This document shows positions 1-64,000 of a DNA stretch of 64,000 bases, one piece after another; positions within the stretch are counted from its first letter, which is position 1; each line of letters begins with the position of its first letter. Below the pieces are notes generated by a model. The model was not told where the DNA came from and made no database searches. It was given only the letters and a program-made list of their open reading frames with translations. Both the position numbers and the translations under genes were made by a program. Source of the stretch: Methanospirillum stamsii (GTDB taxonomy: Archaea > Halobacteriota > Methanomicrobia > Methanomicrobiales > Methanospirillaceae); contig NZ_QGMZ01000028.1 of assembly GCF_003173335.1 (NCBI RefSeq), positions 1 to 64,000 on the forward strand, written 5' to 3'.

Positions 1-165
1 GCCAACAGTTTCAAGATATGAATTTGCTACCGCTGCTTTAAGCAAATCACGATTGTACTGAAATCCGGACAATCCTTTTGCAGGGTACTCAATATTTAGT
101 GCACGATCAACAAAAATATCCAATGTTTTTAGAGTTCTAAATAACCTACTCTGATTCAGAGTCAT
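1..165 (-). CDS. N-terminal part of an IS-associated protein (runs off the window)
   Basis: An open frame starts at an ATG at 163-165 and reads leftwards out of the window for at least 55 codons, beginning MTLNQSRLFRTLKTL. Its start overlaps the stop of the upstream DUF2080-type gene as ATGA, so the two are probably translationally coupled. DUF2080 proteins are commonly found next to transposase genes in methanogens, so this is probably the transposase partner. I cannot assign the family from the 55 residues that are visible. Confidence 0.5.
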   Translation of the reverse strand, partial: MTLNQSRLFRTLKTLDIFVDRALNIEYPAKGLSGFQYNRDLLKAAVANSYLETVG

Positions 166-314
166 TTTATAACCAAATAGACTGTTTTATCGAGATATTC
201 TTTAGGACAATCTACTTTTGCCCCATTCCCAAATTTTGTGACTTTTCTGACCAAGTACCCCTGGATGCCCTCAATTGTCAATCTGGTAGATGGTTCAATG
301 TCAATAGTTCGCAT
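162..314 (-). CDS. DUF2080 family transposase-associated protein
   Basis: A 50-aa protein whose core, VTKFGNGAKVDCPKEYL followed by KTVYLVI, is the signature I recognise for the small DUF2080 proteins encoded next to transposases in methanogenic archaea. The fold resembles small SpoVT/AbrB-like DNA-binding proteins, and the role is probably in regulating or assisting transposition (inference). The stop overlaps the next start (ATGA). The ATG lies directly behind the palindromic octamer pair at 316-334. It is too short to show in ordinary ORF lists. Confidence 0.7.
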   Translation of the reverse strand: MRTIDIEPSTRLTIEGIQGYLVRKVTKFGNGAKVDCPKEYLDKTVYLVIK

Positions 315-315
315 A

Positions 316-345
316 GTATATACAAAGTATATACTTTAAAATATT
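316..345 (-). promoter_or_regulatory. Promoter/operator-like element with two GTATATAC palindromes
   Basis: Two perfect palindromic octamers GTATATAC occupy 316-323 and 327-334, 11 bp apart, just upstream of the DUF2080 start, followed (on the minus strand, further upstream) by an A/T stretch. The 11-bp period puts both on one face of the helix, which suits a dimeric repressor such as the encoded DUF2080 protein itself. The element could equally be just the TATA box. Confidence 0.35.
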
Positions 346-804
346 TAAAGTTTCGTTGAATGTCGTTGACGAAAAAATCACTACAGAAGAAATAGTTCAG
401 TTTCCAATGGATGTATCAGATTCTTTCGGAGATACTGACAAATAATAATATTTATTAGAGAAACTAACATTAACTGCTTCTCAGTTCACACCCGAAACCA
501 TGAAAATTTCATCGGTTGATCTTAAATTGTGGGTATTAAGACAGTTTGATTTCTGAAATGATGATCTCAATAGAGAAATTCTGTAAATTTTCCAAGTAAT
601 ACTTCAATAAACAAGTTCGGTTGATACATAAATGTTATAGGTAACTCTAATCAAAATCAAATTGTGTTATTCTAATTGTTAAAACCGGATGAAAAAAATG
701 TAAGAAATATTGATTGATAAGAAAATTGCGTGATCATTCAGGTTATAATAATGAGTGTCATTAACAGACCCCATTCATGTTTAACGAAAATGATGATATT
801 ATTT
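335..804. other. Intergenic, AT-rich, with a short degraded coding relic
   Basis: No intact gene. A 27-codon open stretch on the plus strand at 362-445 (VVDEKITTEEIVQF...) has coding-like composition and ends in TAA without a start, so it looks like the 3' end of a lost gene. The rest shows no recognisable feature. Confidence 0.4.
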
Positions 805-2151
805 TCATCTTAAAAATTGAATATCATGAAAGTCCCATATTCTCCAAGGATTTTCGTCAACATTAAGTGGTGTACCATTCCAATCCCAAACTCCAAATAT
901 AACAGCCCCTTTTAAATGAATAATAACGCTGATACCAACTAAAACGAGTAGAACAAATGTCCAGATTTTTTTAGAAGAAGGTTTCATAGAAGATATTTTT
1001 GATAAAACTGGGATAATAAAATAGAGTAATAATGGATTTACATCCAGAAAAAATCGTGGGCCGTAAGAATGGCCTGCCCACCAATGAGGATACATGGAAA
1101 TTGCAATCCAATGGAAAAAAATCGTCATAAGGACAACGATATCAAATATATCGATAGATTTTGTTTTAATCTTTAAGTACACACCATAAATACTGAAAAT
1201 AAAAAACGGAGAAAATATTAATAAACCTCTTGCAGGAGAAAAAACATTTCCAATTAAGGCCTCAAAGATAACAGGAGAAAAATTAGTTATTCTTTCTGCT
1301 AAAAAATATGGCGGTAATATTGCATTGTATATGGAGAGATTCAGGATAATAAAAAGGAAAAGCGGAATAAACGTAAGAATACAATATTTTCCAATTCTTT
1401 TGTAACTATCCCTGTTACAATACAGCATATATAACGAAAAAAGAACAAGAGAGATAGCATTTGTGGGGCGGATTATGTATGCAATACTAAGAGGGATTCC
1501 AACATAAATTGAAAGGTGTGGTTTTTCTTTTGCATATAACATTCCTAGAAAAGCCAACTCCAGGAATAAAATCGACGGACCATGCATCCAAAATCCTCTA
1601 CTTGCAACAGACCACAATGACGTAGCAAAAGCAAAAATCAGGGATATCAAAATTGCATAATTATTATTTAAATATTTTCGGGCAATAAAATAGAATAGAA
1701 TTACGCAGAGTGCAGAAACAATTGATGCAATGGTCTTTTCATACAATAAATCATATAACCTATTATCTATTACCTTTAAAATGATATCCGGGTTGATTCC
1801 AACACTTTCCCCGACTTGAAGAATAATAGGTTCGATATCAACTGAGGAAATTCTCAGAATAAAATCTAAAAAAAATACTAATGGAATTGCAAGAATTGAA
1901 TTCGCATAGGGAAAATAGGAGTAATAATGCCCGTTATTATTAGTTATTCTATAGTCCTTATCATTCTCGAATGATACATACTCATCTAAATCAAAATTTC
2001 CCTCATAAATGATACTTTTTGTGAGGGGAATATAATATTTGGAATCAAATGAAGTTACAATAGGGCATAGTAAATATATGCTAAAAATAAAAAAAAATAA
2101 AATAACAGCAGTATAATAATCCGAATTTATCAATTTTTTGTGTATTTGCAT
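805..2151 (-). CDS. GT-C / ArnT-PMT-like (GT39) membrane glycosyltransferase
   Basis: A 448-aa integral membrane protein with an N-terminal membrane segment, an extracytoplasmic loop (about residues 35-75) and roughly ten further helices. Architecture and motifs such as ASRGFWMHGPSILFLELAFL and HWWAGHSYGPRFFLDVNPLL match the GT-C superfamily that uses polyprenyl-phosphate sugars as donors. It would act at the outer face of the membrane. It lies 98 bp downstream of a four-gene operon with a prenyltransferase and a flippase-like gene, consistent with a surface glycosylation pathway. The acceptor is unknown. Start: the first ATG after an AT-rich leader. Confidence 0.65.
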   Translation of the reverse strand: MQIHKKLINSDYYTAVILFFFIFSIYLLCPIVTSFDSKYYIPLTKSIIYEGNFDLDEYVSFENDKDYRITNNNGHYYSYFPYANSILAIPLVFFLDFILRISSVDIEPIILQVGESVGINPDIILKVIDNRLYDLLYEKTIASIVSALCVILFYFIARKYLNNNYAILISLIFAFATSLWSVASRGFWMHGPSILFLELAFLGMLYAKEKPHLSIYVGIPLSIAYIIRPTNAISLVLFSLYMLYCNRDSYKRIGKYCILTFIPLFLFIILNLSIYNAILPPYFLAERITNFSPVIFEALIGNVFSPARGLLIFSPFFIFSIYGVYLKIKTKSIDIFDIVVLMTIFFHWIAISMYPHWWAGHSYGPRFFLDVNPLLLYFIIPVLSKISSMKPSSKKIWTFVLLVLVGISVIIHLKGAVIFGVWDWNGTPLNVDENPWRIWDFHDIQFLR

Positions 2152-2249
2152 AATTCTGGTTAGATTTAGAATTTTTTACATTATTTACTTATCGAATAAT
2201 CATTTTCTCCAATTCTATAAATGGGAGAAATTTCATTTCTTTTGTTTAA

Positions 2250-3188
2250 TTAATTATTTATCTTATTTTTGGCATTGAATACAAATAATGCGACCATGCC
2301 CAATCCTACAGCAAACCAGAGGGTTGCTACACGGGTAAGAAGAGTTGCAGAAACCGCTGCATCTAACGGAATTTTCTCAGCGGTAATCAGAACCGTCATT
2401 AATCCTTCGGTAGCTCCAAGACCTCCGGGAATCATGACTAGCAATCCTGCTAAAGTTGAACTAGCGAAGATAAAGACTGAAACCATGATATTTACCGGAT
2501 ATCCAAGCCCCTCAAGTGCAAGAGAAAGACAAAGACATTCAAAAAACCATGATACACATGAAAGCAGGACACTTATTAGTAATGGTGCCGGACCGGAAAG
2601 AATCTTTGTTGAGTTAAGAATTGTGTCTAACAAAGGAAGAAACTTACTAATCCGGATAGATTTTGACATCCAAGTTCTGAACCAGGAAACAAATTTTGCA
2701 TTTTGAATGAGTACTATCAATAAGATAAGAACTATACCCATTATCACTCCTGGAATAATGCCAATTCCCAATAATGCAGCACTTATTAAAAGTAGAATAA
2801 CCATACCAAAAAGATCTGTCAACCTTTCAATGAGGACCACCGGAGTAGTATGTCCAGAATCATGACCAAACCTTGTCAGTAAATATGGCTTAATAAGTTC
2901 TCCACTTTTAGCCGGAGTCAGTGTCATCGAAAAACCAGAAAAAAAGCATAAAAAACTAGTCAAAAATGGAATACGGACATCAATCTTTCTCAGTAAATAT
3001 TCCCATTTTACAAACCTGATAAGATAATTCACAAAAGCAAAAAGCAACATTAAAACAAACAAAACCAAAGGAAAAGAAGAAATAATATTTACCGTCTGAT
3101 CAAAGTTCGAATAGATAATAAAAACTGCATAGATTACAGCAGCGAAGATAATTATTCTGATATATTGATGGATCTTGTTTTGTTTCAT
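2250..3188 (-). CDS. Flippase-like UPF0104 / lysylphosphatidylglycerol synthase TM-region protein
   Basis: A 312-aa polytopic membrane protein with about eight hydrophobic segments. Motifs typical of the UPF0104 / AglD-C-terminal family are present: GFSMTLTPAKSGELIKPYLL (about 85-105), ERLTDLFGMVILLL, and MIPGGLGATEGLMTVL near the C-terminus. In archaea such domains are linked to lipid-linked sugar handling. The ATG overlaps the stop of the PHP gene by 4 nt (ATGA), showing co-translation in the 0.8-5.7 kb operon. A role as a lipid-carrier translocator is inferred. Confidence 0.7.
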   Translation of the reverse strand: MKQNKIHQYIRIIIFAAVIYAVFIIYSNFDQTVNIISSFPLVLFVLMLLFAFVNYLIRFVKWEYLLRKIDVRIPFLTSFLCFFSGFSMTLTPAKSGELIKPYLLTRFGHDSGHTTPVVLIERLTDLFGMVILLLISAALLGIGIIPGVIMGIVLILLIVLIQNAKFVSWFRTWMSKSIRISKFLPLLDTILNSTKILSGPAPLLISVLLSCVSWFFECLCLSLALEGLGYPVNIMVSVFIFASSTLAGLLVMIPGGLGATEGLMTVLITAEKIPLDAAVSATLLTRVATLWFAVGLGMVALFVFNAKNKINN

Positions 3189-3850
3189 TTTCTTAATTTC
3201 CTGGTAATTATTGATATCAGATGGTAAAATGGTAGACTACGATTATATTGGATATTTGCACAATGAAGGTTTATCAAAAATTCTTTTGGACTGTCAAAAG
3301 GAGCAATGCGAACAGTTGTTCTAAAGAGTTCCCACCGACAATGAGCATCTGAACCACCAGTGATTAATAAATTATTTTTTGCAGAAAATTTTCTCGCAGT
3401 GGTAATATCCCCATCTGATAATGTCCGGGAATTATAAACCTCTATTGCATGAATTTTGGGTAAAAGTGAGGAGATTGTTTCATACTTCATTGCACTTTTC
3501 CTATATCTGTCCCCGGGATGCGGAATAATTGGAATCCCCCCCTGATCCAGAATGTTATCAAGAGTTTCTTCTGGTGAATGATAAGGAGGGATCTCCTCAT
3601 TTAAAAAAAGACCAATTATCTCTCCATGAGTAGTCTTTATCTCTGCAGAAATAATTGACGGAATTCTATCATCATGATAGTATCCCATCTGGTGATAGTT
3701 TAATGACCCCAGAATAGAATTATGATCGCAAATAATTGGGGTCACCCTTGCCTTTTTTGCCAGTGTATGGATCTCTCTTATGGAGAGTAGACTATCCCGG
3801 GAATATCTGGAATGAATATGCATATCCAGGAGAATATCGTCAGAATCCAT
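3185..3850 (-). CDS. PHP-domain metal-dependent phosphoesterase
   Basis: A 221-aa cytoplasmic protein with the PHP signature: H11-I-H13 in LDMHIHSRYSRDS, ICDHNS, an Asp/Glu-containing SAEIKTTHGE, IPHPGD, and GGSDAH near the C-terminus. These residues bind the two or three metals of PHP phosphoesterases. It overlaps the upstream UbiA gene by 11 nt and the downstream UPF0104 gene by 4 nt. In this operon it could dephosphorylate a polyprenyl-phosphoribose-5-phosphate intermediate (inference); the substrate cannot be read from sequence. Confidence 0.8.
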   Translation of the reverse strand: MDSDDILLDMHIHSRYSRDSLLSIREIHTLAKKARVTPIICDHNSILGSLNYHQMGYYHDDRIPSIISAEIKTTHGEIIGLFLNEEIPPYHSPEETLDNILDQGGIPIIPHPGDRYRKSAMKYETISSLLPKIHAIEVYNSRTLSDGDITTARKFSAKNNLLITGGSDAHCRWELFRTTVRIAPFDSPKEFLINLHCANIQYNRSLPFYHLISIITRKLRK

Positions 3851-4691
3851 AAAGAACTAACACCACCACTGCAAACCAGAGAAGGAGGTTGGTAAGGAAA
3901 GCATATTCTTTCAGAAGATCATCCGGGTCTAGACCTGAAATAAGGGATTTTGATAAGAAAGAGAAGATTCCAAAGATCGCAAATGGAATTGTTAAGACAA
4001 AGTATGAAGTATGTGAACCAGTAATTGCATAAATCAGATAAACCATCAGGACTGCAGTTGCAGATAATATCAAATAAGCCTGGAGAACGATTCCATTATA
4101 CTCACCAAGAACCGGACGATGAGCAATTGCACTTTCAATAATTCCTATTTCAGAATACCGTTTCGAAAAACCAAGTAGTAACGCTAAAAGAAACGCTGCA
4201 GTAAATAACCATGGGGAGAGAAAAACATCTGCTACGATGCACCCTGCAAGAACACGTAAAACAAATCCAACTCCGATGACAATAACATCAACAATAGCAA
4301 CGTTCTTGAGCCAGTAAGTATACGCAATGTTCTGAACTATATATAATCCAATTACACAACCAAAGAGGGGATTCATATGAGTTAATCCGATTATTGTAAG
4401 AATAAAAAGAATAACTACAAGAAACAACGCCTCTTTCACCGATATTGCTCCGGATGGCAGTGGACGTTTCAGTTTTTTCGGGTGATGGGAATCACGCTCT
4501 TTATCACGAATATCATTGAGAATATAGATAATTCCTGATACTGCACAAAAAACCAGGGTTGCAATAATTACAGAAAACAGTACATCCAAAGAAAATAAGA
4601 GGTCACCAAAGAGTAGTGGTGTCAGAACAAGAAGGTTCTTGTACCACTGTTTTACTCTGATAAGTTGTAGGACTGACTTAATATTGATCAA
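3840..4691 (-). CDS. UbiA-family decaprenyl-phosphate phosphoribosyltransferase-like enzyme
   Basis: A 283-aa polytopic prenyltransferase. The first Asp-rich motif is YILNDIRDKERDSHHPKKLK with following RPLPSG; RVKQWYKNLLVL precedes it and GFSKRYSEI follows. This set matches the DPPR synthase branch of UbiA (mycobacterial Rv3806c type: RQW.KN, NDVRD.E.DR.HP.K..RP, GKRYAEL) rather than the quinone or digeranylgeranyl branches. That enzyme transfers phosphoribose from PRPP to polyprenyl phosphate. It overlaps DUF362 by 14 nt and PHP by 11 nt. The archaeal substrate (dolichyl-type phosphate, PRPP) is inferred. Confidence 0.75.
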   Translation of the reverse strand: MINIKSVLQLIRVKQWYKNLLVLTPLLFGDLLFSLDVLFSVIIATLVFCAVSGIIYILNDIRDKERDSHHPKKLKRPLPSGAISVKEALFLVVILFILTIIGLTHMNPLFGCVIGLYIVQNIAYTYWLKNVAIVDVIVIGVGFVLRVLAGCIVADVFLSPWLFTAAFLLALLLGFSKRYSEIGIIESAIAHRPVLGEYNGIVLQAYLILSATAVLMVYLIYAITGSHTSYFVLTIPFAIFGIFSFLSKSLISGLDPDDLLKEYAFLTNLLLWFAVVVLVLYGF

Positions 4692-5745
4692 AAAGTCTGC
4701 CCCAGGGTGTTTTGGAGAATGAATGTATCCTGCGTCTCCCTACCAGGTTATACCAGAGATAATCATGATAAAAGGCAGAACCAAAAACAGCAAGCATAAA
4801 AAGTGATGTTTTGAAAACCAGTGGCTCTAAAAATGATAGTTTGCCCTTTCTAAAGAGTTGATCTCCTGCAACAACGGGGCTTTTACCCGTAAAAAACCGG
4901 AAGTTAAGATTGGATATATCATCACCCAGTATTTCGATCTGGTCCGGATCACCACATCCAAGTCCCTCATCATGTGCCATTCTGATGAAGGGTATCTGCA
5001 TTGGGTCAAATCCCATGATTTTTGCACTTATTGAATCAATTGCTACCTGATCATGGCTTGCAAGTAAGATGTTCCCTTCATAAGGGATCATGGTACGTGG
5101 ACCCGGACCATTCCCACACACCGCACCATCCATAATTGCAAATATTCCCTGATGTATCTCCTTTTGAATTTTTAATAAATCTACGAGCACTTCGTGTATG
5201 AGACGGTGACAATGATGTCTTCGTTCAGTAATAAGGCCACCAAAAGCATTTTTCATCGCTCCGGTCATGGTGGTATGCCCATGAGTTTTCACCGTTGGAA
5301 GGTGAATCATATTTTTTCCAACAAAGAAAGAGGGAAGAGTATGTGTTCCTTCAAATATTTCATCTAATGCAGGGGTTTCTGCATGAATTTGATACGGTTT
5401 CCACTCCACATCAGTTAAGGGTATGAATGGTATGTTATATTTCTGTAAAACCGGACTCCATTTGTTACCCACAACCCCTTTCTCAATCTTTGTAACCACC
5501 GTCCGGTTTTCCGTAGCAGTGAGGTTATGGTATCCTCTGCTGCGTAATGCACTAGCAACGCCATCAAGCTGCCAGGGTTCAGTAGAACACGCCGGATAAT
5601 ATAGAGACCAAGAAAGATTTAATTTTATGAGGGTTTCTGAATCCGGAGAGATATGATCAGATATTTTACCGATTTCCAAAAGGTTGTCATAGTCTTTTAT
5701 GATATTATGAGGATTAGTTATTAGCGCTGATACAGAAGATGACAT
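4678..5745 (-). CDS. DUF362 domain-containing protein
   Basis: A 355-aa protein and first gene of the operon. It has the DUF362 pattern: an N-terminal lead with LIKLNLSW, a central KTHGHTTMTGAMKNAFGG segment, AIMDGAVCGNGPGP, and ASHDQVAIDSISAKIMGFDP. Some DUF362 proteins carry 4Fe-4S domains; none is visible here, and the C-terminus (about 305-355) is instead hydrophobic and aromatic, suggesting membrane association. The biochemical role of the family is not settled. Its tight coupling to UbiA/PHP points to the lipid-sugar pathway. Confidence 0.7.
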   Translation of the reverse strand: MSSSVSALITNPHNIIKDYDNLLEIGKISDHISPDSETLIKLNLSWSLYYPACSTEPWQLDGVASALRSRGYHNLTATENRTVVTKIEKGVVGNKWSPVLQKYNIPFIPLTDVEWKPYQIHAETPALDEIFEGTHTLPSFFVGKNMIHLPTVKTHGHTTMTGAMKNAFGGLITERRHHCHRLIHEVLVDLLKIQKEIHQGIFAIMDGAVCGNGPGPRTMIPYEGNILLASHDQVAIDSISAKIMGFDPMQIPFIRMAHDEGLGCGDPDQIEILGDDISNLNFRFFTGKSPVVAGDQLFRKGKLSFLEPLVFKTSLFMLAVFGSAFYHDYLWYNLVGRRRIHSFSKTPWGRLFDQY

Positions 5746-6093
5746 AAATTATTCTCTTATTTAATTTGATATAATATTGTTTAACTGTATTCAACAGGGT
5801 ATTCGTAATAATGGCAATATGAGAAATTTGATTGTAATTGAAGATGACTACAGCATGAAATATTGTACCTATTTTTGATAAAAAAAATATATCTTCACGA
5901 AAATCTGTGTTTAATTTTATAATCACAGTTTTTTAACAGATGGTAAGTTCCCTATATATTCTTTCTATCCTAATGAAAGCATAAATGCCTTATTACAAAA
6001 GTCCCCGCCGCAACCGGACATCAAACACCTTATCATATGTTCATCGTATCACAACCTTTTTGCTTATGCTCTTCCTTGTTACCTTTTGATATC
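5746..6093. other. Divergent intergenic region
   Basis: Separates the minus-strand DUF362 operon from the plus-strand lipoprotein gene, so it must hold both promoters. AT-rich runs occur near 5750-5780 and 5870-5960. An ATG at 6037 in frame with the lipoprotein gene is rejected as its start because the signal peptide begins at 6094. No other gene seen. Confidence 0.4.
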
Positions 6094-6774
6094 ATGCAGA
6101 GAAAAATAACTGTAATCCAATTGTTGCTTATTTTAATAATTACTGGATTTTTATGCGTTGGATGTCTTGCACAATCAAAAGAGCAGCCATCATTCAATCC
6201 GGATCCGGAATTTGAAACAGCCGTACTGGACCCCTGGATGATACCTGTTCAAGTTCTCCCGGAACAGGGTATTAACTCTGAAGAGATGGAATCTATCAGA
6301 GAAAGAGGGGTTGAAAGTCAGCCAGCCGAAGTTGAAAATTTCGGCAATGGTGGCTCTATCAAAGGCGGGCCATCAGCAATTATCCTTCTTGTGAGTGGAG
6401 TTAAGGGAATGAGTACCTTAGAAAACCACCGAAACTGGATAGATGTGATGAGTTATTCCTTCAATTCAGGTGAAAACCCGGAAAACGAAAAAGTATTCGG
6501 AGAAAATTATCTGACGATTACCAAACACGTGGATATTTCAAGTCCGGTCCTCTTTAATCTTATGAAATCCGGAGGAGGCCCGGTAAATGAGATAGAGATA
6601 GAGATACTGGGAAGTGGACAGGTAATGGCTGAATTACTCATGAAAAATGCAAGAGTTGTCGGGTATTCCTCTCATAGTGATCCAAATGATCAGTTTATTG
6701 AGATGGTAACTTTTGCCGCCAGTGATGCACAATGGAAGATGCCATTGTATGATGATAAAGGAATGGATAAATGA
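6094..6774 (+). CDS. Secreted lipoprotein-like protein of unknown function
   Basis: About 226 aa when started at the ATG at 6094, which places a classical signal peptide (MQRKITVIQLLLILIITGFL then CVGC) at the N-terminus; the frame is open from 6037 but the extra residues would precede the signal. VGC is lipobox-like, so the mature protein may be membrane-anchored by lipid on C24. The mature part is acidic with no family I recognise. It converges on the deacetylase-like gene with only 13 bp between stops. Confidence 0.6.
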   Translation: MQRKITVIQLLLILIITGFLCVGCLAQSKEQPSFNPDPEFETAVLDPWMIPVQVLPEQGINSEEMESIRERGVESQPAEVENFGNGGSIKGGPSAIILLVSGVKGMSTLENHRNWIDVMSYSFNSGENPENEKVFGENYLTITKHVDISSPVLFNLMKSGGGPVNEIEIEILGSGQVMAELLMKNARVVGYSSHSDPNDQFIEMVTFAASDAQWKMPLYDDKGMDK

Positions 6775-6787
6775 GTTTTTTTCCTTT

Positions 6788-7915
6788 TCAATGATCTGGT
6801 AACTTCCTGTTTTTTGGACCTACGGGTAGCAATTCATTCCTGAGCATCGGGTCTGCTTGTCCTGACCCGCCATCATCATAAGTTACCCGTTCATTCGGAT
6901 ACCGGGCATTGACAACATCATTGGAGAGAGTAATTTCAGGGAGGATATGTTCGTTCATTATTTCACTGAGAGTTCTACTCCGGTTTCCTAAAGGGTCGCG
7001 AGAATGGATGTATGTAAAGAACTTGTATGTTGGTTCTGCCTGTTTTTGTGAACTATGAGTAATTGCACCAAAGACACTATCCTGGCTCATTCTTTCTATC
7101 TCCTGTTCTGCCACCCTTTCTTGGTCAAATACTCCGATTATATGGTGGCTGAGCCATTTGTGCTCTGTTCCTTTAACATCTCCAACAATAACAAAATCAT
7201 TCACCCCTTTTCCATTCTCCTGTCCTATCGAACGTTCCCCCGGGATTCCAGTATTCAAAAAACCAGAACAGGTATCATATGTAATAGAAGATGGCAGGGT
7301 TACTTTGTCCTGTTCATCATTGGCACAACCGGACTGTAAAACCGGATTTAATGGTGCAAGGGCTGCTATCATGTCATCCAGGGTGCCAAGGTATGGTTCA
7401 GGGATTTTTGTGTGCTTAAGACGTTCAATTCTGGCCTCATCAGGAGAATAATCTGTATAACCGTCCCATCCACTGTGATAAATGCTGTGATGGTGAAGTG
7501 CAATCTCATGCCCGTTCTTCTCCCATGACCGGACCTCTGCAAGTTTTTCCTGGTCAGATCCAATCATCGTTCCCCATTGCGGGGTAAACATAAGAGTCAG
7601 TGATAATCCATATTCATCTGCCCGACTGACCATCTCCCTAAGTACCGAGTATGCAGCCTGAAGTTTTTGTTCCTGGTGGGGATCCCCATGAAATGGCTCA
7701 TTATGGACTGCAATAAAATATAAAGGAAGAGGATTGGGTATTGGACCTGTGTCCGGGCGAAAAACCTTTGACTCCGCAGATACCGACGGGATGGAACATA
7801 TTATTAGAAAAAAGCACAGGAGAATCGATATTGATGAATAGAAATTTTTGGTTCTGCCGGGTTGGAGCATCATATATGATGGTGATATGGACTCAAAAGC
7901 CAAAAAGATATCCAT
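6788..7915 (-). CDS. Secreted polysaccharide-deacetylase-like protein
   Basis: Up to 375 aa. A hydrophobic signal (SISILLCFFLIICSIPSVSA) sits near residues 27-47, so the ATG at 7873 or 7870 (M15/M16) may be the real start. The mature part shows features of the NodB/GH-deacetylase barrel: AVHNEPFHGD, LTLMFTPQWG, and NGHEIALHHHSIYHSGWDGY with clustered metal-ligand-type His. The substrate is probably a surface glycan, but catalytic residues cannot be fully assigned. It lies near other exported proteins. Confidence 0.55.
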   Translation of the reverse strand: MDIFLAFESISPSYMMLQPGRTKNFYSSISILLCFFLIICSIPSVSAESKVFRPDTGPIPNPLPLYFIAVHNEPFHGDPHQEQKLQAAYSVLREMVSRADEYGLSLTLMFTPQWGTMIGSDQEKLAEVRSWEKNGHEIALHHHSIYHSGWDGYTDYSPDEARIERLKHTKIPEPYLGTLDDMIAALAPLNPVLQSGCANDEQDKVTLPSSITYDTCSGFLNTGIPGERSIGQENGKGVNDFVIVGDVKGTEHKWLSHHIIGVFDQERVAEQEIERMSQDSVFGAITHSSQKQAEPTYKFFTYIHSRDPLGNRSRTLSEIMNEHILPEITLSNDVVNARYPNERVTYDDGGSGQADPMLRNELLPVGPKNRKLPDH

Positions 7916-8094
7916 TGCATAGGATCTGTTTTCAATAATTTTGGTAAACCTACCATATTCACCATTTTTTCTGAATATTTTCCGGTAGACAATCGAAATT
8001 CCCGGTCTTTCATTCCATTCGTTTTTTACGATTCAGTGAAAGAATATTCTATGGGTAGTATCGGTACAATACACGTGAATAAAAAAAAGAGGGA

Positions 8095-8343
8095 TTATTC
8101 CATCTGATAGTTCTTTTTCAGTTCTTCCCATTCATGTGATTGCATCAGGAGATCTAGACCGGTGTTCATGGTTTCGAGAAGTTCTGAATTGCCTTTTTTC
8201 ACTGCAACACGATAGTGATCATCTGTCTCAAACTCCCCGATAACATGGCAGTCACACCCGTCCATATGGGTCTTAATTAAAGAACTCGCACTGATTACTG
8301 CATCAATATTGCCTGCCTGTAGTTCATCAAATGCTTCGTTCAT
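8095..8343 (-). pseudogene. C-terminal remnant of an SBP_bac_3 (amino-acid type) solute-binding protein
   Basis: 82 codons beginning MNEAFDELQAGNIDAVISAS resemble the last lobe of SBP_bac_3 proteins (the D.ELQ.G.IDAV pattern and a final helix ending in EWEELKKNY). The homologous frame extends a little upstream (KAPESLFGYKG) and then hits a TAA at about 8378. The first two-thirds of the protein are missing and no signal peptide exists, so this is a relic. The same domain occurs intact in the sensor at 43888-46713. Confidence 0.6.
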
Positions 8344-8711
8344 TCCTTTGTACCCGAAAAGTGATTCAGGTGCCTTATATTAATACAAGGGTTAGGGAGA
8401 ACCTTCTCTTTATCATATTCTCTGGTTTTACTTGGTACCCATGAGAAATTATGTATAGAGATGTAATTCCCTCAATAACACTCCATCCAGTTTTCCATCA
8501 TATCGAGTAAGTCTGTTCGTACAAAAGGGAACCGGAATAATTTTCCCTGGAATTAAAAAGCTTTCAAATATACTCCCGGATTTCTAATAATTATTTGCCA
8601 TGCAGCAGCGTGATGCATATCATTATGATCTCACCTCTTGAAATGGTTCAACATCTGAAATATCAGAATTTTTACTTCTTTTTTTCAGATTGGACGAACC
8701 CACACATTATT
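8344..8711. other. Intergenic region before the papain-type protease
   Basis: Contains the short upstream extension of the SBP_bac_3 relic and an AT-rich stretch near 8570-8600 (TTTCTAATAATTATTTGCC) that could be a promoter for the protease gene. The protease frame is open from 8595, but its early residues lack signal-peptide character. Otherwise nothing seen. Confidence 0.35.
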
Positions 8712-10694
8712 ATGGTGAGAAGCATGCTTGAAAAAATAGGTGAACTACAAAAAATTACGAGGTTATCCCTGGTTATAACCATTGTTTTTTTGTTCGTGAC
8801 GTTTTGTGTATCAGGAGAAACCTTAGGGAAAGTTCCGTCTTCGATGATTGTAATGAGAAATCAGACTGGAACTGTGCAGGAAGTAAATACTCCCTTTGCA
8901 CAGTTTTCATTTCCTCCCGGAGTAACATCAATTACACCGTCCATACCTGATGTTTCCGTCAGGAAATTGGAAGATCAAAAAAATATTGATTTTGATAAAT
9001 CCCGGGCTGTTGCCCTTCCAAAAGACCGGATAATACTCACTCCACCAAAAAAAGTGGATTACACGCCGTATCTATCATTTATCCGGACACAGGATGGTAA
9101 TGGGGGATGTTTAGGCTTTACCCTTATGCACTTGATGGATATCCTCAAAGAGATGGAACATCCCTATACTCCGGATAAATCATTTGCATACATGCATTTA
9201 CGACAGGAACAGTTACGGGATAAAGAAGGTGTTCCGGATACAAAAATGTCTGAAGAACTTATTACGAAATATGGAGTGGCGTCAGAAGTGGTGTATCCAT
9301 CTGATTACTCCGGATGCACAAAAAACAGTGAGGGTATATATGTCACTGATAACATGCCTCCCTTGAGTGATACTGCCAAAAACGAAGCAACATACTATAA
9401 AATTAAATCACAGGAATTTACCAGCCCGGTCGATGTGGATACATTAAAAACCCTTCTAAATGAATATGGCCCGGTTGGAGGTCAGGGAGGGAGTGATGTC
9501 TGGGTAAACCATAGTATGTTAATTGTCGGATATGATGATGCAACAGAGAATTTTAAAGTATTGAACAGCTGGGGAGATTATTGGAAGTATGGAGGGGGCA
9601 TTGGAGACGGATTTTTCTTCTGGCCATACAGCAGGGTTTCAGAGATAAGTATGCTAAAATCATTAGTAAATGAACCCTCTGATAGGTCCGGGGGAGATTA
9701 TGCATATACGGCCCGGATAGGAGTCAACGCCCCGTATTCAAGAAATTCCCTGGTAATTAGTATCGGGGTTGAAGGTGAAACGCCATTAACTATTTGGAAT
9801 GCCCCAAATAAAATCGGACCATGGCCGGATTATAACAGTGACCTGACACTTGATGTATACCTTCCTTCCTATGCAAAATCTCACTGGCCTCCGGGAGATG
9901 AGTGGTACGTGAAGGTGAGTAATACCGGTGCAGTCAATGCAGTGGTTGACGAGATAGTATTTGCAAAACTGAACAAAGATTTACTATGTAAAACGGTTGG
10001 AAGATTTACCACTGATACCTACAAACCATCCCCCGGAACACTTCCGGTCACCATCCCGCCAAAATCTGAAAAGATGATATATCTTTCAGACCCGGGAGAC
10101 TCTCAAAAACCAGAACTCGATTATGGAGAAATATCCGTGGAAAGATCGCTCAACCTTCTTTCAGGAACGGTGACTGGCCTGGATTCCTTATCTAATACCG
10201 CCAAAGCAGCAGAAGTTGTACAGATTAATGAGAACAATCTGAAAAATTATGTTGTGGATACAGATTTGAAGATTCCGGACACCGGTGAAGATGTAGATGA
10301 CACGGGTAAGGTACTTGCAAAAAGGGATATCATTGAACCGGGAGATTATACTATCACTGATCAGTCCAACAAAAATCTTATCAGATCGGTTACCATATAC
10401 CGTCTTGTCCCTGAAGTATGTGTGAATATGCCAGATAAGTGGGATGTTATCGGGACTGCAGTCATCGAAGGGGATAATACCTTTTCTTTCACTATTCCTC
10501 AGCAATACATCCTGGATACCCTGGCGGTTGCCTATTCTGATTCAGGAACCGTGGTAGTTTCTTCTGAACCTATCCCATCACCGTCAAAAACTGCCCTGAC
10601 TAAAGAGCCATTAACTGAAAAAGCAATAGATTTTTCAGTGGATCCAATTGCTGAAAGAAACAAGGTTTTACCGCTCCGGGTAAATCCCATATGA
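8712..10694 (+). CDS. Secreted C1A (papain-like) cysteine protease
   Basis: The frame is open from 8595; ATG 8712 or 8724 places a signal peptide (LSLVITIVFLFVTFCVSG) correctly, giving about 660 aa. Numbering from 8595, the catalytic Cys is C172 in QDGNGGCLGF, the His is H306 in WVNHSMLIVGYDD, and the Asn is N324 in KVLNSWGDYW, the full C1A triad order. The usual Trp after the Cys is Leu-Gly here. The C-terminal 300 residues look like beta-rich surface domains with no clear name. It probably digests external protein or processes surface proteins. Confidence 0.75.
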   Translation: MVRSMLEKIGELQKITRLSLVITIVFLFVTFCVSGETLGKVPSSMIVMRNQTGTVQEVNTPFAQFSFPPGVTSITPSIPDVSVRKLEDQKNIDFDKSRAVALPKDRIILTPPKKVDYTPYLSFIRTQDGNGGCLGFTLMHLMDILKEMEHPYTPDKSFAYMHLRQEQLRDKEGVPDTKMSEELITKYGVASEVVYPSDYSGCTKNSEGIYVTDNMPPLSDTAKNEATYYKIKSQEFTSPVDVDTLKTLLNEYGPVGGQGGSDVWVNHSMLIVGYDDATENFKVLNSWGDYWKYGGGIGDGFFFWPYSRVSEISMLKSLVNEPSDRSGGDYAYTARIGVNAPYSRNSLVISIGVEGETPLTIWNAPNKIGPWPDYNSDLTLDVYLPSYAKSHWPPGDEWYVKVSNTGAVNAVVDEIVFAKLNKDLLCKTVGRFTTDTYKPSPGTLPVTIPPKSEKMIYLSDPGDSQKPELDYGEISVERSLNLLSGTVTGLDSLSNTAKAAEVVQINENNLKNYVVDTDLKIPDTGEDVDDTGKVLAKRDIIEPGDYTITDQSNKNLIRSVTIYRLVPEVCVNMPDKWDVIGTAVIEGDNTFSFTIPQQYILDTLAVAYSDSGTVVVSSEPIPSPSKTALTKEPLTEKAIDFSVDPIAERNKVLPLRVNPI

Positions 10695-10908
10695 TCTTTT
10701 TTTGGGATTAGAAAGAGAAACACAGGCTATTTTCTGGTTAAATTTTCAGGAAGGTCTACCCCCAGAGAGACTTCATGGTTATCCGGAATCATAAATGGTT
10801 TGATGATAATATTTTTGAAAGATAGAACCGGACCTGGGGGAATCCCTGGCTTTCCTGAATAGGACCAGTAATTATAGATACTCGCTCTTCTCTCTATTTA
10901 CATACAAT

Positions 10909-12180
10909 ATGACACCGGACGAATATTGTGACTTATCCCGGTATGAGATGGCTGATCTCTACCTGGACCTTGCAAAAACCCTGTATGAAGCAGGAGCCAC
11001 GGTCCAGCGGGTTACGGATTCGGTTCGGTGGCTGGCCGGAGAACTGGGAGATACCAATGTTCATATCTTTGTCGGGTACGAAACCATCGAACTTAGTATA
11101 CTCCATCATGATCATATTGAAAGCCGGCTGTATGTTATCCGGGAACCGTTTAAGGTAAATATTGCGGTTCTCCACCAGGTAAGCCTGCTTCTTCACCGGA
11201 TTGCTTCTTATCAAGGGGATATCTGTGCCATCAGGGCAGAAATCCTCCGGATACAGAATGGAAAACCAATATACCCGCCACTTCTTATTTTCTTTCTCAC
11301 TAGTATTGCCTGTGCCTCATTCGGGTGGCTCAACCATGCAGATATATCCTCACTTTTCATCATCGGAATATCTACATTTTGTGCATTATCAATCAAATTC
11401 AGGTACGGAAAACGACTCAATAACATCTATCTCTCTACCCTGGTAACTGCATTCACAGGAGGATTGTTTGCTGCGATACTTTCCAGGATAATCCCTACCA
11501 CTACACCTGAAGTAGCCCTGATATCAAGTGTTCTCTTTCTTATTCCCGGATTTCTCCTGATAGACGGAGGACTTGATATCATCCGTGACCATACCAGTTG
11601 TGGTATTGTCCGGCTGGTCTCTGCTTCCACCCACATCTGTATTATTTCAGGTTCTCTTCTTATTCCTCTTGGACTCCTGGGAACTGTGGTTCATGCGAAT
11701 GAAACCACTCCCGATCTTCTCTTTTCCATCCTGACCATGAGTATCGCTGCCGGAATTGCTGCATCCGGCTTTGCACTCCTCTTTAATACTCCTCTTTTTG
11801 TTTTACCGGGATGCATACTCTGTGGTATGGCCGGAAGAATGGCAAGAGAGATCGGGGCGTTATTTGGACTGGATACGTTCTTCTGCATTTTTTTTGGTAT
11901 GGTGGTGGCAACCATCATCGCAGCGTATTATGGGAGGCTCACTCATGTACCCGGCGTCTTTATCGCTGTAATAGCTGGCATTACCATGATTCCGGGTCTT
12001 GCCATGATCAAGGGACTGCATGGACTATTTGCTATAGCCCACACCGGGACAATTCTTTCAGAAACGATGGTTATGTATTCCCTGCAACAATGTCTCTACG
12101 CCGGAGTTGTTGCATTTATCCTGATTGCAGGAATCATCATTCCGTCACTGGTCATCTATCGCACTACGCCAAGGGTATGA
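10909..12180 (+). CDS. Threonine/serine exporter family (ThrE, DUF1212-DUF3815)
   Basis: A 423-aa protein whose N-terminal cytoplasmic domain (GATVQRVTDSVRWLAGELG, HIFVGYETIELSI) is the DUF1212/ThrE part, followed by about ten membrane helices, the second half (from about residue 280) corresponding to DUF3815. In some bacteria the two parts are separate genes; here they are fused in the classical ThrE manner. Predicted to export threonine or serine. It sits between secreted proteases and binding proteins, but no shared operon is evident (over 100 bp gaps on both sides). Confidence 0.8.
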   Translation: MTPDEYCDLSRYEMADLYLDLAKTLYEAGATVQRVTDSVRWLAGELGDTNVHIFVGYETIELSILHHDHIESRLYVIREPFKVNIAVLHQVSLLLHRIASYQGDICAIRAEILRIQNGKPIYPPLLIFFLTSIACASFGWLNHADISSLFIIGISTFCALSIKFRYGKRLNNIYLSTLVTAFTGGLFAAILSRIIPTTTPEVALISSVLFLIPGFLLIDGGLDIIRDHTSCGIVRLVSASTHICIISGSLLIPLGLLGTVVHANETTPDLLFSILTMSIAAGIAASGFALLFNTPLFVLPGCILCGMAGRMAREIGALFGLDTFFCIFFGMVVATIIAAYYGRLTHVPGVFIAVIAGITMIPGLAMIKGLHGLFAIAHTGTILSETMVMYSLQQCLYAGVVAFILIAGIIIPSLVIYRTTPRV

Positions 12181-12303
12181 TATCAGGTTTCGGCAGTATG
12201 AAAAAAAGACTATTTATTAGGTTATTATTATGTTATTTCAAAACTTTTACTGGCCGCTATAAAATAATAAAATACATATACCTGACTCAATAATGGTTAT
12301 CTC

Positions 12304-12903
12304 ATGAACTGTTTTAGTATTATGAAACTCTTTACAATAATTTTGCTGGTTTTTCTGGTTGGATTCTGTAACGCAGATGAAACTCCCATGTTTCTCGCAG
12401 AGGTACAAGGGGGCTCGGGCACCATTGTAAGTGAAGAGGATGGCAGATTTGCTGTAACTATTGAAAATTATGGCCGGTATTTCAACACTACCGATGGAAA
12501 TTCCACCTTCTCGATGCCGGTAGAACACCTTTCTACAGTGTTATGGCCTTCTTATGCTGCGATAACATTTGCAGATGAGAACGGAGAGTCAGTATCCCTG
12601 GTAACCGTTGAAAACCTCTCTCTATTAGAGGAAGAAAACACACTGAAACTCCAGGTCACACCAGTTTCTTTCTATGAAGGTGAACTGCTCACCGCATTTG
12701 CAGAAGATATTGATGGACTGGATTCCATTCAGAATCAGTCCTTTGAGAGCACGAAGGTGTATTTTGAAATCACAAGGCAGATACCAGAAAATGAGCAGTT
12801 ATGTTGTCCGGGAAATCATTGGTTAGAAACTGACCGGTGTTGTCAAAATGAAGGGCAGGGAAATATTCTGTGCTATTGGGATCGGTTTGTTCCGTGTTCG
12901 TAA
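12304..12903 (+). CDS. Exported protein with Cys-rich tail, paralogue of 19760-20311
   Basis: A 199-aa protein with an N-terminal signal (FTIILLVFLVGFCNA) and a beta-rich mature part. It shares with the minus-strand protein at 19760-20311 the start DETP, the segment LEEENTLKLQVTPVSFYEGE (LEEDKTLEFDLIPLEFQEGS there), and a Cys-rich end (LCCPGNHW...CC...C). Tail cysteines probably form disulfides. No known family recognised. A TATA-like ACATATACC lies about 28 nt before the start, suggesting a leaderless transcript. Confidence 0.65.
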   Translation: MNCFSIMKLFTIILLVFLVGFCNADETPMFLAEVQGGSGTIVSEEDGRFAVTIENYGRYFNTTDGNSTFSMPVEHLSTVLWPSYAAITFADENGESVSLVTVENLSLLEEENTLKLQVTPVSFYEGELLTAFAEDIDGLDSIQNQSFESTKVYFEITRQIPENEQLCCPGNHWLETDRCCQNEGQGNILCYWDRFVPCS

Positions 12904-13020
12904 AAACATTGATATATGAGATTTTAGGGTTGGTAAAACTCTGAAAACAATGGTTTGGTGACTGTGGCACTGGTAGTAACTTCGGGTAAATCCTGAATAA
13001 TTGAAGAGGAGCATTCCCGG

Positions 13021-15168
13021 ATGTGGAATAATCGAATACAACCGAAAAGAATTTTCGCTATCTTCCTGTTCTTTTTTTTCCTTCTTTTTGCATGTACTAT
13101 TGCTGTTGCAGATGAACCGGTATATATCGGGGTTCTTCTTCCGTTAAGCGGCCCGGACGGGCAGTCATACTATGATGCATTAACCCTGGCCCGTGACCAG
13201 ATTAACGCCGGGGGTGGCATATTCGGAAGACCGGTTGAATACGTCCTTCGTGATACCAGAACCGGCGATCTCATGACCTATGCCAACAGTCTGGCAAGGG
13301 ATAAGCGGGTGAGTGTAGTAATCGGCCCGTACACCTCTGCAGATCTCTTTTCGATAGCGGACCTCTTTATCCGGTATCAGAAAGTCCTCATCACTCCGTC
13401 TGCATCATCAGACGAGATATATCGTGCATATGCCAAAAATTGGTATGTCTGGCGGACTATTGGAAATGATGGTGATGTCGTTCCGGTCGTCATGGATCAC
13501 ATCCGGAAAAATGAAGGGCATAACGTTGCTCTTTTAAGTGTAAACAGCTCGTATGGGAAGACGTTTTACGACTGGATGCCCTACTGGGCAATAGAGAAAG
13601 GGATTGATATAACCGGAGCACAAGAGTTCTCATCAGCGGATGAGATCCCTGACGCCGTCAGACAGTTAACAGAGACTGCACCTGATTACCTGGTTTTTGT
13701 CTATTCCGGATCAGTTAGTGAGATAGTAACCGTCATTGACACACTGGAAGAAGACAACTCATCAGTCCACCCATACTTTATCTATCCAAACATCGATGAA
13801 GAGGGCAGGATATCAGAACGGGCAGATCCTGACCTTCTCTTGTTTCTCCTCAGTTCAGGGCTTTGGAGGATAACGAACTCCAGCACCATGACAACCCCGC
13901 TCCCTGACAATACGCTTATCCTGATGAATCCAGAGTGGGATGTGGGTTTTTCAGAAGAATTTTCTGCTATTTCCGGGAATAACCAGGCAGGATATATCCC
14001 GGAAGTGTATGATGCAGCCCTTGTTTCTGCCATGGTAATGGCACAATTTATTGCAAATCCTGAAAAGTCTCCTGGAAATGCAGCGATGAGTCTGCTTACC
14101 GAAGCAGATGGGGACCCTGTACCCAGAACTCCGAATGGATTTCAGGAGGCTATACAACGGATACAAAAAGGAGATGCTCCCATCCTGACCGGTGCAACCG
14201 GTCCGCTCACCTTTAAATCAGATGGGCTGGATCGGCAGGTGACAAATCATGCAACGTATAAGATTGAGGACGGCAGGATTGTTTCAGATCCGGTCTTATT
14301 AACCAGAACCGGAAAGGAGTTAGCCAATCCCCGAACACCCGGGAGTGTTGGAAATTCCACCATAATTCCGGCGGATGACTACCCGGCAGGGGAATTCTGG
14401 GCAGTTATAGGAGCACTTTCAAAAGACTGGAATAATTACCGCCACCAGGCTGATGCCCTGACGATCTACAACCTGCTTAAGGACCGGGGAGTTTCAGATG
14501 ACCGGATTGTCCTTCTTGTTTATGATGACATCCCGACTGACAAGAGAAATACCAAGCCCGGTGAGGTATACCACATTCCGGATGAGAAGGAGGTTCGGAA
14601 AGAGGCGTATCCTGATTTTGTCGGTGAAGAGGTTACAAAAGATCTACTCCCGGCGATTCTTTCCGGAACCGGTGCAGAATCAGAATCCGGTATGCTCCGG
14701 TCTGATGAGAACTCAACCGTCCTTCTCTACCTTACATCACATGGATCCCCTGGTGGAGACCTTCTCGTTGGTGAAGGAAATGAAACCATCACCCCGGCCG
14801 GAATTGCCGATCTTATCGGGGATATGTACAAACAGAAACGGTTTGGACGGATGCTGCTTGTTCTTGAGTCCTGTTTCAGCGGGGCGGTTGCAGATGCGAT
14901 AACTACTCCAAAAACCATTGTCATGACCGCTTCTTGTGCAGATGAGACATCAAAAGCCGCTAGCTATGATCCTGAGTTATCTGTATGGCTCTCTGACGAA
15001 TTCACGAAAGAACTGGTATCACAGTTACGAAATGCAGACAGATCCCTCACCCTGCGGGAACTCTACCAGCAGGTATACTATAACGTCAGGTCATCACACC
15101 CTGGAATCTCAACCGGGAATGAACTCCTTGACCTGCCGGCTGTGAGCTTCTTTGGAGGCGTAGAATGA
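13021..15168 (+). CDS. Fusion of a Peripla_BP_6 ligand-binding domain with a C13 legumain-like peptidase
   Basis: A 715-aa exported protein: signal peptide 1-30, a Leu/Ile/Val-type periplasmic binding domain about 33-430 (EPVYIGVLLPLSGPDGQSYY, ALTLARDQINAGGGIFGRPV), then a caspase-fold C13 domain from about 455 to the end. The catalytic dyad is visible: H574 in LLYLTSHGSPGG and C618 in LVLESCFSGAV. Legumain-type peptidases cleave after Asn or Asp; whether that holds here is unknown. The stop overlaps the next binding-protein gene as ATGA. No permease or ABC ATPase is near, so it is not an ordinary transporter component. A ligand-gated surface protease is a reasonable inference. Confidence 0.8.
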   Translation: MWNNRIQPKRIFAIFLFFFFLLFACTIAVADEPVYIGVLLPLSGPDGQSYYDALTLARDQINAGGGIFGRPVEYVLRDTRTGDLMTYANSLARDKRVSVVIGPYTSADLFSIADLFIRYQKVLITPSASSDEIYRAYAKNWYVWRTIGNDGDVVPVVMDHIRKNEGHNVALLSVNSSYGKTFYDWMPYWAIEKGIDITGAQEFSSADEIPDAVRQLTETAPDYLVFVYSGSVSEIVTVIDTLEEDNSSVHPYFIYPNIDEEGRISERADPDLLLFLLSSGLWRITNSSTMTTPLPDNTLILMNPEWDVGFSEEFSAISGNNQAGYIPEVYDAALVSAMVMAQFIANPEKSPGNAAMSLLTEADGDPVPRTPNGFQEAIQRIQKGDAPILTGATGPLTFKSDGLDRQVTNHATYKIEDGRIVSDPVLLTRTGKELANPRTPGSVGNSTIIPADDYPAGEFWAVIGALSKDWNNYRHQADALTIYNLLKDRGVSDDRIVLLVYDDIPTDKRNTKPGEVYHIPDEKEVRKEAYPDFVGEEVTKDLLPAILSGTGAESESGMLRSDENSTVLLYLTSHGSPGGDLLVGEGNETITPAGIADLIGDMYKQKRFGRMLLVLESCFSGAVADAITTPKTIVMTASCADETSKAASYDPELSVWLSDEFTKELVSQLRNADRSLTLRELYQQVYYNVRSSHPGISTGNELLDLPAVSFFGGVE

Positions 15169-16385
15169 AAATACAACGAGTAAATTCCCTTCCTGAAAGA
15201 GAGGCACCAGTACACCGGAACGGTCTTATGAATAAAAATTCTCATCCGGCCTGGATACGAACCGGGATTCTCATCGCCCTGCTTATGGTCATAGGAGTTC
15301 TCATAACCCCGTGTGCAGCAGAGAATACAACGATACAGGTTGGTGTTATCCTGCCACTGAGTGGGGCCTATGAAGTCATTGGGAATGAACTTCTTCAGGG
15401 AATTCTCCTTGCTGCAGATGAGATTGAGCAGGAAGGTGAAGCTCTCGGATACCACCTTTCTCTTCGCACAGCTGATGATAGTGGAGATCCAGAGACCGCC
15501 CTTTCGCTGTATAAGGAGATGCAGGCCGAAGGAGTCCCGGTGATCATCGGTTCATATACGACGATGCTGACCCTTCCGATGGCACAAGAGTCAAAGAACC
15601 CGTCATCCCCGGTCCTGGTCTCTCCCCGGGCGAATGGTGAAGATCTCTATGGAATCTCCCCACGGTTTTTCCAGGTAAATCCTCCCATCTTCTCCTTAAG
15701 CAGGTTCATTGCCGACTGGCTGAAGTACTCATCAGACCGGACATCTGTCATTTATATCGATGATGCATATGGCAGTTCTGTCCTTACGCACATCAAAAAC
15801 GGGCTTAAGCAGAATGATGTCCAGCTTATCGGTGAATTCCCGCTTACCGATGATCCCGATTACCGCCTCCTGACAGAGCGTGTTCTTGATACCGCTCCTG
15901 ATGCGGTTGTTATTGTCGTCTACGATAACCGGCAGATCCCCTTGATAAGTAACCTTTCACAGGCCGGTTTTAAGGGACAGGTGATAGTGACGGAATCCGC
16001 TCTCATGAGCAACCTGGAGGAAGAGATACCAGATGACCTTGAAACATTTGCCTTGTTTACCATCCTGGCATATACAAACCTGGTACCTGGTGAACATGCA
16101 GATCGGTTTTTGTCTTCTTACCAGGACCGGTTCGGAGAAGATCCCTCAAGAACTCCTGCAGGATACGGGTATGACTCCCTGATGGTGATTTCCGAGGCAT
16201 TACGCACGATTCCATGCACAAACGGAACGGTTACACCGGATATGATACAGGAAGGATTAAACCGGTCAAACTATTACGGAGTGACTGGTCCAAAGGTGTT
16301 TGACTCTCATAATGCAGCAGGAACGGCAATGGACCGGTGGGGATTTGTTAATGGAAGACTGGAACTGATGGCTATCACTCTGTAA
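15165..16385 (+). CDS. Peripla_BP_6 (Leu/Ile/Val-type) extracellular binding protein
   Basis: A 406-aa protein. The N-terminus has a 30-residue charged lead and then a long hydrophobic segment (GILIALLMVIGVLITPCAAE), so it is either a signal peptide or a membrane anchor. The mature part begins TTIQVGVILPLSGAYEVIG, the hallmark of type I binding proteins, with VSPRANG and GYGYDSLMVISEAL later. The ATG overlaps the stop of the upstream C13 fusion gene, so the two are co-translated and probably work together. No transporter subunits are adjacent. Confidence 0.8.
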   Translation: MKIQRVNSLPEREAPVHRNGLMNKNSHPAWIRTGILIALLMVIGVLITPCAAENTTIQVGVILPLSGAYEVIGNELLQGILLAADEIEQEGEALGYHLSLRTADDSGDPETALSLYKEMQAEGVPVIIGSYTTMLTLPMAQESKNPSSPVLVSPRANGEDLYGISPRFFQVNPPIFSLSRFIADWLKYSSDRTSVIYIDDAYGSSVLTHIKNGLKQNDVQLIGEFPLTDDPDYRLLTERVLDTAPDAVVIVVYDNRQIPLISNLSQAGFKGQVIVTESALMSNLEEEIPDDLETFALFTILAYTNLVPGEHADRFLSSYQDRFGEDPSRTPAGYGYDSLMVISEALRTIPCTNGTVTPDMIQEGLNRSNYYGVTGPKVFDSHNAAGTAMDRWGFVNGRLELMAITL

Positions 16386-16551
16386 CCGGGGGTTGCGAAG
16401 CTCGTAGTGGAATAGAATGGATTCCAACCATTTTTACCTGATTAATTCAGGATATATTGTAAGACCCGGAAAAAGACTGGTAATAGGCTGTTATTCATAA
16501 AAAAGCATAAGAATTATTACATTTATATATTCTTTCACAGAGAACATTTTT

Positions 16552-18852
16552 ATGTCTGGAATATTACAGAAAAAAGTAATCATCTGGCTCATTTTTTGCT
16601 TTGCCTGTCTCTCCTTTTCATCCTGTCTGGCAGATGATGCCATATCTTTCAAAAATGCCACCGGAATACGAAATTTTCTGCCTGACCCTCCCTATACAGA
16701 AGGAAGTATCCTGGTGCAGGCAGCAAATGGTCCGGACGGTATGGTCAGTTCCCTGTCTGATATCCATGCAGCAATCGGTGCATCGGTTGAGCGGGATTAT
16801 GGAACCGTTGGGATCCCCGGCTTATCTCTTGTCAAGCTTCCGGAAGGGATGCTGGTTCCTGATGCAATCCGTTATTATTCCGGTAATCCGGCTGTTTTGT
16901 ATGCAGAACCGGATTATTATGTTATAGCATTGAAAAATCCTGATGATCCGGAGTTCTGGCGGCAATGGGGACTTTCCAACACCGGATCCCTGTTTAAGGA
17001 GAATACCACTCCCGGAATACCCGGAGCAGACATCGGTGCCCTGGCTGGATGGGAAAAAGCCACAACCACGAACGGGACTATCATCGCCGTTCTTGACACC
17101 GGAGCAGATATTTATCATCCTGACCTAGTGGATAATATCTGGAGTTATTCAGGGTCCGGGACTCTTCTGCATGGAATAAATATCCTGGAAGATATGCCTG
17201 TTGAACCCTGGGATGATGACGGTCACGGAACTCATTGTGCCGGGATTATTGGTATGATTGGCAACAACGGACTCGGTGGGGCAGGGGTAGCCTGGAATAC
17301 CACCATCATGCCCATAAAAGTCCTGGATTACCGCGGGTCCGGAAAATTATCAGATCTTGCATTTGGTATGGCCTATGCAACACTGTACAATGCATCGGTC
17401 ATCAGTTGTTCGTTTGGAACAGAATACAGCCGGACAATGGAGGATATCATCCGTCAGTCCCCGGCACTTTTTGTCTGTTCAGCCGGAAACTATGTCGCAG
17501 ATTTGAACCGGATTTCCCAGTATCCGGCTTGTTATAACTTTAGCAACGTGATTGCCATTGCTGCAACAGATGCACAGGACAATCTGTCATGGTTCTCAAA
17601 TTATGGTAACCGGACGGTGCATGTCGGTGCTCCGGGCTCGGATATCTACAGCACTATTCCATCTGCATACTCCTACACCACAATCTTTGAAGATCCTGCA
17701 TTTTCAGAGCAGAACTTTACATTATCCGGTAACTGGATCCATGTTCCCGGTACTCTTCCTGGAGAACCCGTATCATTACGCGGAGTTCTTTCAGAACAAC
17801 CTGATAATTCTACCTTTGTCATTGAACTGAACAAGTCTGTTTATATTCCTGATGATATGGGTGAAATACCTAATCTGGTCTGGGATATAAAGGGGAATTT
17901 TAACGGATACCAGATAATCGAGTACTCCTTTGATGGTGAGCAATGGATTCCCCTTTGGGATTTTGATACTGAATTTAGGGAAGATGACTGGAGACAACTG
18001 TTTATTCCGCTCAATTCTGTATATCCGGGAACATCTGTCCGTTTCAGATATACTTATTCCCTGTTTGAAGGTGATATCAAATCTGATTTTTCCATCCGGG
18101 ATATCAGGATTGGATACCGTGGACTGGTAATAAAACCGGAATATACTTACATGGATGGGACATCAATGGCAGCCCCCATGGTCTCCGGTATCGCTGGTTT
18201 AATCAAGGGGAAAAAACCGGATCTTACCGCCGGAGAGATAAAACAGGTCATCATGGATACTGCTTTTCCCATTCCCTCATTACATGATAAGACTGTTACT
18301 GGTGGAAGGGTCAACCTGGAAGCTGCCCTGAAAGCATTGGATGAGCCTTCTACGATCCAGCTCTTTCCGGGCTGGAACCATGTATCAGTTCCACGGCAGC
18401 CTGCAGTGGGATATGAGACTGCACAGATATTTGCGGGTGTAAACTCATCCGGTCATTCAGTCCTCAAATATCTGAATGATACCGCAGGATACCAGACTCT
18501 CTCTATGAATGATTTGGTGGTTCCTCTTCAGGGGTACTGGATTTATTCTTCAGAGAAAACCGGGGTTCCGATTACGTTTAGTGAACCAATGACAATCCTT
18601 TCACGGGAGATTCCGGCAGGATGGTCATCGGTAGGGGGCTGGACAGAGGCTGACATATCAGCAAATGAGACCTTTCACACGTTGTCCGGTTGGTCATATG
18701 CGACCGGGTACAATGCCGGGCTTCAGCAGTATGAAGAACCGATTATCCGGGGAGGAACCAGCAACCAGAGTGATACAAGACCTGTCCTGCCATACGAAGG
18801 ATACTGGCTGTACTGTTCACAGAATGGGACATATCAGGCCGGGTTTGGATGA
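16552..18852 (+). CDS. Secreted S8 subtilase with inserted domain and C-terminal repeats
   Basis: A 766-aa protein with a signal peptide (about 1-27), an I9-like prodomain (GSILVQAANGPDG... to about 125), and a complete S8 core: D182 in AVLDTGAD, H225 in DGHGTHCAG, oxyanion N313 in CSAGN, and S538 in DGTSMAAPMVSG. About 180 residues (roughly 365-520) are inserted before the Ser motif and look like a jelly-roll domain. The tail holds two similar units starting GWNHVSVP and GWSSVGGW with GYWIY/GYWLY, probably surface-binding. A TATA-like TTTATATATTC lies about 28 nt before ATG (leaderless). Confidence 0.9.
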   Translation: MSGILQKKVIIWLIFCFACLSFSSCLADDAISFKNATGIRNFLPDPPYTEGSILVQAANGPDGMVSSLSDIHAAIGASVERDYGTVGIPGLSLVKLPEGMLVPDAIRYYSGNPAVLYAEPDYYVIALKNPDDPEFWRQWGLSNTGSLFKENTTPGIPGADIGALAGWEKATTTNGTIIAVLDTGADIYHPDLVDNIWSYSGSGTLLHGINILEDMPVEPWDDDGHGTHCAGIIGMIGNNGLGGAGVAWNTTIMPIKVLDYRGSGKLSDLAFGMAYATLYNASVISCSFGTEYSRTMEDIIRQSPALFVCSAGNYVADLNRISQYPACYNFSNVIAIAATDAQDNLSWFSNYGNRTVHVGAPGSDIYSTIPSAYSYTTIFEDPAFSEQNFTLSGNWIHVPGTLPGEPVSLRGVLSEQPDNSTFVIELNKSVYIPDDMGEIPNLVWDIKGNFNGYQIIEYSFDGEQWIPLWDFDTEFREDDWRQLFIPLNSVYPGTSVRFRYTYSLFEGDIKSDFSIRDIRIGYRGLVIKPEYTYMDGTSMAAPMVSGIAGLIKGKKPDLTAGEIKQVIMDTAFPIPSLHDKTVTGGRVNLEAALKALDEPSTIQLFPGWNHVSVPRQPAVGYETAQIFAGVNSSGHSVLKYLNDTAGYQTLSMNDLVVPLQGYWIYSSEKTGVPITFSEPMTILSREIPAGWSSVGGWTEADISANETFHTLSGWSYATGYNAGLQQYEEPIIRGGTSNQSDTRPVLPYEGYWLYCSQNGTYQAGFG

Positions 18853-18963
18853 AGGAGGATATTTTCTATTTTTGAGACTGGATTTATCTCCAAATTTATT
18901 TCTGCTCTTATTTATCTTTTAGAAGAGGAAAATATTGGTTGATATTGACAACCTTGAAAAAAC

Positions 18964-19394
18964 TCATTGTTCTTTTATTGGTTGATTGATTATTTCCAGA
19001 AAATTAACTCTGGAAAAATCTGAATCGTTTGTCACAATCTTGTTAAGACCGTATTGTTTACATGAAGCTGCAATAAGTGCATCATGAGGCATTAGATGGT
19101 AAATATTCATAATTTGAAAGATGTCATTTCCTGAATGAGATGGAAGGTTGATAAATATGGAGAAGAGATCTCGTAAATCCTCATAATCCATGTTGATAGA
19201 AGGCAATTTTTCTCGTATTCTCTTTGAAGACAACTGAGTTTGAGCCCTGAGAAAGCCCAAAATGACTTCAGAGTACACAATGTCATTGATGTATCCCTGA
19301 ATTATTCCCATCTCTACTTTTTTAATATATTCTGAGGCAAGGGGGTAATTACCAGAGAGATGATAGAAATATTCGAATCAAAAAATACTTTCAT
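18964..19394 (-). pseudogene. PIN-domain toxin (VapC-like) broken by a one-base deletion
   Basis: The toxin starts at the ATG at 19394 (MKVFFDSNI...), 17 nt inside the antitoxin gene, then loses frame at about 19366-19372 where a T-run on the coding strand appears one base short; in the shifted frame the normal PIN sequence resumes (FYHLSGNYPLASEYIKKVEM) and continues to the stop at 18964, with the conserved C-terminal motif PHDALIAASCKQYG and VTNDSDF. An internal ATG at 19311 would give a 115-aa protein lacking the first catalytic Asp (D6), so it should be inactive as an RNase. Sequencing error in the homopolymer is possible. Confidence 0.75.
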
Positions 19395-19566
19395 CTTCTA
19401 TCTCCTCAATAATCTTCTCTATAGAATTTGAGGATAGTATTCCTTTAGTTTTTCTTGTTATTGTCCCCTGAATGATTATCGTTGCCTTTGTTTTATCTGC
19501 TATTTCGGGTTTCTTTAGTGGCTTAAAAACCCCATCCTCATAGATAGCCTCAATTATTTCTCCCAT
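19378..19566 (-). CDS. AF2212-like (DUF104) antitoxin
   Basis: A 62-aa protein beginning MGEIIEAIYEDGVFKPLKKP, the archetypal DUF104 / AF2212-like antitoxin start, with a C-terminal helical tail (IEKIIEEIEDESIF) for toxin binding. It overlaps the PIN toxin start by 17 nt, typical of such operons. It should bind its own promoter and neutralise the PIN RNase, but the toxin downstream is frameshifted, so the antitoxin may be an orphan. Confidence 0.8.
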   Translation of the reverse strand: MGEIIEAIYEDGVFKPLKKPEIADKTKATIIIQGTITRKTKGILSSNSIEKIIEEIEDESIF

Positions 19567-19759
19567 ATTTTAACCGATGATTTTTACATATAGATATACG
19601 TATCAATGATATACAAGTTTCATGGTCTGTACTGTTCTAATTTCAGAATAAATACGTTCCAGATATCCGTCTCTCATCTTGTTGGGTAACAAAACCTGAA
19701 AAACCTATTCGATCTAATGCATCGGTTGGGAAAAATTTATAATAATCCCGCTACCTGCA

Positions 19760-20311
19760 TTAATACCCGCAAAGTGGTCGCATCGGGACACATTTTTTAT
19801 CCTCCACCTGCTTAAAAGTGCAGCAGTAATCAACCGGAGTATTCTCCGGTGCCGGAATGGTATATACGAAAGTAACATCTGTCTGTGTGTAAGAGCCGGG
19901 CACAATTTCCCGGATTTTGACTTGTTCTGAACCCTCCTGAAATTCTAACGGAATCAGATCAAATTCCAGGGTCTTGTCCTCTTCTAAATACCTGATATCT
20001 GTCACCCGGACTATATCTCTAATCATATCACCGTTATTATCCACAAGTCGGATGGGTCCAGTTGTGGTATTAGTGATGAGAGCATGTTGAAGGGGCACTG
20101 TGACTGACCGGGTATCATATAAGACCGTTGCATTCGGGATTACATTCTGAATTTGAATCTGGTAGGTTCCCGGATCAGGTTCTGAAATGGAAGATATATT
20201 CCCTGACACGAGAACCTGCATAACCGGTGTTTCATCACCTACAACCGAAAAGATAAGGGTGAACTGCGATAGGAGAAGAATGATCATCGCAAACCGAAGT
20301 AAACGCTTCAT
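19760..20311 (-). CDS. Exported protein with Cys-rich tail, paralogue of 12304-12903
   Basis: A 183-aa protein with signal peptide (MIILLLSQFTLIFSVVG) followed by DETPVMQVLVSG. The middle (SVTVPLQHALI, VRVTDIRYLEEDKTLEFDLI) aligns with the plus-strand protein at 12304-12903. The C-terminus carries CC and two more Cys. No family name recognised. Its promoter and leader are nearly the same as those of the 469-aa exported protein at 21718-23127, so the two are probably co-regulated. Confidence 0.65.
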   Translation of the reverse strand: MKRLLRFAMIILLLSQFTLIFSVVGDETPVMQVLVSGNISSISEPDPGTYQIQIQNVIPNATVLYDTRSVTVPLQHALITNTTTGPIRLVDNNGDMIRDIVRVTDIRYLEEDKTLEFDLIPLEFQEGSEQVKIREIVPGSYTQTDVTFVYTIPAPENTPVDYCCTFKQVEDKKCVPMRPLCGY

Positions 20312-20356
20312 ACCATGAATGGAGAGGGTAAGAAGATATAGATTATGAATTTTTTA
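20312..20356 (-). promoter_or_regulatory. Leaderless-type promoter shared with 23128-23172
   Basis: On the minus strand AATCTATATCT lies about 30 nt before the ATG, and ATTCATGGTATG spans the start. The same two blocks with the same 13-bp spacing precede the gene at 21718-23127, although the bases between them differ. The TATA-to-ATG distance implies transcription begins at or a few bases before the start codon. Confidence 0.55.
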
Positions 20357-20508
20357 TGACGGAATCTCGTTATCTATATGGCTTTCACCTGAAACAACGG
20401 AGGTGATTAACACGCCTTCAAGCACCAAAGACCCCTCTTCATGGATATCATGCATTTTTTGTCGGCAGACACAATTTCCCGGACAAACTCTCAAAATCGG
20501 AGTTTCAT

Positions 20509-21135
20509 TCATGAGACCGGATTATCCGGGGGATTCCTGAAAAATATCCCCAGGATAACAAAAGGAACAAAATATAGAATCTCAATGCCCGGGAGATCGG
20601 CAAATACCCAGAAGATTCCCAGTGCTGCCACAAAAGGGGGAACCAGACACTTTTTTAAAAGACAGGTGGTTTCAGATGGGATAAGGTCCGGGTCGAGAAG
20701 GGCCGGATGTGAACCGGCATAATACCATAAATAGGCAAGCAGTATCCCGAGGAAAAAATAATTTATTTGAAAAAAATAATCTACAAAAATGTAGTCATTT
20801 TCCCCCAAATTACTAAACGACGAAGAGAATGGGATAAGGACGATTGCCATCAGAGCAAGCATGTGAACATGAAGAAAATGATAATCATAGGTTTTCATCC
20901 GATGGAACATCTGGAAGAACAACATCCAGAACATGGCAAGAAGGATAAAAACACCTAAAAAATCAAAGATTGAAAATATGGTGTCCTCGACAAAATGTTC
21001 AATTGTAATCTGTGATGCCTGTTCATACTTGTCTGACGTTATGATGTTTCTGGCTAGAAGCGTCATCGTAAACGCGAAGATACCGTTAGTGATTCGTTCC
21101 AGGTTGACCTTATTAATGGGTTCATGAATTGCCAT
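20509..21135 (-). CDS. TMEM175 family (DUF1211) membrane protein
   Basis: A 208-aa protein with six predicted helices. The first helix, VNLERITNGIFAFTMTLLA, corresponds to the TMEM175 signature region (R...FSDGVFA.A.TLL) but with ITN in place of FSD. Prokaryotic TMEM175 proteins are tetrameric potassium channels; the changed signature makes channel activity less certain. Other recognisable parts are LLAMFWMLFFQMFH (helix 3) and the loop HALMAIVLIPFSSS-type segment around residues 90-105. Confidence 0.7.
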   Translation of the reverse strand: MAIHEPINKVNLERITNGIFAFTMTLLARNIITSDKYEQASQITIEHFVEDTIFSIFDFLGVFILLAMFWMLFFQMFHRMKTYDYHFLHVHMLALMAIVLIPFSSSFSNLGENDYIFVDYFFQINYFFLGILLAYLWYYAGSHPALLDPDLIPSETTCLLKKCLVPPFVAALGIFWVFADLPGIEILYFVPFVILGIFFRNPPDNPVS

Positions 21136-21291
21136 TATTTATCCGTACAAACCAATAAGGGGTCTTATATTGATAATCCTTTGTCTGTTTGTCTCTGCTG
21201 GATAATTTATTATCCGGGAATGGAGAGAAAGAAGCCTCATTTATTGACACCTGTTTAACTTTCCTCCTTTTCTCAAATATTAACTTCAGAT

Positions 21292-21690
21292 ATGTTCGAA
21301 GAAAATCTGAAATATTATTCAACTAGGGTATACATTAATGCCCATCCCGTTAAATATCTACCTGTATGCAGGATCTCCCGAAACTTGGTCTGCAATGCAC
21401 TTATCCGGAAAGGATTGACTATCTTTTTCTTTCGTGATTCAAACAACGAATGCGATTTTATCATTAAAAAAGGTACCAAAATCAGCGGAGCAGTTCAGGT
21501 CTGTTATCATTTGACCGGAGAGAATACAAAACGGGAGATTGCAGGTCTTTTATCCGCATGTCATTCGTTTAACCTGAAAACCGGGTATATTATCACCGAA
21601 CAGACATCCCGGATCATCGAAGAAGAAGGAGTGGAGATACGAATAGTACCAATTGTCGAGTATCTTCTGGGATTTGCAAATATTGACTGA
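21292..21690 (+). pseudogene. C-terminal remnant of a DUF4143 ATP-binding protein
   Basis: The last 90 codons (RKGLTIFFFRDSNNECDFII... to TSRIIEEEGVEIRIVPIVEY) match the nuclease-like DUF4143 end of archaeal and bacterial ATPases (pattern ECDFVIK, then AVQVCY). The first 40 codons do not fit and pieces of the expected upstream sequence appear in another frame (for example SNINFRYVRRKSEILFN near 21275-21320), so the gene is truncated and frameshifted. The whole AAA domain is missing. Confidence 0.6.
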
Positions 21691-21717
21691 TTTGTGGTGG
21701 ATAACGATGAAAAAAAC

Positions 21718-23127
21718 TTAGGGGGTAATTTTTATCGCCCGGTCATACACTATCTCATTCCAGGCCGGACCCACTGATGTTTCCGGCTCTACATATACCC
21801 TGAACCCGACAAAACAGGGTTCATCAGGCTCGACCCCATGTGCCCCGACACCGGAAGGTATCACTGAAGTTGACGGACTTCCGTCATCTTCGCGACAGAT
21901 CTTTGCAACGTACAGGTATTGTGCATTGGGATTTCCGGGTAAATACTCTTCTGCAGTCCCTGTATAGTCATGATTAGAGATCCCTTCTATTCCATTCAGG
22001 GCAGCAAGACCATACAGGCCGAAATTTGCATAGGTGGCCTTTTTGGTTGCTACATGGTTCACCCCGTACACCATGATACATTCGCCAGGTTTGTCTCCGA
22101 GAACGGTATTGGTCGTATTCAGGTAGACAGTATCCCTGATATCTCCAAGTGCATCAATTCCTCTCTGGATGGCATCATATCCTTCAAAGATCCAGATCTT
22201 CGTTGTCAGATCCTGGACCTCATATCCCTCGTTTCGGTCAATAATTGCCTGACGGAGTTCTTCCAGATCATCCATCAGGTCCATTTCACGGGTATCTCCG
22301 GTTCCCCGTGGGATAACGTCCGGGACATCAAAAAATGCCGGTTCTTCTTCTGTTTCAGGAGTGAGACGGTATACAGTCCCCGGAGTGCTATTCATGTATG
22401 CATCTCCCTCTTCTTCATTTCTGAATAACGCTACCCGGTGCAGGGTCGTCAAGGTATCGGTCTCTGAATCAAGCCCCAGGTTAACAAGCGTATGTGGTAC
22501 TACCAGGGTGTGGATGATATCCTCCGGATATCCGACAGCGGTAAGAGCTGTTCGTGCCTTTGTATCTGTATTCATATCAGCGGTAAAGATGATGATAATC
22601 GGTTTTGAAAAAACACCGGAGTTGTATGCAGGCTCGTCTTTCAGACGGGAGAGACTTATGGCATCTCCAAGACTTGCATACACCCGGCGTTTCTCATTTG
22701 AAAGCGGGAAATATCTTGTGGCTAAATACCCGCAATAACTGAAATAATCACATTCCGGCGGGGTCGTTCCGATGTAGACAAAAGCCTCGTCCGGACGGGT
22801 ATGATAATCAAGCCAGAGTCCCTTGTTCTCCGGATTAATCGGTGAATCAGAGATGGTATTGTTACTCGTCTGTCCGGGTGCTTTTGGAACCTTAAACGAC
22901 ATGTACGGAGCACTTGGATTAATGGCATAACACGACGGAGTAATTCCGGCATCATAGAGGCCGATTGCGTCAACGGTCTGCATCTTTCCAAGACCTACTG
23001 AAAAACCGGTATCCTGGAACGCCTGAACTGTTGTATTCACGTCAATTCCGGAATTGTCAGTTAATCCGGACACACTGAAAAGTGTTAAAAATAAAAGAAT
23101 CATCACTAACCGAAACACACGTTGCAT
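21718..23127 (-). CDS. Exported 469-aa protein of unknown function
   Basis: Signal peptide at 1-24 (LVMILLFLTLFSVSGLT), then a mature protein of about 445 aa with no transmembrane segment and no family I recognise. Features: several cysteines (SCYAINPS, PECDYFSYCGYLATRYF, AKICRE, CFVGFRVYV), an internal Rossmann-like stretch KPIIIIFTADMNTD, and an acidic helix EMDLMDDLEELRQAIIDRN. It shares its promoter/leader with 19760-20311. Probably extracellular; function unknown. Confidence 0.6.
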   Translation of the reverse strand: MQRVFRLVMILLFLTLFSVSGLTDNSGIDVNTTVQAFQDTGFSVGLGKMQTVDAIGLYDAGITPSCYAINPSAPYMSFKVPKAPGQTSNNTISDSPINPENKGLWLDYHTRPDEAFVYIGTTPPECDYFSYCGYLATRYFPLSNEKRRVYASLGDAISLSRLKDEPAYNSGVFSKPIIIIFTADMNTDTKARTALTAVGYPEDIIHTLVVPHTLVNLGLDSETDTLTTLHRVALFRNEEEGDAYMNSTPGTVYRLTPETEEEPAFFDVPDVIPRGTGDTREMDLMDDLEELRQAIIDRNEGYEVQDLTTKIWIFEGYDAIQRGIDALGDIRDTVYLNTTNTVLGDKPGECIMVYGVNHVATKKATYANFGLYGLAALNGIEGISNHDYTGTAEEYLPGNPNAQYLYVAKICREDDGSPSTSVIPSGVGAHGVEPDEPCFVGFRVYVEPETSVGPAWNEIVYDRAIKITP

Positions 23128-23172
23128 ACCATGAATTATGGTGCTCAGGAGATATAGATTGTGAGTTGACTA
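23128..23172 (-). promoter_or_regulatory. Leaderless-type promoter shared with 20312-20356
   Basis: AATCTATATCTCCT and ATTCATGGTATG are separated as in the promoter of the 183-aa exported protein. An out-of-frame ATG sits 5 nt before the real start in both. Suggests a common regulator or recent duplication of the promoter. Confidence 0.55.
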
Positions 23173-23362
23173 AAAAAAATCCGCTGAATTTAAAATCCTG
23201 ATCCCGGAGGCGGATGATATACTCGTCAAGGGTTGACCAGTCCGGTAAATAGGGCCAGTATGTTCCATTCCCTTTCGGGAGTATGTATTATCAACTTATC
23301 ACCTGATATTTTTCATTTACAAAAAAAAGAGAAAAAAACGGATGGCTATATCGTATTGCTCA

Positions 23363-26300
23363 TTAAATTTTAAACTTTGTCATCTCTCTTGAAATTGCAT
23401 CTGCAATACCACTGACATTAGTCACAACCCGGCCTATCTGTTCAATTGAAGCTGAAGCCTCCTCGGTTGCTGCTGCTGCATCCCCGGCTTCCCGTGATGT
23501 TCCCTGGAGAAGAACCGACACTTCATTCACACTGGCCGTTATCTCCTCGACTGATGCAGCCTGTTCTTCAGAGGAAGAGGCCATATCCATCGCATTACGG
23601 GTAATATCTTCGATTGAATCTGCTATCTTTGTAAACGCAGCGACTGTCTTCTCAAGAGAGTGATTCCCGTCTTCAACTGCTGATCCGGCAGTGATGATTG
23701 CATCATTTGCTTTACTTGCCTTGGCCTGGAGATTTGCGATCATATCTGCGATATTCTCAGCAGAAGTCCGGGAATCCTGGGCCAGGGACTTGACTTCAGC
23801 AGCGACAACCGCAAATCCCCGCCCTGCTTCTCCAGCCCGTGCAGCTTCTATTGCAGCGTTCAGGGCAAGAAGGTTAGTCTGATTGGAGATATCGGTGATA
23901 AGCCGAACAATCTTTCCGATCTCCTCCATCTGCTTATTAATCTCCTTGACTATCTGGTCAACCTCTTGTGTCGAACTGGTAATCCCGCTCATCGCAGATT
24001 CAGACTTCTTCGCAAGTTCAATTCCTTCTTTTGAGAATTGGTTTGCCTGGGTAGCTGATCCTGATACCATTTCTGCCCGTTGTGAAACTTCACCGACGGT
24101 AATGGTAAGGTCTTCCATAGCCTTCAGGACCTGGGTAACCCCGTCATCTCCCTGCTCTGCATTTGCACTAACGCTCCCTGCATTCTTTGCAATCTGCTGA
24201 GCACCTGCTGAAACCTCCTGAACACTTGCGGTTGCTTCTTCAGCATTTGAGGCTAATTCAAGGATCTGCTTGTTTATTACCTCGATGGCCCCACAGATCT
24301 GAATGCCGATATCATCAAGTGCGGTTTTAAATCCTACCCAGTCACCATTAACCGTAATAGCGGGATCAAATCTAACGGTAAAGTTCGCTTTTGCGTATTC
24401 CTGAGCAATCCGAATGGCCTCCTGGACCGGGGTTACCACTGTATCAAGTGTTTCATTGATCCCGACAACAATCCCTTTCCAGGCTCCATTATACCGGGAG
24501 ATATCTCCTCTTACTTTCAGATCTCCTGCAGTAGCTCCTTTTGACAGACGGTCAGTTTCAATAATCAGATCTCTGAGCACCCGGTTTGATTCATTGATAT
24601 TATTTTTAATTACAGCATAATCCCCGGGATATTCTTCGGTGATATCAGCCACTTCCCGACCATTTGCAACATCCTCAATCCACTTCGCCGCTGCATTCAG
24701 GGGTATTCCAACGGTTTCAAGGGTCTGGTTCACTCCTTTGAGAACCTCTGCAAAATCTCCGGCAACCTTTGCCGCATCGGCACGATATTTTAGATCTCCC
24801 CGGATTGCTGCCTGAGCCAGATTATTTGCCTGAAGAACAAGGTTTTTCACCGAATCCCGTGCATGGTGAAGATTATCTGAGAGTACTGCTATCTTTTCCC
24901 GGACATCTCTGGTGTACTGATCGGCAGCTGGAATCCTGACATCAAAATTCGTCTTTCCTTCTGCAAACTGACCTAGGCAATAGGTGATATTATTGACTGA
25001 TTCATCAAGATATTTTTCAACCTTCTTAATGGCCGTGACATCCTGAATCACCTCTACATGACCAATATCTTTTCCTGATGCATCTTTCACATACTCGACA
25101 TCAACTTTGTAAAATCCTCCGTCCTGTTCGAAGAATGTCTCTCTCATTCCAGCCCGCAGACATTCAATACCGCAGTCCCTTGTTCTGCAGATATTGGCAT
25201 TCCATCGGTTACATTGGGTGCCGATTGCCGCTTTTTTATCAACATTTGCCATCTTCGCAGTGGCAGGATTGAGGAAGGTCCAGTTCATATTCAGATCGGT
25301 GACCGAGACCGGAAACGGAATGGCATCAAGAATAGATTCATACCATGCCGCTTTATTTTCCATCTCTTTTTGCATTTTGACAAGGGGGGTGATTTCAGTT
25401 ACTACTTCAACGTGGCCCACATTTTCTCCTTTTGCATTCTTCACATAGGCCACGTCAACCTTGAAATGTCCCCCGGACTGCTCAAAGTTGGTTGAAGTAA
25501 ATCCCTTCCGAAGTCTTACAATTCCACAGTTTTCCGTATTACAGATCCCGGCACCCCATTCTTTGCAGGGATGACCCATGATCTCTTTCCGGCTGACTTT
25601 GAGCATATCTTCAACAGCCTTGTTTACAAAGGTCCATTTTGCATTGAGGTCGGTAACGGTAATCGGAAACTGCATCGAATCAAGGATAGATTCGTACCAG
25701 GCAACTTTATCGGCCATCGTACCGACCGTTGCATTAATTCCCTCAATGATCCTCCGGTATTCACCCTCATGCCTGCTGGCATCTGCCCTGATATCAAAAT
25801 TTCCTTTTGCTGCTGCATCGACCAGGAGATTGGTGTCATTCGTCAAAGCCTGCAGATTTCCAAACGCTTTTATCAATCCGGGGACAACCCTGTCCTGCTC
25901 TGATCGTCTTCCTATCTTTTGATATGTACCAAGTTCTGAAAGATCACCTTCACTGATTTGAATAATAGAATCTACGATATGATTCACCCGCTCCCGGACT
26001 GCATTAATATTCGAGGCAAAGGTGACAAAATCGCCTTGATATGCAGCTTCATTCATTCCCTTTGTATGGTCATTTACTGCCATCCGCTCCAGCACGGCAC
26101 CTGCATCACGAAGGGGTTTTATAATCGCATCAAGACTATTATTGATTCCTTCAACGATCTTCCGGTATTCACCCTGATGCCGGGTAATGTCAGCCCGGGT
26201 GTTAAGTTTTCCCTCAACTGACGCTTGAATAAGGGTATCACAGTCCTGAACAAGGGCCAGAATATTCTCCCTCAGTTTATCCATTCTCTCATTTGCAAGG

Positions 26301-27577
26301 GCCTGCTTACCGGGCATTTTCTCAAGCACCGGACTGAAATCACCTTCTGAATATGCCGTAAGAACAGACAGAATCTTCAGAACACTACTGATATGAATCC
26401 CGACAGCGTCATTATAACCTGCGATAATTTCTTTGTAAAAGCCATTGTACCGGTTGATATCAATTAAAGCCTCGATATTACCTGCTTTCTGCTCTTCGTA
26501 CATCTTTGTTGTATCTGAAAGCAGGGATGTCAGACTGTCAATACAGGTATTCAGATTATTCTTTATCTCCTTGAAATCCCCGTTATACTCATCAGTAATC
26601 TTTGGCGGTATATCTCCCTTTGATATCCGGTCTACATACTCTGCTGCAACGTTGAGCGGCCCGATAATGGCATCCAGGGTTCCATTGATTCCTTCGGTCA
26701 GACTCCGAAGTTCACCGGAATAAGCCTCCGGATCAAGCCGGCTGTCAAGATAGCCGGCCTGGCATCGTTCGGTAAGGGTGATAATATCACGAACTGCTTT
26801 CTTCTCGGCGGTTTTATCAATATAATACGCGATAATTGAGACTAATGTACCTTGGTTATCGTAAAATGGATTATAGAAGTACTCAAGGTTTTTTGTTCCA
26901 GTGGATACAACTGCGTCCATCACACCGGTAACCTGGCTCTTTGTTTCAAGAGCCTCGGCAAGTGATCCGCCAACCCGGTTTCTCACATCAAAATCGGAAA
27001 GTTTCATCGTGGAGAGTTTATCCATCGGGGTATCAATCAGGTCTGCAAACGCAACATTCGCAGCTGCAATTGAAAGATCAGGCAAAATATCTATGAGCGG
27101 TGTTGGGGCATTCCTGATAATAAACTCTGATTTTTGTCGAAATGCAACCATATCTGTAATATCGACAAGGGTTGACATCAGACAGTTCTGTCCGTTATAT
27201 TCAATCACCTGCAGGGTCACCAGACAGGGAAATATTGTTCCATCAAGACGCTTGTGTTCCCATTCAAAGGTAGTGGTTTCGCCGGAAAAAGCCAGATCAA
27301 TGTATTTTTTTGAACCTTTGAGCGAATCAGTTCCGTCACTTTGTTTTTCCGAGGAGATGATTGCCGGAGATTTGCCAATAATATCTTCAACGGCTGATGC
27401 ACCGAGCATTGTGTACGTTGCAGCATTACAATCAAGAAACAGCCCGTCAGGTCCGATTATCTGAACCGCTGAAGGAATTGCATCAATAATGCTCTTTAAA
27501 GAAGCAATATCATCAGTTCTTGTTTTTAAATCCATATTTATCGCATCCGGGTAATCCTGGCATCTGCCAAAAATCAC
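23363..27577 (-). CDS. Soluble methyl-accepting chemotaxis protein with four PAS domains and many HAMP-like repeats
   Basis: Up to 1404 aa; the frame opens at a GTG (27577) but ATG at 27535 (M15) is an equally good start. No membrane segment, so it is cytoplasmic. Order: PAS about 28-145, PAS about 150-265, repeated HAMP-like units about 270-640 (the EY.GEYR.I.EGIN.TLDAI pattern recurs), two Cys-containing PAS domains about 645-760 and 765-875, more HAMP-like units to about 1110, then the MCP signalling hairpin with tip region [20 protein letters not shown]. The receptor should signal to CheA/CheW and the archaellum. It is divergent from the PAS/PocR sensor 173 bp away. Confidence 0.9.
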
Positions 27578-27750
27578 AGAGATTGAAAATTTGATTGCAA
27601 TGTAGTTAAATCATCATGCTTGTGCGCAGAAATACATATCTTTAAATATTAATGTGGTGGAATTAAATGTTCTGATCATAAATCATTTTTTATGACAAAC
27701 CATTATTGTTGCTGGACAGGTTCAATGGATAAATATGGTTAATAATTCCC

Positions 27751-30700
27751 ATGAGTGATATCCATAATAGAATCCTCTCAGTACTTTCTTCAGAGGATTC
27801 AGCCCTTAAAATAAAAGAGATAGCCGCACGTTGTGGTCTGGATCCCCATACCGCAGCAAGGAATCTTGATGTTCTTGAAGTCCTTGGCAGGGTTCGAAAA
27901 GTTGAGGTTGGAACTGCGAAGAAGTACCACCTCATCGAAGCAATTCCGGTGTCTGGTCTTATTGACATAAGTTCAGATCTTGTAATAATACTCAATACAA
28001 AACTAAAAATTCAGTATGTGAATCAAAAAGCACAGAAAATACTTGATCTTATGAATAAACCGGTAATTGGTGAAAGACTGGATCTTCTCCAGCTTGATCT
28101 CTTCTCTCATCCGAAGGTTATCAGCGGACTTAAAACCTTCACTCATGATAAAGTCTACCGGGAGGTGATTCCGTATATCAGGAACGGGCAGGAGTCATGG
28201 TATGCCATATCAATAATAGGCATATCTCTCTCGGTAAATTCACAATTAATTGCCATAATAGCCGAAGATGTCACTGAAACACGAAAAATTCAGGCTAAAC
28301 TTAAAGAAAACGAGGAGAAACTGCGTTCATTCACCACAAATATTCCCGGAATAACCTATCGTTACACCCTCGCCGCTCGGAAAACCGAATTTTTCAACGA
28401 CAACCTGCAAAAGATGACCGGTTATCATGAACAGGAGATTACCACAAAGGATCATGTTGCCCTTCATTCCCTGGTGATTCCTGAAGATGTTGATGGAATT
28501 ACCGCTTCAATAGCCAGTGCACTTCGGTCAGGAGAAGGGTATTCTGCCCAGTACCGGATCAGAAGAAAGGATGGAGTGTGCATTCATCTTCAGGAACAGG
28601 GAAGTCCCTATAGGGGTGAAGATGGCGGGATTAGATGGATTGATGGGGTAATAATTGACATAACCCCGGCTAAAGAGATAGAAGAGAAGAATATCCGGTT
28701 GGAGAAGCGATACCATTCCCTGTTTGAGTCAGTCCCTGTTGCTATTTGTGAGGATGATTTCTCACAATTCAGGATGTACATTGAAGAGATGAGATGGGCC
28801 GGAATTGCTGATTTTAAGGAATATTTTGAGCAGAACCCGAAAGAGATCAGGAAATGTATGGGACTGATAACAAATATCGGGTTTAATCCTGAACTTGTGC
28901 GACTTTTTGGGTTCGAATCAAAATCGGCGTTTAAAAGAAATTTTCCCTTTCTATTTACTCAAGAATCCCAAAAAACCATTCAGGAATTATTTGTCTCCCT
29001 CGCTGATGGAAAAACCTCATTTAAAGGAGAATTATCTCTTAAATCAGCAAAAGGCAAAGTTCTTCATATTATTGCATATGTGTCGGTTATGCAGGAGGCA
29101 ACACCTGCCCTGTCCCGGGTTCTTACCACCTGTTATGACGATACGAGCCGAAAAGAGGCCTATGATCTCCTGATAAAGAGTGAACAGGCAATGGCTGATA
29201 TGCAAGTCCGTAAGATTTCCGATGCAACAGATGATGCCCTGTTTATGCACTCCGGCGGGCAGATCTGTGAGGTGAACGCAAGTGCTGTCCGGATGTTTGG
29301 ATATTCTGAAGAAGAATTAAAAGGGATGTCAATCCTCACGCTTGTTACTCCCGAATATCGGGACTATGTCCTGGAACAACTCTTAAAGGAAGATGACGGA
29401 ACCTATGAGTCAGAAGGATTGACAAAAGATGGGAAAATTCTCAGGCTGATGGTACGGGCAACCACTATCAGAAATAAGAATAAATTAATGAGATATTCAG
29501 CGGTAAAAGATATCACTATTATCAGGGAAAAGGAGCATGAACTTAAAGCCAGTGAAGAGAAGTTCAGATCACTTGTCCAGAACTCTCCGAATGCAATAAT
29601 ACTCATCGATGAGCAGGGATTAATCATTGAATGGAATACCGCAGCCGAATCCTTCTTTGGTATCCCCCGGAAAGAGGTGGTGGGTCAGGTGTACTGCGAT
29701 TTCCTGGTATCCTCGATGATTCCAGAACGCCGGACACCGGAGAGGATTGAAAGAATTTTTACAATTATATCGGAAGCATTAGCGACCGGCAGGTCTGATT
29801 ACCTGAAAACCCCGATCGAAGCTGAGATAATAACATCTGATGGTGTCCGGCGGTATATCCGGCAGACGGTATTTCCCATCCCGACAGAGACCCGTTTCAG
29901 GCTTGGATCCATTACTATGGACATTACTGAACAAAAGGAGAATGAAAAATGGCTTCAAGCCTCTCATCTGGACCTTCAGGCAGCATATGAAGAGATATCA
30001 GCAACAGAAGAGGAGTTGCGGGTTAATTACGAAGAACTGGCGAAGAAATCAGAAGAATTGAAAGAGAGCAAGGATCTTCTTACCTTGAAACTGGATCATA
30101 TTCTCACTCCTGATTATGATGTCACCGAGGAAGAACTCGCCAATATTATCGATTGCGAAGAAATTCAACGTATAATGGATGATTTTTATGCTCTAAGCGG
30201 GATTGGAATTGCCATTGATGATCTGAATGGAAAAATTCTTGTCGCAACCGGATGGCAGGATATCTGCACAAAATTTCACCGGGTTAATCCTGAAACAGAA
30301 AAAAACTGTCTTGAAAGTGACATAATACTGACGTCCGGTGTTAAGCCAGGGGAGATAAAGGCATACAAATGCAAAAATAATCTCTGGGATCTGGTAACTC
30401 CGATAATGATAGGGTCACATCATGTTGGAAATCTCTTCCTCGGACAGTTTTTCTATACTGATGAACAGGTAGATCTGGACATTTTCAGGAAGCAGGCAGC
30501 AATGTATGGTTTTAATCCTGATGAATATCTCGCTGCTCTTGACCGGGTTCCCCGATGGAGCAGGGAGACGGTAACTCTGGTGATGGACTTTTACAAGCGG
30601 TTTGCAGGGCTTATCTCCCGGCTCAGTTACAGCAACCTGAAGCTTGCAAAAACATTGACCGATAATGAGATGATATTGCAGGATTTGGCAGGATCTCAAG

Positions 30701-31299
30701 AGAAATACCGACGATACTGTGAATTTTCTCCGCTGGGTGTCCTTGTGGCTGATATAACTGGACATTTTGTCGATGTAAACCCTATGGCCTGTTCAGTGCT
30801 CGGATATTCGCTGGATGAACTGATGGGAATGGATCTTTTATCCTTGTTTCCGGCTGAAAACAGGGCCTTGGCAGATGAGTACTTTTTTTCACTGGTCCGG
30901 ATGGGGTTTATATCATATGAAATAAAGATGCAAAGAAAGGATGAAACTGCGATTTCTGTTCTTATTAATGCCGTCGGGCTTCCAGATGACACATATATGA
31001 TATTTATCACTGAACTGACCGAGAGAGATAAGGCAAGACAGAGGGAAGCGTCAGCACTTGGGCAGATTGAGAGGAATATTTACCAGTTGGCAACGCTCAA
31101 TGACCAGATACGAAATCCGCTTTCAGTTATCAGCACCTTATGTGAGATAGATAATCCTGTTCATTTTGAACAGATACAGCAGCAGATAATGATAATTGAT
31201 CAGATAATCAGAAAGGTAGACCAAGGCTGGATTGAGTCGGTGAAGATAAGAGAATTTTTGCACAAGCACCATGGAATTATCCTGCATCAGGATGATTAA
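27751..31299 (+). CDS. HTH-PAS-PocR sensor with a kinase-like tail lacking His and ATPase domain
   Basis: 1182 aa, no membrane segment. Order: winged-helix HTH about 1-70 (IKEIAARCGLDPHTAARNLD), PAS about 70-185, PAS about 190-315, a divergent PAS-like region 320-470, PAS about 485-605, PAS about 605-735, a coiled coil (EEISATEEELRVNYEELAKK), a PocR ligand-binding domain about 805-960 (IDDLNGKILVATGWQDIC, CLESD, AYKCKNNLWDLVTPI), PAS about 975-1085, then an 85-residue tail. The tail reads TLNDQIRNPLSVI at 1115-1127, like a HisKA H-box but with D1118 where His is expected; no HATPase follows. It probably signals by protein contacts or through the HTH. Confidence 0.85.
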   Translation: MSDIHNRILSVLSSEDSALKIKEIAARCGLDPHTAARNLDVLEVLGRVRKVEVGTAKKYHLIEAIPVSGLIDISSDLVIILNTKLKIQYVNQKAQKILDLMNKPVIGERLDLLQLDLFSHPKVISGLKTFTHDKVYREVIPYIRNGQESWYAISIIGISLSVNSQLIAIIAEDVTETRKIQAKLKENEEKLRSFTTNIPGITYRYTLAARKTEFFNDNLQKMTGYHEQEITTKDHVALHSLVIPEDVDGITASIASALRSGEGYSAQYRIRRKDGVCIHLQEQGSPYRGEDGGIRWIDGVIIDITPAKEIEEKNIRLEKRYHSLFESVPVAICEDDFSQFRMYIEEMRWAGIADFKEYFEQNPKEIRKCMGLITNIGFNPELVRLFGFESKSAFKRNFPFLFTQESQKTIQELFVSLADGKTSFKGELSLKSAKGKVLHIIAYVSVMQEATPALSRVLTTCYDDTSRKEAYDLLIKSEQAMADMQVRKISDATDDALFMHSGGQICEVNASAVRMFGYSEEELKGMSILTLVTPEYRDYVLEQLLKEDDGTYESEGLTKDGKILRLMVRATTIRNKNKLMRYSAVKDITIIREKEHELKASEEKFRSLVQNSPNAIILIDEQGLIIEWNTAAESFFGIPRKEVVGQVYCDFLVSSMIPERRTPERIERIFTIISEALATGRSDYLKTPIEAEIITSDGVRRYIRQTVFPIPTETRFRLGSITMDITEQKENEKWLQASHLDLQAAYEEISATEEELRVNYEELAKKSEELKESKDLLTLKLDHILTPDYDVTEEELANIIDCEEIQRIMDDFYALSGIGIAIDDLNGKILVATGWQDICTKFHRVNPETEKNCLESDIILTSGVKPGEIKAYKCKNNLWDLVTPIMIGSHHVGNLFLGQFFYTDEQVDLDIFRKQAAMYGFNPDEYLAALDRVPRWSRETVTLVMDFYKRFAGLISRLSYSNLKLAKTLTDNEMILQDLAGSQEKYRRYCEFSPLGVLVADITGHFVDVNPMACSVLGYSLDELMGMDLLSLFPAENRALADEYFFSLVRMGFISYEIKMQRKDETAISVLINAVGLPDDTYMIFITELTERDKARQREASALGQIERNIYQLATLNDQIRNPLSVISTLCEIDNPVHFEQIQQQIMIIDQIIRKVDQGWIESVKIREFLHKHHGIILHQDD

Positions 31300-31399
31300 A
31301 GGGCAATTTTTGGAAATTTTTAAAAAAAATTTATTTAGGTTTTTTCTGAAAAGATGCTTCATTTCCAAACACTATAGATTCGATGGACTTCTCAAAAAA

Positions 31400-33934
31400 T
31401 TATCCGGTGTACCGGTAATACATATGTTTTACCAGTTCACTGCATACAAAAAATGCCGCAACCAGACTGAAAATTATCCCGAGATGCATGGCAGACGGCG
31501 GGTAAAAATGAAATAATTTCTCTCCGATGACCGTATACGGGAGCAGGACGGTAGCTAAGGCTGCAACCGCTGTGAGAAGTATAACATACCCGGAAGGTCG
31601 TTCAGCCTGGTAACATGGCAGTTTTGTCCGTATCGAGAAGAGAAATACGAGCTCAGTGAGGATACTCCCCACAAACCAGTTTGTCTGCAGGATCTTGTCT
31701 CCCTCATGCATGAAAAATGCAAAAAACATGAGATCAAATACGGTCACAACTACCCCGAGCAATGTTGCGACCAGCATTATTTCCCGGACTTCATATTTTC
31801 TCGGTTTTTTGACTTCATTTTTATCAACCGTATCGGTAGCGATGGAGATCATTGGAAAATCTGACAGGAGGTTTACCAGAAGTATCTGAATCGGGAGCAT
31901 CGGCAGAAAAGAAATGAACATGGATCCGATTGCAATCGCGTAAAAATGACCGAAGTTAGATGCAAGTGTTGCCTTCAGATACTTAACACTATTTGCAAAC
32001 ACCCCTCTTCCGCTCTCAATTCCATCCATTATCACCTCCAGGTTCTTCTGAAGCAGGATGATATCAGCAGCTTCCCTTGCAATATCTGCTGCACTCTCAA
32101 CTACCATTGACACACCGGCCAGTTTGAGGGCCGGAGCATCATTGATTCCTTCCCCTAAAAATCCGACGGTAAATGAACGCTGAAGGGTCTTGATAATATC
32201 ATATTTCTGTTCCGGGGTGACCCGTGCGATGACCGCATGCCTGGTTATTGCCTCTGCCCGGTCGTTTTCAGGTAACTCCTGCAAAACAGAACCGGTAAGG
32301 ACCATCGATGGATCATCAAGTAACCCGATTTTTACCCCTACCGCTCCTGCAACCTCCGGACTGTCTCCGGTGATGATTTTAATCGCAACACCAAGTTCCC
32401 TGGCTTTCTCTACGGCATGATAAGTGGATGGTTTGATTGGATCGGCAAAGGCCATAACGCCAAGGAATTGTAGATCCTGTTCATCTTCAGGAATTATTGT
32501 TTCTTTTTCTCCCGGAAACGTCCGTTTTGCAATGGCAATCGTTCGCTCTCCTGCTTTTCCCTTATCAGAGATCCACTTCTCAATCCCCTCTTTTTCAGAA
32601 TTTAAAAGAGAAGATAAGCCGATGATTACCTCTGGTGCACCCCGGACGATCATGAATGTTTCTTTCTCGTTCCTGATGAGAACCGCATTTCTCCGCCGAA
32701 CCGGGTCAAACGGCAATTCCATCAGCCGCTTAGAACCATTGTCCGGTAAAACCTGCCAATCTGCAGCCTCCTTTTCTATTGCAATGTCAAACGGCTCTGT
32801 TTTTTCCAGCGTCTGTGCAACGGTCAGAGCAGCATATGAGAGGAGAGCTGGGTGTGCATCCGGAGAATAATCCGTCGCACTGAGGGAGTTTTCTGTCAGG
32901 GTTCCGGTCTTGTCAGAGCAGAGTACCTCAATACTTCCAATATCCTCAATTGCGGTGAGCCGTTTAACAATAACCTCATGTTTGGCAAGTTGCAGGGCAC
33001 CTCTTGAAAGAGAGACTGTTGTTACAACGGGAAGAGCTTCAGGAACGACACTTACCACAAGAGCGATACAAAATACGACCAGTTCGAAAACATCTGCATT
33101 TTCACCTTTAATTACCAGGTTTGCCAGGAAAATGAAGACCAGGGTTATCAAAATCATCCGTAAGATAAAACTGCTGAAACTGCTGATTCCTTTTGAAAAC
33201 TCACTCTCTTTTGTGGTTTCCACGGTCAGTTTTGCAATCCTGCCCATGGTCGTCCGCTCTCCTGTCTCAAGGACAAGAGCGGTTGCCTCACCTTCTACAA
33301 CTGATGTCCCGCTAAAGAGAAGATTATGGCTTTCATAGATATTTTTTGGAACAGAGGGGAGTATATCTGCATCTTTTAAGACCGGTACCGATTCACCGGT
33401 CAGGGTCGTCTCATTGACAATAAGATGGTTGGTATGTATAACCCGGAGATCAGCAGGTATGGCATCTCCGGTCACAAGACTGATGATATCTCCTTTTACC
33501 AGGTTTCGTGAATCGATTACCTGCCAGTTATTATCCCTTTTTACCCGGCTCCGGGGACTGATAAACTGCTGCAATGCCCGGAGTGACTGTTCTGATTTGT
33601 ATTCCTGGTAAAATCCAAGGGCAGCGTTGATGAAAACAAATCCGACAATGATTCCTGCATCGACATGCTCACCGATGGCATACACGATGACCGCAGCAAC
33701 CAAAAGCAGGTAAATAAAAGGGGATTTAAACTGCCGGATTGCAATCTCCCACCAGTGTACCTGAGTAGCAGATATCTCGTTTAATCCATCTCTCTGGAGA
33801 GATGCACCGGCATTTTCCTGGGAAAGGCCTTCTGGTAATGAGGTGTGAAATAGTTCCTGAAGATTTTCTAATGAAAGTGATGCATATTGGAATATCCCGA
33901 TTTTATGTTCTTCTTCACTGCCATGAGTCGTCAT
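31400..33934 (-). CDS. P-type ATPase, Mg2+-transporter-like (P3B/MgtA-related)
   Basis: 844 aa from the ATG at 33934, preferred over the longer frame (34006) because GGAGAG sits just before it. Features: TGES in the actuator domain, phosphorylation D341 in CSDKTGTLT, and a hinge that reads GEGINDAPAL with E595 where most P-type ATPases have Asp. The membrane segment NFGHFYAIAIGSMFISFLPM followed by LPIQILLVNLLSDFPM matches MgtA-type pumps. Predicted to move Mg2+ or another cation using ATP. Ten helices. The GEGIND variant recurs, as far as I recall, in a bacterial/archaeal subgroup. Confidence 0.8.
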   Translation of the reverse strand: MTTHGSEEEHKIGIFQYASLSLENLQELFHTSLPEGLSQENAGASLQRDGLNEISATQVHWWEIAIRQFKSPFIYLLLVAAVIVYAIGEHVDAGIIVGFVFINAALGFYQEYKSEQSLRALQQFISPRSRVKRDNNWQVIDSRNLVKGDIISLVTGDAIPADLRVIHTNHLIVNETTLTGESVPVLKDADILPSVPKNIYESHNLLFSGTSVVEGEATALVLETGERTTMGRIAKLTVETTKESEFSKGISSFSSFILRMILITLVFIFLANLVIKGENADVFELVVFCIALVVSVVPEALPVVTTVSLSRGALQLAKHEVIVKRLTAIEDIGSIEVLCSDKTGTLTENSLSATDYSPDAHPALLSYAALTVAQTLEKTEPFDIAIEKEAADWQVLPDNGSKRLMELPFDPVRRRNAVLIRNEKETFMIVRGAPEVIIGLSSLLNSEKEGIEKWISDKGKAGERTIAIAKRTFPGEKETIIPEDEQDLQFLGVMAFADPIKPSTYHAVEKARELGVAIKIITGDSPEVAGAVGVKIGLLDDPSMVLTGSVLQELPENDRAEAITRHAVIARVTPEQKYDIIKTLQRSFTVGFLGEGINDAPALKLAGVSMVVESAADIAREAADIILLQKNLEVIMDGIESGRGVFANSVKYLKATLASNFGHFYAIAIGSMFISFLPMLPIQILLVNLLSDFPMISIATDTVDKNEVKKPRKYEVREIMLVATLLGVVVTVFDLMFFAFFMHEGDKILQTNWFVGSILTELVFLFSIRTKLPCYQAERPSGYVILLTAVAALATVLLPYTVIGEKLFHFYPPSAMHLGIIFSLVAAFFVCSELVKHMYYRYTG

Positions 33935-34197
33935 GTTCTCTCCGGGTCCATTGAAAGACAGGTATCCCGCCGGATGCCAGAATAGATCCCTGTTTTTTCC
34001 TCTCATCCGGACAGAGAACTATCCTGCTTTCTCAATATGCTGAGAATGATATTAATGATTGTGAGGAGAATCACCGCCACATACCGGATGATCAGAGGGA
34101 CAGGATAGGGAAGGTGTCACGTTCTGCTCATGGTATATGAGCTCAAAAATCCCTGAAGCTGATAGCAAAGAGGAATGGTATGGAGTAGGAGAAAAGA

Positions 34198-35079
34198 TCA
34201 TGAACTAATTTCCTGGCGGTTTTCTGATGATTTTCCATACCTGACTGCAATAATCACTCCTGCGAATACAAGAATAACTCCGATATATCCGTGTAGTGGG
34301 AGTACTTCCTGTAAGAGGACATAACCGAACAAGGCGGCAAAGACTGATTCCAGGGTATAAATAAGACCGGTATGTTCCGGAGACGTAAATTCCTGTGCAA
34401 CGGCCTGCAGAACGAATCCGACGAGTGTGCAGAGTATGGCAAGATACAGGATTATCAAACCGCTTGTAAGATTCATGGTCTGGAGAGGCATTTCCAGGAA
34501 AAAAGCGGGTCCAATAGCGAACAAAGCAGTGAATCCAAGTTGTAACACTCCGATAGTGACGGCATTTTCTCCGGCGGATAACACCCATTTTGTTGTCACA
34601 ATCTGGGTAGCATAACAAAGAGCAGCAATCAGGCAGAGAACAGTGCCAAAATCTATGGTCATTCCTTCCTTAAGTGTGAGAAGTCCGACTCCGGACAGGC
34701 AGAGCAGTATTGCAAAGATAAGAAATGAATTGGGGATTTTATGGAAGATTAGAACCTGGATTATGGGGATGAATACTATCGTTGTTGCCATGAGAAATCC
34801 GGCTGAAGTCGTCGGTGAGGTCTCCATTCCGGTGAGGAGAAATATGAATCCAAGAAAGAAACAAAATCCCAGAATTGCACTGGAGGCCAGGGTGTGAAGA
34901 TAAATCTTTGACATATGCCCCCAGAGAAGGATTATTCCGACAAAGAACGCGATACTGAACCGAAGGGCAATGAGTGTGTAAATGCCAAAACTATCCATTC
35001 CCCATTTCATTGCAACATAAGACGAACCCCATATCAGGACAATGAGGACCAGGATGAGATCTGCGGTTGTTTGTTTCAT
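34198..35079 (-). CDS. EamA/DMT-family transporter
   Basis: A 293-aa protein with ten helices forming two EamA repeats: the first begins LILVLIVLIWGSSYVAMKWG, the second LIAALCYATQIVTTKWVLS. The C-terminal helix pair ends in LLQEVLPLHGYIGVILVFAG with E in the usual place. It exports or imports small metabolites; the substrate is not predictable. Single-gene unit, upstream of the ATPase in the same direction but 190 bp away. Confidence 0.8.
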   Translation of the reverse strand: MKQTTADLILVLIVLIWGSSYVAMKWGMDSFGIYTLIALRFSIAFFVGIILLWGHMSKIYLHTLASSAILGFCFFLGFIFLLTGMETSPTTSAGFLMATTIVFIPIIQVLIFHKIPNSFLIFAILLCLSGVGLLTLKEGMTIDFGTVLCLIAALCYATQIVTTKWVLSAGENAVTIGVLQLGFTALFAIGPAFFLEMPLQTMNLTSGLIILYLAILCTLVGFVLQAVAQEFTSPEHTGLIYTLESVFAALFGYVLLQEVLPLHGYIGVILVFAGVIIAVRYGKSSENRQEISS

Positions 35080-35484
35080 GTATGTCTGATTTGGGTTTTA
35101 TGCATTTTCAGAGGCAGGGGGGCTGAAAAAAGATATTTTTCCTTTGATTTATTCGAAAAATAATTTGATATCCAAAGAATATTCTGCATGCTTTTTCTGG
35201 TGTACAGAGGTATGGTTTGCTGCCCGTAATTATGTATGGGTTATCAGAATTTTTGGACACATGAGATAATTATTATTTTGTCATGATCACCAGGAGAAGA
35301 ATCTGCCTTCTTTTAGATCTCCTTTGGGAATTATTAACTCATGTCTTGGGGATTACTATTTCCATGTGCACATTCATCATAATGCCGGATTTACGATTCC
35401 TTTTTGCCTGAAAAGCAGGTATTTAGAATACAAATTCCATAAGGATTTGATTACCGGTGAACGGAATTAAATCCGGCTACTAGG
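35080..35484. other. Intergenic region at the left edge of the trypco2/protease island
   Basis: Contains the EamA promoter near its left end. An open stretch of about 60 codons near 35286-35470 lacks a convincing start or homology. No repeat or tRNA seen. The island boundary is marked by the yjbQ fragment that follows. Confidence 0.3.
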
Positions 35485-35637
35485 GCCGGCCTTACCATCA
35501 ATGAGAATGCTGATCCGGATGTAAAACGGGATATCCTTGTCGGTCTTGCCCGCCAGGTTTCGTCATCCGGAGATTATCTGCATGCTGAAGGGAATTCCGA
35601 TACTCATATCAAGGCATCGCTGCTGGCATCACTATGA
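35485..35637 (+). pseudogene. Truncated duplicate of yjbQ
   Basis: 138 bp (35485-35622) align without gaps to 38032-38169 inside the intact yjbQ gene, with 12 mismatches counted by eye (about 91% identity), eight of them silent. The copy lacks the first 45 and last 40 or so codons and ends in TGA 15 bp later. Silent bias means the copy evolved as a gene before being truncated. With the intact gene it brackets the 35641-37400 cassette. Confidence 0.85.
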
Positions 35638-35640
35638 TTA

Positions 35641-36918
35641 TCACATTCCCTGTTGATCTGATTTTGTCATATCAACAATCATATTTTCGCCATCAATAAT
35701 TCCGTTGCCGATTTCAACAATCGTTCCCCTCTTTTTCGGAATGATGTAGGAAATATTACTCAATACCGTTGTTCCATGAGGCCCGTCACCTTCCAAAACC
35801 CGTGCAACAACTAATCTATGGCTTGCCCCGATATAGTTTTTAATTGTTTCAAGCTTTTGTGTATTTGGTAAAGAACCCAGAGCCTGGTTACATTCCTGCA
35901 TATGGTCACAATTTCTGCTCTCATCCAATACATCCGGAAATAATATTCTTGTTAATCTCTCCGGAGTAATACAATCCAGAAGTTCATCGATGCATTGTAC
36001 ATCGATGAATCCTGCACCCATTGAAAGGACATTTTCCTCCGGTATTGGTTTTGCAGACATTTCAAGGCATTTTTTTATGATATCCGGTGATAATGGATGA
36101 ATGGTATCGATCCCGCACCTTCTCAAAAAAAGGGAGTATTCGGTATACCACTTCTGTTCTTCATCAGTTCGAAATATCCGGATGCTGGAATATTCCTTTT
36201 TCATGTAGATCTTCTCGAGATTATCATGAAACGCCAGATTTGAATCATATCCGGTATCCAGAGCTCCAATGACCGGTGACGTTATGATCGAACTCCATTT
36301 TTCCTTCTTATTGAGATCACACAGTTCAAAAATTACAAAACTCAGATAGGATTTAAGGTACATTGCCAATCCGGTCACTTTTGGTGCAGCAAAGCTGGTT
36401 GAAGGGGGATAGATATCAGAATTCGATGTCCCATCAGTTACGACTGTAACCCCTGGACCATGGTCATACCCCCTGCTGGATGTATTCAGTATTTTTCTGT
36501 TCTGATCTGTTGCACCAACGGAAATTATTGTGGGATGTGTTGCAAGTGCCTGAAGAGTTCCTCCTCCCCCAAGTCCGTTGTTGCCTGCTGCAAATATTAC
36601 CGGTATATTCATCAGATAAAGCATTAATAAGGCTAGATTTATTGGATCATCATCCGGAATTTCTCTTGGTCCAAGACTAATATTAACGATATCCGGATGC
36701 TGCTCAAGTATCCAATCTAATCCCTTGAGTAAATTAACATATGAATGTGGTTTTTCTGAAAATTTGTGAGTATATGGGATTTCCAATCCAGAATATGAGT
36801 TCGGACATATGATATAGGGTAAACTTTTACCGACAAATATTGCAGGATCAGCAAAAACGGGTGTGAAAGTCTGGGGACTATATTGAAAGACTGAAAACTT
36901 TCCCTCTTGAGAACTCAT
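35641..36918 (-). CDS. Subtilisin-like (S8) protein lacking the Asp/His half of the triad
   Basis: A 425-aa protein without signal peptide or membrane segment. The second half of an S8 fold is clear: DIVNISLGPRE, oxyanion N113 in FAAGNNGLGGGG, and S175 in PPSTSFAAPKVTGLAMYL, followed by GAGFIDVQCIDELLD near 315-330, the usual end of S8 domains. The DTG and HGTH motifs are absent; the frame begins only about 70 residues before VNISLG. It is therefore a pseudo-protease, a protease with another catalytic arrangement, or an N-terminally shortened gene. The C-terminal 100 residues are unknown. Its ATG overlaps the stop of the trypco2-like gene by 4 nt. Confidence 0.7.
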   Translation of the reverse strand: MSSQEGKFSVFQYSPQTFTPVFADPAIFVGKSLPYIICPNSYSGLEIPYTHKFSEKPHSYVNLLKGLDWILEQHPDIVNISLGPREIPDDDPINLALLMLYLMNIPVIFAAGNNGLGGGGTLQALATHPTIISVGATDQNRKILNTSSRGYDHGPGVTVVTDGTSNSDIYPPSTSFAAPKVTGLAMYLKSYLSFVIFELCDLNKKEKWSSIITSPVIGALDTGYDSNLAFHDNLEKIYMKKEYSSIRIFRTDEEQKWYTEYSLFLRRCGIDTIHPLSPDIIKKCLEMSAKPIPEENVLSMGAGFIDVQCIDELLDCITPERLTRILFPDVLDESRNCDHMQECNQALGSLPNTQKLETIKNYIGASHRLVVARVLEGDGPHGTTVLSNISYIIPKKRGTIVEIGNGIIDGENMIVDMTKSDQQGM

Positions 36919-37400
36919 ACACTTTTTAATGTGAGAACAATCTTGTGTGAATATGCAGTACTTCCTCCCGCTCCAAGAATCATGGAAATTTCTCCCTCTT
37001 TGGTTATCTGAAACTGAAGAGTAATTACCGCATTCTCAAGTTTGAATTTTGGTTCCTGTAATTCTGCTTCATGAATGGTTTTCTTTATGAGTGCTACCGC
37101 TTCTGCTAGTTGTGATGGAATATCCCTGGATCCCATGAGGGTGACTTCATCTTTATCAGGTTTGAGAGAGATTAAAATGGTCTGAATATCCTGTTCTTTC
37201 ACTTCTCCTGATATGCTTACATTTAATGGCTTGAACTCAAGTTTTCCATTTGCGGATTTCTCTAAAACATTGTTGATTTCAAGATCGATTTTTTCCACAT
37301 CCAACCCTGATCCAGTGACTGAATATTGAATTGCACGTTTGATATCCCCTATGACAGATGTTAATTCATCAGATCCCATCGTGATGCCTTCACTCTTCAT
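36915..37400 (-). CDS. Tandem trypco2-like protein (trypsin-co-occurring domain)
   Basis: 161 aa, two similar halves. Residues about 92-161 (QLAEAVALIKKTIHEAELQE, then FKLENAVITLQFQITKEGEI, ending HKIVLTLKSV) fit the trypco2 pattern of an N-terminal helix followed by beta strands with a final K.TLTP-like strand. Residues about 12-80 (LTSVIGDIKRAIQYSVTGSG, then LEFKPLNVSISGEV, ending TILISLKP) are a second, diverged copy. Trypco2 domains are known as partners of trypsin-like proteases in conflict-type gene clusters. A GAAGG before M8 (37379) makes that an alternative start. ATGA overlap with the protease gene. Confidence 0.65.
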   Translation of the reverse strand: MKSEGITMGSDELTSVIGDIKRAIQYSVTGSGLDVEKIDLEINNVLEKSANGKLEFKPLNVSISGEVKEQDIQTILISLKPDKDEVTLMGSRDIPSQLAEAVALIKKTIHEAELQEPKFKLENAVITLQFQITKEGEISMILGAGGSTAYSHKIVLTLKSV

Positions 37401-37896
37401 GTTGATTTATATTATATAAATATATTGGATCATATTCTTTTTAGGTCTTCATGATAAACGAATACGATGGAGCAATTCACCATTTTATCATCATCGGGGA
37501 GTCAGTAAAACAATTTCCAACTCAACTTTAGAATGCTATCCGGATATTGAATGGAGAGAAATATCAGAAAATGAGGTTTGTATTGGTATTTAATTTACAA
37601 ACTCTATAGTGTTGTTACACTACTATTAACCGTATGCCCACATTCAATGTTATCCTGGATGCTTTCGAAGAACTCGAGGTGGAAGACCGGAATACCGTAT
37701 TCATATTTTTAAAAGCAGGATAACAGAATGGAAATGCCATCATTGGCGGCAAGAGCAAAGGAGGCTTTATCAGGCGCAAAATATGAGAAAAAAGAGTCAG
37801 GGGGGAGGGACTCTGGGATGATCTGAATGATTGAGATCATCTGGGATGAAAAATTTTAAAGATATTCAAAGCAACTAAGGCCAGATGGCGATCTAA
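37401..37896. other. Intergenic region with decayed fragments
   Basis: Holds the trypco2 promoter (TATA-rich TTTATATAATATAAATC just upstream of 37400), the HepT relic at 37451-37591, and a roughly 29-codon fragment near 37633 (MPTFNVILDAFEELEVEDRN) that resembles the N-terminus of an addiction-module-type small protein, followed by G/A-rich non-coding sequence before yjbQ. Confidence 0.4.
37451..37591 (+). pseudogene. HepT (DUF86) toxin relic
   Basis: The frame AIHHFIIIGESVKQFPTQL ends at a TAG (37529-37531); in another frame the expected continuation follows (CYPDIEWREISENE), matching the central DUF86 pattern (IGEA.K..P......YP.I.W..I..MRD). The N-terminus and the catalytic R-x4-H segment are missing. 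It is a short frameshifted relic of a MntA/HepT-type locus. Confidence 0.6.
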
Positions 37897-38298
37897 ATGA
37901 AATGGATAAGGATACAGGTTAAAACGAATTCGAGAACAGAACTCATAGATATTACACATCGTATTTCAGAGGAAGTTACCAGATCCGGGATACAAAACGG
38001 AATCTGCTCTGTTTTTATGCAGCATACAACCGCCGGCCTTACTATCAATGAAAATGCTGATCCGGATGTAAAACGGGATATCCTTGTCGGTCTCGCCCGT
38101 CTGGTTCCGGCATCCGGAGATTATCTGCATGCCGAGGGAAATTCCGATGCTCATATCAAGGCATCACTGATGGGATTTTCTCTTCCTGTTCCGGTCATTG
38201 ATGGCCGGCTGGCTCTTGGAACCTGGCAGGGAATGTACTTTTGCGAGTTTGATGGTCCCCGGGACCGGCATGTCCTTGTTGGAGTAAGTGGTGAGTAA
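37897..38298 (+). CDS. yjbQ: YjbQ family protein (UPF0047, secondary thiamine-phosphate synthase-like)
   Basis: A 133-aa protein of full family length. Signature parts: VFMQHTTAGLTINENADPDV, GDYLHAEGNSDAHIKASLMG, and LGTWQGMYFCEFDGPRDRHV. The conserved His/Asn/Asp residues form the active-site region that gives weak thiamine-phosphate synthase activity in bacterial homologues; the true cellular role is unsettled. A truncated, 91%-identical copy lies 2.5 kb to the left at 35485. Intact and probably functional. Confidence 0.9.
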   Translation: MKWIRIQVKTNSRTELIDITHRISEEVTRSGIQNGICSVFMQHTTAGLTINENADPDVKRDILVGLARLVPASGDYLHAEGNSDAHIKASLMGFSLPVPVIDGRLALGTWQGMYFCEFDGPRDRHVLVGVSGE

Positions 38299-38848
38299 GA
38301 AAAAAGGTGGAACTCCGGGTATTTCTTATTTTTTCATTGAGGCAACCGTTTACTCGAAAAGAGATATGGATAGGTGGACCCGGGTTGATCCTGTCTATAT
38401 GGAGGACGGGGTTATCCAGCATACCTGGTATGATAGAGTCCGGTATATTGAGAGTTCTTTTCCGGGATGAATAGACTGCCGGTTTTCGACGGGTTCCGGG
38501 TTTATCATGAATGTTTAGAAGAAAATACGCCCGAATTCTGATTTTTTATTTAGGATATGATGGATTATGAGTTTTTCAAAAAATAAAAAGTATGTTTTGA
38601 ATTGGAATGTTTTTAAGGTAATCATTGGATAATCCGGACAAAAAGATATGAATGGTGAAGAGCCGGAATCCGGATTGATAGGATAAATGAAAGACTCGCC
38701 TCGACCAGTTGCTCATGTGGCTTTGTATCAAAAATTTGACATGTGCAACAGCTCCTTAAGATCCAATAATTATGAATCCTTGTGATATACATTATCATTT
38801 CTCTACCGAAAAACAATTCATTTCATAGAAACCACATATAATAGTATT
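38299..38848. other. Intergenic region, no convincing gene
   Basis: An open frame at 38288-38470 (containing DPVYMEDGVIQHTWYDRV) overlaps the yjbQ stop; it has mildly coding-like sequence but no family or ribosome site I can support. Other frames are short. AT-rich sequence before 38849 probably carries the hicBA promoter. Confidence 0.3.
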
Positions 38849-39064
38849 ATGCGATACACCGTAATGATTAGAGAAGATGAGGAGGGTGGTTTTTTAGCTA
38901 GTTGTCCAGATCTTCCCGGTTGTCATAGTGAGGGAGATACTCTGGAAGATGCAATATCAAATATTAAAGAAGCCATTCTCTGTTATCTTGAAAGTCTGAA
39001 AAAAGATAATCTTCCTATTCCCATGCCTGCATTATTCGAAACCATTGATATTGCATCAGTTTGA
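38849..39064 (+). CDS. hicB: HicB family antitoxin
   Basis: A 71-aa protein starting MRYTVMIREDEEGGFLASCP and continuing DLPGCHSEGDTLEDAISNI, the typical partial RNase-H fold of HicB. It lacks a separate C-terminal DNA-binding domain, as in the short HicB type. It precedes the toxin, with its TGA overlapping the toxin start (TTGA). It should neutralise HicA and autoregulate the operon. Both genes look intact, unlike most toxin loci in this window. Confidence 0.9.
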   Translation: MRYTVMIREDEEGGFLASCPDLPGCHSEGDTLEDAISNIKEAILCYLESLKKDNLPIPMPALFETIDIASV

Positions 39065-39306
39065 TTATAAGTGCGAAATTACCTGTTGTGTCAGGAGAGC
39101 AAATAATCAAAGTTTTGTGTAAAAATGGGTATTTTATCCATCACCAACGCGGAAGTCATGTCACATTAAAAAAAAATGGCCCTCCAGTAACCAGAGTTGT
39201 AGTTCCATTACATGACCCGGTACGGAAAGGAACATTAAAATCAATATTGTTTGATGCAGGAATAACTACTGAAGAATTTGTTCAATTATTACATAATCAT
39301 ATTTAA
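39061..39306 (+). CDS. hicA: HicA family mRNA interferase toxin
   Basis: An 81-aa dsRBD-like protein: KLPVVSGEQIIKVLCKNGY, then HHQRGSHVTLKK with catalytic H33, and VVPLHDPVRKGTLKSIL. A TTG start at 39061 is chosen because no ATG or GTG precedes the conserved LPVVSG segment, and it overlaps the hicB stop by 4 nt. Rare-start translation may keep toxin levels low. HicA cleaves mRNA in the absence of HicB. Confidence 0.85.
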   Translation: MIISAKLPVVSGEQIIKVLCKNGYFIHHQRGSHVTLKKNGPPVTRVVVPLHDPVRKGTLKSILFDAGITTEEFVQLLHNHI

Positions 39307-39579
39307 TGGGCCGGTTGATTCAATACAGACCATCCATCCAATGATACATGTTGCCAAAGTTTTTCGAGTATTTAACCTCAATCCGAATGAATTATTATTC
39401 AGGATAGTCGGAGAATTGCGTATTATGCATACCTGACAAGAAGATGATTTGTTCGGGTCTTCCTTCCTGTACCCGGGACATCTCTTCTTCTGGCGTTGAA
39501 TAGCAAAATAATAAGCACAATTCATGCCACATGGAGTGATAAGTCCGGCGGTTTGCTGCAGAGGAATGGATGGAGTCAT
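39289..39579 (-). pseudogene. Decayed DUF3795 cysteine-rich protein
   Basis: The first 50 residues match DUF3795 (LITPCGMNCAYYFA, KKRCPGYRKEDPNKSSSCQV), but two cysteines expected in CGMNCAYC and CPGC are Tyr, both single G-to-A type changes. After residue 53 similarity stops and the frame runs on into the hicA 3' end. Zinc or Fe-S binding is probably lost. Relic rather than a working gene. Confidence 0.6.
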
Positions 39580-39641
39580 ATTTCTCTTATTGAGTCTCTA
39601 CGATAAATGAAAAAATCCTCGTTATATCATCTCATTTTAGA

Positions 39642-39827
39642 TTACTGTTTCTGCTTCTCCGGAATTAATCCGCTGACCCCTCCTTTTGGATCTGCCATGT
39701 CCCCGAAATACCTGGGGATGACAAGGATATGCAGGTACATTACCGTCTGACCTGCCGGTCCACCGTCGTTTATCCCGATATTACATCTATCCAGAGAATG
39801 TAATATCGTTCCAGTTTTCGGTTCCAT
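39642..39827 (-). pseudogene. C-terminal relic of a HIT-family hydrolase
   Basis: 61 codons containing CNIGINDGGPAGQTVMYLHI, VIPRYFGDMADPKGG and GLIPEKQKQ, the C-terminal half of HIT proteins. The catalytic HxHxH motif should read HLHIHVIPR but is YLHILVIPR, so two of the three His are gone, and the N-terminal half is missing. Non-functional relic. Confidence 0.7.
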
Positions 39828-40122
39828 AATCCCGTGGTCCGGTGAGGGATGAACTAAACAGAATGTATCCTCTATTCACTCTCCTTTTCCTTATCCGGAG
39901 TCTAAACTATGCCTGGCATTATTGATTTTTTTCTTACGGGAGTAAATACCTGGAGATTACGTATCCATACCGGTTCTATTGAAAAGTTGATGGAGTCAGA
40001 AGGAAGATGAATTACTTATGAGTGAAGCAGTGGAGATCCCGGATCCCGTGATGCATCTGATTGAACATTAAAAAATCGCCCTGATGAGAAACCTATCGAA
40101 GTGATCACGAGGTTCTATAATT

Positions 40123-40188
40123 CATGGTATTACTGTATATGAACCGTATGGTCAAGTATGGAAGAGTGAATACCGGAGGAGAGAATGA
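40123..40188 (+). pseudogene. C-terminal relic of a DUF4258 toxin
   Basis: HGITVYEPYGQVWKSEYRRR followed by E and TGA matches the end of DUF4258 proteins (ITVYEPDP..W...), and its TGA overlaps the YgiT ATG just as in intact DUF4258/YgiT pairs. Upstream frames are disrupted. Relic. Confidence 0.6.
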
Positions 40189-40370
40189 AATGTGCAATTT
40201 GTAAACATGGAATTTGTGAACCTTGCACTATTACTGTCACATGAGAACGAGGACATACAACCGTGGTAATCAGACAGGTCCGGGCTATGGTTTGTACCAC
40301 CTGTGGCGAAGAATATCTAAATGAAGAGATCACTGATGCGGTAATAAATATAGCCGAAAAGGACGTCTGA
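40185..40370 (+). pseudogene. YgiT/MqsA-type zinc-finger antitoxin interrupted by TGA
   Basis: 62 codons with the YgiT pattern: MKCAICKHG, TVVIRQVRAMVCTTCGEEYL, and a short helix. Codon 20 (40242-40244) is TGA where other YgiT proteins continue. Paired Cys (two of C-x2-C type, both ends) are retained. Selenocysteine reading is unlikely because the position is not a Cys in relatives. It forms a broken copy of the locus at 60592-61134. Confidence 0.7.
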
Positions 40371-40472
40371 ATGGGGGTTCAGGTGAGTAATAACTGTGGT
40401 GATGGATTGGTGTTTCTACAGGGGACATAGCAAAAGTCGATGCGAGAAAGGAGGAATATGCTTACATGGAAA

Positions 40473-40553
40473 GGCTCAGCACATAGTGAACTGCGGAAAG
40501 CTCAACACATAGTGTACCTCAAATGGTCAATTCCGGCTCAGGACATCGTGGAC
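40473..40553 (+). repeat. Left end of IS481 element: three 19-bp repeats
   Basis: Copies at 40473-40491, 40499-40517 and 40535-40553, variants of GGCTCAGGACATCGTGTAC, spaced 26 and 36 bp. They are probably transposase-binding sites. The third copy is closest to the consensus. Confidence 0.75.
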
Positions 40554-40556
40554 TAG

Positions 40557-41753
40557 TTAATCGATTTTATAATTATATCTTATTATCTCGTGAACTATCA
40601 TTTCTTCGTCATTGTAAAGGATAGTAAGTAATTGTAACCCAATATCAATAGTTGCCCATATGTATTCACCGATATATTCTACACCAACGTGGAATGATTC
40701 ATTTAATACACTTACATTTCCATTACTGTCAACAATTCTTATGAAATGAATCTTACCTGGAAGGAGGGGAATATTTTTCAAATCCAACTTAAATCCACGT
40801 TTCAAAATTCGTTTTTGGGGTAAGCATTGAAGATCTTTTTTCTCTAATTTCCAGGCATTAAATCGGTTCTGACTATCACAAAACACTTTAAATTATTTCC
40901 GAATGTCTGTTAGACTTGAAAATTCCTCTCTTCTCCAAAATAGCCGATCAAAATTCTTGTTGAACTCTTCTATTGTGCCATTCATCCATGGTTTCGCTGG
41001 AGCAATGAATATCACTTCAATCCCAACATACAAACACAATTTAACAAACCGGCTGATAGATCTTGGATGAATAAAATCACCTGCAAAAGACATTCCATTG
41101 TCTACCTGGATGTATTTGGGTAGTTGATGTGATTTCCAATATCCTAGTAAAAACTCCATCACATTATCCATGCTTTTACCAGAGTATTGTTTTCCTGCGA
41201 CCTGACGACCAATGACATCTTTTAGGTGGAGAGAATTCACGGGTCCACAGCCTCTGATATATCTAGGACCGACGAAATCAATCTGGTGTATTTCATCGAT
41301 ATATTCAGGTTTGATGAGAGAATATCTCCCTTTAGATTTCACTCGTTTGTAGCGCTCTTTCTTATTTACACGTAATTTATGGCGCTTAATTATACGTTTA
41401 ATGGTAGAGAGACAAGGAATTGATTCTGGATCATAATTGAGTTCTTCCATGTGAAATTGAATGGCTTCAGCCCCTACAAATCCATATTGAGCGTATTCGT
41501 CATCTCCTTCCATGAGTGACTCCCTGATTCTAATGACAACATTTACTAACTGATCATCTAATTTGTTAGGGATTGTTTTAGGTCTTTTAGAGAGGTCTTT
41601 ATACCAATCATTTGATCCAGAGGAATATCTTTTCACCCATTTATTCAACCATGATTTTGACTTTCCAAGAATTCTGCAGATATTAACTTGCTTCTCTCCT
41701 TCAATGAAGCGTTTTATGGCTTCTTTTCTCATATCCTCTTCGGTATCATCCAA
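40557..41753 (-). pseudogene. IS481-family transposase with an in-frame TAA
   Basis: The reading frame from 41753 encodes an N-terminal HTH (VNICRILGKSKSWLNKWVKR), a Mu/integrase linker, and an rve DDE core (IHQIDFVGPRYIRGCGPVNS, YIQVDNGMSFAGDF, MNGTIEEFNKNFDRLFW). After ...SSLTDIRK a TAA at 40890-40892 interrupts, and the same frame resumes at once with FKVFCDSQNRFNAWKLEKK and the C-terminal beta domain to 40557. D, D and E of the DDE triad lie before the stop, but the C-terminal domain is lost unless read through. A CAA or CAT to TAA change is likely. Confidence 0.85.
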
Positions 41754-41799
41754 AATGATTCACCGATGAGACCATTGTGACCATGAATGATTAAAAAAA

Positions 41800-41893
41800 G
41801 TACACGATGTCCTGAGCCAAAAAATGTCATTTAAAGTACACGATCTGTTGAGCTAAATTTCTCAAAATAAAAAGGTACACGATGTCATGAACC
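41800..41893 (-). repeat. Right end of IS481 element: three 19-bp repeats
   Basis: Inverted copies at 41800-41818, 41836-41854 and 41875-41893, spaced 36 and 39 bp, variants of GTACACGATGTCCTGAGCC. The innermost copy matches the innermost left copy in 18 of 19 positions. Confidence 0.75.
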
Positions 41894-41962
41894 TTTCCAC
41901 TTACATCAATAAATTTAGCATCGTGAATATGTGGCAACCCTCTCAAAAAACAAAAAATGAGA

Positions 41963-42412
41963 TTAATTCTCTATAAAATCTGAAATAACAATTACCTGAA
42001 ACGGTTGATTATTTTTCAACCGTTTATCATTTGTAATAAAACAAGAACAGTTATGGATTTGTGCAGTCGCGAGATGGATGGCATCTGGAAGGTGAATTGC
42101 ATTTGATGATGCTCGAATCCTGGCAGCCTCCACAAGGATTTGGCGATCAATAGTGGCGAGAGAAAGAAAATCTGATGATTGCATAATTTCTTCATACATC
42201 ATCTGTAAATTCTCGTTATTGTCCATGAGAGGTTTTATGAGGACCTCTGCAAGGGTTAGTTCACTTGTTACTGCTGTGTAAGTGCCATTATCAATTAGGC
42301 CGAAAAGTGAGGTAAGAATCGATTCATATTCGGGGTAACCTTCTCAAGCGTATATGAAAATATTTGTATCAAGATAAATCCTGGGGCCTGTTATAGTCTC
42401 GATTATTCCCAT
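41963..42412 (-). pseudogene. PIN-domain toxin (VapC-like) interrupted by TGA
   Basis: The full frame begins at ATG 42412 (MGIIETITGPRIYLDTNIFIYA), reaches a TGA at codon 23 (42344-42346), and continues with EGYPEYESILTSLFG and the PIN body to 41963, including HLPDAIHLATA and CFITNDKRL. Its ATG lies inside the antitoxin gene (10-nt overlap). An internal ATG at 42226 leaves an 87-aa C-terminal piece without the first catalytic Asp. The toxin should be dead. Confidence 0.8.
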
Positions 42413-42630
42413 GTGTTACGCTCATTCCGGATAAAAGTGTCCACGTCATTTGCATTATTGTAACATCCTTTCCCTTTACCAATAAATCCAGTAAGGCCTT
42501 TTTTTGGTTTCTGATCAGTAGTTTCAAGAATTATTACATCAGCCACAGTTCCAGGCTTTAATTCAGGAACACGTACATGAATTGTTCCATCCTGTTCTAT
42601 AGTCACTCGCTGTCTGACTGCATGTAGCAT
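42403..42630 (-). CDS. Antitoxin of the PIN toxin at 41963-42412
   Basis: A 75-aa protein starting MLHAVRQRVTIEQDGTIHVR, with VPELKPGTVADVIILE typical of the small antitoxins (AbrB/DUF104-like beta core) that precede VapC genes in archaea, and a C-terminal tail containing GKGKGCYNNANDVDTFIRNE that would wrap the toxin. Intact, with a 10-nt overlap with the broken toxin. Confidence 0.75.
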   Translation of the reverse strand: MLHAVRQRVTIEQDGTIHVRVPELKPGTVADVIILETTDQKPKKGLTGFIGKGKGCYNNANDVDTFIRNERNTWE

Positions 42631-42959
42631 ATTATTACCCCTTGTTAGTAGTATTAAGATCCGATGTCATAATAGGTCTTCCCCTATTTTTCAAAGAAAT
42701 ACCGAGGCCATCCAGTGAAGAAAAACAAACTGGAAAGTCTACCCTTTAGAATTAGTGGCAAATGTCGAAAACTCTCAAAAAAACACTCTCACATACGTAA
42801 TTCACAAGTAAGTACAATTTTTTATCCGATATCATTACCCAATATTCTCATTTTCACAGATTTTTTGAAAATAGTTAGATAGCATCCGCTAATGAGTGGC
42901 AATCTTAAGATTATTGGACTTTTAGTAATATCGCGATAAATCCTGAATATCTACTTCAT
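42631..42959. other. Non-coding or heavily decayed sequence between a TA locus and IS630
   Basis: Short coding-like pieces occur on the minus strand near 42880-42970 (ARLLKNEVDIQDLSRYY), perhaps the end of the IS630 transposase in another frame, with stops throughout. No gene or terminal repeat could be defined. Confidence 0.3.
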
Positions 42960-43757
42960 TTTTCAGAAGTCTGGCCAAAAATACCACTTGATATGAAATA
43001 AAATTTAATGCAATAGAAAACTCTTTGGACGATTCTGAATCCATTTTGCACAAAAATTGAAGGTCCGTTTACATACCCTAACCGGCCATCAGAAACATTT
43101 ACTGATCCAAACACACTGGTTTTTTTCTTGTTGGTTCTTGTTTCACAACAGGACTTTTAATATCATTAGGAATCCACATTTTGCATCGAGTGCCATTTTG
43201 TTGAAAATGGCATTCATCTGAACTCCAAATTTCATATTTTCCGCGTTGGAATTTCCGTTTTAGTTTTTTTTAAAACTCTCCTGTTTTTTTGGATCTGACT
43301 TTGAACTGATTGGTCGGGGTTTCACCTGACGATACTCTAATTTATGGAGCAGTCTTTGACATTGGCGAACACTAATCATTATTCCATAGGTTTTTTCAAT
43401 GTGATAACTAAGCAGTTTCCCATCCCAGAGGTTTTGTTCATAATCAAGTAATATTGGGTCTTTTCTTAAAATTTGCTTGATTTCTTCTAATTGTTGATCT
43501 GATAGAGAAGAAGGCCTTCCCGTCCTTTGTTCATCTCTTAAACCTTGAAAACTGCCCTCATTAAATTGATTTACCCAATTTTCTATGGTTTTTACCGTAT
43601 GACCTAAAATTTTTGCCGTTTCTAAACAAGAATATCCCTTTGAAACCAGTAATACTCCATGTAAGCGATGATTATAACGCGATTCGTCATTTGTCATAAT
43701 TTCTGATTGTATTGTGGTGGCCATTGTTTCAGCATTTATCACTTTCAATCGCCGCAT
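42960..43757 (-). pseudogene. IS630-family transposase with two frame changes
   Basis: The frame from 43757 gives a 165-aa N-terminal half: HTH segments LVSKGYSCLETAKILGHTVK and TIENWVNQFNEGSFQGLRDE, RTGRPSSLSDQQLEEIKQIL. It stops right after an A8 run (43264-43271), and the -1 frame continues directly with KKLKRKFQRGKYEIWSSDEC, the first Asp region of the DDE core. A second shift at an A7 run is needed to read VFGSVNVSDGRLGYVNGPS. The first site is A AAA AAC, a classic -1 slippery heptamer. The rest of the DDE core is lost, so the element is dead. Confidence 0.7.
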
Positions 43758-43887
43758 ATAGTAATTATTGGGTCCATATTATTAATAAAATATTATGTCT
43801 GCCCCAATATTTCTGTGGAAGATGCCATGATTCATGTCCGGGTAAAAAAGACCTTCTCTATCGCCGGAGAAAAGGAACACCAGAAGA

Positions 43888-46713
43888 TCATCCATTAAAA
43901 TCGTCTGAATAATCAATTTCATGATGTTTTTTGAGATACTGAATAATCTTCAGTGACTCCACCCATCGATTATCAAGCTGGGTTATCAGCGAGTCTATTT
44001 TTTTAACCTGGAAACTAATTGCTTTCTGCTTTTCCGGAATCAGGTCTTCAGCAATAATCTCAATTATGGTAAGTGGATTTCGAATCCCATCATTTAATAG
44101 CGTTAATTCGGCGATATTCTTCTTAATCTGAATGAGAGCCCGTTCATTTTCGAGCTCTGCATTAATCCTTCTTGAGATATCTTCAATTGAGCCTTCAAAC
44201 AAAAGAATCTGGCCGTCCTCATCTCTGACAGCCTTTACATTCATTGAGATCCACACATCGGTTCCATCACATCTGGTCTCTTTTAACTCGACTCCTTGAA
44301 TCTCTCTATCAATCAGAGTTTTTTGAAGAGCATTTACCCAGTTTTTAGAGAAGGAGAATGAGATAGTATCCGGATTATCCAAAGCCGTCTTCATCTCCTG
44401 AGGACTTGAAAACCCAAAAATTACCGCAAAGGCAGAATTATATTCGATAAGATCCCCTGAAAGGGAAGTCTGGAAGATTCCCAAAACCGCATCCTCAAAA
44501 ATGGCCCGATACTTCTTCTCACTAATCTGTAACGCCTGCTTTATATTATTCAACTCTTCATAATTTTGTCTCAGTTCTTCCTCATTTGAGAGAAGTTCCT
44601 CATTCATCGATTCCAAGGTCTCTTTTTGGCTAAGAATCTCAAATTGTGACCGGGTTTCAGCGGTATGATCCTCAATAATAGAACAAAAGACATTTTCCTC
44701 TCCGAATTCACAATAACTGGTATTTATCCTGAAATACTGGCGTTCATCACCTGTCTTAAGCACCGCATCACAAACCGAGGAACTATTATCCTTTGCTTTT
44801 TCCATAAGATTGGTCCATGAATCGGTGGGAAGAATAAACGGTAATGAAAAGATGGTTGTATCAGATATAGAATCACCAGTTTGTCCGATGAGTTTTTTAC
44901 ATGAGATATTCATCTCAAATATCCTCCCTCCGGCATCAAACCAGATAATACCCTCATTTAAGTGTTCAAGGGAATATTCCATCTTTTCAAGGGTCTTCTG
45001 ACGGAGGGTCTCCTTGGTAATATCAGCAATATATCCTTCAAGAGCAACAAGTGTCTTATCCTCAAAAACTCCGCGACCCTGTTCCCATACCCATTTCACA
45101 TCGCCGTTTTTACTGATTATCCGGTAGATAATACGATATGGTTTGTTCTCCTCCACTCCCTTCTGCACAAAATCCCACACCATATCCTGATCATCAGGAT
45201 GGATGATCATAGCATACGATTGAACCCGGTTATAGAGCACTTCCTCTTTTTCATATCCGGTCAGGGACAAAACTCCATCGCTGAGATACACCATCGTCCA
45301 ATTGGGATCATTTAAGCATCGGTATACCATTCCTTCAAGATTATCAATGAGGGTATTAAGGGTCCGCTGGCTCTCCTTTAATTTAAGTTCTGCATTCTTT
45401 AAATCGGTAATATCGGTGTGGGTTCCCACCATCCGCAGAGGTTTATTATCAGAATCATATTCTACCACCTTTCCTCTTGTTAATGTCCACATAAATGAGC
45501 CGTCTGCTTTTTGGAATCTGAATTCCACCTGGTATTTTACTCTCCCATCTGCAAGCGTTTTAGATAATGCTTCTTTTACTCGCTTAACATCTGAATCATG
45601 AATTCTGGAGAGCCAGTTCTCTAAATCAGAGGGAAAGTCGTCTGGTTCGTATCCGGCCATCCGGTAATACTGGGGAGAGAAAAAAGTCTTGCCTGTTTTA
45701 ATGTTCAAATCCCATAAACCATCGTTTATTGCTTCCAGGGTCAGGGTATATCGTTTTTCGCTCTGCTGTAGTTCAGCGGTTTTTAGTACAACTATCTTTC
45801 GGACAGACCATAACCAGGTAAAAATCACTAAAATGATAAATATTGATGGAATAATGACATAAAAAAAGACTTTCTGAAATAATTCAGATTCATACTGATA
45901 TTCAAGGGGAGCAAACCAGTAATTTTGAATCTCATTATATCTTCCGTTCCTGGTAATAATGACAATTCCTTCGTTTATCATTCCGATTTGTTCAGGATGA
46001 GAGATATGTGATGCAATGCAGAGATCCAATCGTTCAATTGGATCACCCACCGGTTTAATATTGTTTATCCCCAGTTTTTCCATCAGATACGAGGCAACCG
46101 GTTTATTAATGATGGCTGCATCGAATTTTCCCTGTGAGAGGAGGGTTAATTGCTGCCGGTAATCCGTTGCAACATATACTTGAGCAGGAAAAGGATTCAA
46201 CCTCATTTTTTCCTCCCAGATGTCCCCTTTTGCAAGAACTATCCGTTTTCCCTGCACTTCATCAAGTGATGAGATCCCGGAATTATCCGGCACATACAGG
46301 TACCAGTTCAGGGTGATAATAGGAACAGAAAATGCAAACCGGTCAGTACGGTTTATGTCATAGGCCATGGTGCCCGAAAAATCAATGGAATCATTGGTGA
46401 GGGCATCTTTTATCTCATCCCATGGGTGGGGGGTTATGTTTACCGAGAATCCTTCCTCTTTTGCAATGGCTTTCATAATGTCAACCGAGAATCCGGCTGC
46501 ATTTCCATCTTCATCTTTAAATTCAAAGGGAGGATAATTTTCATCAGCCCAGTATTCAAAATTCCGGGTATCACGTATGGTATCCGAAAGAACCGGAGAA
46601 AGCAGGCTGATAAGAATAATGGATACTATCACCCATGTGGCATATCGAATAAGGAGAGTGGGCAGGCGACAAAAAATCGTAACTCCTGGTCTGCTGCGTA
46701 TGACAGTATCCAT
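43888..46713 (-). CDS. Membrane sensor: SBP_bac_3 domain, four PAS domains, kinase-like tail without His
   Basis: 941 aa. Helix 22-42, an extracellular SBP_bac_3 domain about 50-275 (YWADENYPPFEFKDEDGNAA, GFSVDIMKAIAKEEG), a second helix about 285-308, then PAS domains about 325-455, 460-580, 585-690 and 715-835 with a coiled coil between the last two (EELLSNEEELRQNYEELN). The tail after 860 reads LTLLNDGIRNPLTIIEII with D875 at the position of the phosphoacceptor His, and no HATPase domain follows. The tail is the same type as in 27751-31299. It probably senses an amino acid or similar solute; the output is unknown. Confidence 0.85.
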   Translation of the reverse strand: MDTVIRSRPGVTIFCRLPTLLIRYATWVIVSIILISLLSPVLSDTIRDTRNFEYWADENYPPFEFKDEDGNAAGFSVDIMKAIAKEEGFSVNITPHPWDEIKDALTNDSIDFSGTMAYDINRTDRFAFSVPIITLNWYLYVPDNSGISSLDEVQGKRIVLAKGDIWEEKMRLNPFPAQVYVATDYRQQLTLLSQGKFDAAIINKPVASYLMEKLGINNIKPVGDPIERLDLCIASHISHPEQIGMINEGIVIITRNGRYNEIQNYWFAPLEYQYESELFQKVFFYVIIPSIFIILVIFTWLWSVRKIVVLKTAELQQSEKRYTLTLEAINDGLWDLNIKTGKTFFSPQYYRMAGYEPDDFPSDLENWLSRIHDSDVKRVKEALSKTLADGRVKYQVEFRFQKADGSFMWTLTRGKVVEYDSDNKPLRMVGTHTDITDLKNAELKLKESQRTLNTLIDNLEGMVYRCLNDPNWTMVYLSDGVLSLTGYEKEEVLYNRVQSYAMIIHPDDQDMVWDFVQKGVEENKPYRIIYRIISKNGDVKWVWEQGRGVFEDKTLVALEGYIADITKETLRQKTLEKMEYSLEHLNEGIIWFDAGGRIFEMNISCKKLIGQTGDSISDTTIFSLPFILPTDSWTNLMEKAKDNSSSVCDAVLKTGDERQYFRINTSYCEFGEENVFCSIIEDHTAETRSQFEILSQKETLESMNEELLSNEEELRQNYEELNNIKQALQISEKKYRAIFEDAVLGIFQTSLSGDLIEYNSAFAVIFGFSSPQEMKTALDNPDTISFSFSKNWVNALQKTLIDREIQGVELKETRCDGTDVWISMNVKAVRDEDGQILLFEGSIEDISRRINAELENERALIQIKKNIAELTLLNDGIRNPLTIIEIIAEDLIPEKQKAISFQVKKIDSLITQLDNRWVESLKIIQYLKKHHEIDYSDDFNG

Positions 46714-47080
46714 TGGTTCACGTTTGTTTTGATTGATTACCGATTAGTATACTATTCTTCTCCTTAATAAAATCAGAGTCTTTATAATCATTATATATTA
46801 TCGTAAAAATATCCGGAATCTTATAAATGTCTGGTATTGTGTATGTGTAATACAAAAAATTCGGGAAAATTTTGTATCACAATTCCAGAATACACATCTT
46901 TGAATATAATAGTCATAATACAATCCGATATTAAGAAAACCGGTGACATTCCGGAAATTTTCAATACATACCAGAGCCCTACTTCCGGATACCCCTGGAG
47001 TATTATCAGATAACTGGAATATTTATCAGAGCATTTATACCAATGATTATCCCATACAAGGAGAAGGGAGCAGGCTTTGC
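46714..47080. other. Divergent promoter region
   Basis: Lies between the minus-strand sensor and the plus-strand SRAP gene. AT-rich blocks near 46760-46810 (TTATATATTATCG) suit promoters for the sensor. The SRAP frame is open back to 46943, but that part is unlike the family. AGGAGAAGGGAG lies just before 47081 as the ribosome site. Confidence 0.4.
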
Positions 47081-47719
47081 ATGTGTGGACGGTTTTGTAT
47101 TGCAGCATCTCCGGGTGAGATTATGGAGCGATATGATGCAAATCTCCCGGAGGAGTATCGGCCCAGGTATAATGTCTCTCCCGGAACACCTATCCTGACT
47201 GTTTCACAGAATGGAACCGATACCATTGCCCAGATGAATGAATGGGGGATTACTTCCGGGCTTTCTCACCGGATTATTAATGCCCGGATTGAGACCGTTC
47301 GTGAAAAGAATCTCTTCCGGAAATCGTTTGAAGAGCATCGATGCCTGATTCCTGCTTCCGGGTATTATGAATGGAAGCATGATAAAACCCGGAAAACTCC
47401 CTATTATTTTTCATCTCAAAAAAGTCCACTCATCTCCTTTGCCGGGTTTATCCGGCCTTCGCCTGAGGGAGATCAGGTCGTTATTCTTACAACCGAGGCA
47501 AGGAAGCCGTATTCAGATATCCATGACCGAATGCCGGTTATCCTGAATCCGGAAAATGAACCGGAGTATTTGAGGGAGGGAAGTATTTTGAAATTTGAGG
47601 ATGTTTTGGATATCATTGAGGTGTCGTCACGGGTAAACCAGGTAAGTCCGGATGATCCTGACCTTATTAAACCAGTAAACCATCGGTCTGGACAGATGAC
47701 GTTAGGTGAGACGGAGTAA
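47081..47719 (+). CDS. SRAP domain protein (SOS response-associated peptidase, YedK/HMCES family)
   Basis: 212 aa from the ATG at 47081, fixed by the obligatory MCGRF start with catalytic C2 and by a strong purine-rich ribosome site. Active-site residues seen: N67 in IINARIET, E97 in SGYYEW, H148 in YSDIHDRMPVIL. The family crosslinks covalently through C2 to abasic sites in single-stranded DNA, protecting them from breakage. Monocistronic. Confidence 0.9.
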   Translation: MCGRFCIAASPGEIMERYDANLPEEYRPRYNVSPGTPILTVSQNGTDTIAQMNEWGITSGLSHRIINARIETVREKNLFRKSFEEHRCLIPASGYYEWKHDKTRKTPYYFSSQKSPLISFAGFIRPSPEGDQVVILTTEARKPYSDIHDRMPVILNPENEPEYLREGSILKFEDVLDIIEVSSRVNQVSPDDPDLIKPVNHRSGQMTLGETE

Positions 47720-47755
47720 CCTTTTCTTATAATTATTGAAACACAGGGGCATCAA

Positions 47756-47980
47756 TTACTTTTGATGAGTGAATAATACAAAATATGAGATAATCAAATC
47801 AATATTCTGGGAAAAAAGATATCTTTCGAAACCTACCGTGGAACATGAACAATACATGACATCTACCATAACCGTATTTTGTGTCTTTTCATCGGATAGA
47901 AAATTTTCATACTCTTCTTTTGTAAAATCTGATATTTTTATGATATAATCATGTATTAGCATAAGATAATTACTTATCAC
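47756..47980 (-). pseudogene. HepT (DUF86) N-terminal relic
   Basis: The 74-aa frame starts with GTG and carries HDYIIKISDFTKEEYENFLS and DEKTQNTVM, the N-terminal DUF86 pattern (I...Y...L....F..D..TQ.AV). After residue 39 similarity ends and the R-x4-H-x-Y active segment is missing. It follows the broken MntA at 47984-48283 in the normal gene order. Confidence 0.6.
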
Positions 47981-47983
47981 CTT

Positions 47984-48283
47984 TCAAAGGGGAATCGCCT
48001 CCTGCATAATTTTATCTTTAATATACCTATGAAGACATCCAGGTTCAACAAGATCTCTTTTCATTTCCAGAGTTCCTTCTAATTCTCCTATATGTACACC
48101 CTGTTCAAGAAGACTTTGATCAGGACCACTTTCTGCCAGAAGATCTAGATTACTGTCTGGATTTTAATCTCCCCGGACAAAAAATCCAAAAATTCTGATA
48201 TTTGTTGCCCCATGTGACTCTGCAACAGAAATAAGGGTGTCCGGATTAGCTTGAATATCTGATATTACAGGATTTTTTTTCAT
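47984..48283 (-). pseudogene. MntA-type nucleotidyltransferase antitoxin interrupted by TAA
   Basis: A 100-codon frame from ATG 48283. SHGATNIRIFGFFVRGD precedes a TAA at codon 40 (48164-48166), then NPDSNLDLLAESGPDQSLLE continues the MNT domain. The usual GSFARG is GFFVRG, so the catalytic Gly-Ser is also lost. Together with 47756-47980 this is a dead duplicate of the intact pair next door (48317-48996). Confidence 0.75.
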
Positions 48284-48316
48284 ATTTCATCACATCGAAC
48301 TAATTCCGATCGATTT

Positions 48317-48682
48317 TTATATTCCTGAGGGATATCTTTGAGAAATAAGATTATCTTTAACTCTTAAAAACTCTGGATAAATACCTGGAAGTAGTTCTGT
48401 TGCAGTTTTATAGACAATCTGAATATTCACCCCAAAATACTCATGGATCAGTTTATCTCTCATACCTGCCATTTCAGCCCAGGGAATTGATGGATATTTC
48501 ACCCGGATCTCCGGAGGGATTTTCTTTGCAGCTTCTCCCATTACTTCAAAAGCCCTTATTACTGCAAATTGAGTTTTTTTATCTTCTGAAAATTCAAAAT
48601 ATGACACATTTTCCGTGAAACTAAGAATCAGTTCAATCATATCACCAATGTCAGTCAGGTAATCCCGGATATCACGGATCAT
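48317..48682 (-). CDS. HepT-like (DUF86) ribonuclease toxin
   Basis: A 121-aa all-helical HEPN protein with the R-x4-H-x-Y signature at R75-H80-Y82 (MRDKLIHEYFG). In MntA/HepT systems the toxin cleaves RNA and is silenced by AMP added to the Tyr by MntA. The start overlaps the MntA gene by 4 nt (ATGA-like), so both are co-translated. Appears intact. Confidence 0.85.
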   Translation of the reverse strand: MIRDIRDYLTDIGDMIELILSFTENVSYFEFSEDKKTQFAVIRAFEVMGEAAKKIPPEIRVKYPSIPWAEMAGMRDKLIHEYFGVNIQIVYKTATELLPGIYPEFLRVKDNLISQRYPSGI

Positions 48683-48996
48683 GCATAAACCACTTCAGAT
48701 AAGATGTATTTTCTGATGTACGGTTTTAATGAGTCTTTTAAAACCAAATCCACTTTTTTATTAAATATTTCCGTCAGGTAATGTTCAAGCCGGATAAACG
48801 TAAATAAATCCGGAATTTGGGAAAAAGAAACCAAAATGTCAATGTCACTGGAATCTGTTGCATCACCCCGGACAATAGAGCCAAATAGTCCGATCTCCTG
48901 AACATGATATTCACTCTCCAATTTTCCATGGAGCCCTTTTAATTCAGATAATATCTCTTCCCGAGATGAGTATTCTTTTTGATGTGGACTAATCAT
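48679..48996 (-). CDS. MntA-like minimal nucleotidyltransferase antitoxin
   Basis: A 105-aa MNT-fold protein. Motif GLFGSIVRGDATDSSDIDIL contains the G39-S40 and D51/D53 catalytic residues, of the GSx10DxD type. It would AMPylate HepT. It is first in a two-gene operon with HepT and lies 30-odd bp upstream of a dead copy of the same pair. Intact. Confidence 0.85.
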   Translation of the reverse strand: MISPHQKEYSSREEILSELKGLHGKLESEYHVQEIGLFGSIVRGDATDSSDIDILVSFSQIPDLFTFIRLEHYLTEIFNKKVDLVLKDSLKPYIRKYILSEVVYA

Positions 48997-49084
48997 TTTT
49001 AATGATACTTTTTCAATTCTTATTTGAGTTCATTCCACAAAAATGATGTGGTCTCTTTCAATACACCGCTTACAATCTTCTTGT

Positions 49085-51814
49085 CTACCCTTCTCTCTCC
49101 ATAACCCGGAGAGTGTATTTAAACACCTCCCCGATTACAAAGATAATTACCCCCGGAACCAGGCAGATAAGCCATTGATCCCCGGATAACGAGACGGTTC
49201 CAAAAATATGCTGGAACAATCTCGTTTCCGTAATCATCAGCGTCCCCAGAATAACCCAGAGATACGAATACACCAGTCTGACATTGGTAAAGGTTGATTT
49301 CTGGAACGAAGTATCATACGGAAACCGGAGATTTAACGCAACAAAAATATTCATGAGAGAGACTGCTACAACTGCCATCGTCTGTCCGATTTGCGAAGAC
49401 CCATACGTAGTCTGGCCGATATGATAGATATAGAGAGTCGAAGCGGCCATAAAAAGACCGATAACAAATAGCCGGACATACATCTTCATCGTAATGATGG
49501 CCTCTCCATATCTCCGGGGTTTTCTCGACATAATGCCGGGAGATGGAAAATCAAGCCCGAATGCAATACCAATCGGTGCAACAATCAGCATATGAATCCA
49601 TAACACCTGACCCGGAGTAAACAGAGCGGTTCCGGCGATTGCAAACATGGATGATCCAAGAAACGCCAGGATAAACTGGAAAAGATTTGCAATCTGAATC
49701 CGAAGGAACTTCTGCAGATTATCATACACCTTCCGGCCTTCCTTGATTGCCGACACAATTGTTGCGAAATTATCATCGGTCAGGATCATCTTGGCTGCAC
49801 CTTTTGCAACATCGGTCCCGGTAACCCCCATTGCAATTCCAATATCTGCAGCCTTTAACGCCGGAGCATCATTTACGCCGTCTCCTGTCATTGCAACAAT
49901 ATTCCCTTGTTTTTTCAGGACATTGACAAGTTTAACCTTATGCTCCGGAGCTACCCGTGCAATAACGCCGATATCATCTATCTGTGCTGCTGCTTCTTCA
50001 TCACTCATCGCAGCAAACTCTGCCCCGGTGATAGCACGGCCTTCGATTCCAAGTTCCCGTCCGATAGTCCCTGCAGTCACGGCATGATCTCCGGTTATCA
50101 TCCGGACCCGGATTCCTGCCTGCTTTGCCATTGCAATCGCTTCTTTTGCCTCAGCACGGGGAGGATCTACCTCACCCACAAAGGCAGTCATCATAAGATC
50201 CTTCATCAGAGGCATCAGGTCAGATTTCGGATCAAAAGTCACCGGATCAAATTCTGCCTGTGCAAATGCCAGGACCCGAAGACCTTCACGTGCAATACGT
50301 TCATTTTCGGCGAGAAAATCCTTACGGTCCTCTTCGGTGAAAGGTTTTGCCATTCCATCCGGCAGTAAAAAAGAAGAAGATAATGCAAGAATTATGTCCG
50401 GAGCACCCTTAATATATGCACGAATCACCGGTTTTCCGACAGAACTTTTCATCTCATGAAAAGTAGCCATGAATTTGTAATCCGAATCAAACGGAATACT
50501 GGCAATCCGGGGATTATTCTTCCGGAATTCAGCGACACTAATACCGCCTTTTTCTGCAAGAACATACAGTGCTCCTTCGGTTGGATCGCCAATAACCTGC
50601 CCGTCTTTGATGTCGGTATCGATACAAAGGGCACAGGGAAAGAGGACATGATCAAGATTTTCCTCCTTTCCTCCTTCGGTTCTCTGGATAATGCCCTGAA
50701 AACTATACCCCTCTCCGGATACGATATACCGATGCTTAACCGTTGAAATGACCCGGACCGTCATCTGGTTCATCGTGAGGGTTCCGGTCTTATCTGAGTT
50801 TATTGCAGAGGTGGAACCTAACGTCTCCACTGCTGGAAGGCTTTTTATGATGGCATTTTTCTGAGCCATTGCAACGGTTCCCATTGCTAGAATTGAGGTG
50901 ACAACTGCCGGAAGAGCATCCGGAATAGAACCGATTGCAAGAGAAACACCGATATTAAAAAGTTTGTCAAACGACTCTCCCTGAGATAGCCCGATAACGA
51001 CAATACTTAAAAAGGCAAAACAGGCCATACCGATAATAAAAAGTGTAACCCGGTCTATCTGCAGAGTAAGCGGGGTTTTCTCCGCTTTTTGTTCCGAAAG
51101 CATGGTTGCAATATGACCCACTTCGGATCTCATGCCGGTTTCTGTGACCAGTATCTCCCCATGACCACGGGTAACATTGGTATTCATAAACGCCATGTTA
51201 ATCCGGTCACCAAGGGGAAGGTCTTGTCTTGGAATTACGTCGCTGTTCTTCTCAACCGCCGTGCTTTCACCGGTTAATGCAGACTCTTCAATCTGGAGGT
51301 TTGCTGCGATGATTATTCTGCCATCAGCCGGAACACGGTCTCCGGCATCGACAATGACAATATCTCCGGGAACAATGCTTTCTGCTTCGACCTGGATAAT
51401 GCTGCCATCTCTTCTCACCTTTGCAACCACCTTCATCATTTTGTTGAGAGTGGCGATGCTGGCAGCAGCTTTTGCTTCCTGTCTGAAGCCAAGGGAGGCA
51501 TTGAAAAGAGTAAGGAGGATCAACAGGAAAAACGTGTGATATTCTTTAATGACCAGGCTTGCAATTGCGGCAATGACCAGAACAATCTGCATGTACGATT
51601 TGTATTCGGCTAAAAACCGGACCCAGGCAGGTCTTTCTTTCTCTTCTTCCAGGATGTTTTTCCCGAACTTTTCAATCCGGGATGGAATTTCAGAAACAGA
51701 CAGGCCTTTTTCTCCGGATACTTCTAAGATTTTCGCCGTATCTTCAGAGGTTAAAGAATACCATGCAGGTTTAGCAGAAGAAGTAATTTTTTCCTTGTTG
51801 ATTTCATCAGACAT
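49085..51814 (-). CDS. P2-type cation-transporting ATPase
   Basis: A 909-aa P-type ATPase with an N-terminal cation-ATPase domain, TGES in the actuator, D341 in NSDKTGTLTMNQ, KGAPD in the N domain, and MTGDGVNDAPALK. Helix 4 reads SIPDALPAVVTSIL, with PDALP rather than the PEGLP of Ca2+ pumps, so the ion (Ca2+, Na+ or other) cannot be named. Ten helices. Monocistronic. Confidence 0.85.
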   Translation of the reverse strand: MSDEINKEKITSSAKPAWYSLTSEDTAKILEVSGEKGLSVSEIPSRIEKFGKNILEEEKERPAWVRFLAEYKSYMQIVLVIAAIASLVIKEYHTFFLLILLTLFNASLGFRQEAKAAASIATLNKMMKVVAKVRRDGSIIQVEAESIVPGDIVIVDAGDRVPADGRIIIAANLQIEESALTGESTAVEKNSDVIPRQDLPLGDRINMAFMNTNVTRGHGEILVTETGMRSEVGHIATMLSEQKAEKTPLTLQIDRVTLFIIGMACFAFLSIVVIGLSQGESFDKLFNIGVSLAIGSIPDALPAVVTSILAMGTVAMAQKNAIIKSLPAVETLGSTSAINSDKTGTLTMNQMTVRVISTVKHRYIVSGEGYSFQGIIQRTEGGKEENLDHVLFPCALCIDTDIKDGQVIGDPTEGALYVLAEKGGISVAEFRKNNPRIASIPFDSDYKFMATFHEMKSSVGKPVIRAYIKGAPDIILALSSSFLLPDGMAKPFTEEDRKDFLAENERIAREGLRVLAFAQAEFDPVTFDPKSDLMPLMKDLMMTAFVGEVDPPRAEAKEAIAMAKQAGIRVRMITGDHAVTAGTIGRELGIEGRAITGAEFAAMSDEEAAAQIDDIGVIARVAPEHKVKLVNVLKKQGNIVAMTGDGVNDAPALKAADIGIAMGVTGTDVAKGAAKMILTDDNFATIVSAIKEGRKVYDNLQKFLRIQIANLFQFILAFLGSSMFAIAGTALFTPGQVLWIHMLIVAPIGIAFGLDFPSPGIMSRKPRRYGEAIITMKMYVRLFVIGLFMAASTLYIYHIGQTTYGSSQIGQTMAVVAVSLMNIFVALNLRFPYDTSFQKSTFTNVRLVYSYLWVILGTLMITETRLFQHIFGTVSLSGDQWLICLVPGVIIFVIGEVFKYTLRVMEREG

Positions 51815-52176
51815 TTTCCAGCCCCTATCAAACGCTCTGGATCATTACATGAATATCAGATAGAATAACTCAATAAGGTAAATAAATATGGGTAAAAGAC
51901 TTTGTTTCAGTTCATCAATTGTTGAAAATTATTTGATGAACCAAAAAAGCAAGGAAAATTGACTGATTTTTATATGATCTAAAACAGATTTCGGTTTCAA
52001 TATATTTATATACAAATATCAATTTGTATTCTGCCCATGAATAATAACAAAAATTCTTACATTTACTCTAATAGTTCTGGGAATTTTTCACAACCTTAAA
52101 ATACCAAGTTATTATACAATAAATAACTGGATAAAGATCTACTGTTCAGATTTAGTATCCGGATATTGAGGGAAAA
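51815..52176. other. Divergent intergenic region, AT-rich
   Basis: Holds promoters for the ATPase (left) and the 153-aa protein (right). TATA-like ATATATTTATATAC lies near 52001-52014. No gene or repeat recognised. Confidence 0.35.
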
Positions 52177-52638
52177 ATGGCATATAGTTTTGAGAAGATT
52201 GTGAGCATAATAATTATTTTTATGTTTGTCTGTCTCCCTATGGGATGGATGCTTGTCGCAAATGAACCACCTGGAGCATATTATCCGACATCTAATGAAA
52301 AAATAGATGCATTTCTTCAGGCAACAGGCCTTTCCATTTGTGAAAAATCCGCTACACAATGGAATGTAATAGGAGCACTCGGAGGTACTTCTGTTTTGAT
52401 ATCAAAAGATTGTCAGGTTACAGAATTAGATTCCAGGGCGTATATTCATCTTCAGAAGTTTGATACTCAGGAACATCGTGATTCTGCAGTAAATTATATT
52501 AAAGCCAGTATTAACAGACTTAATATGAATGGTGCTGTTTTCACCTATGGTGCATATGTAATTTTGGTTCAGGGCCCGACAGGTGGAAAACCTAATTTTG
52601 AAACCATATCTCAGGTTAAGGAAGCATTAACGGAATAA
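52177..52638 (+). CDS. Membrane-anchored small protein of unknown function
   Basis: 153 aa: an N-terminal helix or signal anchor (FEKIVSIIIIFMFVCLPMGW) then a soluble extracytoplasmic part with two Cys (SICEKS, SKDCQV) about 25 residues apart, perhaps a disulfide. GAGG precedes the ATG. No family recognised. It ends at about the left edge of an ISL3 relic. Confidence 0.55.
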   Translation: MAYSFEKIVSIIIIFMFVCLPMGWMLVANEPPGAYYPTSNEKIDAFLQATGLSICEKSATQWNVIGALGGTSVLISKDCQVTELDSRAYIHLQKFDTQEHRDSAVNYIKASINRLNMNGAVFTYGAYVILVQGPTGGKPNFETISQVKEALTE

Positions 52639-53216
52639 CTCTTTTTTTGAAATGATTGTATTATTCCGTTTATTTTTGGCTCTTCAGCATTTCATGAGGG
52701 TAGGTTTAAAGACAACTAGTCACATCGCAGAAATATCATAATTATAAGGTTATTTGGACTACGCTATCCTCGAGCACCTCTTTTCAATATCTGAATCTTT
52801 CCATTTATTGCTTCAACAATACCATTACTGATCCTATTAAGGACATTGCTTATAATCCCCGATTTATGATTTCTGACTTTTCTTTGTAATAATTGCTTTA
52901 TTTCTCATATCCAACACTCGTGGCTGCCGAATGTTGGTTATTATTACAAAATTATGAAATTTTTATACATACCATGAAGTTTGCCTAAGAGGTGTTCAAT
53001 CTAAATTAAATGGTTTTTCCGGAAATTTAGCACGACCAGAAAAATTCTCAAATAATTAAACCTTAATTAAATGAAAAAAATGGAATAAAAAGAATCATGG
53101 ATGTATTTACCTCAATGTCAATTTCATAAATTATAAATAAATCTATGGCAAACGTTCTTTTTACCATGAAGATATTATTCCAAAACAGGGTTTTTTCGAG
53201 AGAGTGAGAGTTCATA
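52639..53216. other. Intergenic region with ISL3 relic and a promoter
   Basis: Besides the transposase relic at 52716-52885, nothing coding is visible. The stretch 53100-53216 is AT-rich and ends in GAGAGTGAG before ATG 53217, a likely ribosome site. Confidence 0.4.
52716..52885 (-). pseudogene. C-terminal relic of an ISL3-family transposase
   Basis: Minus-strand frame: SGIISNVLNRISNGIVEAIN, GKIQILKRGARG, TAG, RSPNNLIIMIFLRC. This is the ISL3 C-terminus (NGI.E.INSKIQ..K..ARGYR....F..MIY), with TAT for Tyr changed to TAG. The rest of the element is gone. Confidence 0.65.
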
Positions 53217-54458
53217 ATGAATCGATTATTAGGGTTACTATTCGTCGTGATATTACTGGTTTCTGTAGTATCAGCTGATAAACAGATTATTATCGGAGCG
53301 ATTATTGATAAAAGTGGAGATACTGCTTCGTTCGCTCCAGGAATAGAAACAACAATTGACCTTGCAGCATCAGACCTGAACGATTTTTACAAAAAACTAA
53401 ACAAAAATATTACCGTTGTTATCAAGAAAGAATTTACAAATGGTACTTCTGAAAGTGCAGCTACTGCTGCTGAAAACCTTGTTTCTGAAGGTGCCCAGTT
53501 AATCGTTGGTCCAACCACTTCAGAAGAACTATCTGGTTGTTTACCAGTCCTTACACGTGAGAAGATACTCTCAATTAATCCAACATCTTCAGTAAAACTT
53601 GCAATGCCTGAGGATCCGGTTATCAGATTATGTCCTGGAGATCTGTCACTTATCAACGCTATTGCCAGTTACAATACTGTAATTACAGGGACAATTCCGC
53701 AAAAGACTGTGGTTGTATCACGGGGTGACTTATACGGTCTTGATCTGTCTGAAAAAGTGAAGAGCATAACTCAGGTTTCAGATACAGTTATATATTCACC
53801 AGGAACACGGGATTTTACGAATACCCTTGAAGAATTAAACTCATCAGTATCATCTCTCATTGATTCGTATGGTGAAAAGAATGTATGTGTCTTTGCGATT
53901 TCCATTGATGAGATCAGTGATCTCCTGGCACAGGCATCTGAATATCCAAATTTAAGGAAGATTCAGTGGTCTGGAATGGACGGAGTAGCCCTCAATCCGA
54001 CGATCTTACTGAATGAAACTGCAGCACAATTTGCATATGACACTCAATTAGCTACTATTTCCTTTAATATGGCACAACCCGGGGGTTCTAATTACTGGCA
54101 TGTGTATGATAATATACAGGCAGAAACTGACGGACATCAGCCCTGTATCTACGAGATCCTTCCATATGATGAGGTTGTTATGGGAGCCCGCATTCTTGAG
54201 AATAATGCGTCAACACTTGAAGAGAATCTCAAATTCGCTGAAATCCTTGGCAATAATATGTATGGAGCAACCGGCTGGCTGAAAATTGATGACAATGGTG
54301 ACCGGAAGTATGGAGATTATTACTTCTATCTGCCTCAAAAGGGAGCGGATGGTACAATAAAATGGGTACCGTGTTTTGCATATCTGGATGGATTAAACAC
54401 TACCATTCCTCTCTCTGGAGTTTACAATACATTACTTGAAAAAATAATCAATAAATAA
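53217..54458 (+). CDS. Orphan Peripla_BP_6 extracellular binding protein
   Basis: 413 aa with a signal peptide (LLGLLFVVILLVSVVSA) and a type I binding fold: KQIIIGAIIDKSGDTASFAP, LAASDLNDFYKKLNKNI, SEGAQLIVGPTTSEELSG. It is more diverged than the two at 13021 and 15165. No permease or ATP-binding gene is adjacent. It may deliver a ligand to a sensor rather than a transporter (inference). AT-rich promoter region upstream; the A/G-rich GAGAGTGAG precedes ATG. Confidence 0.75.
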   Translation: MNRLLGLLFVVILLVSVVSADKQIIIGAIIDKSGDTASFAPGIETTIDLAASDLNDFYKKLNKNITVVIKKEFTNGTSESAATAAENLVSEGAQLIVGPTTSEELSGCLPVLTREKILSINPTSSVKLAMPEDPVIRLCPGDLSLINAIASYNTVITGTIPQKTVVVSRGDLYGLDLSEKVKSITQVSDTVIYSPGTRDFTNTLEELNSSVSSLIDSYGEKNVCVFAISIDEISDLLAQASEYPNLRKIQWSGMDGVALNPTILLNETAAQFAYDTQLATISFNMAQPGGSNYWHVYDNIQAETDGHQPCIYEILPYDEVVMGARILENNASTLEENLKFAEILGNNMYGATGWLKIDDNGDRKYGDYYFYLPQKGADGTIKWVPCFAYLDGLNTTIPLSGVYNTLLEKIINK

Positions 54459-54512
54459 CTCATTTTCCATGAAAAACCGGATCTTTAAAGTGGGTAAAGC
54501 CCTCAAATCGGA

Positions 54513-54779
54513 TCAGGATCTGGTCTTCTTCTCTTTTTTCATGTTCGATAACAGTTTTAAGGCCTCTTCTAGGGTATACGAAACAGGAATACGGACATTG
54601 TGGAATTTCACTTGCTTTTTAGGTTGAGCATAGAGATCGACATACGTTTCATCATTTACAATTAAATGCCAAATTGTAAGTAAGATATTTTTAGGTGAGT
54701 GAATGTAAAATAATCCCCGCTTTTTTTCGAATTTTTTTCCAAAAACCCTGAAAAATTGGGATCCATATAATTTATGACA
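54513..54779 (-). pseudogene. C-terminal relic of a transposase (IS110-like)
   Basis: A minus-strand frame without start reads HKLYGSQFFRVFGKKFEKKR, SPKNILLTIWHLIVNDETYV and VSYTLEEALKLLSNMKKE, then TGA. The segment before the last helix resembles the end of IS110-family transposases (K...A..KIL.I.WH.L...E.Y). The family call is tentative; that it is a decayed gene end is firmer. Confidence 0.45.
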
Positions 54780-54782
54780 TAT

Positions 54783-55405
54783 TTATAACATCCCTTTCAG
54801 TTCATCCAGATTCCGGAGAATTTCCTTCTCTATGGCCTCAATTTCTTCGATAATCTTCTCCGGAGGATCGTAACTCACCTGTATATCAATCTCTTTATAC
54901 CGGGAAATCGAGAGATCATAATTATTAGCAATTATCTCATCAACCGGAACAAAGAAGCATTTTCCTTTTCTATCTGTGGGGTTTTCTGTTTTCCGGTAGT
55001 AATATTTATCCGGTCAAATATGGAAACTGCTTCCTGAAGGAGGGAGGGTTTTGCGATGATGAAGACCGCATCTTTCATCTGTTCAGAAAATCGGCTTTTT
55101 TCTCCGTTTGACAATTTTTTGATAAAGGGGAACACAACCTCCCTGACATGGGGAAGCATCTCTTCGGCAGGTAGGTTCTTCCAGTTTGACCACCGGCATT
55201 CTTCATGTCCGGCAAAGACTGAGGTGTATGGAATCTTTCTGGCTACTGCACGTCGTTCTTCGACAATGTCCATGTCCTCAAGTCGTTTCATGAAGATAAG
55301 ATATGACATCTATTCGATGGACTGGAGGGGATTTGACATGCCTCCGGACCAGAACCGGTCCCAGAGGGTATCGATGTCAGATTTAAGTTCTGGAGCAAGT
55401 CTCAT
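54783..55405 (-). pseudogene. HsdM (type I methylase) with internal deletion and TAG
   Basis: From ATG 55405: RLAPELKSDIDTLWDRFWSG, SNPLQSIE, TAG (55310-55312), MSYLIFMKRLEDMD and LPAEEMLPHVREVVFPFIKK, the HsdM N-terminal domain, as far as EAVSIFDRINI. Then, in another frame, RKTENPTDRKGKCFFVPVDE, NNYDLSISRYKE and the HsdM C-terminus ending DELKGML. The whole SAM-binding and NPPY-containing catalytic core (about 300 residues) is missing. No hsdS or hsdR is near. Dead gene. Confidence 0.8.
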
Positions 55406-55960
55406 GATAAATAATATTTTTTCCTGAATTCACTCAAAAATTTTTAACATTAGGTTAGAAACGCTGATTATTCGGCCATAAGTGTAAAATAAATGGATAA
55501 TATCAGGCAGGTAATTCAATTTTTCCTGCAGCAAGAGGGCGGACACAGATGATGGAGCATCCGGACGTGTCATTGCATTGGCATTCATTGCTATCCAACT
55601 GGTATCATAACTGAATATCTCAATCTCTCCTGGATTTTCCTTTAGAAACTTTTAAACCGGTTTGATATTCTCCTTACAATAAGGACAAAATTTAGTCGTT
55701 TTTGCAAAACGAAGTTCTGATCCACAAAAAGGACAAATACTCATTGAATTTTGCACCGGTGGATGAGAGGAAGGTCTGGGTCCGGACTCTTTTGGCATAA
55801 TCTCATTTCCACATTGAGGACAAAATTTGGTACCTGACGATTTATCAGACCCGGAAATGGACCGTTACACACAATCCCTTATCCCTTCTTAATGAAAAAC
55901 TTATGAGTACAAACACAATACGTCTGATTTTGAATATATGTGCAATAATGCGGTATCACC
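55406..55960. other. Intergenic region with a small zinc-ribbon frame
   Basis: Only the zinc-ribbon frame at 55652-55860 is recognisable. The far right (55900-55960) carries the promoter of the P-type ATPase, with AATACGTCTGATTTTGAATA before the start. Confidence 0.35.
55652..55798 (-). CDS. Small double zinc-ribbon protein (possibly truncated)
   Basis: 48 aa from ATG 55798, containing SICPFCGSELRFAKTTKFCP and YCKENIKPV: two CxxC knuckles. The frame is open upstream to about 55860 and there contains another ribbon half (TKFCPQCGNEIMPKE), but no start codon of any kind precedes it, so the gene may have lost its start. Probably protein- or nucleic-acid-binding. Confidence 0.4.
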   Translation of the reverse strand: MPKESGPRPSSHPPVQNSMSICPFCGSELRFAKTTKFCPYCKENIKPV

Positions 55961-58525
55961 ATGACACTCCCGGATATTGAGACCATACAAGGACTTTCCA
56001 GTAAACAGGTAGCAGACCGGATAAGGACATTTGGATATAACGAACTCCCGGAACAGAAGAAAGACGGTATTATTGACATACTTCTTGAGGTTTTCAGGGA
56101 ACCGATGTTTCTTCTCCTGGTAGCCAGTGGTATTATCTACTTTTTCCTTGGTGACATCACCGAAGCGGTCATGCTCATGAGCTTTGTGGTGGTCATCATC
56201 GGTATCACGGTATACCAGGAGCGAAAGACCGAACGGGCACTTGAAGCACTCCGGAATCTCTCAAGTCCCCGGGCACTTGTAATCAGGGATGGAAAGCAGA
56301 GACGAATCGCCGGACGGGAGGTTGTTCCGGGTGATATTCTCATCCTTTCAGAAGGGGACCGGGTTCCTGCCGACGGAATTCTCCTCTCATCAAACAATAT
56401 CACGATTGACGAATCACTCCTTACCGGTGAATCGGTCCCGGTTCGAAAGATTACCTGGACGACAGGTCTGCCCCCACAGACTCCGGGCGGAGATGATCAG
56501 CCATTCGCATACTCCGGAACCCTTGTTGTCCAGGGTCAGGCCCTTATAGAAGTTAAAACCACCGGATCCCTGACCGAAATGGGAAAGATAGGCATGGTTC
56601 TTAAGGAAGTCGGGCGGGAAGATACCAGGCTGAAAGTGGAGATCTCCTCGATGGTGAAGGTAATCGCAACATGCGGCCTCTTTTTGTGTCTTCTCATCGT
56701 TATCATCTATGGAATCGGTCGGGGAGACTGGATATCCGGACTTCTTGCAGGAATTACTCTTGCGATGGCTATCCTTCCGGAAGAGTTCCCGGTGGTTTTA
56801 ACGGTTTTTCTTGCACTTGGGGCATGGAGAATCTCACAAAAGCAGGTGCTGACCCGTCAGGTACCTGCAATTGAAACCCTGGGGTCTGCATCTGTTCTGT
56901 GCGTAGACAAGACCGGAACACTCACCCTCAATAAAATGACCGTGCAATCCTTTTTCGCAGATGATGAATTCTGTGAGCATGATGGCGCTGGTGAAAATTC
57001 AGTCCCTGATTCCTGTCATGAACTGTCCGAATACGCCATTCTTGCCTGTAAGAAAGATCCCTTTGATCCAATGGAAAAAGCACTCGTCCAGCTATCTCAG
57101 GGAGATTTTGGAAAAACAGAACATATACATAAAGATTGGAACCTCATCACCGAATATCCTCTCTCATCTGAACTCCTGGCGATGTCAAATGTCTGGCAGT
57201 CTCCGGACGGTCATGATTTTATTATTGCCGCCAAGGGAGCTCCGGAGGCGATTGCTGATCTCTGCCATTTTTCAGAGCCGGAACAGAGAAAACTGGCAGA
57301 ACAGATAGATATGATGGCATCACGGGGACTTCGGATTCTTGGAGTTGCAAAATCGTCATTTTCACATACGGAGCTCCCGAGCATCCAGCATGACTTCGTT
57401 TTTACGTTCCTTGGTCTTATCGGGTTTGCCGATCCGGTAAGACCGGGGATCTCTGAAGCGGTGAGCGAATGTTATGCAGCCGGTATCAGGATAATTATGA
57501 TAACCGGTGATTATCCACGAACAGCCCAGAATATTGCGAATCAGATAGGGCTTAAGCATGCACAGAGCCCGGTTACCGGAACTGACCTTATCGAGTTATC
57601 AGATGATGAGCTCAAAGACCGGCTCCGGACTGCTACGGTCTTTGCACGGGCCGTTCCTGAACAGAAACTGCGGATAGTCAAAGCACTGAAGGGAAATAAT
57701 GACGTTGTTGCCATGACCGGTGACGGGGTCAATGATGCACCGGCTCTGAAATGTGCAGATATCGGAATTGCCATGGGTGGGAGAGGCACCGATGTTGCCC
57801 GTGAAGCATCATCCCTCGTCCTTCTTGACGATAATTTCACTTCTATCGTCTCTGCGGTCAGACTTGGCCGGAGAATCTATGACAACCTGAAGAAGGCAAT
57901 GGCCTATATCTTCTCAATACACATCCCAATCGCCGGAATGTCTCTCATTCCCGTCCTCTTTGATATGCCGCTCATCCTCATGCCCATGCATATTGTATTC
58001 CTTGAACTCATCATAGACCCGACCTGTTCCATTGTCTTTGAGGCTGAAAAGGAAGAACATGATATCATGAACAGGCCGCCCCGGTCTGCGGATGAACGGC
58101 TCTTTACACCGAAAACTCTCTTTCTCAGCCTGATGCAGGGATTTGTTGTCCTGGGCGTTGTGCTCCTCGTATATCTTCATTCCCTGATGAGCGGGCTTGG
58201 TGAGGCAGAAGTGCGTACCATGACTTTTATCACCATTGTGCTCGCAAACCTGCTTCTCATCCTGACCAACCGGTCCTGGTCAGAGACGATAATCTCCACG
58301 ATCCGGACACCAAATAAGGCAATGCAATGGGTATTTGCCGGAACGATAAGCAGTCTTGTCCTGATCCTGATAATTCCGGCACTCCGGGATCTCTTCAGGT
58401 TTTCATTGATTCCGGCGGAAGGAATAATCACCTGTGTGTTAGCAGCTGGCTTGAGTGTACTCTGGTTTGAGGCCTGGAAACTCTGGAACCTCAGAAAAAG
58501 TCCTGATTTCACGGATATTACATGA
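55961..58525 (+). CDS. P2-type cation-transporting ATPase with PEEFP helix-4 motif
   Basis: 854 aa: N-terminal cation-ATPase domain (GLSSKQVADRIRTFGYNELP), TGES, D316 in CVDKTGTLTLNK, KGAPE, MTGDGVNDAPALK, and ten helices. Helix 4 reads LAMAILPEEFPVVLTVFLAL, with EEF in place of the EGL of Ca2+ pumps; such pumps are a distinct bacterial/archaeal group of uncertain ion. It converges on and overlaps the KUP gene by 8 nt at their 3' ends, so transcripts would be partly antisense. Confidence 0.85.
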   Translation: MTLPDIETIQGLSSKQVADRIRTFGYNELPEQKKDGIIDILLEVFREPMFLLLVASGIIYFFLGDITEAVMLMSFVVVIIGITVYQERKTERALEALRNLSSPRALVIRDGKQRRIAGREVVPGDILILSEGDRVPADGILLSSNNITIDESLLTGESVPVRKITWTTGLPPQTPGGDDQPFAYSGTLVVQGQALIEVKTTGSLTEMGKIGMVLKEVGREDTRLKVEISSMVKVIATCGLFLCLLIVIIYGIGRGDWISGLLAGITLAMAILPEEFPVVLTVFLALGAWRISQKQVLTRQVPAIETLGSASVLCVDKTGTLTLNKMTVQSFFADDEFCEHDGAGENSVPDSCHELSEYAILACKKDPFDPMEKALVQLSQGDFGKTEHIHKDWNLITEYPLSSELLAMSNVWQSPDGHDFIIAAKGAPEAIADLCHFSEPEQRKLAEQIDMMASRGLRILGVAKSSFSHTELPSIQHDFVFTFLGLIGFADPVRPGISEAVSECYAAGIRIIMITGDYPRTAQNIANQIGLKHAQSPVTGTDLIELSDDELKDRLRTATVFARAVPEQKLRIVKALKGNNDVVAMTGDGVNDAPALKCADIGIAMGGRGTDVAREASSLVLLDDNFTSIVSAVRLGRRIYDNLKKAMAYIFSIHIPIAGMSLIPVLFDMPLILMPMHIVFLELIIDPTCSIVFEAEKEEHDIMNRPPRSADERLFTPKTLFLSLMQGFVVLGVVLLVYLHSLMSGLGEAEVRTMTFITIVLANLLLILTNRSWSETIISTIRTPNKAMQWVFAGTISSLVLILIIPALRDLFRFSLIPAEGIITCVLAAGLSVLWFEAWKLWNLRKSPDFTDIT

Positions 58526-60329
58526 TAAACCGGGTAATAACCCCATGTATCTTCTCAGAAGGCAGTGCATAAAACTGCACAAAGGGAGGAGATACCTTTT
58601 TGATTATCCCAAACAGGTTCCAGATCATCTTATCACTCATGATATTTTCAATCCCGTAAAAGATCGTCTTTTCATCTATCCCGTGCTGGCGGAGGAGTGA
58701 TTCAACATCCAACACCTCCATGTATCCGGTTTCGATACTAAAAAACGACAACCCTTTCTCTATCTCCTGCTGAAAATAGGTGCTGATTCCAAAGGGATGG
58801 TTTGTCATCCGGATGGAGACGAAAATATTCGACTCATACAGGATGTTATTCTGAAAGAAGATAGTCCCAATGTATGGAGATACATATTTGATATCAGAGG
58901 TAAAGTATAGTCCGGCACCCGAAATTTTGCAGATAGATGCGTATAACTCATTATATCTTTCAATAAACTGGTCGTAGGGAATTGGTTTCAGGGTTGTATA
59001 GAGCTTTTTCTGTCCGGTGATAAAGATAACAATTATCGCGAATGGGACGGCTGCAAGGATGAGCGACCAGTATCCTCCATGAGGAAGTTTTGTCAGTGAT
59101 GCCAGAAGGAAGGTTGCATCGATGACCAATAAGAGCGACATTATCCCGACTTTCACGTTATCTCTCTTCTTATAGAAGATGAGCAGTAGCATCAGGGTGG
59201 ATATGGTCATATTTCCGGTAACGGCAAGGCCATACGCAGCTCCCAGATGTTCTGATGACTGAAAGGTGATCATGACCAGGAGCACGGATATCAGGAGCAG
59301 CCAGTTAACGGTATCGATGTAGATTTGCGATTGCATAGAGGAGGAGGTGAAGTCAATCTTCATCTTCGGAATGATCCGGGTGGTCATCCCCTGGTACACG
59401 ATGGAGAACATCCCGCTGATCATCGCCTGTGATGCAATTATGGTTGCACATATACTAAGGAGCAGGAAAGGAAGATACAGGACACCTACCTGCGTTGAGA
59501 CCATGGAAAAAAGGACCGAACCCATAGAACCATGTTCTAGAACAAACGCTCCCTGCCCGAGATAACTGAGCATAAGTGCCGGAAAGACGATATACCATCC
59601 TTTTATTATCGGTTCACGACCAAGATGGCCCATATCAGCGTAGAGTGCTTCTCCCCCGGTGATACATAATACGACTGCAGATAAGACCAGAAGAGAGACA
59701 ATGCCCTGTTCAAGAAGAAATCCAAGTGCATAATGCGGGCTTAAAGCAAGCAGAATCCGTGGATTGTGGATGATTGCAAAACCACCGGTTACAGACAATG
59801 AAAGGAACCAGACGAGCATTACCGGGCCAAACATCCATGAAATCTGTTCTGTTCCCCGACGCTGGATACTAAACAGGCTGATTGCGATTATTGCAGCAAT
59901 GCCGATAAGAATCATTCCGGACAGGTTTTCAAGCCCTGGAACTAATGCTATTCCTTCTACTGCCGATAGAATACTGATTGCCGGCGTAATAACCCCGTCA
60001 CCCATAAACAGACAGATACCGATGATGGCAAGAAATGATATGGGAGGGACCAGGGATGATTCTTTCAGATGCGATAATAATACCTCTTTTAAGACGATTG
60101 TCCCCCCTTCACCCTTGCTGCTTACACTCATGGCAAGCCAGACATACTGGAGCGTGATAACGAAAAATAAACTCCAGAATATCAGGGACAGAATGCCAAA
60201 AATATTCTGTTCTGATGGATTTATGACTAGCAGAATGATACTTATCGTGTATATTGGACTGGTCCCGATATCCCCGAATACCAGGCCTAATGATTTTATT
60301 ATCCGGGAATCAGCCAGCCGAGAAACCAT
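58518..60329 (-). CDS. kup: KUP-family potassium transporter
   Basis: 603 aa from the ATG at 60329, chosen over 60353 because AAAGGATACC lies just before it and because the KUP start IIKSLGLVFGDIGTSPIYT follows closely. About 12 helices, VWLAMSVSSKGEGGTIVLKE and GDGVITPAISILSAVEGIAL, then a cytoplasmic C-terminal domain of about 150 residues. It takes up K+ with H+. It is next to P-type ATPases in an ion-handling region. Confidence 0.9.
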   Translation of the reverse strand: MVSRLADSRIIKSLGLVFGDIGTSPIYTISIILLVINPSEQNIFGILSLIFWSLFFVITLQYVWLAMSVSSKGEGGTIVLKEVLLSHLKESSLVPPISFLAIIGICLFMGDGVITPAISILSAVEGIALVPGLENLSGMILIGIAAIIAISLFSIQRRGTEQISWMFGPVMLVWFLSLSVTGGFAIIHNPRILLALSPHYALGFLLEQGIVSLLVLSAVVLCITGGEALYADMGHLGREPIIKGWYIVFPALMLSYLGQGAFVLEHGSMGSVLFSMVSTQVGVLYLPFLLLSICATIIASQAMISGMFSIVYQGMTTRIIPKMKIDFTSSSMQSQIYIDTVNWLLLISVLLVMITFQSSEHLGAAYGLAVTGNMTISTLMLLLIFYKKRDNVKVGIMSLLLVIDATFLLASLTKLPHGGYWSLILAAVPFAIIVIFITGQKKLYTTLKPIPYDQFIERYNELYASICKISGAGLYFTSDIKYVSPYIGTIFFQNNILYESNIFVSIRMTNHPFGISTYFQQEIEKGLSFFSIETGYMEVLDVESLLRQHGIDEKTIFYGIENIMSDKMIWNLFGIIKKVSPPFVQFYALPSEKIHGVITRFIM

Positions 60330-60353
60330 AAGGTATCCTTTCCATAGAAACAT

Positions 60354-60591
60354 TATAGGGTTTCTGGTTTTTTAAAAAGAACAAAAAATATGGGAATACA
60401 TCAGAGAGAACTTTAGCCAACCTATTGGTGATTGCATCGGTGAGTGGAACTTTAGCATGACGGGATGTTTCAGGTGTCTACCTGTCTATGTGATAAAGGA
60501 GTAAAAAATGAGTATGAGACTTAAGGATTTTGTTTACACCGCATTCCAAGCCCAAAGATATACACATGAGAAAAACCTAGAATAAAGGTAA
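60354..60591. other. Intergenic, with one micro-ORF
   Basis: KUP promoter on the left. The only coding candidate is the 25-codon frame at 60508-60585. The rest is AT-rich with no motif recognised. Confidence 0.3.
60508..60585 (+). CDS. Possible micro-ORF (25 aa)
   Basis: MSMRLKDFVYTAFQAQRYTH and EKNLE, preceded by AAAGGAG six bases before ATG, an unusually good ribosome site for this region. No known family. It may be the end of a lost gene or a leader for the decayed DUF4258 gene that follows. Low certainty. Confidence 0.2.
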   Translation: MSMRLKDFVYTAFQAQRYTHEKNLE

Positions 60592-60898
60592 AATCAACAC
60601 ATTGCAATTGATATATCTGGTAAAAAAATTATCTCAATAGTTCATGCGTATCAAAAGATGATGGAGCGGTCAATTTTAGGAAGATATTGTCACCTGTATT
60701 AAAAAGGGGACTATTATCAGGACATATGGGGATTCAAAACCTTTTCCTGCATATTTGGAATCCCATGTACACAAAAACTGAACAATACATGTCAACTATG
60801 CTATTAATGAAACAGAAGGAACGATTGTAATTATTACAGCATATGAACCTGATCCGGAACTTTTGGATGAGACCTATACTTATAAGGTGAAGAAATGA
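60592..60898 (+). pseudogene. DUF4258 toxin broken by frameshift and TGA
   Basis: HIAIDISGKKIISIVHAYQK (frame of 60598), then a shift near 60670-60680 into EDIVTCIKKGTIIRTYGDSK, PFPAYLESHVHKN, TGA (60779-60781), and TIHVNYAINETEGTIVIITA with YEPDPELLDE, the DUF4258 pattern. No start codon is present. The stop overlaps the ATG of the intact YgiT gene (ATGA). Toxin inactivated by at least two lesions. Confidence 0.75.
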
Positions 60899-61134
60899 AG
60901 TGCATTCAATGTAATGAAGGAGTAACGGTTGATGGTTTAACTACTGTCGCATTTGAGAAAAATGGAGTCGCGTTTCTTTTCAGACACGTTCCTGCAATGA
61001 TTTGTCCGGTATGTGGTGAAGAGTATTTGTCAGAAGAGATTCAGGACAGGCTTACTGAAATAACTAACAGGTGCCTGGAACCAGGGCTGACAGTTAATGT
61101 GTATGATTTTCAGGCAGGACCAATAACTGCGTGA
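60895..61134 (+). CDS. YgiT-type zinc-finger antitoxin
   Basis: 79 aa: MKCIQCNEGVTVDGLTTVAF, then FRHVPAMICPVCGEEYLSEE. Two CxxC pairs bind Zn. This is the MqsA-N-like YgiT family, usually paired with DUF4258 toxins. The reading frame is intact although the toxin before it is dead. A short C-terminal extension (TNRCLEPGLTVNVYDFQ) would contact DNA or toxin. Confidence 0.8.
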   Translation: MKCIQCNEGVTVDGLTTVAFEKNGVAFLFRHVPAMICPVCGEEYLSEEIQDRLTEITNRCLEPGLTVNVYDFQAGPITA

Positions 61135-61197
61135 ATATTACAAAATTTTCTTAATTGATGCGACCTTTCCAGCACGGTTGACTTATTATCACGAAAA

Positions 61198-61407
61198 TCA
61201 GGGTTGGGGTTTTTCATCCTCAAAGGCTTTCATTTCTGCAACTAGGTCGTCCATACTCTCATTAAACAAGTTACGTCTCTCAATTATGTAATCACCGATC
61301 CCTGGATAATATATCCGGATAAACCGGGCGGTATCAACCGGTCCTAATTTCTCAATAAGTGCGGATATACTCTCTTATTGCAGTTGTGCAATAGGTTTTA
61401 CTTTCAT
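61198..61407 (-). pseudogene. Small conserved-looking protein with an in-frame TAA
   Basis: MKVKPIAQLQ, TAA (61375-61377), ESISALIEKLGPVDTARFIR, IYYPGIGDYIIERR, and VAEMKAFEDEKP. The strong, coding-like character on both sides of the stop points to a recent Gln/Glu-to-stop change. The frame upstream (NTPKLSTHTTANRIAHRVRC then LEEFVKFL) overlaps this ATG and is also a relic, so this was an operon, perhaps a toxin-antitoxin pair. Family not named. Confidence 0.5.
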
Positions 61408-61514
61408 AAGAATTTAACAAACTCCTCAAGGCATCGTACCCGATGAGCGATTCTGTTTGCTGTAGTATGTGTAGAGAGTTTCGGAGTATTAATTAACCCA
61501 TATCAGAAACAGTG

Positions 61515-61808
61515 TTATCTGATGGCGATAATCATCTGAAGGTTATAATGGGCTATTTTCCGGGAAACCTCCCGATTTCCTTCCTGTCGAACTATCAAGT
61601 ATTCCTTGATAGTTCGTTCCTCGGTTAATTCACCCTCTTTAAGGACATTAAGGATATGGAGATTGATATTTTGCAAAGAGGTCTGATAGAGGTCAGCAAT
61701 CTGGGCCTGGGTCATCCAGATGGTCTCACCATCAATGAGGATAGAGATTTTTGTTTTCCCGTCCTCTGTTTGGTACATGAGGAGGCTTTGATCAGGAGGA
61801 GCGGTCAC
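61515..61808 (-). pseudogene. N-terminal fragment of a RhuM-family DNA-binding protein
   Basis: 97 codons: ISILIDGETIWMTQAQIADL, YQTSLQNINLHILNVLKEGE, KEYLIVRQEGNREVSRKIAH, then YNLQMIIAIR and stop. RhuM proteins continue IAIGYRV... for 200 more residues, so it is truncated. Its ATG overlaps the stop of the restriction-enzyme fragment. Confidence 0.75.
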
Positions 61809-62029
61809 GAAACGGACTCCTCGATAATTTTTACCATATATTCGTGGATGACATCTTTATAGAGTTCAGAAATGCCTGCTTTATTGTATACATCCCACCC
61901 GAGTGCTTCAAAGAAAGGGTTAAGGAACTCATTCCGGAGCTGAGTTTCGTTGTAATCCGTTGCGGTATATTTTGAACGATAAGAAGCAAACCTGTTTATG
62001 AGTTCAAGAACTTCGGGTGGACAAGGCAT
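61805..62029 (-). pseudogene. N-terminal fragment of a restriction-modification (Eco57I-like) enzyme
   Basis: 74 codons: LELINRFASYRSKYTATDYN, ETQLRNEFLNPFFEALGWDV, AYKDVIHE-like ELYKDVIHEYMVKIIEESVS then stop. This is the N-terminus of large fused methyltransferase/endonuclease proteins (type IIG/I-like); everything after the first 65 residues is missing. Confidence 0.7.
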
Positions 62030-62332
62030 ATAAAAAGATTATCGGTGGTGCATAAAAAAGAATCCGGTTTGTTCTATCCTGGTTTGAGTGATTTTAGATA
62101 TTCCACATCTGCTCTGAAATCCCATAGCAAGGTGGGTTACATGACTGACAGTGCCGATACATCAGGTATGGGAGGGTGGTTTATAGCGGTATGAATGTAT
62201 CTCCTTATAAACCGGATTACTGTATGACGCCATGAATTCATAAGCAGGAAGAGAAGATGGTAAAACCGATTCGCTGATATGATGTAATGAATCTTTGATT
62301 TAAAAAAATAAATCGGAATTTGATTCCGTTTT
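62030..62332. other. Intergenic, nothing recognised
   Basis: No open frame of note and no family similarity. The right end probably contains the terminator of the RRM gene (T-rich TTTTTTAATATTTTTCC on the coding strand side near 62330). Confidence 0.3.
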
Positions 62333-63007
62333 TTAATATTTTTCCGGTTTATACTGTGATTTCGAAGATCTCTTCTCTTTCACCCAGGTTGGCACTCTGG
62401 ATTTTTTTTGCGGTTTGGATGATGGTGATTCAGATTTTTGTGGGGCTTCAGGTTTTCCTGGCTCCTTTTTAGCGGTTCTACCCGCCGGAATCGTGGAAAC
62501 GGCTTTCGCTCCCGAGTATTTTTTGTCAGAGTCTGGAGTGGATTTTGGGCGGTTCTGACCTGATGGGGTCTTTGGTCTGATATCTCCTTCATACCGGGAA
62601 CGTTCCGGACGAACTGGACTTCGTGAGTCCCCGGGGCTATTACGATTTTTCCACTCAGGTCTTGGAGATCTTCTTTCTTCTCCGGAAGGAGAGGAATATG
62701 TTCTTCTGGATTCAGGTGCAGGTCTTTTTTCGCGGAAATCCTGCGTCCTTTTATCTGATTTATTGTCAGACCGGCGTGTTCCCGGCACCCCGTCTATGAG
62801 AAGTTTTCTCCCCTCAAACACCGATTCGGGTAGGGTTTTTAGAATTTTCTGGGCCTGTTCCTCAGTTCCCATCTCAACAAATGCGTATCCTTTCCCTTCC
62901 ATCATTTTTACATCAATAACAGTACCATATGCTGCTAAAAAGGAACGCAGTTTATCCGCTGTTACTGAATAGTTAAGATTTCCAATGAATAATTTTCTTT
63001 TTTTCAT
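62333..63007 (-). CDS. RRM-domain RNA-binding protein with a long basic tail
   Basis: 224 aa. Residues 1-75 are an RRM: RNP2 is LFIGNL (6-11) and RNP1 is KGYAFVEM (39-46), with the aromatic Y41 and F43 that stack on RNA. Residues 76-224 are disordered, rich in K, R, S, P and E (for example RRTYSSPSGEERRSPRPEWK), like RNA-chaperone tails. RRMs of this short type are common in bacteria and eukaryotes but scarce in archaea, so transfer is likely. The tail is a probable spot for phase separation or RNP assembly (inference). Confidence 0.85.
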   Translation of the reverse strand: MKKRKLFIGNLNYSVTADKLRSFLAAYGTVIDVKMMEGKGYAFVEMGTEEQAQKILKTLPESVFEGRKLLIDGVPGTRRSDNKSDKRTQDFREKRPAPESRRTYSSPSGEERRSPRPEWKNRNSPGDSRSPVRPERSRYEGDIRPKTPSGQNRPKSTPDSDKKYSGAKAVSTIPAGRTAKKEPGKPEAPQKSESPSSKPQKKSRVPTWVKEKRSSKSQYKPEKY

Positions 63008-63243
63008 AATTCATCCTATTGCTCTCATTCCCTTAAATGGAGTAAACCCTATTGACTCCTGATAATTGATACATTTGATTAGTCATATCATACGCTTGCT
63101 GTGTGCTAGAATGTAACTGATGTCTGAAAAAAATCAAGATATCGAAATAATACTTTAGATCTGATCTCGTAAGCCATTAAAACTCGCCGGAACAGGTTCA
63201 ATTTCTCTTTTCAAAGTCAGGCCGGGAACAGAAGGAAACGTCA
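63008..63243. promoter_or_regulatory. Upstream region of the RRM gene
   Basis: About 235 bp between the RRM start and the end of the DUF2117 gene. AT-rich segments near 63120-63170 could hold the promoter. No clear operator or riboswitch seen. Confidence 0.25.
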
Positions 63244-64000
63244 TCATAAAACTGGTATCTCTCTATGCACAATCCTGACCCGGCTTCCTAGTTCTTCAAT
63301 TATTTTCTCTACCCACTCATCAAAGACCACTGGATAATTCGGCACTTTACCTGCAATTTCAATGCCAAGATCATCATCACGTTCGCTAACAGCCTCAAGC
63401 ACCACACTACCCGGTGCATATCCTTCCGGAACAATCCCATCAATATCGCCATCAGTAATCCCAAGAATTGGGATTCCCCTAAAACAGCCGATATGACCAC
63501 ATATTGAGGTTGTATCATCACCAATCGTGAGAATCCCACAGATGTCCGGGTCAAAGGCACCATAACAGGCCATTGCTGAATGATCTATTACTGCAATTCG
63601 TCCGGTCTTTGATATCCGGTCACTCTTCTTCGGTTGTGATAACCGGATATTTCCACTCTTACACCATGCTTTTTGGATATCCGGGCATCCAAACCGCATC
63701 AGTTTTTCAACCCCGTGATCTTTGAGTTTTATACCCGATACTGCATGTAGTGCTCCATCCTTTATAGTAATGAGTGCTTCATCGCCGGTTGCATATCCGA
63801 TGATGATCCCATTAACAAAAACCGGTTCTCCAGGCAGACACCCTCCTATGCACCGGGTATCAGGAGGATTGTCCGGGTGGGAATCTCCTGAACATATTTG
63901 ATATCCGGTTATTTCAGACAGCCAAAGACAGAGAGAAGAATCTACAGTTCCCCAGATAAGGATCTTGCCGGTTCCGGGATCGATAAGAATCAGCCCACGA
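63244..64000 (-). CDS. DUF2117 family protein, C-terminal part (runs off the window)
   Basis: At least 252 residues; the frame is open to the window edge. ILIDPGTGKILIWGTVDSSL and MRFGCPDIQKAWCKSGNIRL identify the methanogen-type DUF2117 family. Cys-containing segments (CIGGCLPGEP, AMACYGAFDPDICG) and a C-terminal helical domain (VVFDEWVEKIIEELG) are visible. Function unknown; the family is largely confined to methanogens, supporting the assignment of the organism. Confidence 0.7.
   Translation of the reverse strand, partial: RGLILIDPGTGKILIWGTVDSSLCLWLSEITGYQICSGDSHPDNPPDTRCIGGCLPGEPVFVNGIIIGYATGDEALITIKDGALHAVSGIKLKDHGVEKLMRFGCPDIQKAWCKSGNIRLSQPKKSDRISKTGRIAVIDHSAMACYGAFDPDICGILTIGDDTTSICGHIGCFRGIPILGITDGDIDGIVPEGYAPGSVVLEAVSERDDDLGIEIAGKVPNYPVVFDEWVEKIIEELGSRVRIVHREIPVL

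Follow-up and report, generated by a model that had tools for sequence, protein, structure and literature searches.

A LIV-type binding domain fused to a legumain-type peptidase in Methanospirillum stamsii: a possible surface-protein-processing enzyme of archaea and bacteria

Introduction

Why should a methanogenic archaeon join, in a single open reading frame (ORF), a Leu/Ile/Val-type (LIV-type) ligand-binding domain and a peptidase of the legumain type? The question is raised by a gene in a stretch of 64,000 nucleotides from M. stamsii (contig NZ_QGMZ01000028.1, positions 1 to 64,000), which is called the window below. Legumain-type enzymes of family C13 have been studied almost solely in eukaryotes, as lysosomal or vacuolar proteases, peptide ligases and the GPI-anchor transferase. 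Their occurrence in archaea has already been recorded, in lists only (PMC4357240, PMC6461988). The literature that we searched, which left most subscription journals uncovered, contains no description of a binding-protein/legumain fusion or operon.

The family described here represents C13 in a prokaryotic form that is deeply conserved, has a fixed and different architecture as well as a genetic partner, and is found in cultivable methanogens and in gut Bacteroidota. The fusion also widens the comparison set for the origin of legumain and of GPI transamidase. If the function proposed below is correct, this would be the first prokaryotic system to wire a nutrient-receptor-type domain to Asn-specific processing of surface proteins, it would provide a substrate that can be tested at a predicted cleavage site, and it would be a new place to look for asparaginyl proteases or ligases.

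The fusion gene and its domains

The ORF is preceded by GAGGAG, which gives its ATG a good ribosome-binding context. Its parts are as follows.

13021..15168 (+), PBP-legumain fusion gene, 715 aa (ORF, Pfam, PDB matches, model)
13021..13110 (+), predicted export signal or N-terminal membrane segment, aa 1-30 (hydrophobic helix at 8-30)
13117..14304 (+), type I (LIV-type) binding domain, aa 33-428 (Pfam, structural match)
14305..14385 (+), interdomain linker of low confidence, aa 429-455 (AF2 model)
14386..15165 (+), C13 (legumain-type) peptidase domain without the C-terminal AP/LSAM prodomain, aa 456-715 (Pfam, model)

The original prediction placed a LIV-type binding domain and a C13 peptidase in this one ORF and proposed a domain search as a check. 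Pfam indeed returns both families, with Peripla_BP_6 (PF13458) at aa 33-231 (E 3.6e-23) and Peptidase_C13 (PF01650) at aa 460-693 (E 2e-45, 155.8 bits against a cut-off of 22.8). The nearest PDB sequences to the peptidase are legumain (E 6e-32) and GPI transamidase (E 1.7e-31), and this is the one C13 gene in the genome. The protein ends in ...LLDLPAVSFFGGVE, its reading frame stopping where the peptidase domain ends (aa 715), and neither the sequence end nor the fold model contains a C-terminal membrane segment. Judging from its N-terminal sequence, the protein is presumably exported and anchored; a possible lipobox at C25 is poor.

It is vanishingly improbable that the fusion is an artefact of assembly or annotation or a gene in decay, since nothing favours this except that the window sits in an 89-contig assembly, and it is already refuted by a 715-codon open frame, by catalytic residues that are invariant over several phyla, and by the same fused ORF in three single-contig congeners (G514, G518 and G524) and at over 80 further loci. 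An assembly artefact had been named beforehand as grounds for abandoning the idea, and the recurrence of the fusion in finished genomes of the genus removes that concern. We regard the fusion as real with virtual certainty.

Catalytic residues and predicted structure

The residues that matter for catalysis and for the S1 pocket can be placed by comparison with legumain.

14434..14445 (+), N472-Y473-R474-H475, equivalent to legumain N42, R44 and H45 (S1 pocket), invariant in 67/67 proteins
14740..14742 (+), catalytic His574, equivalent to legumain His148, invariant in 67/67
14872..14874 (+), catalytic Cys618, equivalent to legumain Cys189, invariant in 67/67
14950..14952 (+), Ser644, equivalent to legumain S216 (S1 pocket), invariant in 67/67
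14995..14997 (+), Asp659, equivalent to legumain D231 (S1 pocket), D in 40/67 and N in 27/67

Legumain forms its S1 pocket from R44, H45, S216 and D231 (PMC4357240), and the window protein keeps all four as R474, H475, S644 and D659. N472, R474, H475, H574, C618 and S644 are invariant in all 67 aligned proteins, which come from several phyla; the same is true of the whole catalytic His-Gly pair, H574-G575. In the alignment, E616 corresponds to legumain E187. The H574/C618 dyad was thus correctly numbered from the start: it is intact and aligns with His148/Cys189 of human legumain.

An AlphaFold2 model of the fusion protein, built from the 67-sequence alignment, has a mean pLDDT of 86.7 and a pTM of 0.87. 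Structure prediction had been suggested as a further check, and the model gives a caspase-like legumain fold in the C13 domain and a LIV-type fold in the binding domain. The modelled peptidase (aa 456-715) superimposes on human legumain at 1.5-1.8 A over about 256 residues (legumain 26-288). The match to legumain 4n6o reaches Z 39.7 (rmsd 1.7 A, 257 residues), compared with Z 37.5 for the GPI transamidase subunit 8imx_K and Z 36-37 for plant ligases. Model residues 30-434 match LIV-type binding proteins at Z about 32 (LivK 3td9, Z 31.7), and lobe 2 of the binding domain carries low-confidence insertions at aa 258-305. A dyad that is not positioned for catalysis would have undone the original proposal, and the predicted fold argues against such a displacement. 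We consider it likely that the protein is an active C13 enzyme with a preference for Asn.

The resemblance to legumain (asparaginyl endopeptidase, AEP; MEROPS C13, clan CD) extends over the peptidase fold, the catalytic His and Cys and the equivalents of N42, R44, H45, S216 and D231. In contrast to legumain, whose activation is controlled by a C-terminal prodomain (PMC4357240), the fusion protein has an N-terminal type I binding domain and no C-terminal AP/LSAM prodomain; it is also prokaryotic, by prediction tethered to the membrane or surface, and encoded beside a second binding protein in one operon. The idea that the protein processes itself at a conserved Asn of the linker was considered as well and is unsupported, in that linkers across the family contain 4.7% Asn versus 4.1% elsewhere, with no enrichment.

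Distribution across prokaryotes

We sought relatives in the genomes of 84,980 species using an alignment of archaeal C13 sequences as the query, which proved effective; the same scan with a single protein as the query returned no relatives. The search found 205 relatives, and the best 80 of these 205 were taken further. They derive from Methanomicrobiales, Bacteroidota, Treponema, Myxococcota and other deltaproteobacteria, Actinomycetota, Patescibacteria and others, and nearly all of these 80 have an N-terminal binding domain and a total length of about 700 aa. A survey of archaea had been proposed earlier, and there the fusion occurs in many genera of Methanomicrobiales. Our results go beyond the original prediction in two respects, namely the wide occurrence of the architecture in bacteria and the presence of a candidate substrate (12304-12903) beside the gene.

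Among 95 loci, a set that was found with archaeal-fusion patterns and represents the best 80 of the 205 relatives, no legumain-like C13 gene came out without a binding domain. Prokaryotic legumains that stand alone may exist, given that the search was based on the archaeal fusion and the best 80 of 205 were followed. When bacterial genomes were searched separately for the family, all strong C13 matches fell in ORFs of 700-880 aa. The bacterial homologues are mostly predicted lipoproteins, and fusions of the Methanoregula type have an N-terminal membrane anchor. The relationship between eukaryotic and prokaryotic C13 sequences was not settled by a tree with long branches. A viral origin of the fusion was rejected: a scan of viral contigs contained no relative, and a viral fold library gave only weak, separate matches of binding-protein or caspase type.

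Several bacterial loci have further genes of interest. In 11 loci from Bacteroidota and Treponema (L077, L083, L090, L097, L103, L104, L106, L107, L108, L111 and L121), the fusion operon includes lipoproteins with a MACPF domain, and operons of this kind with Bmp and PBP-legumain genes in the same two groups often also encode other large lipoproteins without Pfam families. The neighbouring lipoproteins of Bacteroidota have a few conserved Asn columns, which occur among other conserved residues and are uninformative. At a myxococcal locus (L123:6843-8483, +), the fusion is overlapped by a gene for a protein with a caspase domain (C14).

The binding domain and the absence of a transport partner

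Permeases of family PF02653 are the partners of LIV- and Bmp-type binding proteins. The original prediction noted that no permease is nearby, and the statement can be strengthened, as the whole genome, which is 99.9% complete, has no PF02653 match (the control search was positive in 12 of 14 genomes). The family is also missing from five other fusion-bearing genomes, and where a genome has both the fusion and a PF02653 permease, the two lie far apart. The binding domain resembles LivJ and LivK (HAAT family) in its type I fold and in many of its pocket residue types, but unlike them it is fused to a protease and resides in a genome without a LIV permease. Ordinary transport by the fusion is unlikely because the genome lacks a LIV/Bmp-type ABC permease, and we are confident that the protein has some other purpose.

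These observations bear on a digestive function, wherein the enzyme would cut extracellular proteins at Asn to obtain amino acids and the binding domain would capture the products for uptake. Such a protease would be in keeping with the LIV-type fold, with the uptake functions that Bmp and LIV proteins normally serve, and with the secreted subtilase and ThrE-type amino acid exporter encoded close by. However, the permease is missing here and in the five other fusion genomes and is distant from the fusion elsewhere, and specificity for the single residue Asn fits processing better than digestion. We therefore consider a digestive function improbable.

Residues of the binding domain that are conserved across the family include S106, A128-S/T129, D150, Y178 and Y330-D331, and by alignment the residue types of the LIV-type amino acid pocket (S106, A128, S/T129, D150, Y178 and Y330) are largely kept. 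This retention weighs against the proposal that a ligand-free binding domain replaces the legumain prodomain as a folding or zymogen module, with the second binding protein acting as an inhibitor or chaperone, since a bare scaffold would not need these residues. The proposal can draw on the end of the fusion protein at the peptidase domain, on a pTM of 0.87 that suggests a fixed arrangement of the domains in the model, and on the finding that expression of legumain requires its C-terminal domain (PMC4357240). On balance, we give it little credence.

A different use of such domains is suggested by the rest of the genome, which has six Peripla_BP_6 stretches. At one of these (L145:5626-9568, contig G000:C56), a gene for a LIV-type binding protein is directly followed by one for a dCache/HAMP/PAS histidine kinase, and the two products likely constitute a two-component sensor pair. 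Because there is no PF02653 permease and one Peripla_BP_6 gene stands beside a dCache histidine kinase, the LIV-type binding proteins of this genome plausibly serve sensing. Within the window, an orphan Peripla_BP_6/ANF-type binding protein (53217-54458, +) is encoded between two P-type cation ATPases, without a permease.

A second binding protein as genetic partner

15165..16385 (+), second LIV-type binding protein, 406 aa (Peripla_BP_6, E 3.7e-38)

As had been predicted, the next gene encodes another binding protein and is read by overlap, its start sharing ATGA with the end of the fusion gene. Because a long leader precedes its signal peptide, an internal Met at 15228 is possibly the true start.

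To count such partners we used 87 non-redundant fusion genes and clustered their neighbours. Fifty-two of the 87 adjoin a second binding protein, mostly with overlapping reading frames, and this protein is of the Bmp/PnrA type in 50 and of the LIV type in two. The Bmp gene precedes the fusion in 37 of the 50 loci and follows it in 13. Three members of the partner group match PF02608 (Bmp/PnrA-like) with E values of 1.6e-42, 6e-12 and 2.1e-36. Loci where the LIV-type protein fills the partner slot are the window, L043 and L158. No partner gene adjoins the fusion in 35 of the 87, a group that includes contig ends as well as true loners; three loci from the same genus as the window (L159-L161) have no partner gene beside the fusion. 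The single Bmp gene of the M. stamsii genome (G000:C1, L133) sits away from the fusion.

The association extends to gene fusion. In 19 Methanomicrobiales genomes, a related binding domain is fused directly to Bmp without a C13 domain, and over the binding domain the PBP-Bmp fusion shares 52% identity with the PBP-C13 protein of Methanocalculus. Bmp/PnrA-like proteins are thus linked to the system both as the partner in 50 loci and through these 19 genomes, whereas the slot in the window holds a LIV-type protein instead. Given two operon arrangements and a gene fusion, we argue that the Venus-flytrap modules work together, and that they physically do so as a pair is probable. Binding-domain/Bmp fusions of about 740 aa are encoded at L134:6290-8548 (-) and in L162-L167, with no shared permease adjoining in the loci read.

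A candidate substrate family

12304..12903 (+), candidate substrate, a secreted protein of 199 aa with a beta-rich domain and a Cys-rich tail of 36 aa (putative role)
12790..12792 (+), codon of the invariant Asn163 of the candidate substrate (25-copy alignment)
19760..20311 (-), divergent paralogue of the candidate substrate in which a Cys-containing tail likewise follows the invariant Asn (alignment)

Each of the six Methanospirillum-type loci has a member of this secreted Cys-tailed family (about 190 aa) no more than a few kb from the fusion, with order and strand varying between loci. The six fusion genomes contain 10, 7, 1, 8, 2 and 3 copies; M. stamsii has eight more besides the two listed above, and in G517 the sole copy adjoins the fusion. 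Across 25 copies, which are 23-60% identical to the window copy, Asn163 is invariant (25/25) and is the only column flagged as such; where the alignment is ungapped, a few Gly, Leu and Cys columns are fully conserved along with it. The preceding residues are P-E, P-S, P-D, A-E and similar, and no N-X-S/T sequon recurs at this position in the 25 copies. Asn163 marks the boundary between the beta-rich domain and a hypervariable tail, which is 7-47 aa long and has 4-8 cysteines in 23 of the 25 copies, and it is predicted to lie in a loop (residues 158-172) past the last strand of the domain.

Intact copies are found in six genomes with the Methanospirillum-type fusion, and only decayed fragments with stop codons in the near-complete congeners G516 and G520, where the absence of the fusion is taken from the fusion survey rather than from a C13 search; this co-occurrence rests on six genomes with the fusion and two near-complete genomes without it, all of them related. 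An incomplete piece occurs in G522 (64% complete), and G243, which carries two fusions, has a distant homologue without the Asn. The family was not found in G286, G262 and G178, which bear fusions of the Methanoregula type or of bacteria, and the substrate idea consequently covers one clade only.

We consider it quite possible, if just short of an even call, that the Cys-tailed family is the substrate of the fusion. The invariant Asn could be structural instead, and the family could also be a disulfide-rich envelope component. A Pfam search with the candidate gave no convincing family, and no known fold stood out, the best score being Z 6.2 with unrelated proteins. Like the candidate, the sheath protein MspA is secreted, multi-copy and largely limited to Methanospirillum and close relatives. 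Methanospirillum sheaths are stabilized by disulfides, and MspA has 377 aa, one Cys and imperfect repeats (PMC6242892), unlike the candidate with its roughly 190 aa and Cys-rich tail. The identity of the two was ruled out by size and Cys content.

Proposed function and alternatives

We propose that the fusion may act as a C13 asparaginyl endopeptidase that is exported and tethered to the cell surface. Its Venus-flytrap domain at the N-terminus would form an extracellular recognition or ligand-sensing unit together with the second flytrap protein, which is the LIV-type product of 15165-16385 here and a Bmp/PnrA-type protein in most relatives. Instead of feeding an ABC importer, this unit would position or gate the peptidase. 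In Methanospirillum-type archaea, the peptidase would cut the Cys-tailed proteins after their invariant Asn, and this cut would separate the beta-rich domain from the disulfide-rich tail. As a whole, we see this scheme as evenly poised between right and wrong. Its individual elements, that is enzymatic activity, cleavage at Asn, formation of a complex, gating by ligand and the Cys-tailed substrate, are inferred from genomic and structural comparison.

Of the functions put forward in the original prediction, ligand-controlled proteolysis outside the cell fits best, in view of the missing LIV-type permease, the pairing of flytrap genes across phyla and the 19 genomes with PBP-Bmp fusions. The control by ligand is the less secure part of that claim, and we advance it only tentatively. 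GPI-transamidase-like anchoring, the other function suggested, has gained no positive support, as the C13 domain resembles legumain and GPI transamidase about equally (Z 39.7 versus 37.5) and the protein has no C-terminal membrane segment. PIG-K/Gpi8 shares with the fusion the C13 fold (8imx_K) and a luminal or extracytoplasmic location; the fusion differs from it in lacking a C-terminal membrane helix and any known GPI and in having a binding domain. A search of the genome for the transamidase partners Gaa1 and Gpi16/PIG-T gave no match, with the positive controls silent too.

C13 enzymes can also ligate, and a transpeptidase or sorting enzyme might join the new C-terminal Asn to a surface amine and thereby anchor or cross-link proteins. 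The GPI transamidase subunit and the plant ligases score little below legumain in the structural comparison, and a conserved domain followed by the invariant Asn and then by a variable tail that could be discarded is reminiscent of a sorting signal. However, the tail has no membrane helix, its conserved cysteines suggest a folded microdomain that is retained, and the enzyme is without a C-terminal membrane segment of its own. We thus think a sorting function unlikely.

A broader extension of the preferred endopeptidase scheme would be a widespread and hitherto undescribed class of extracellular two-flytrap proteolytic receptors in which the sensing of a ligand switches on the Asn-directed processing or ligation of secreted surface proteins, although we regard this as doubtful. 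The substrates would then be the Cys-rich envelope family in Methanospirillum and might be the co-encoded lipoproteins, including those with MACPF domains, in Bacteroidota and Treponema.

Other genes in the vicinity

16552..18852 (+), secreted S8 subtilase beside the pair (Pfam; a homologue also lies beside the pair in L158)

This subtilase is possibly a co-operating protease. A 699-aa secreted protein encoded at 8595-10694 (+) has no Pfam match and shows papain-like motifs by eye (GGCLGF, NHSMLIVGYDD and LNSWG). Three exported proteases of different classes, counting this by-eye assignment together with the subtilase and the C13 fusion, are thereby encoded within 10 kb. The window also has a gene for a ThrE-type amino acid exporter near the fusion and, at 20509-21135 (-), a gene for a TMEM175-like potassium channel (PF06736, E 5.9e-14).

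Follow-up and report, generated by a model that had tools for sequence, protein, structure and literature searches.

We identified a two-gene pair on the minus strand of the analysed window (the whole stretch of 64,000 nucleotides from Methanospirillum stamsii), which encodes a small Trypco2-Pepco protein and a subtilase-fold (family S8) protein whose Asp-type motif stands on the C-terminal side of the catalytic Ser position. The domain composition of the pair, its conservation and gene order, the relocated Asp motif and the lack of signal or membrane segments are direct observations. Judging from sequence, the pair appears to be real, small, conserved and unusual, and its larger gene would encode a rare rearranged subtilase, possibly inactive, that is present in a few methane-producing archaea. 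Homologous pairs were found in a second genome of the genus (G010) and in a genome of another genus of the same family (G672).

Domain composition of the small protein

The two open reading frames overlap by 4 nt (ATGA), both on the minus strand, as had been proposed in an earlier sequence-only reading of this DNA. The two-gene operon and its conserved order suggest that the products act together. The small gene comprises the following features:

36915..37400, minus strand: Trypco2-Pepco gene, 161 aa (open reading frame and Pfam profile match)
37158..37358, minus strand: Trypco2 domain, aa 15-81 (PF19631)
36924..37127, minus strand: Pepco domain, aa 92-159 (PF24393), which appears to be a diverged copy of the N-terminal half

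The probable true start of the protein is the ATG at 37379, giving 154 aa, since the open reading frame of the G010 homologue begins at the equivalent ATG. The Pfam profile PF19631 matched the 161-aa protein confidently (E 1.5e-10, 41.6 bits, cut-off 24.2), which supports the Trypco2 similarity suspected earlier. The N-terminal half alone scored 29.9 bits against the same cut-off, which was passed by the homologues too, with the exception of L036, which was marginal. The profile PF24393 gave E 1.5e-5 and 25.9 bits with the whole protein (cut-off 27), and the C-terminal half alone reached 27.3 bits with Pepco (cut-off 27) compared to 14.1 bits with Trypco2; the Pepco scores of the relatives in G672 and in another archaeal genome, G401, were 27.6 and 33.7 bits. 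The two halves look homologous to each other, as indicated by hhalign comparison of profiles built over eight archaeal homologues (E 4.5e-6). Thus, of the two Trypco2-like repeats proposed earlier, the N-terminal one and the relationship between the halves were retained, but the C-terminal half scores better with Pepco than with Trypco2, and "tandem Trypco2" is therefore better put as a Trypco2 domain followed by a related Pepco domain. The same build was present in most other archaeal Trypco2 proteins that we found. The AlphaFold model of the protein had a mean pLDDT of 43.6, with a low-confidence helix-plus-strands arrangement seen twice.

To our knowledge, Trypco domains have been named from gene neighbourhoods only. 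In the literature searched, we found no paper that uses the name Pepco for the second domain. Trypco2 has been termed an adapter (PMC10907252).

The subtilase fold and its relocated Asp motif

The features of the large gene, all on the minus strand, are:

35641..36918, minus strand: rearranged subtilase-fold gene, 425 aa (open reading frame, PF00082)
36349..36762, minus strand: S8 core, Ser half, aa 53-190 (PF00082, 4.1e-13)
36580..36582, minus strand: Asn113, the oxyanion-hole Asn within AAGN, unchanged in all three homologues as well as in regular S8 proteins
36394..36396, minus strand: Ser175, at the nucleophile position within TSFAAP, likewise unchanged in all three homologues and regular S8 proteins
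36226..36276, minus strand: Asp-type motif PVIGALDTGYDSNLAFH, aa 215-231, with Asp221 at 36256-36258, within an insert of 80 aa
35977..36090, minus strand: S8-domain tail, aa 277-314 (aligned with viral S8 tails by MAFFT and structurally with BPN' as far as residue 275)

The match to PF00082 (49.7 bits, cut-off 21.8) covered only profile positions 89-255 of 288, in agreement with the assignment of the protein to the Ser half of a subtilisin fold, and PDB subtilisins matched the protein at 1e-10. In the predicted model, aa 25-315 superimposed on BPN' residues 40-275 with Z of about 16, and PatA matched equally well. The cyanobactin maturation subtilases PatA and PagA (TIGR03895; PDB 4h6v, 4h6w) are thus among the best structural matches and also match the Ser half in sequence; however, their domain has the conventional Asp-His-Ser order, and the window protein scored 29.5 bits against the TIGR03895 cut-off of 421. 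No prodomain, signal peptide or transmembrane segment was recognisable in the 425-aa protein. A conventional subtilase of 766 aa with a fervidolysin-type prodomain is encoded elsewhere in the window (16552-18852), and the whole genome contains 15 S8 profile matches.

The N-terminal segment that carries Asp and His in subtilases was absent from the S8 protein of the window, as had been noticed before, and also from those of G010 and G672. The Asp motif itself, however, is not missing but relocated to aa 215-231: the subtilase pattern P-x-IG-x-x-DTG-x-[DN] stands C-terminal to the Ser, so that the 425-aa protein does not contain Asp, His and Ser in the canonical S8 order and Ser precedes Asp. 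The motif was kept in all three homologues, including the 41%-identical protein of G672, whose insert has otherwise diverged yet reads PRIGIADTGVNPDLLPH. The Asp-type segment matched the S8 Asp profile in hhalign with P 1.3e-5, and none of 2000 joint column shuffles equalled the combined score of the three sequences with a profile built from 43 Asp motifs of regular S8 proteins. The pattern was found neither in the post-Ser tails of regular S8 proteins (0/18) nor in pieces of other proteins (0/129). Its position after the Ser, its conservation and its score beyond shuffles indicate that the chain has been rearranged rather than having simply lost its Asp. On these sequence comparisons we take the segment as a real Asp-type segment, and Asp221 may return to the active site in the folded protein.

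The Ser half is separated by the insert of about 80 aa from a recognisable S8 tail. The single unknown C-terminal domain that had been proposed for this region was not upheld, as aa 277-314 resemble the end of an S8 domain and the Asp motif lies in the insert before it. A simple circular permutation was ruled out for the same reason: past the Asp motif the chain still resembles a normal S8 C-terminal end, which indicates that the Asp segment was inserted into the chain and does not represent a displaced terminus.

A single His, His231, ten residues past Asp221, was shared by all three S8 proteins. Ordinary Asp motifs (DTGID..HPDL) have a non-catalytic His at a similar place.

The candidate His motif and the question of activity

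One further element near the C-terminus was considered as a putative source of the catalytic His:

35764..35787, minus strand: His-type candidate DGPHGTTV, aa 378-385, with His381, in one of the two longest invariant runs between the window and G010 proteins

With Ser175, Asp221 and His381 brought together by folding, the protein could be an active, topologically rearranged subtilase with the triad order Ser-Asp-His, for which Trypco2-Pepco would serve as an activator, chaperone or inhibitor. In favour of this possibility, the two longest invariant runs between the window and G010 proteins are aa 217-238, with DTG, and aa 367-388, with GPHGTTV; the latter keeps its residues across 10 synonymous changes, and the Asp motif is significant. 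In addition, Asp/His fragments taken from 23 viral S8 proteins were aligned by MAFFT with Asp221 and His381. This placement is weak and was rejected as proof, because it was reproduced in 5/300 shuffles of the C-terminal part and in 55/300 full shuffles. The HGT-like motif, found at the extreme C-terminus of two of the three homologues, did not by itself match the S8 His profile significantly (P 0.06), and it is missing from the G672 protein, whose chain stops just before the equivalent place. A frameshift hiding it was ruled out by reading the three frames downstream of the G672 stop, none of which contained HGT; the G672 protein thus has no standard triad. His381 was accordingly not accepted as a proven catalytic residue. 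The AlphaFold model was usable for the S8 core, but the Asp and His segments were built with pLDDT below 50, and the low-confidence model has a helix at 216-222 over the Asp segment, where a strand would be expected. Taken together, we consider an active rearranged enzyme doubtful, but the main rival of our preferred model.

Recurrence of the pair among archaea

The pair was present in 2/12 genomes of the genus, those of the window (3.74 Mb, 99.9% complete) and of G010, in line with the accessory location that had been proposed. The G010 pair shares 88% (Trypco2-Pepco) and 78% (S8) identity with that of the window; the G672 pair, found with the C-terminal part of the S8 protein as a query, shares 48% and 41%. 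Three Methanomicrobiales genomes of two genera thus have the pair with an unchanged gene order, Trypco2-Pepco followed by S8, which answers the earlier question of its recurrence. The C-terminal part of the S8 protein was found in 3/232 genomes of the order and in 0/238 genomes of the class to which G406, a Methanosarcina acetivorans-type genome, belongs. Trypco2 is rare in the phylum (7/393 genomes, G406, G331 and G401 among them). No relatives of the pair or of the S8 protein, apart from generic S8 matches, were found among viral contigs, plasmids and phages.

These numbers bear on the idea that the S8 gene is a decaying subtilase remnant with a hitch-hiking neighbour. The truncated N-terminus and the adjoining remnant of a yjbQ gene (see below) would agree with decay, but the intact open reading frames, an architecture shared by three genomes whose S8 proteins are 41-78% identical and the conserved functional motifs contradict it, making this explanation very improbable.

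In G406 (L034:7100-9071) and G331 (L035:7238-9268), a gene for an S8-TPR protein lies upstream of Trypco2-Pepco. This protein kept the Asp and His, ends before the Ser and has TPRs added. It thus keeps the half of the subtilase that is complementary to the half kept in the window. Like the window pair, these pairs join Trypco2-Pepco to an S8 fold without a canonical full triad; they differ by the absence of the Ser half, by the TPRs and by the reversed order, with the protease-like gene first. In G401 (L032:7268-11336), the genes for a TPR protein, a CHAT protease and Trypco2-Pepco are consecutive, and the CHAT protein has a weak match to the PADLOC BovA model.

Genomic neighbourhood

No further operon members accompany the window pair, as had been noted from the sequence. 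On one side its neighbours are EamA and P-type ATPase genes, an arrangement shared with G010; on the other side lies a YjbQ gene, and HicBA is also found there. The G672 pair is flanked by genes for a sensor, an exonuclease and a SpoIIE-type protein. The EamA genes of G004 and G008 are surrounded by different genes, and the pair is absent there. Next to the window pair we noticed a second, incomplete yjbQ copy:

35478..35629, plus strand: yjbQ (UPF0047) remnant downstream of the pair, 152 nt, 89% identical to the intact copy

The intact yjbQ gene is at 37897-38298, and the remnant is 78% identical to the yjbQ of G010. The two yjbQ copies bracket the pair in the same orientation and may record the way in which it was acquired or exchanged. 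Three cation-transporting P-type ATPase-like genes, 28-31% identical in tblastn, are located within 27 kb (31400-34006, 49085-51814 and 55961-58525).

Several toxin-antitoxin genes are found near the pair, namely HicB-HicA (38849-39306), a PIN-domain protein (41963-42226) and a HepT-nucleotidyltransferase (HEPN-MNT) pair (48317-48996). Transposase or integrase fragments lie downstream of the toxin-antitoxin genes (40893-41753 and 43260-43757), in a stretch rich in mobile elements. The pair could itself be of a toxin-antitoxin-like kind, in which the first gene product would hold a harmful intracellular protease and its loss would free the protease. The small first gene, the 4-nt overlap, the two-gene cassette, the accessory spot and the nearby toxin-antitoxin modules would fit such an arrangement. 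The triad, however, is incomplete, the gene order is reversed in G406 and G331, and mobile or plasmid copies were absent from the plasmids, viral contigs and phages searched; we regard this explanation as improbable.

Alternatively, the pair may be a Trypco-peptidase module with an effector function in anti-phage defence or biological conflict. The Trypco2 domain was defined from its occurrence beside trypsin-like peptidases in the ternary conflict systems that include VMAP (Kaur et al. 2020, PMC7159879), and in G401 Trypco2-Pepco comes after the TPR and CHAT protease genes. As in the VMAP/MoxR-vWA systems, Trypco2 is here part of a small separate protein beside a peptidase-fold gene. The differences are that the partner is an S8 fold and not a trypsin (no trypsin-like peptidase gene is next to Trypco2 in the window, G010 or G672), that Pepco is added and that the genes form an archaeal two-gene cassette. 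No MoxR, vWA, VMAP or other named defence gene was seen adjoining any copy of the pair, STAND genes were likewise absent beside it in the window, G010, G672 and G406, and components of the VMAP/MoxR-vWA ternary system were not found in the neighbourhood of the pair in the window or in G672. PADLOC gave only generic subtilase matches or unrelated ones. The anti-phage system IetAS, in which an IetS-type subtilase adjoins the AAA ATPase IetA, was not detected, as no AAA ATPase gene is directly beside the pair and the S8 protein matched only the generic PADLOC "subtilase" model weakly. The defence role suggested by the sequence-only reading thus found no backing in the neighbourhood, and a conflict effector module appears at least as improbable as a toxin-antitoxin-like pair.

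Proposed role of the pair

Our preferred, still tentative model is a cytosolic two-gene module, in which a Trypco2-Pepco adaptor and a degenerate or rearranged S8 (pseudo)protease form a ligand-binding complex. It is favoured because a canonical triad was missing from every S8 partner of Trypco2-Pepco that we found. The earlier idea of a Trypco2 protein holding a (pseudo)protease is plausible and is thus retained. The first product would be a peptidase-associated adaptor made of two related alpha+beta domains, and the second a subtilisin fold without its N-terminal Asp/His segment, with the Asp strand (DTG) re-inserted past the serine helix. The two proteins may form a stable complex. With its intact cleft, oxyanion Asn and Ser and a non-standard or incomplete triad, the S8 fold would bind a peptide or protein ligand, and it might signal or hold this ligand instead of degrading it, proteolysis being lost or strongly restricted. 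Trypco2-Pepco would stabilise the S8 protein and couple it to a further partner, and the role of the pair could be regulatory or conflict-related.

On the sequence evidence, we lean towards a pseudoenzyme rather than an active rearranged enzyme. Two observations count against this preference: selection has maintained the Ser, the oxyanion Asn and also the Asp, more than a pure pseudoenzyme would require, and the invariant HGT-like motif of the Methanospirillum-type proteins could complete a triad. Subtilisin-like pseudoproteases with regulatory roles are known, for example CspC and CspA of Clostridioides difficile, of which CspC senses or holds a ligand in spores (PMC6199464). They resemble the protein described here in having an S8 fold without a full triad that serves in regulation or ligand sensing; however, they have the conventional chain order, act in spore germination and have no Trypco2 partner.

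We found no description of a rearranged subtilase in the literature searched. If the protein is an active Ser-Asp-His enzyme controlled by its Trypco2-Pepco partner, the Asp strand would lie between the Ser helix and the C-terminal helices, with the His helix at the end of the chain, and this chain order would be new for family S8, as far as that literature shows. Our results suggest that the Asp strand of a subtilase can change its place in the chain without being lost. They also suggest that Trypco2-Pepco proteins tend to adjoin S8 folds whose triad is incomplete or scrambled, which speaks more for a role in binding or signalling than for bulk proteolysis. The pair represents a minimal two-gene version of a Trypco system without the larger conflict machinery, and could thus be tested with two purified proteins.
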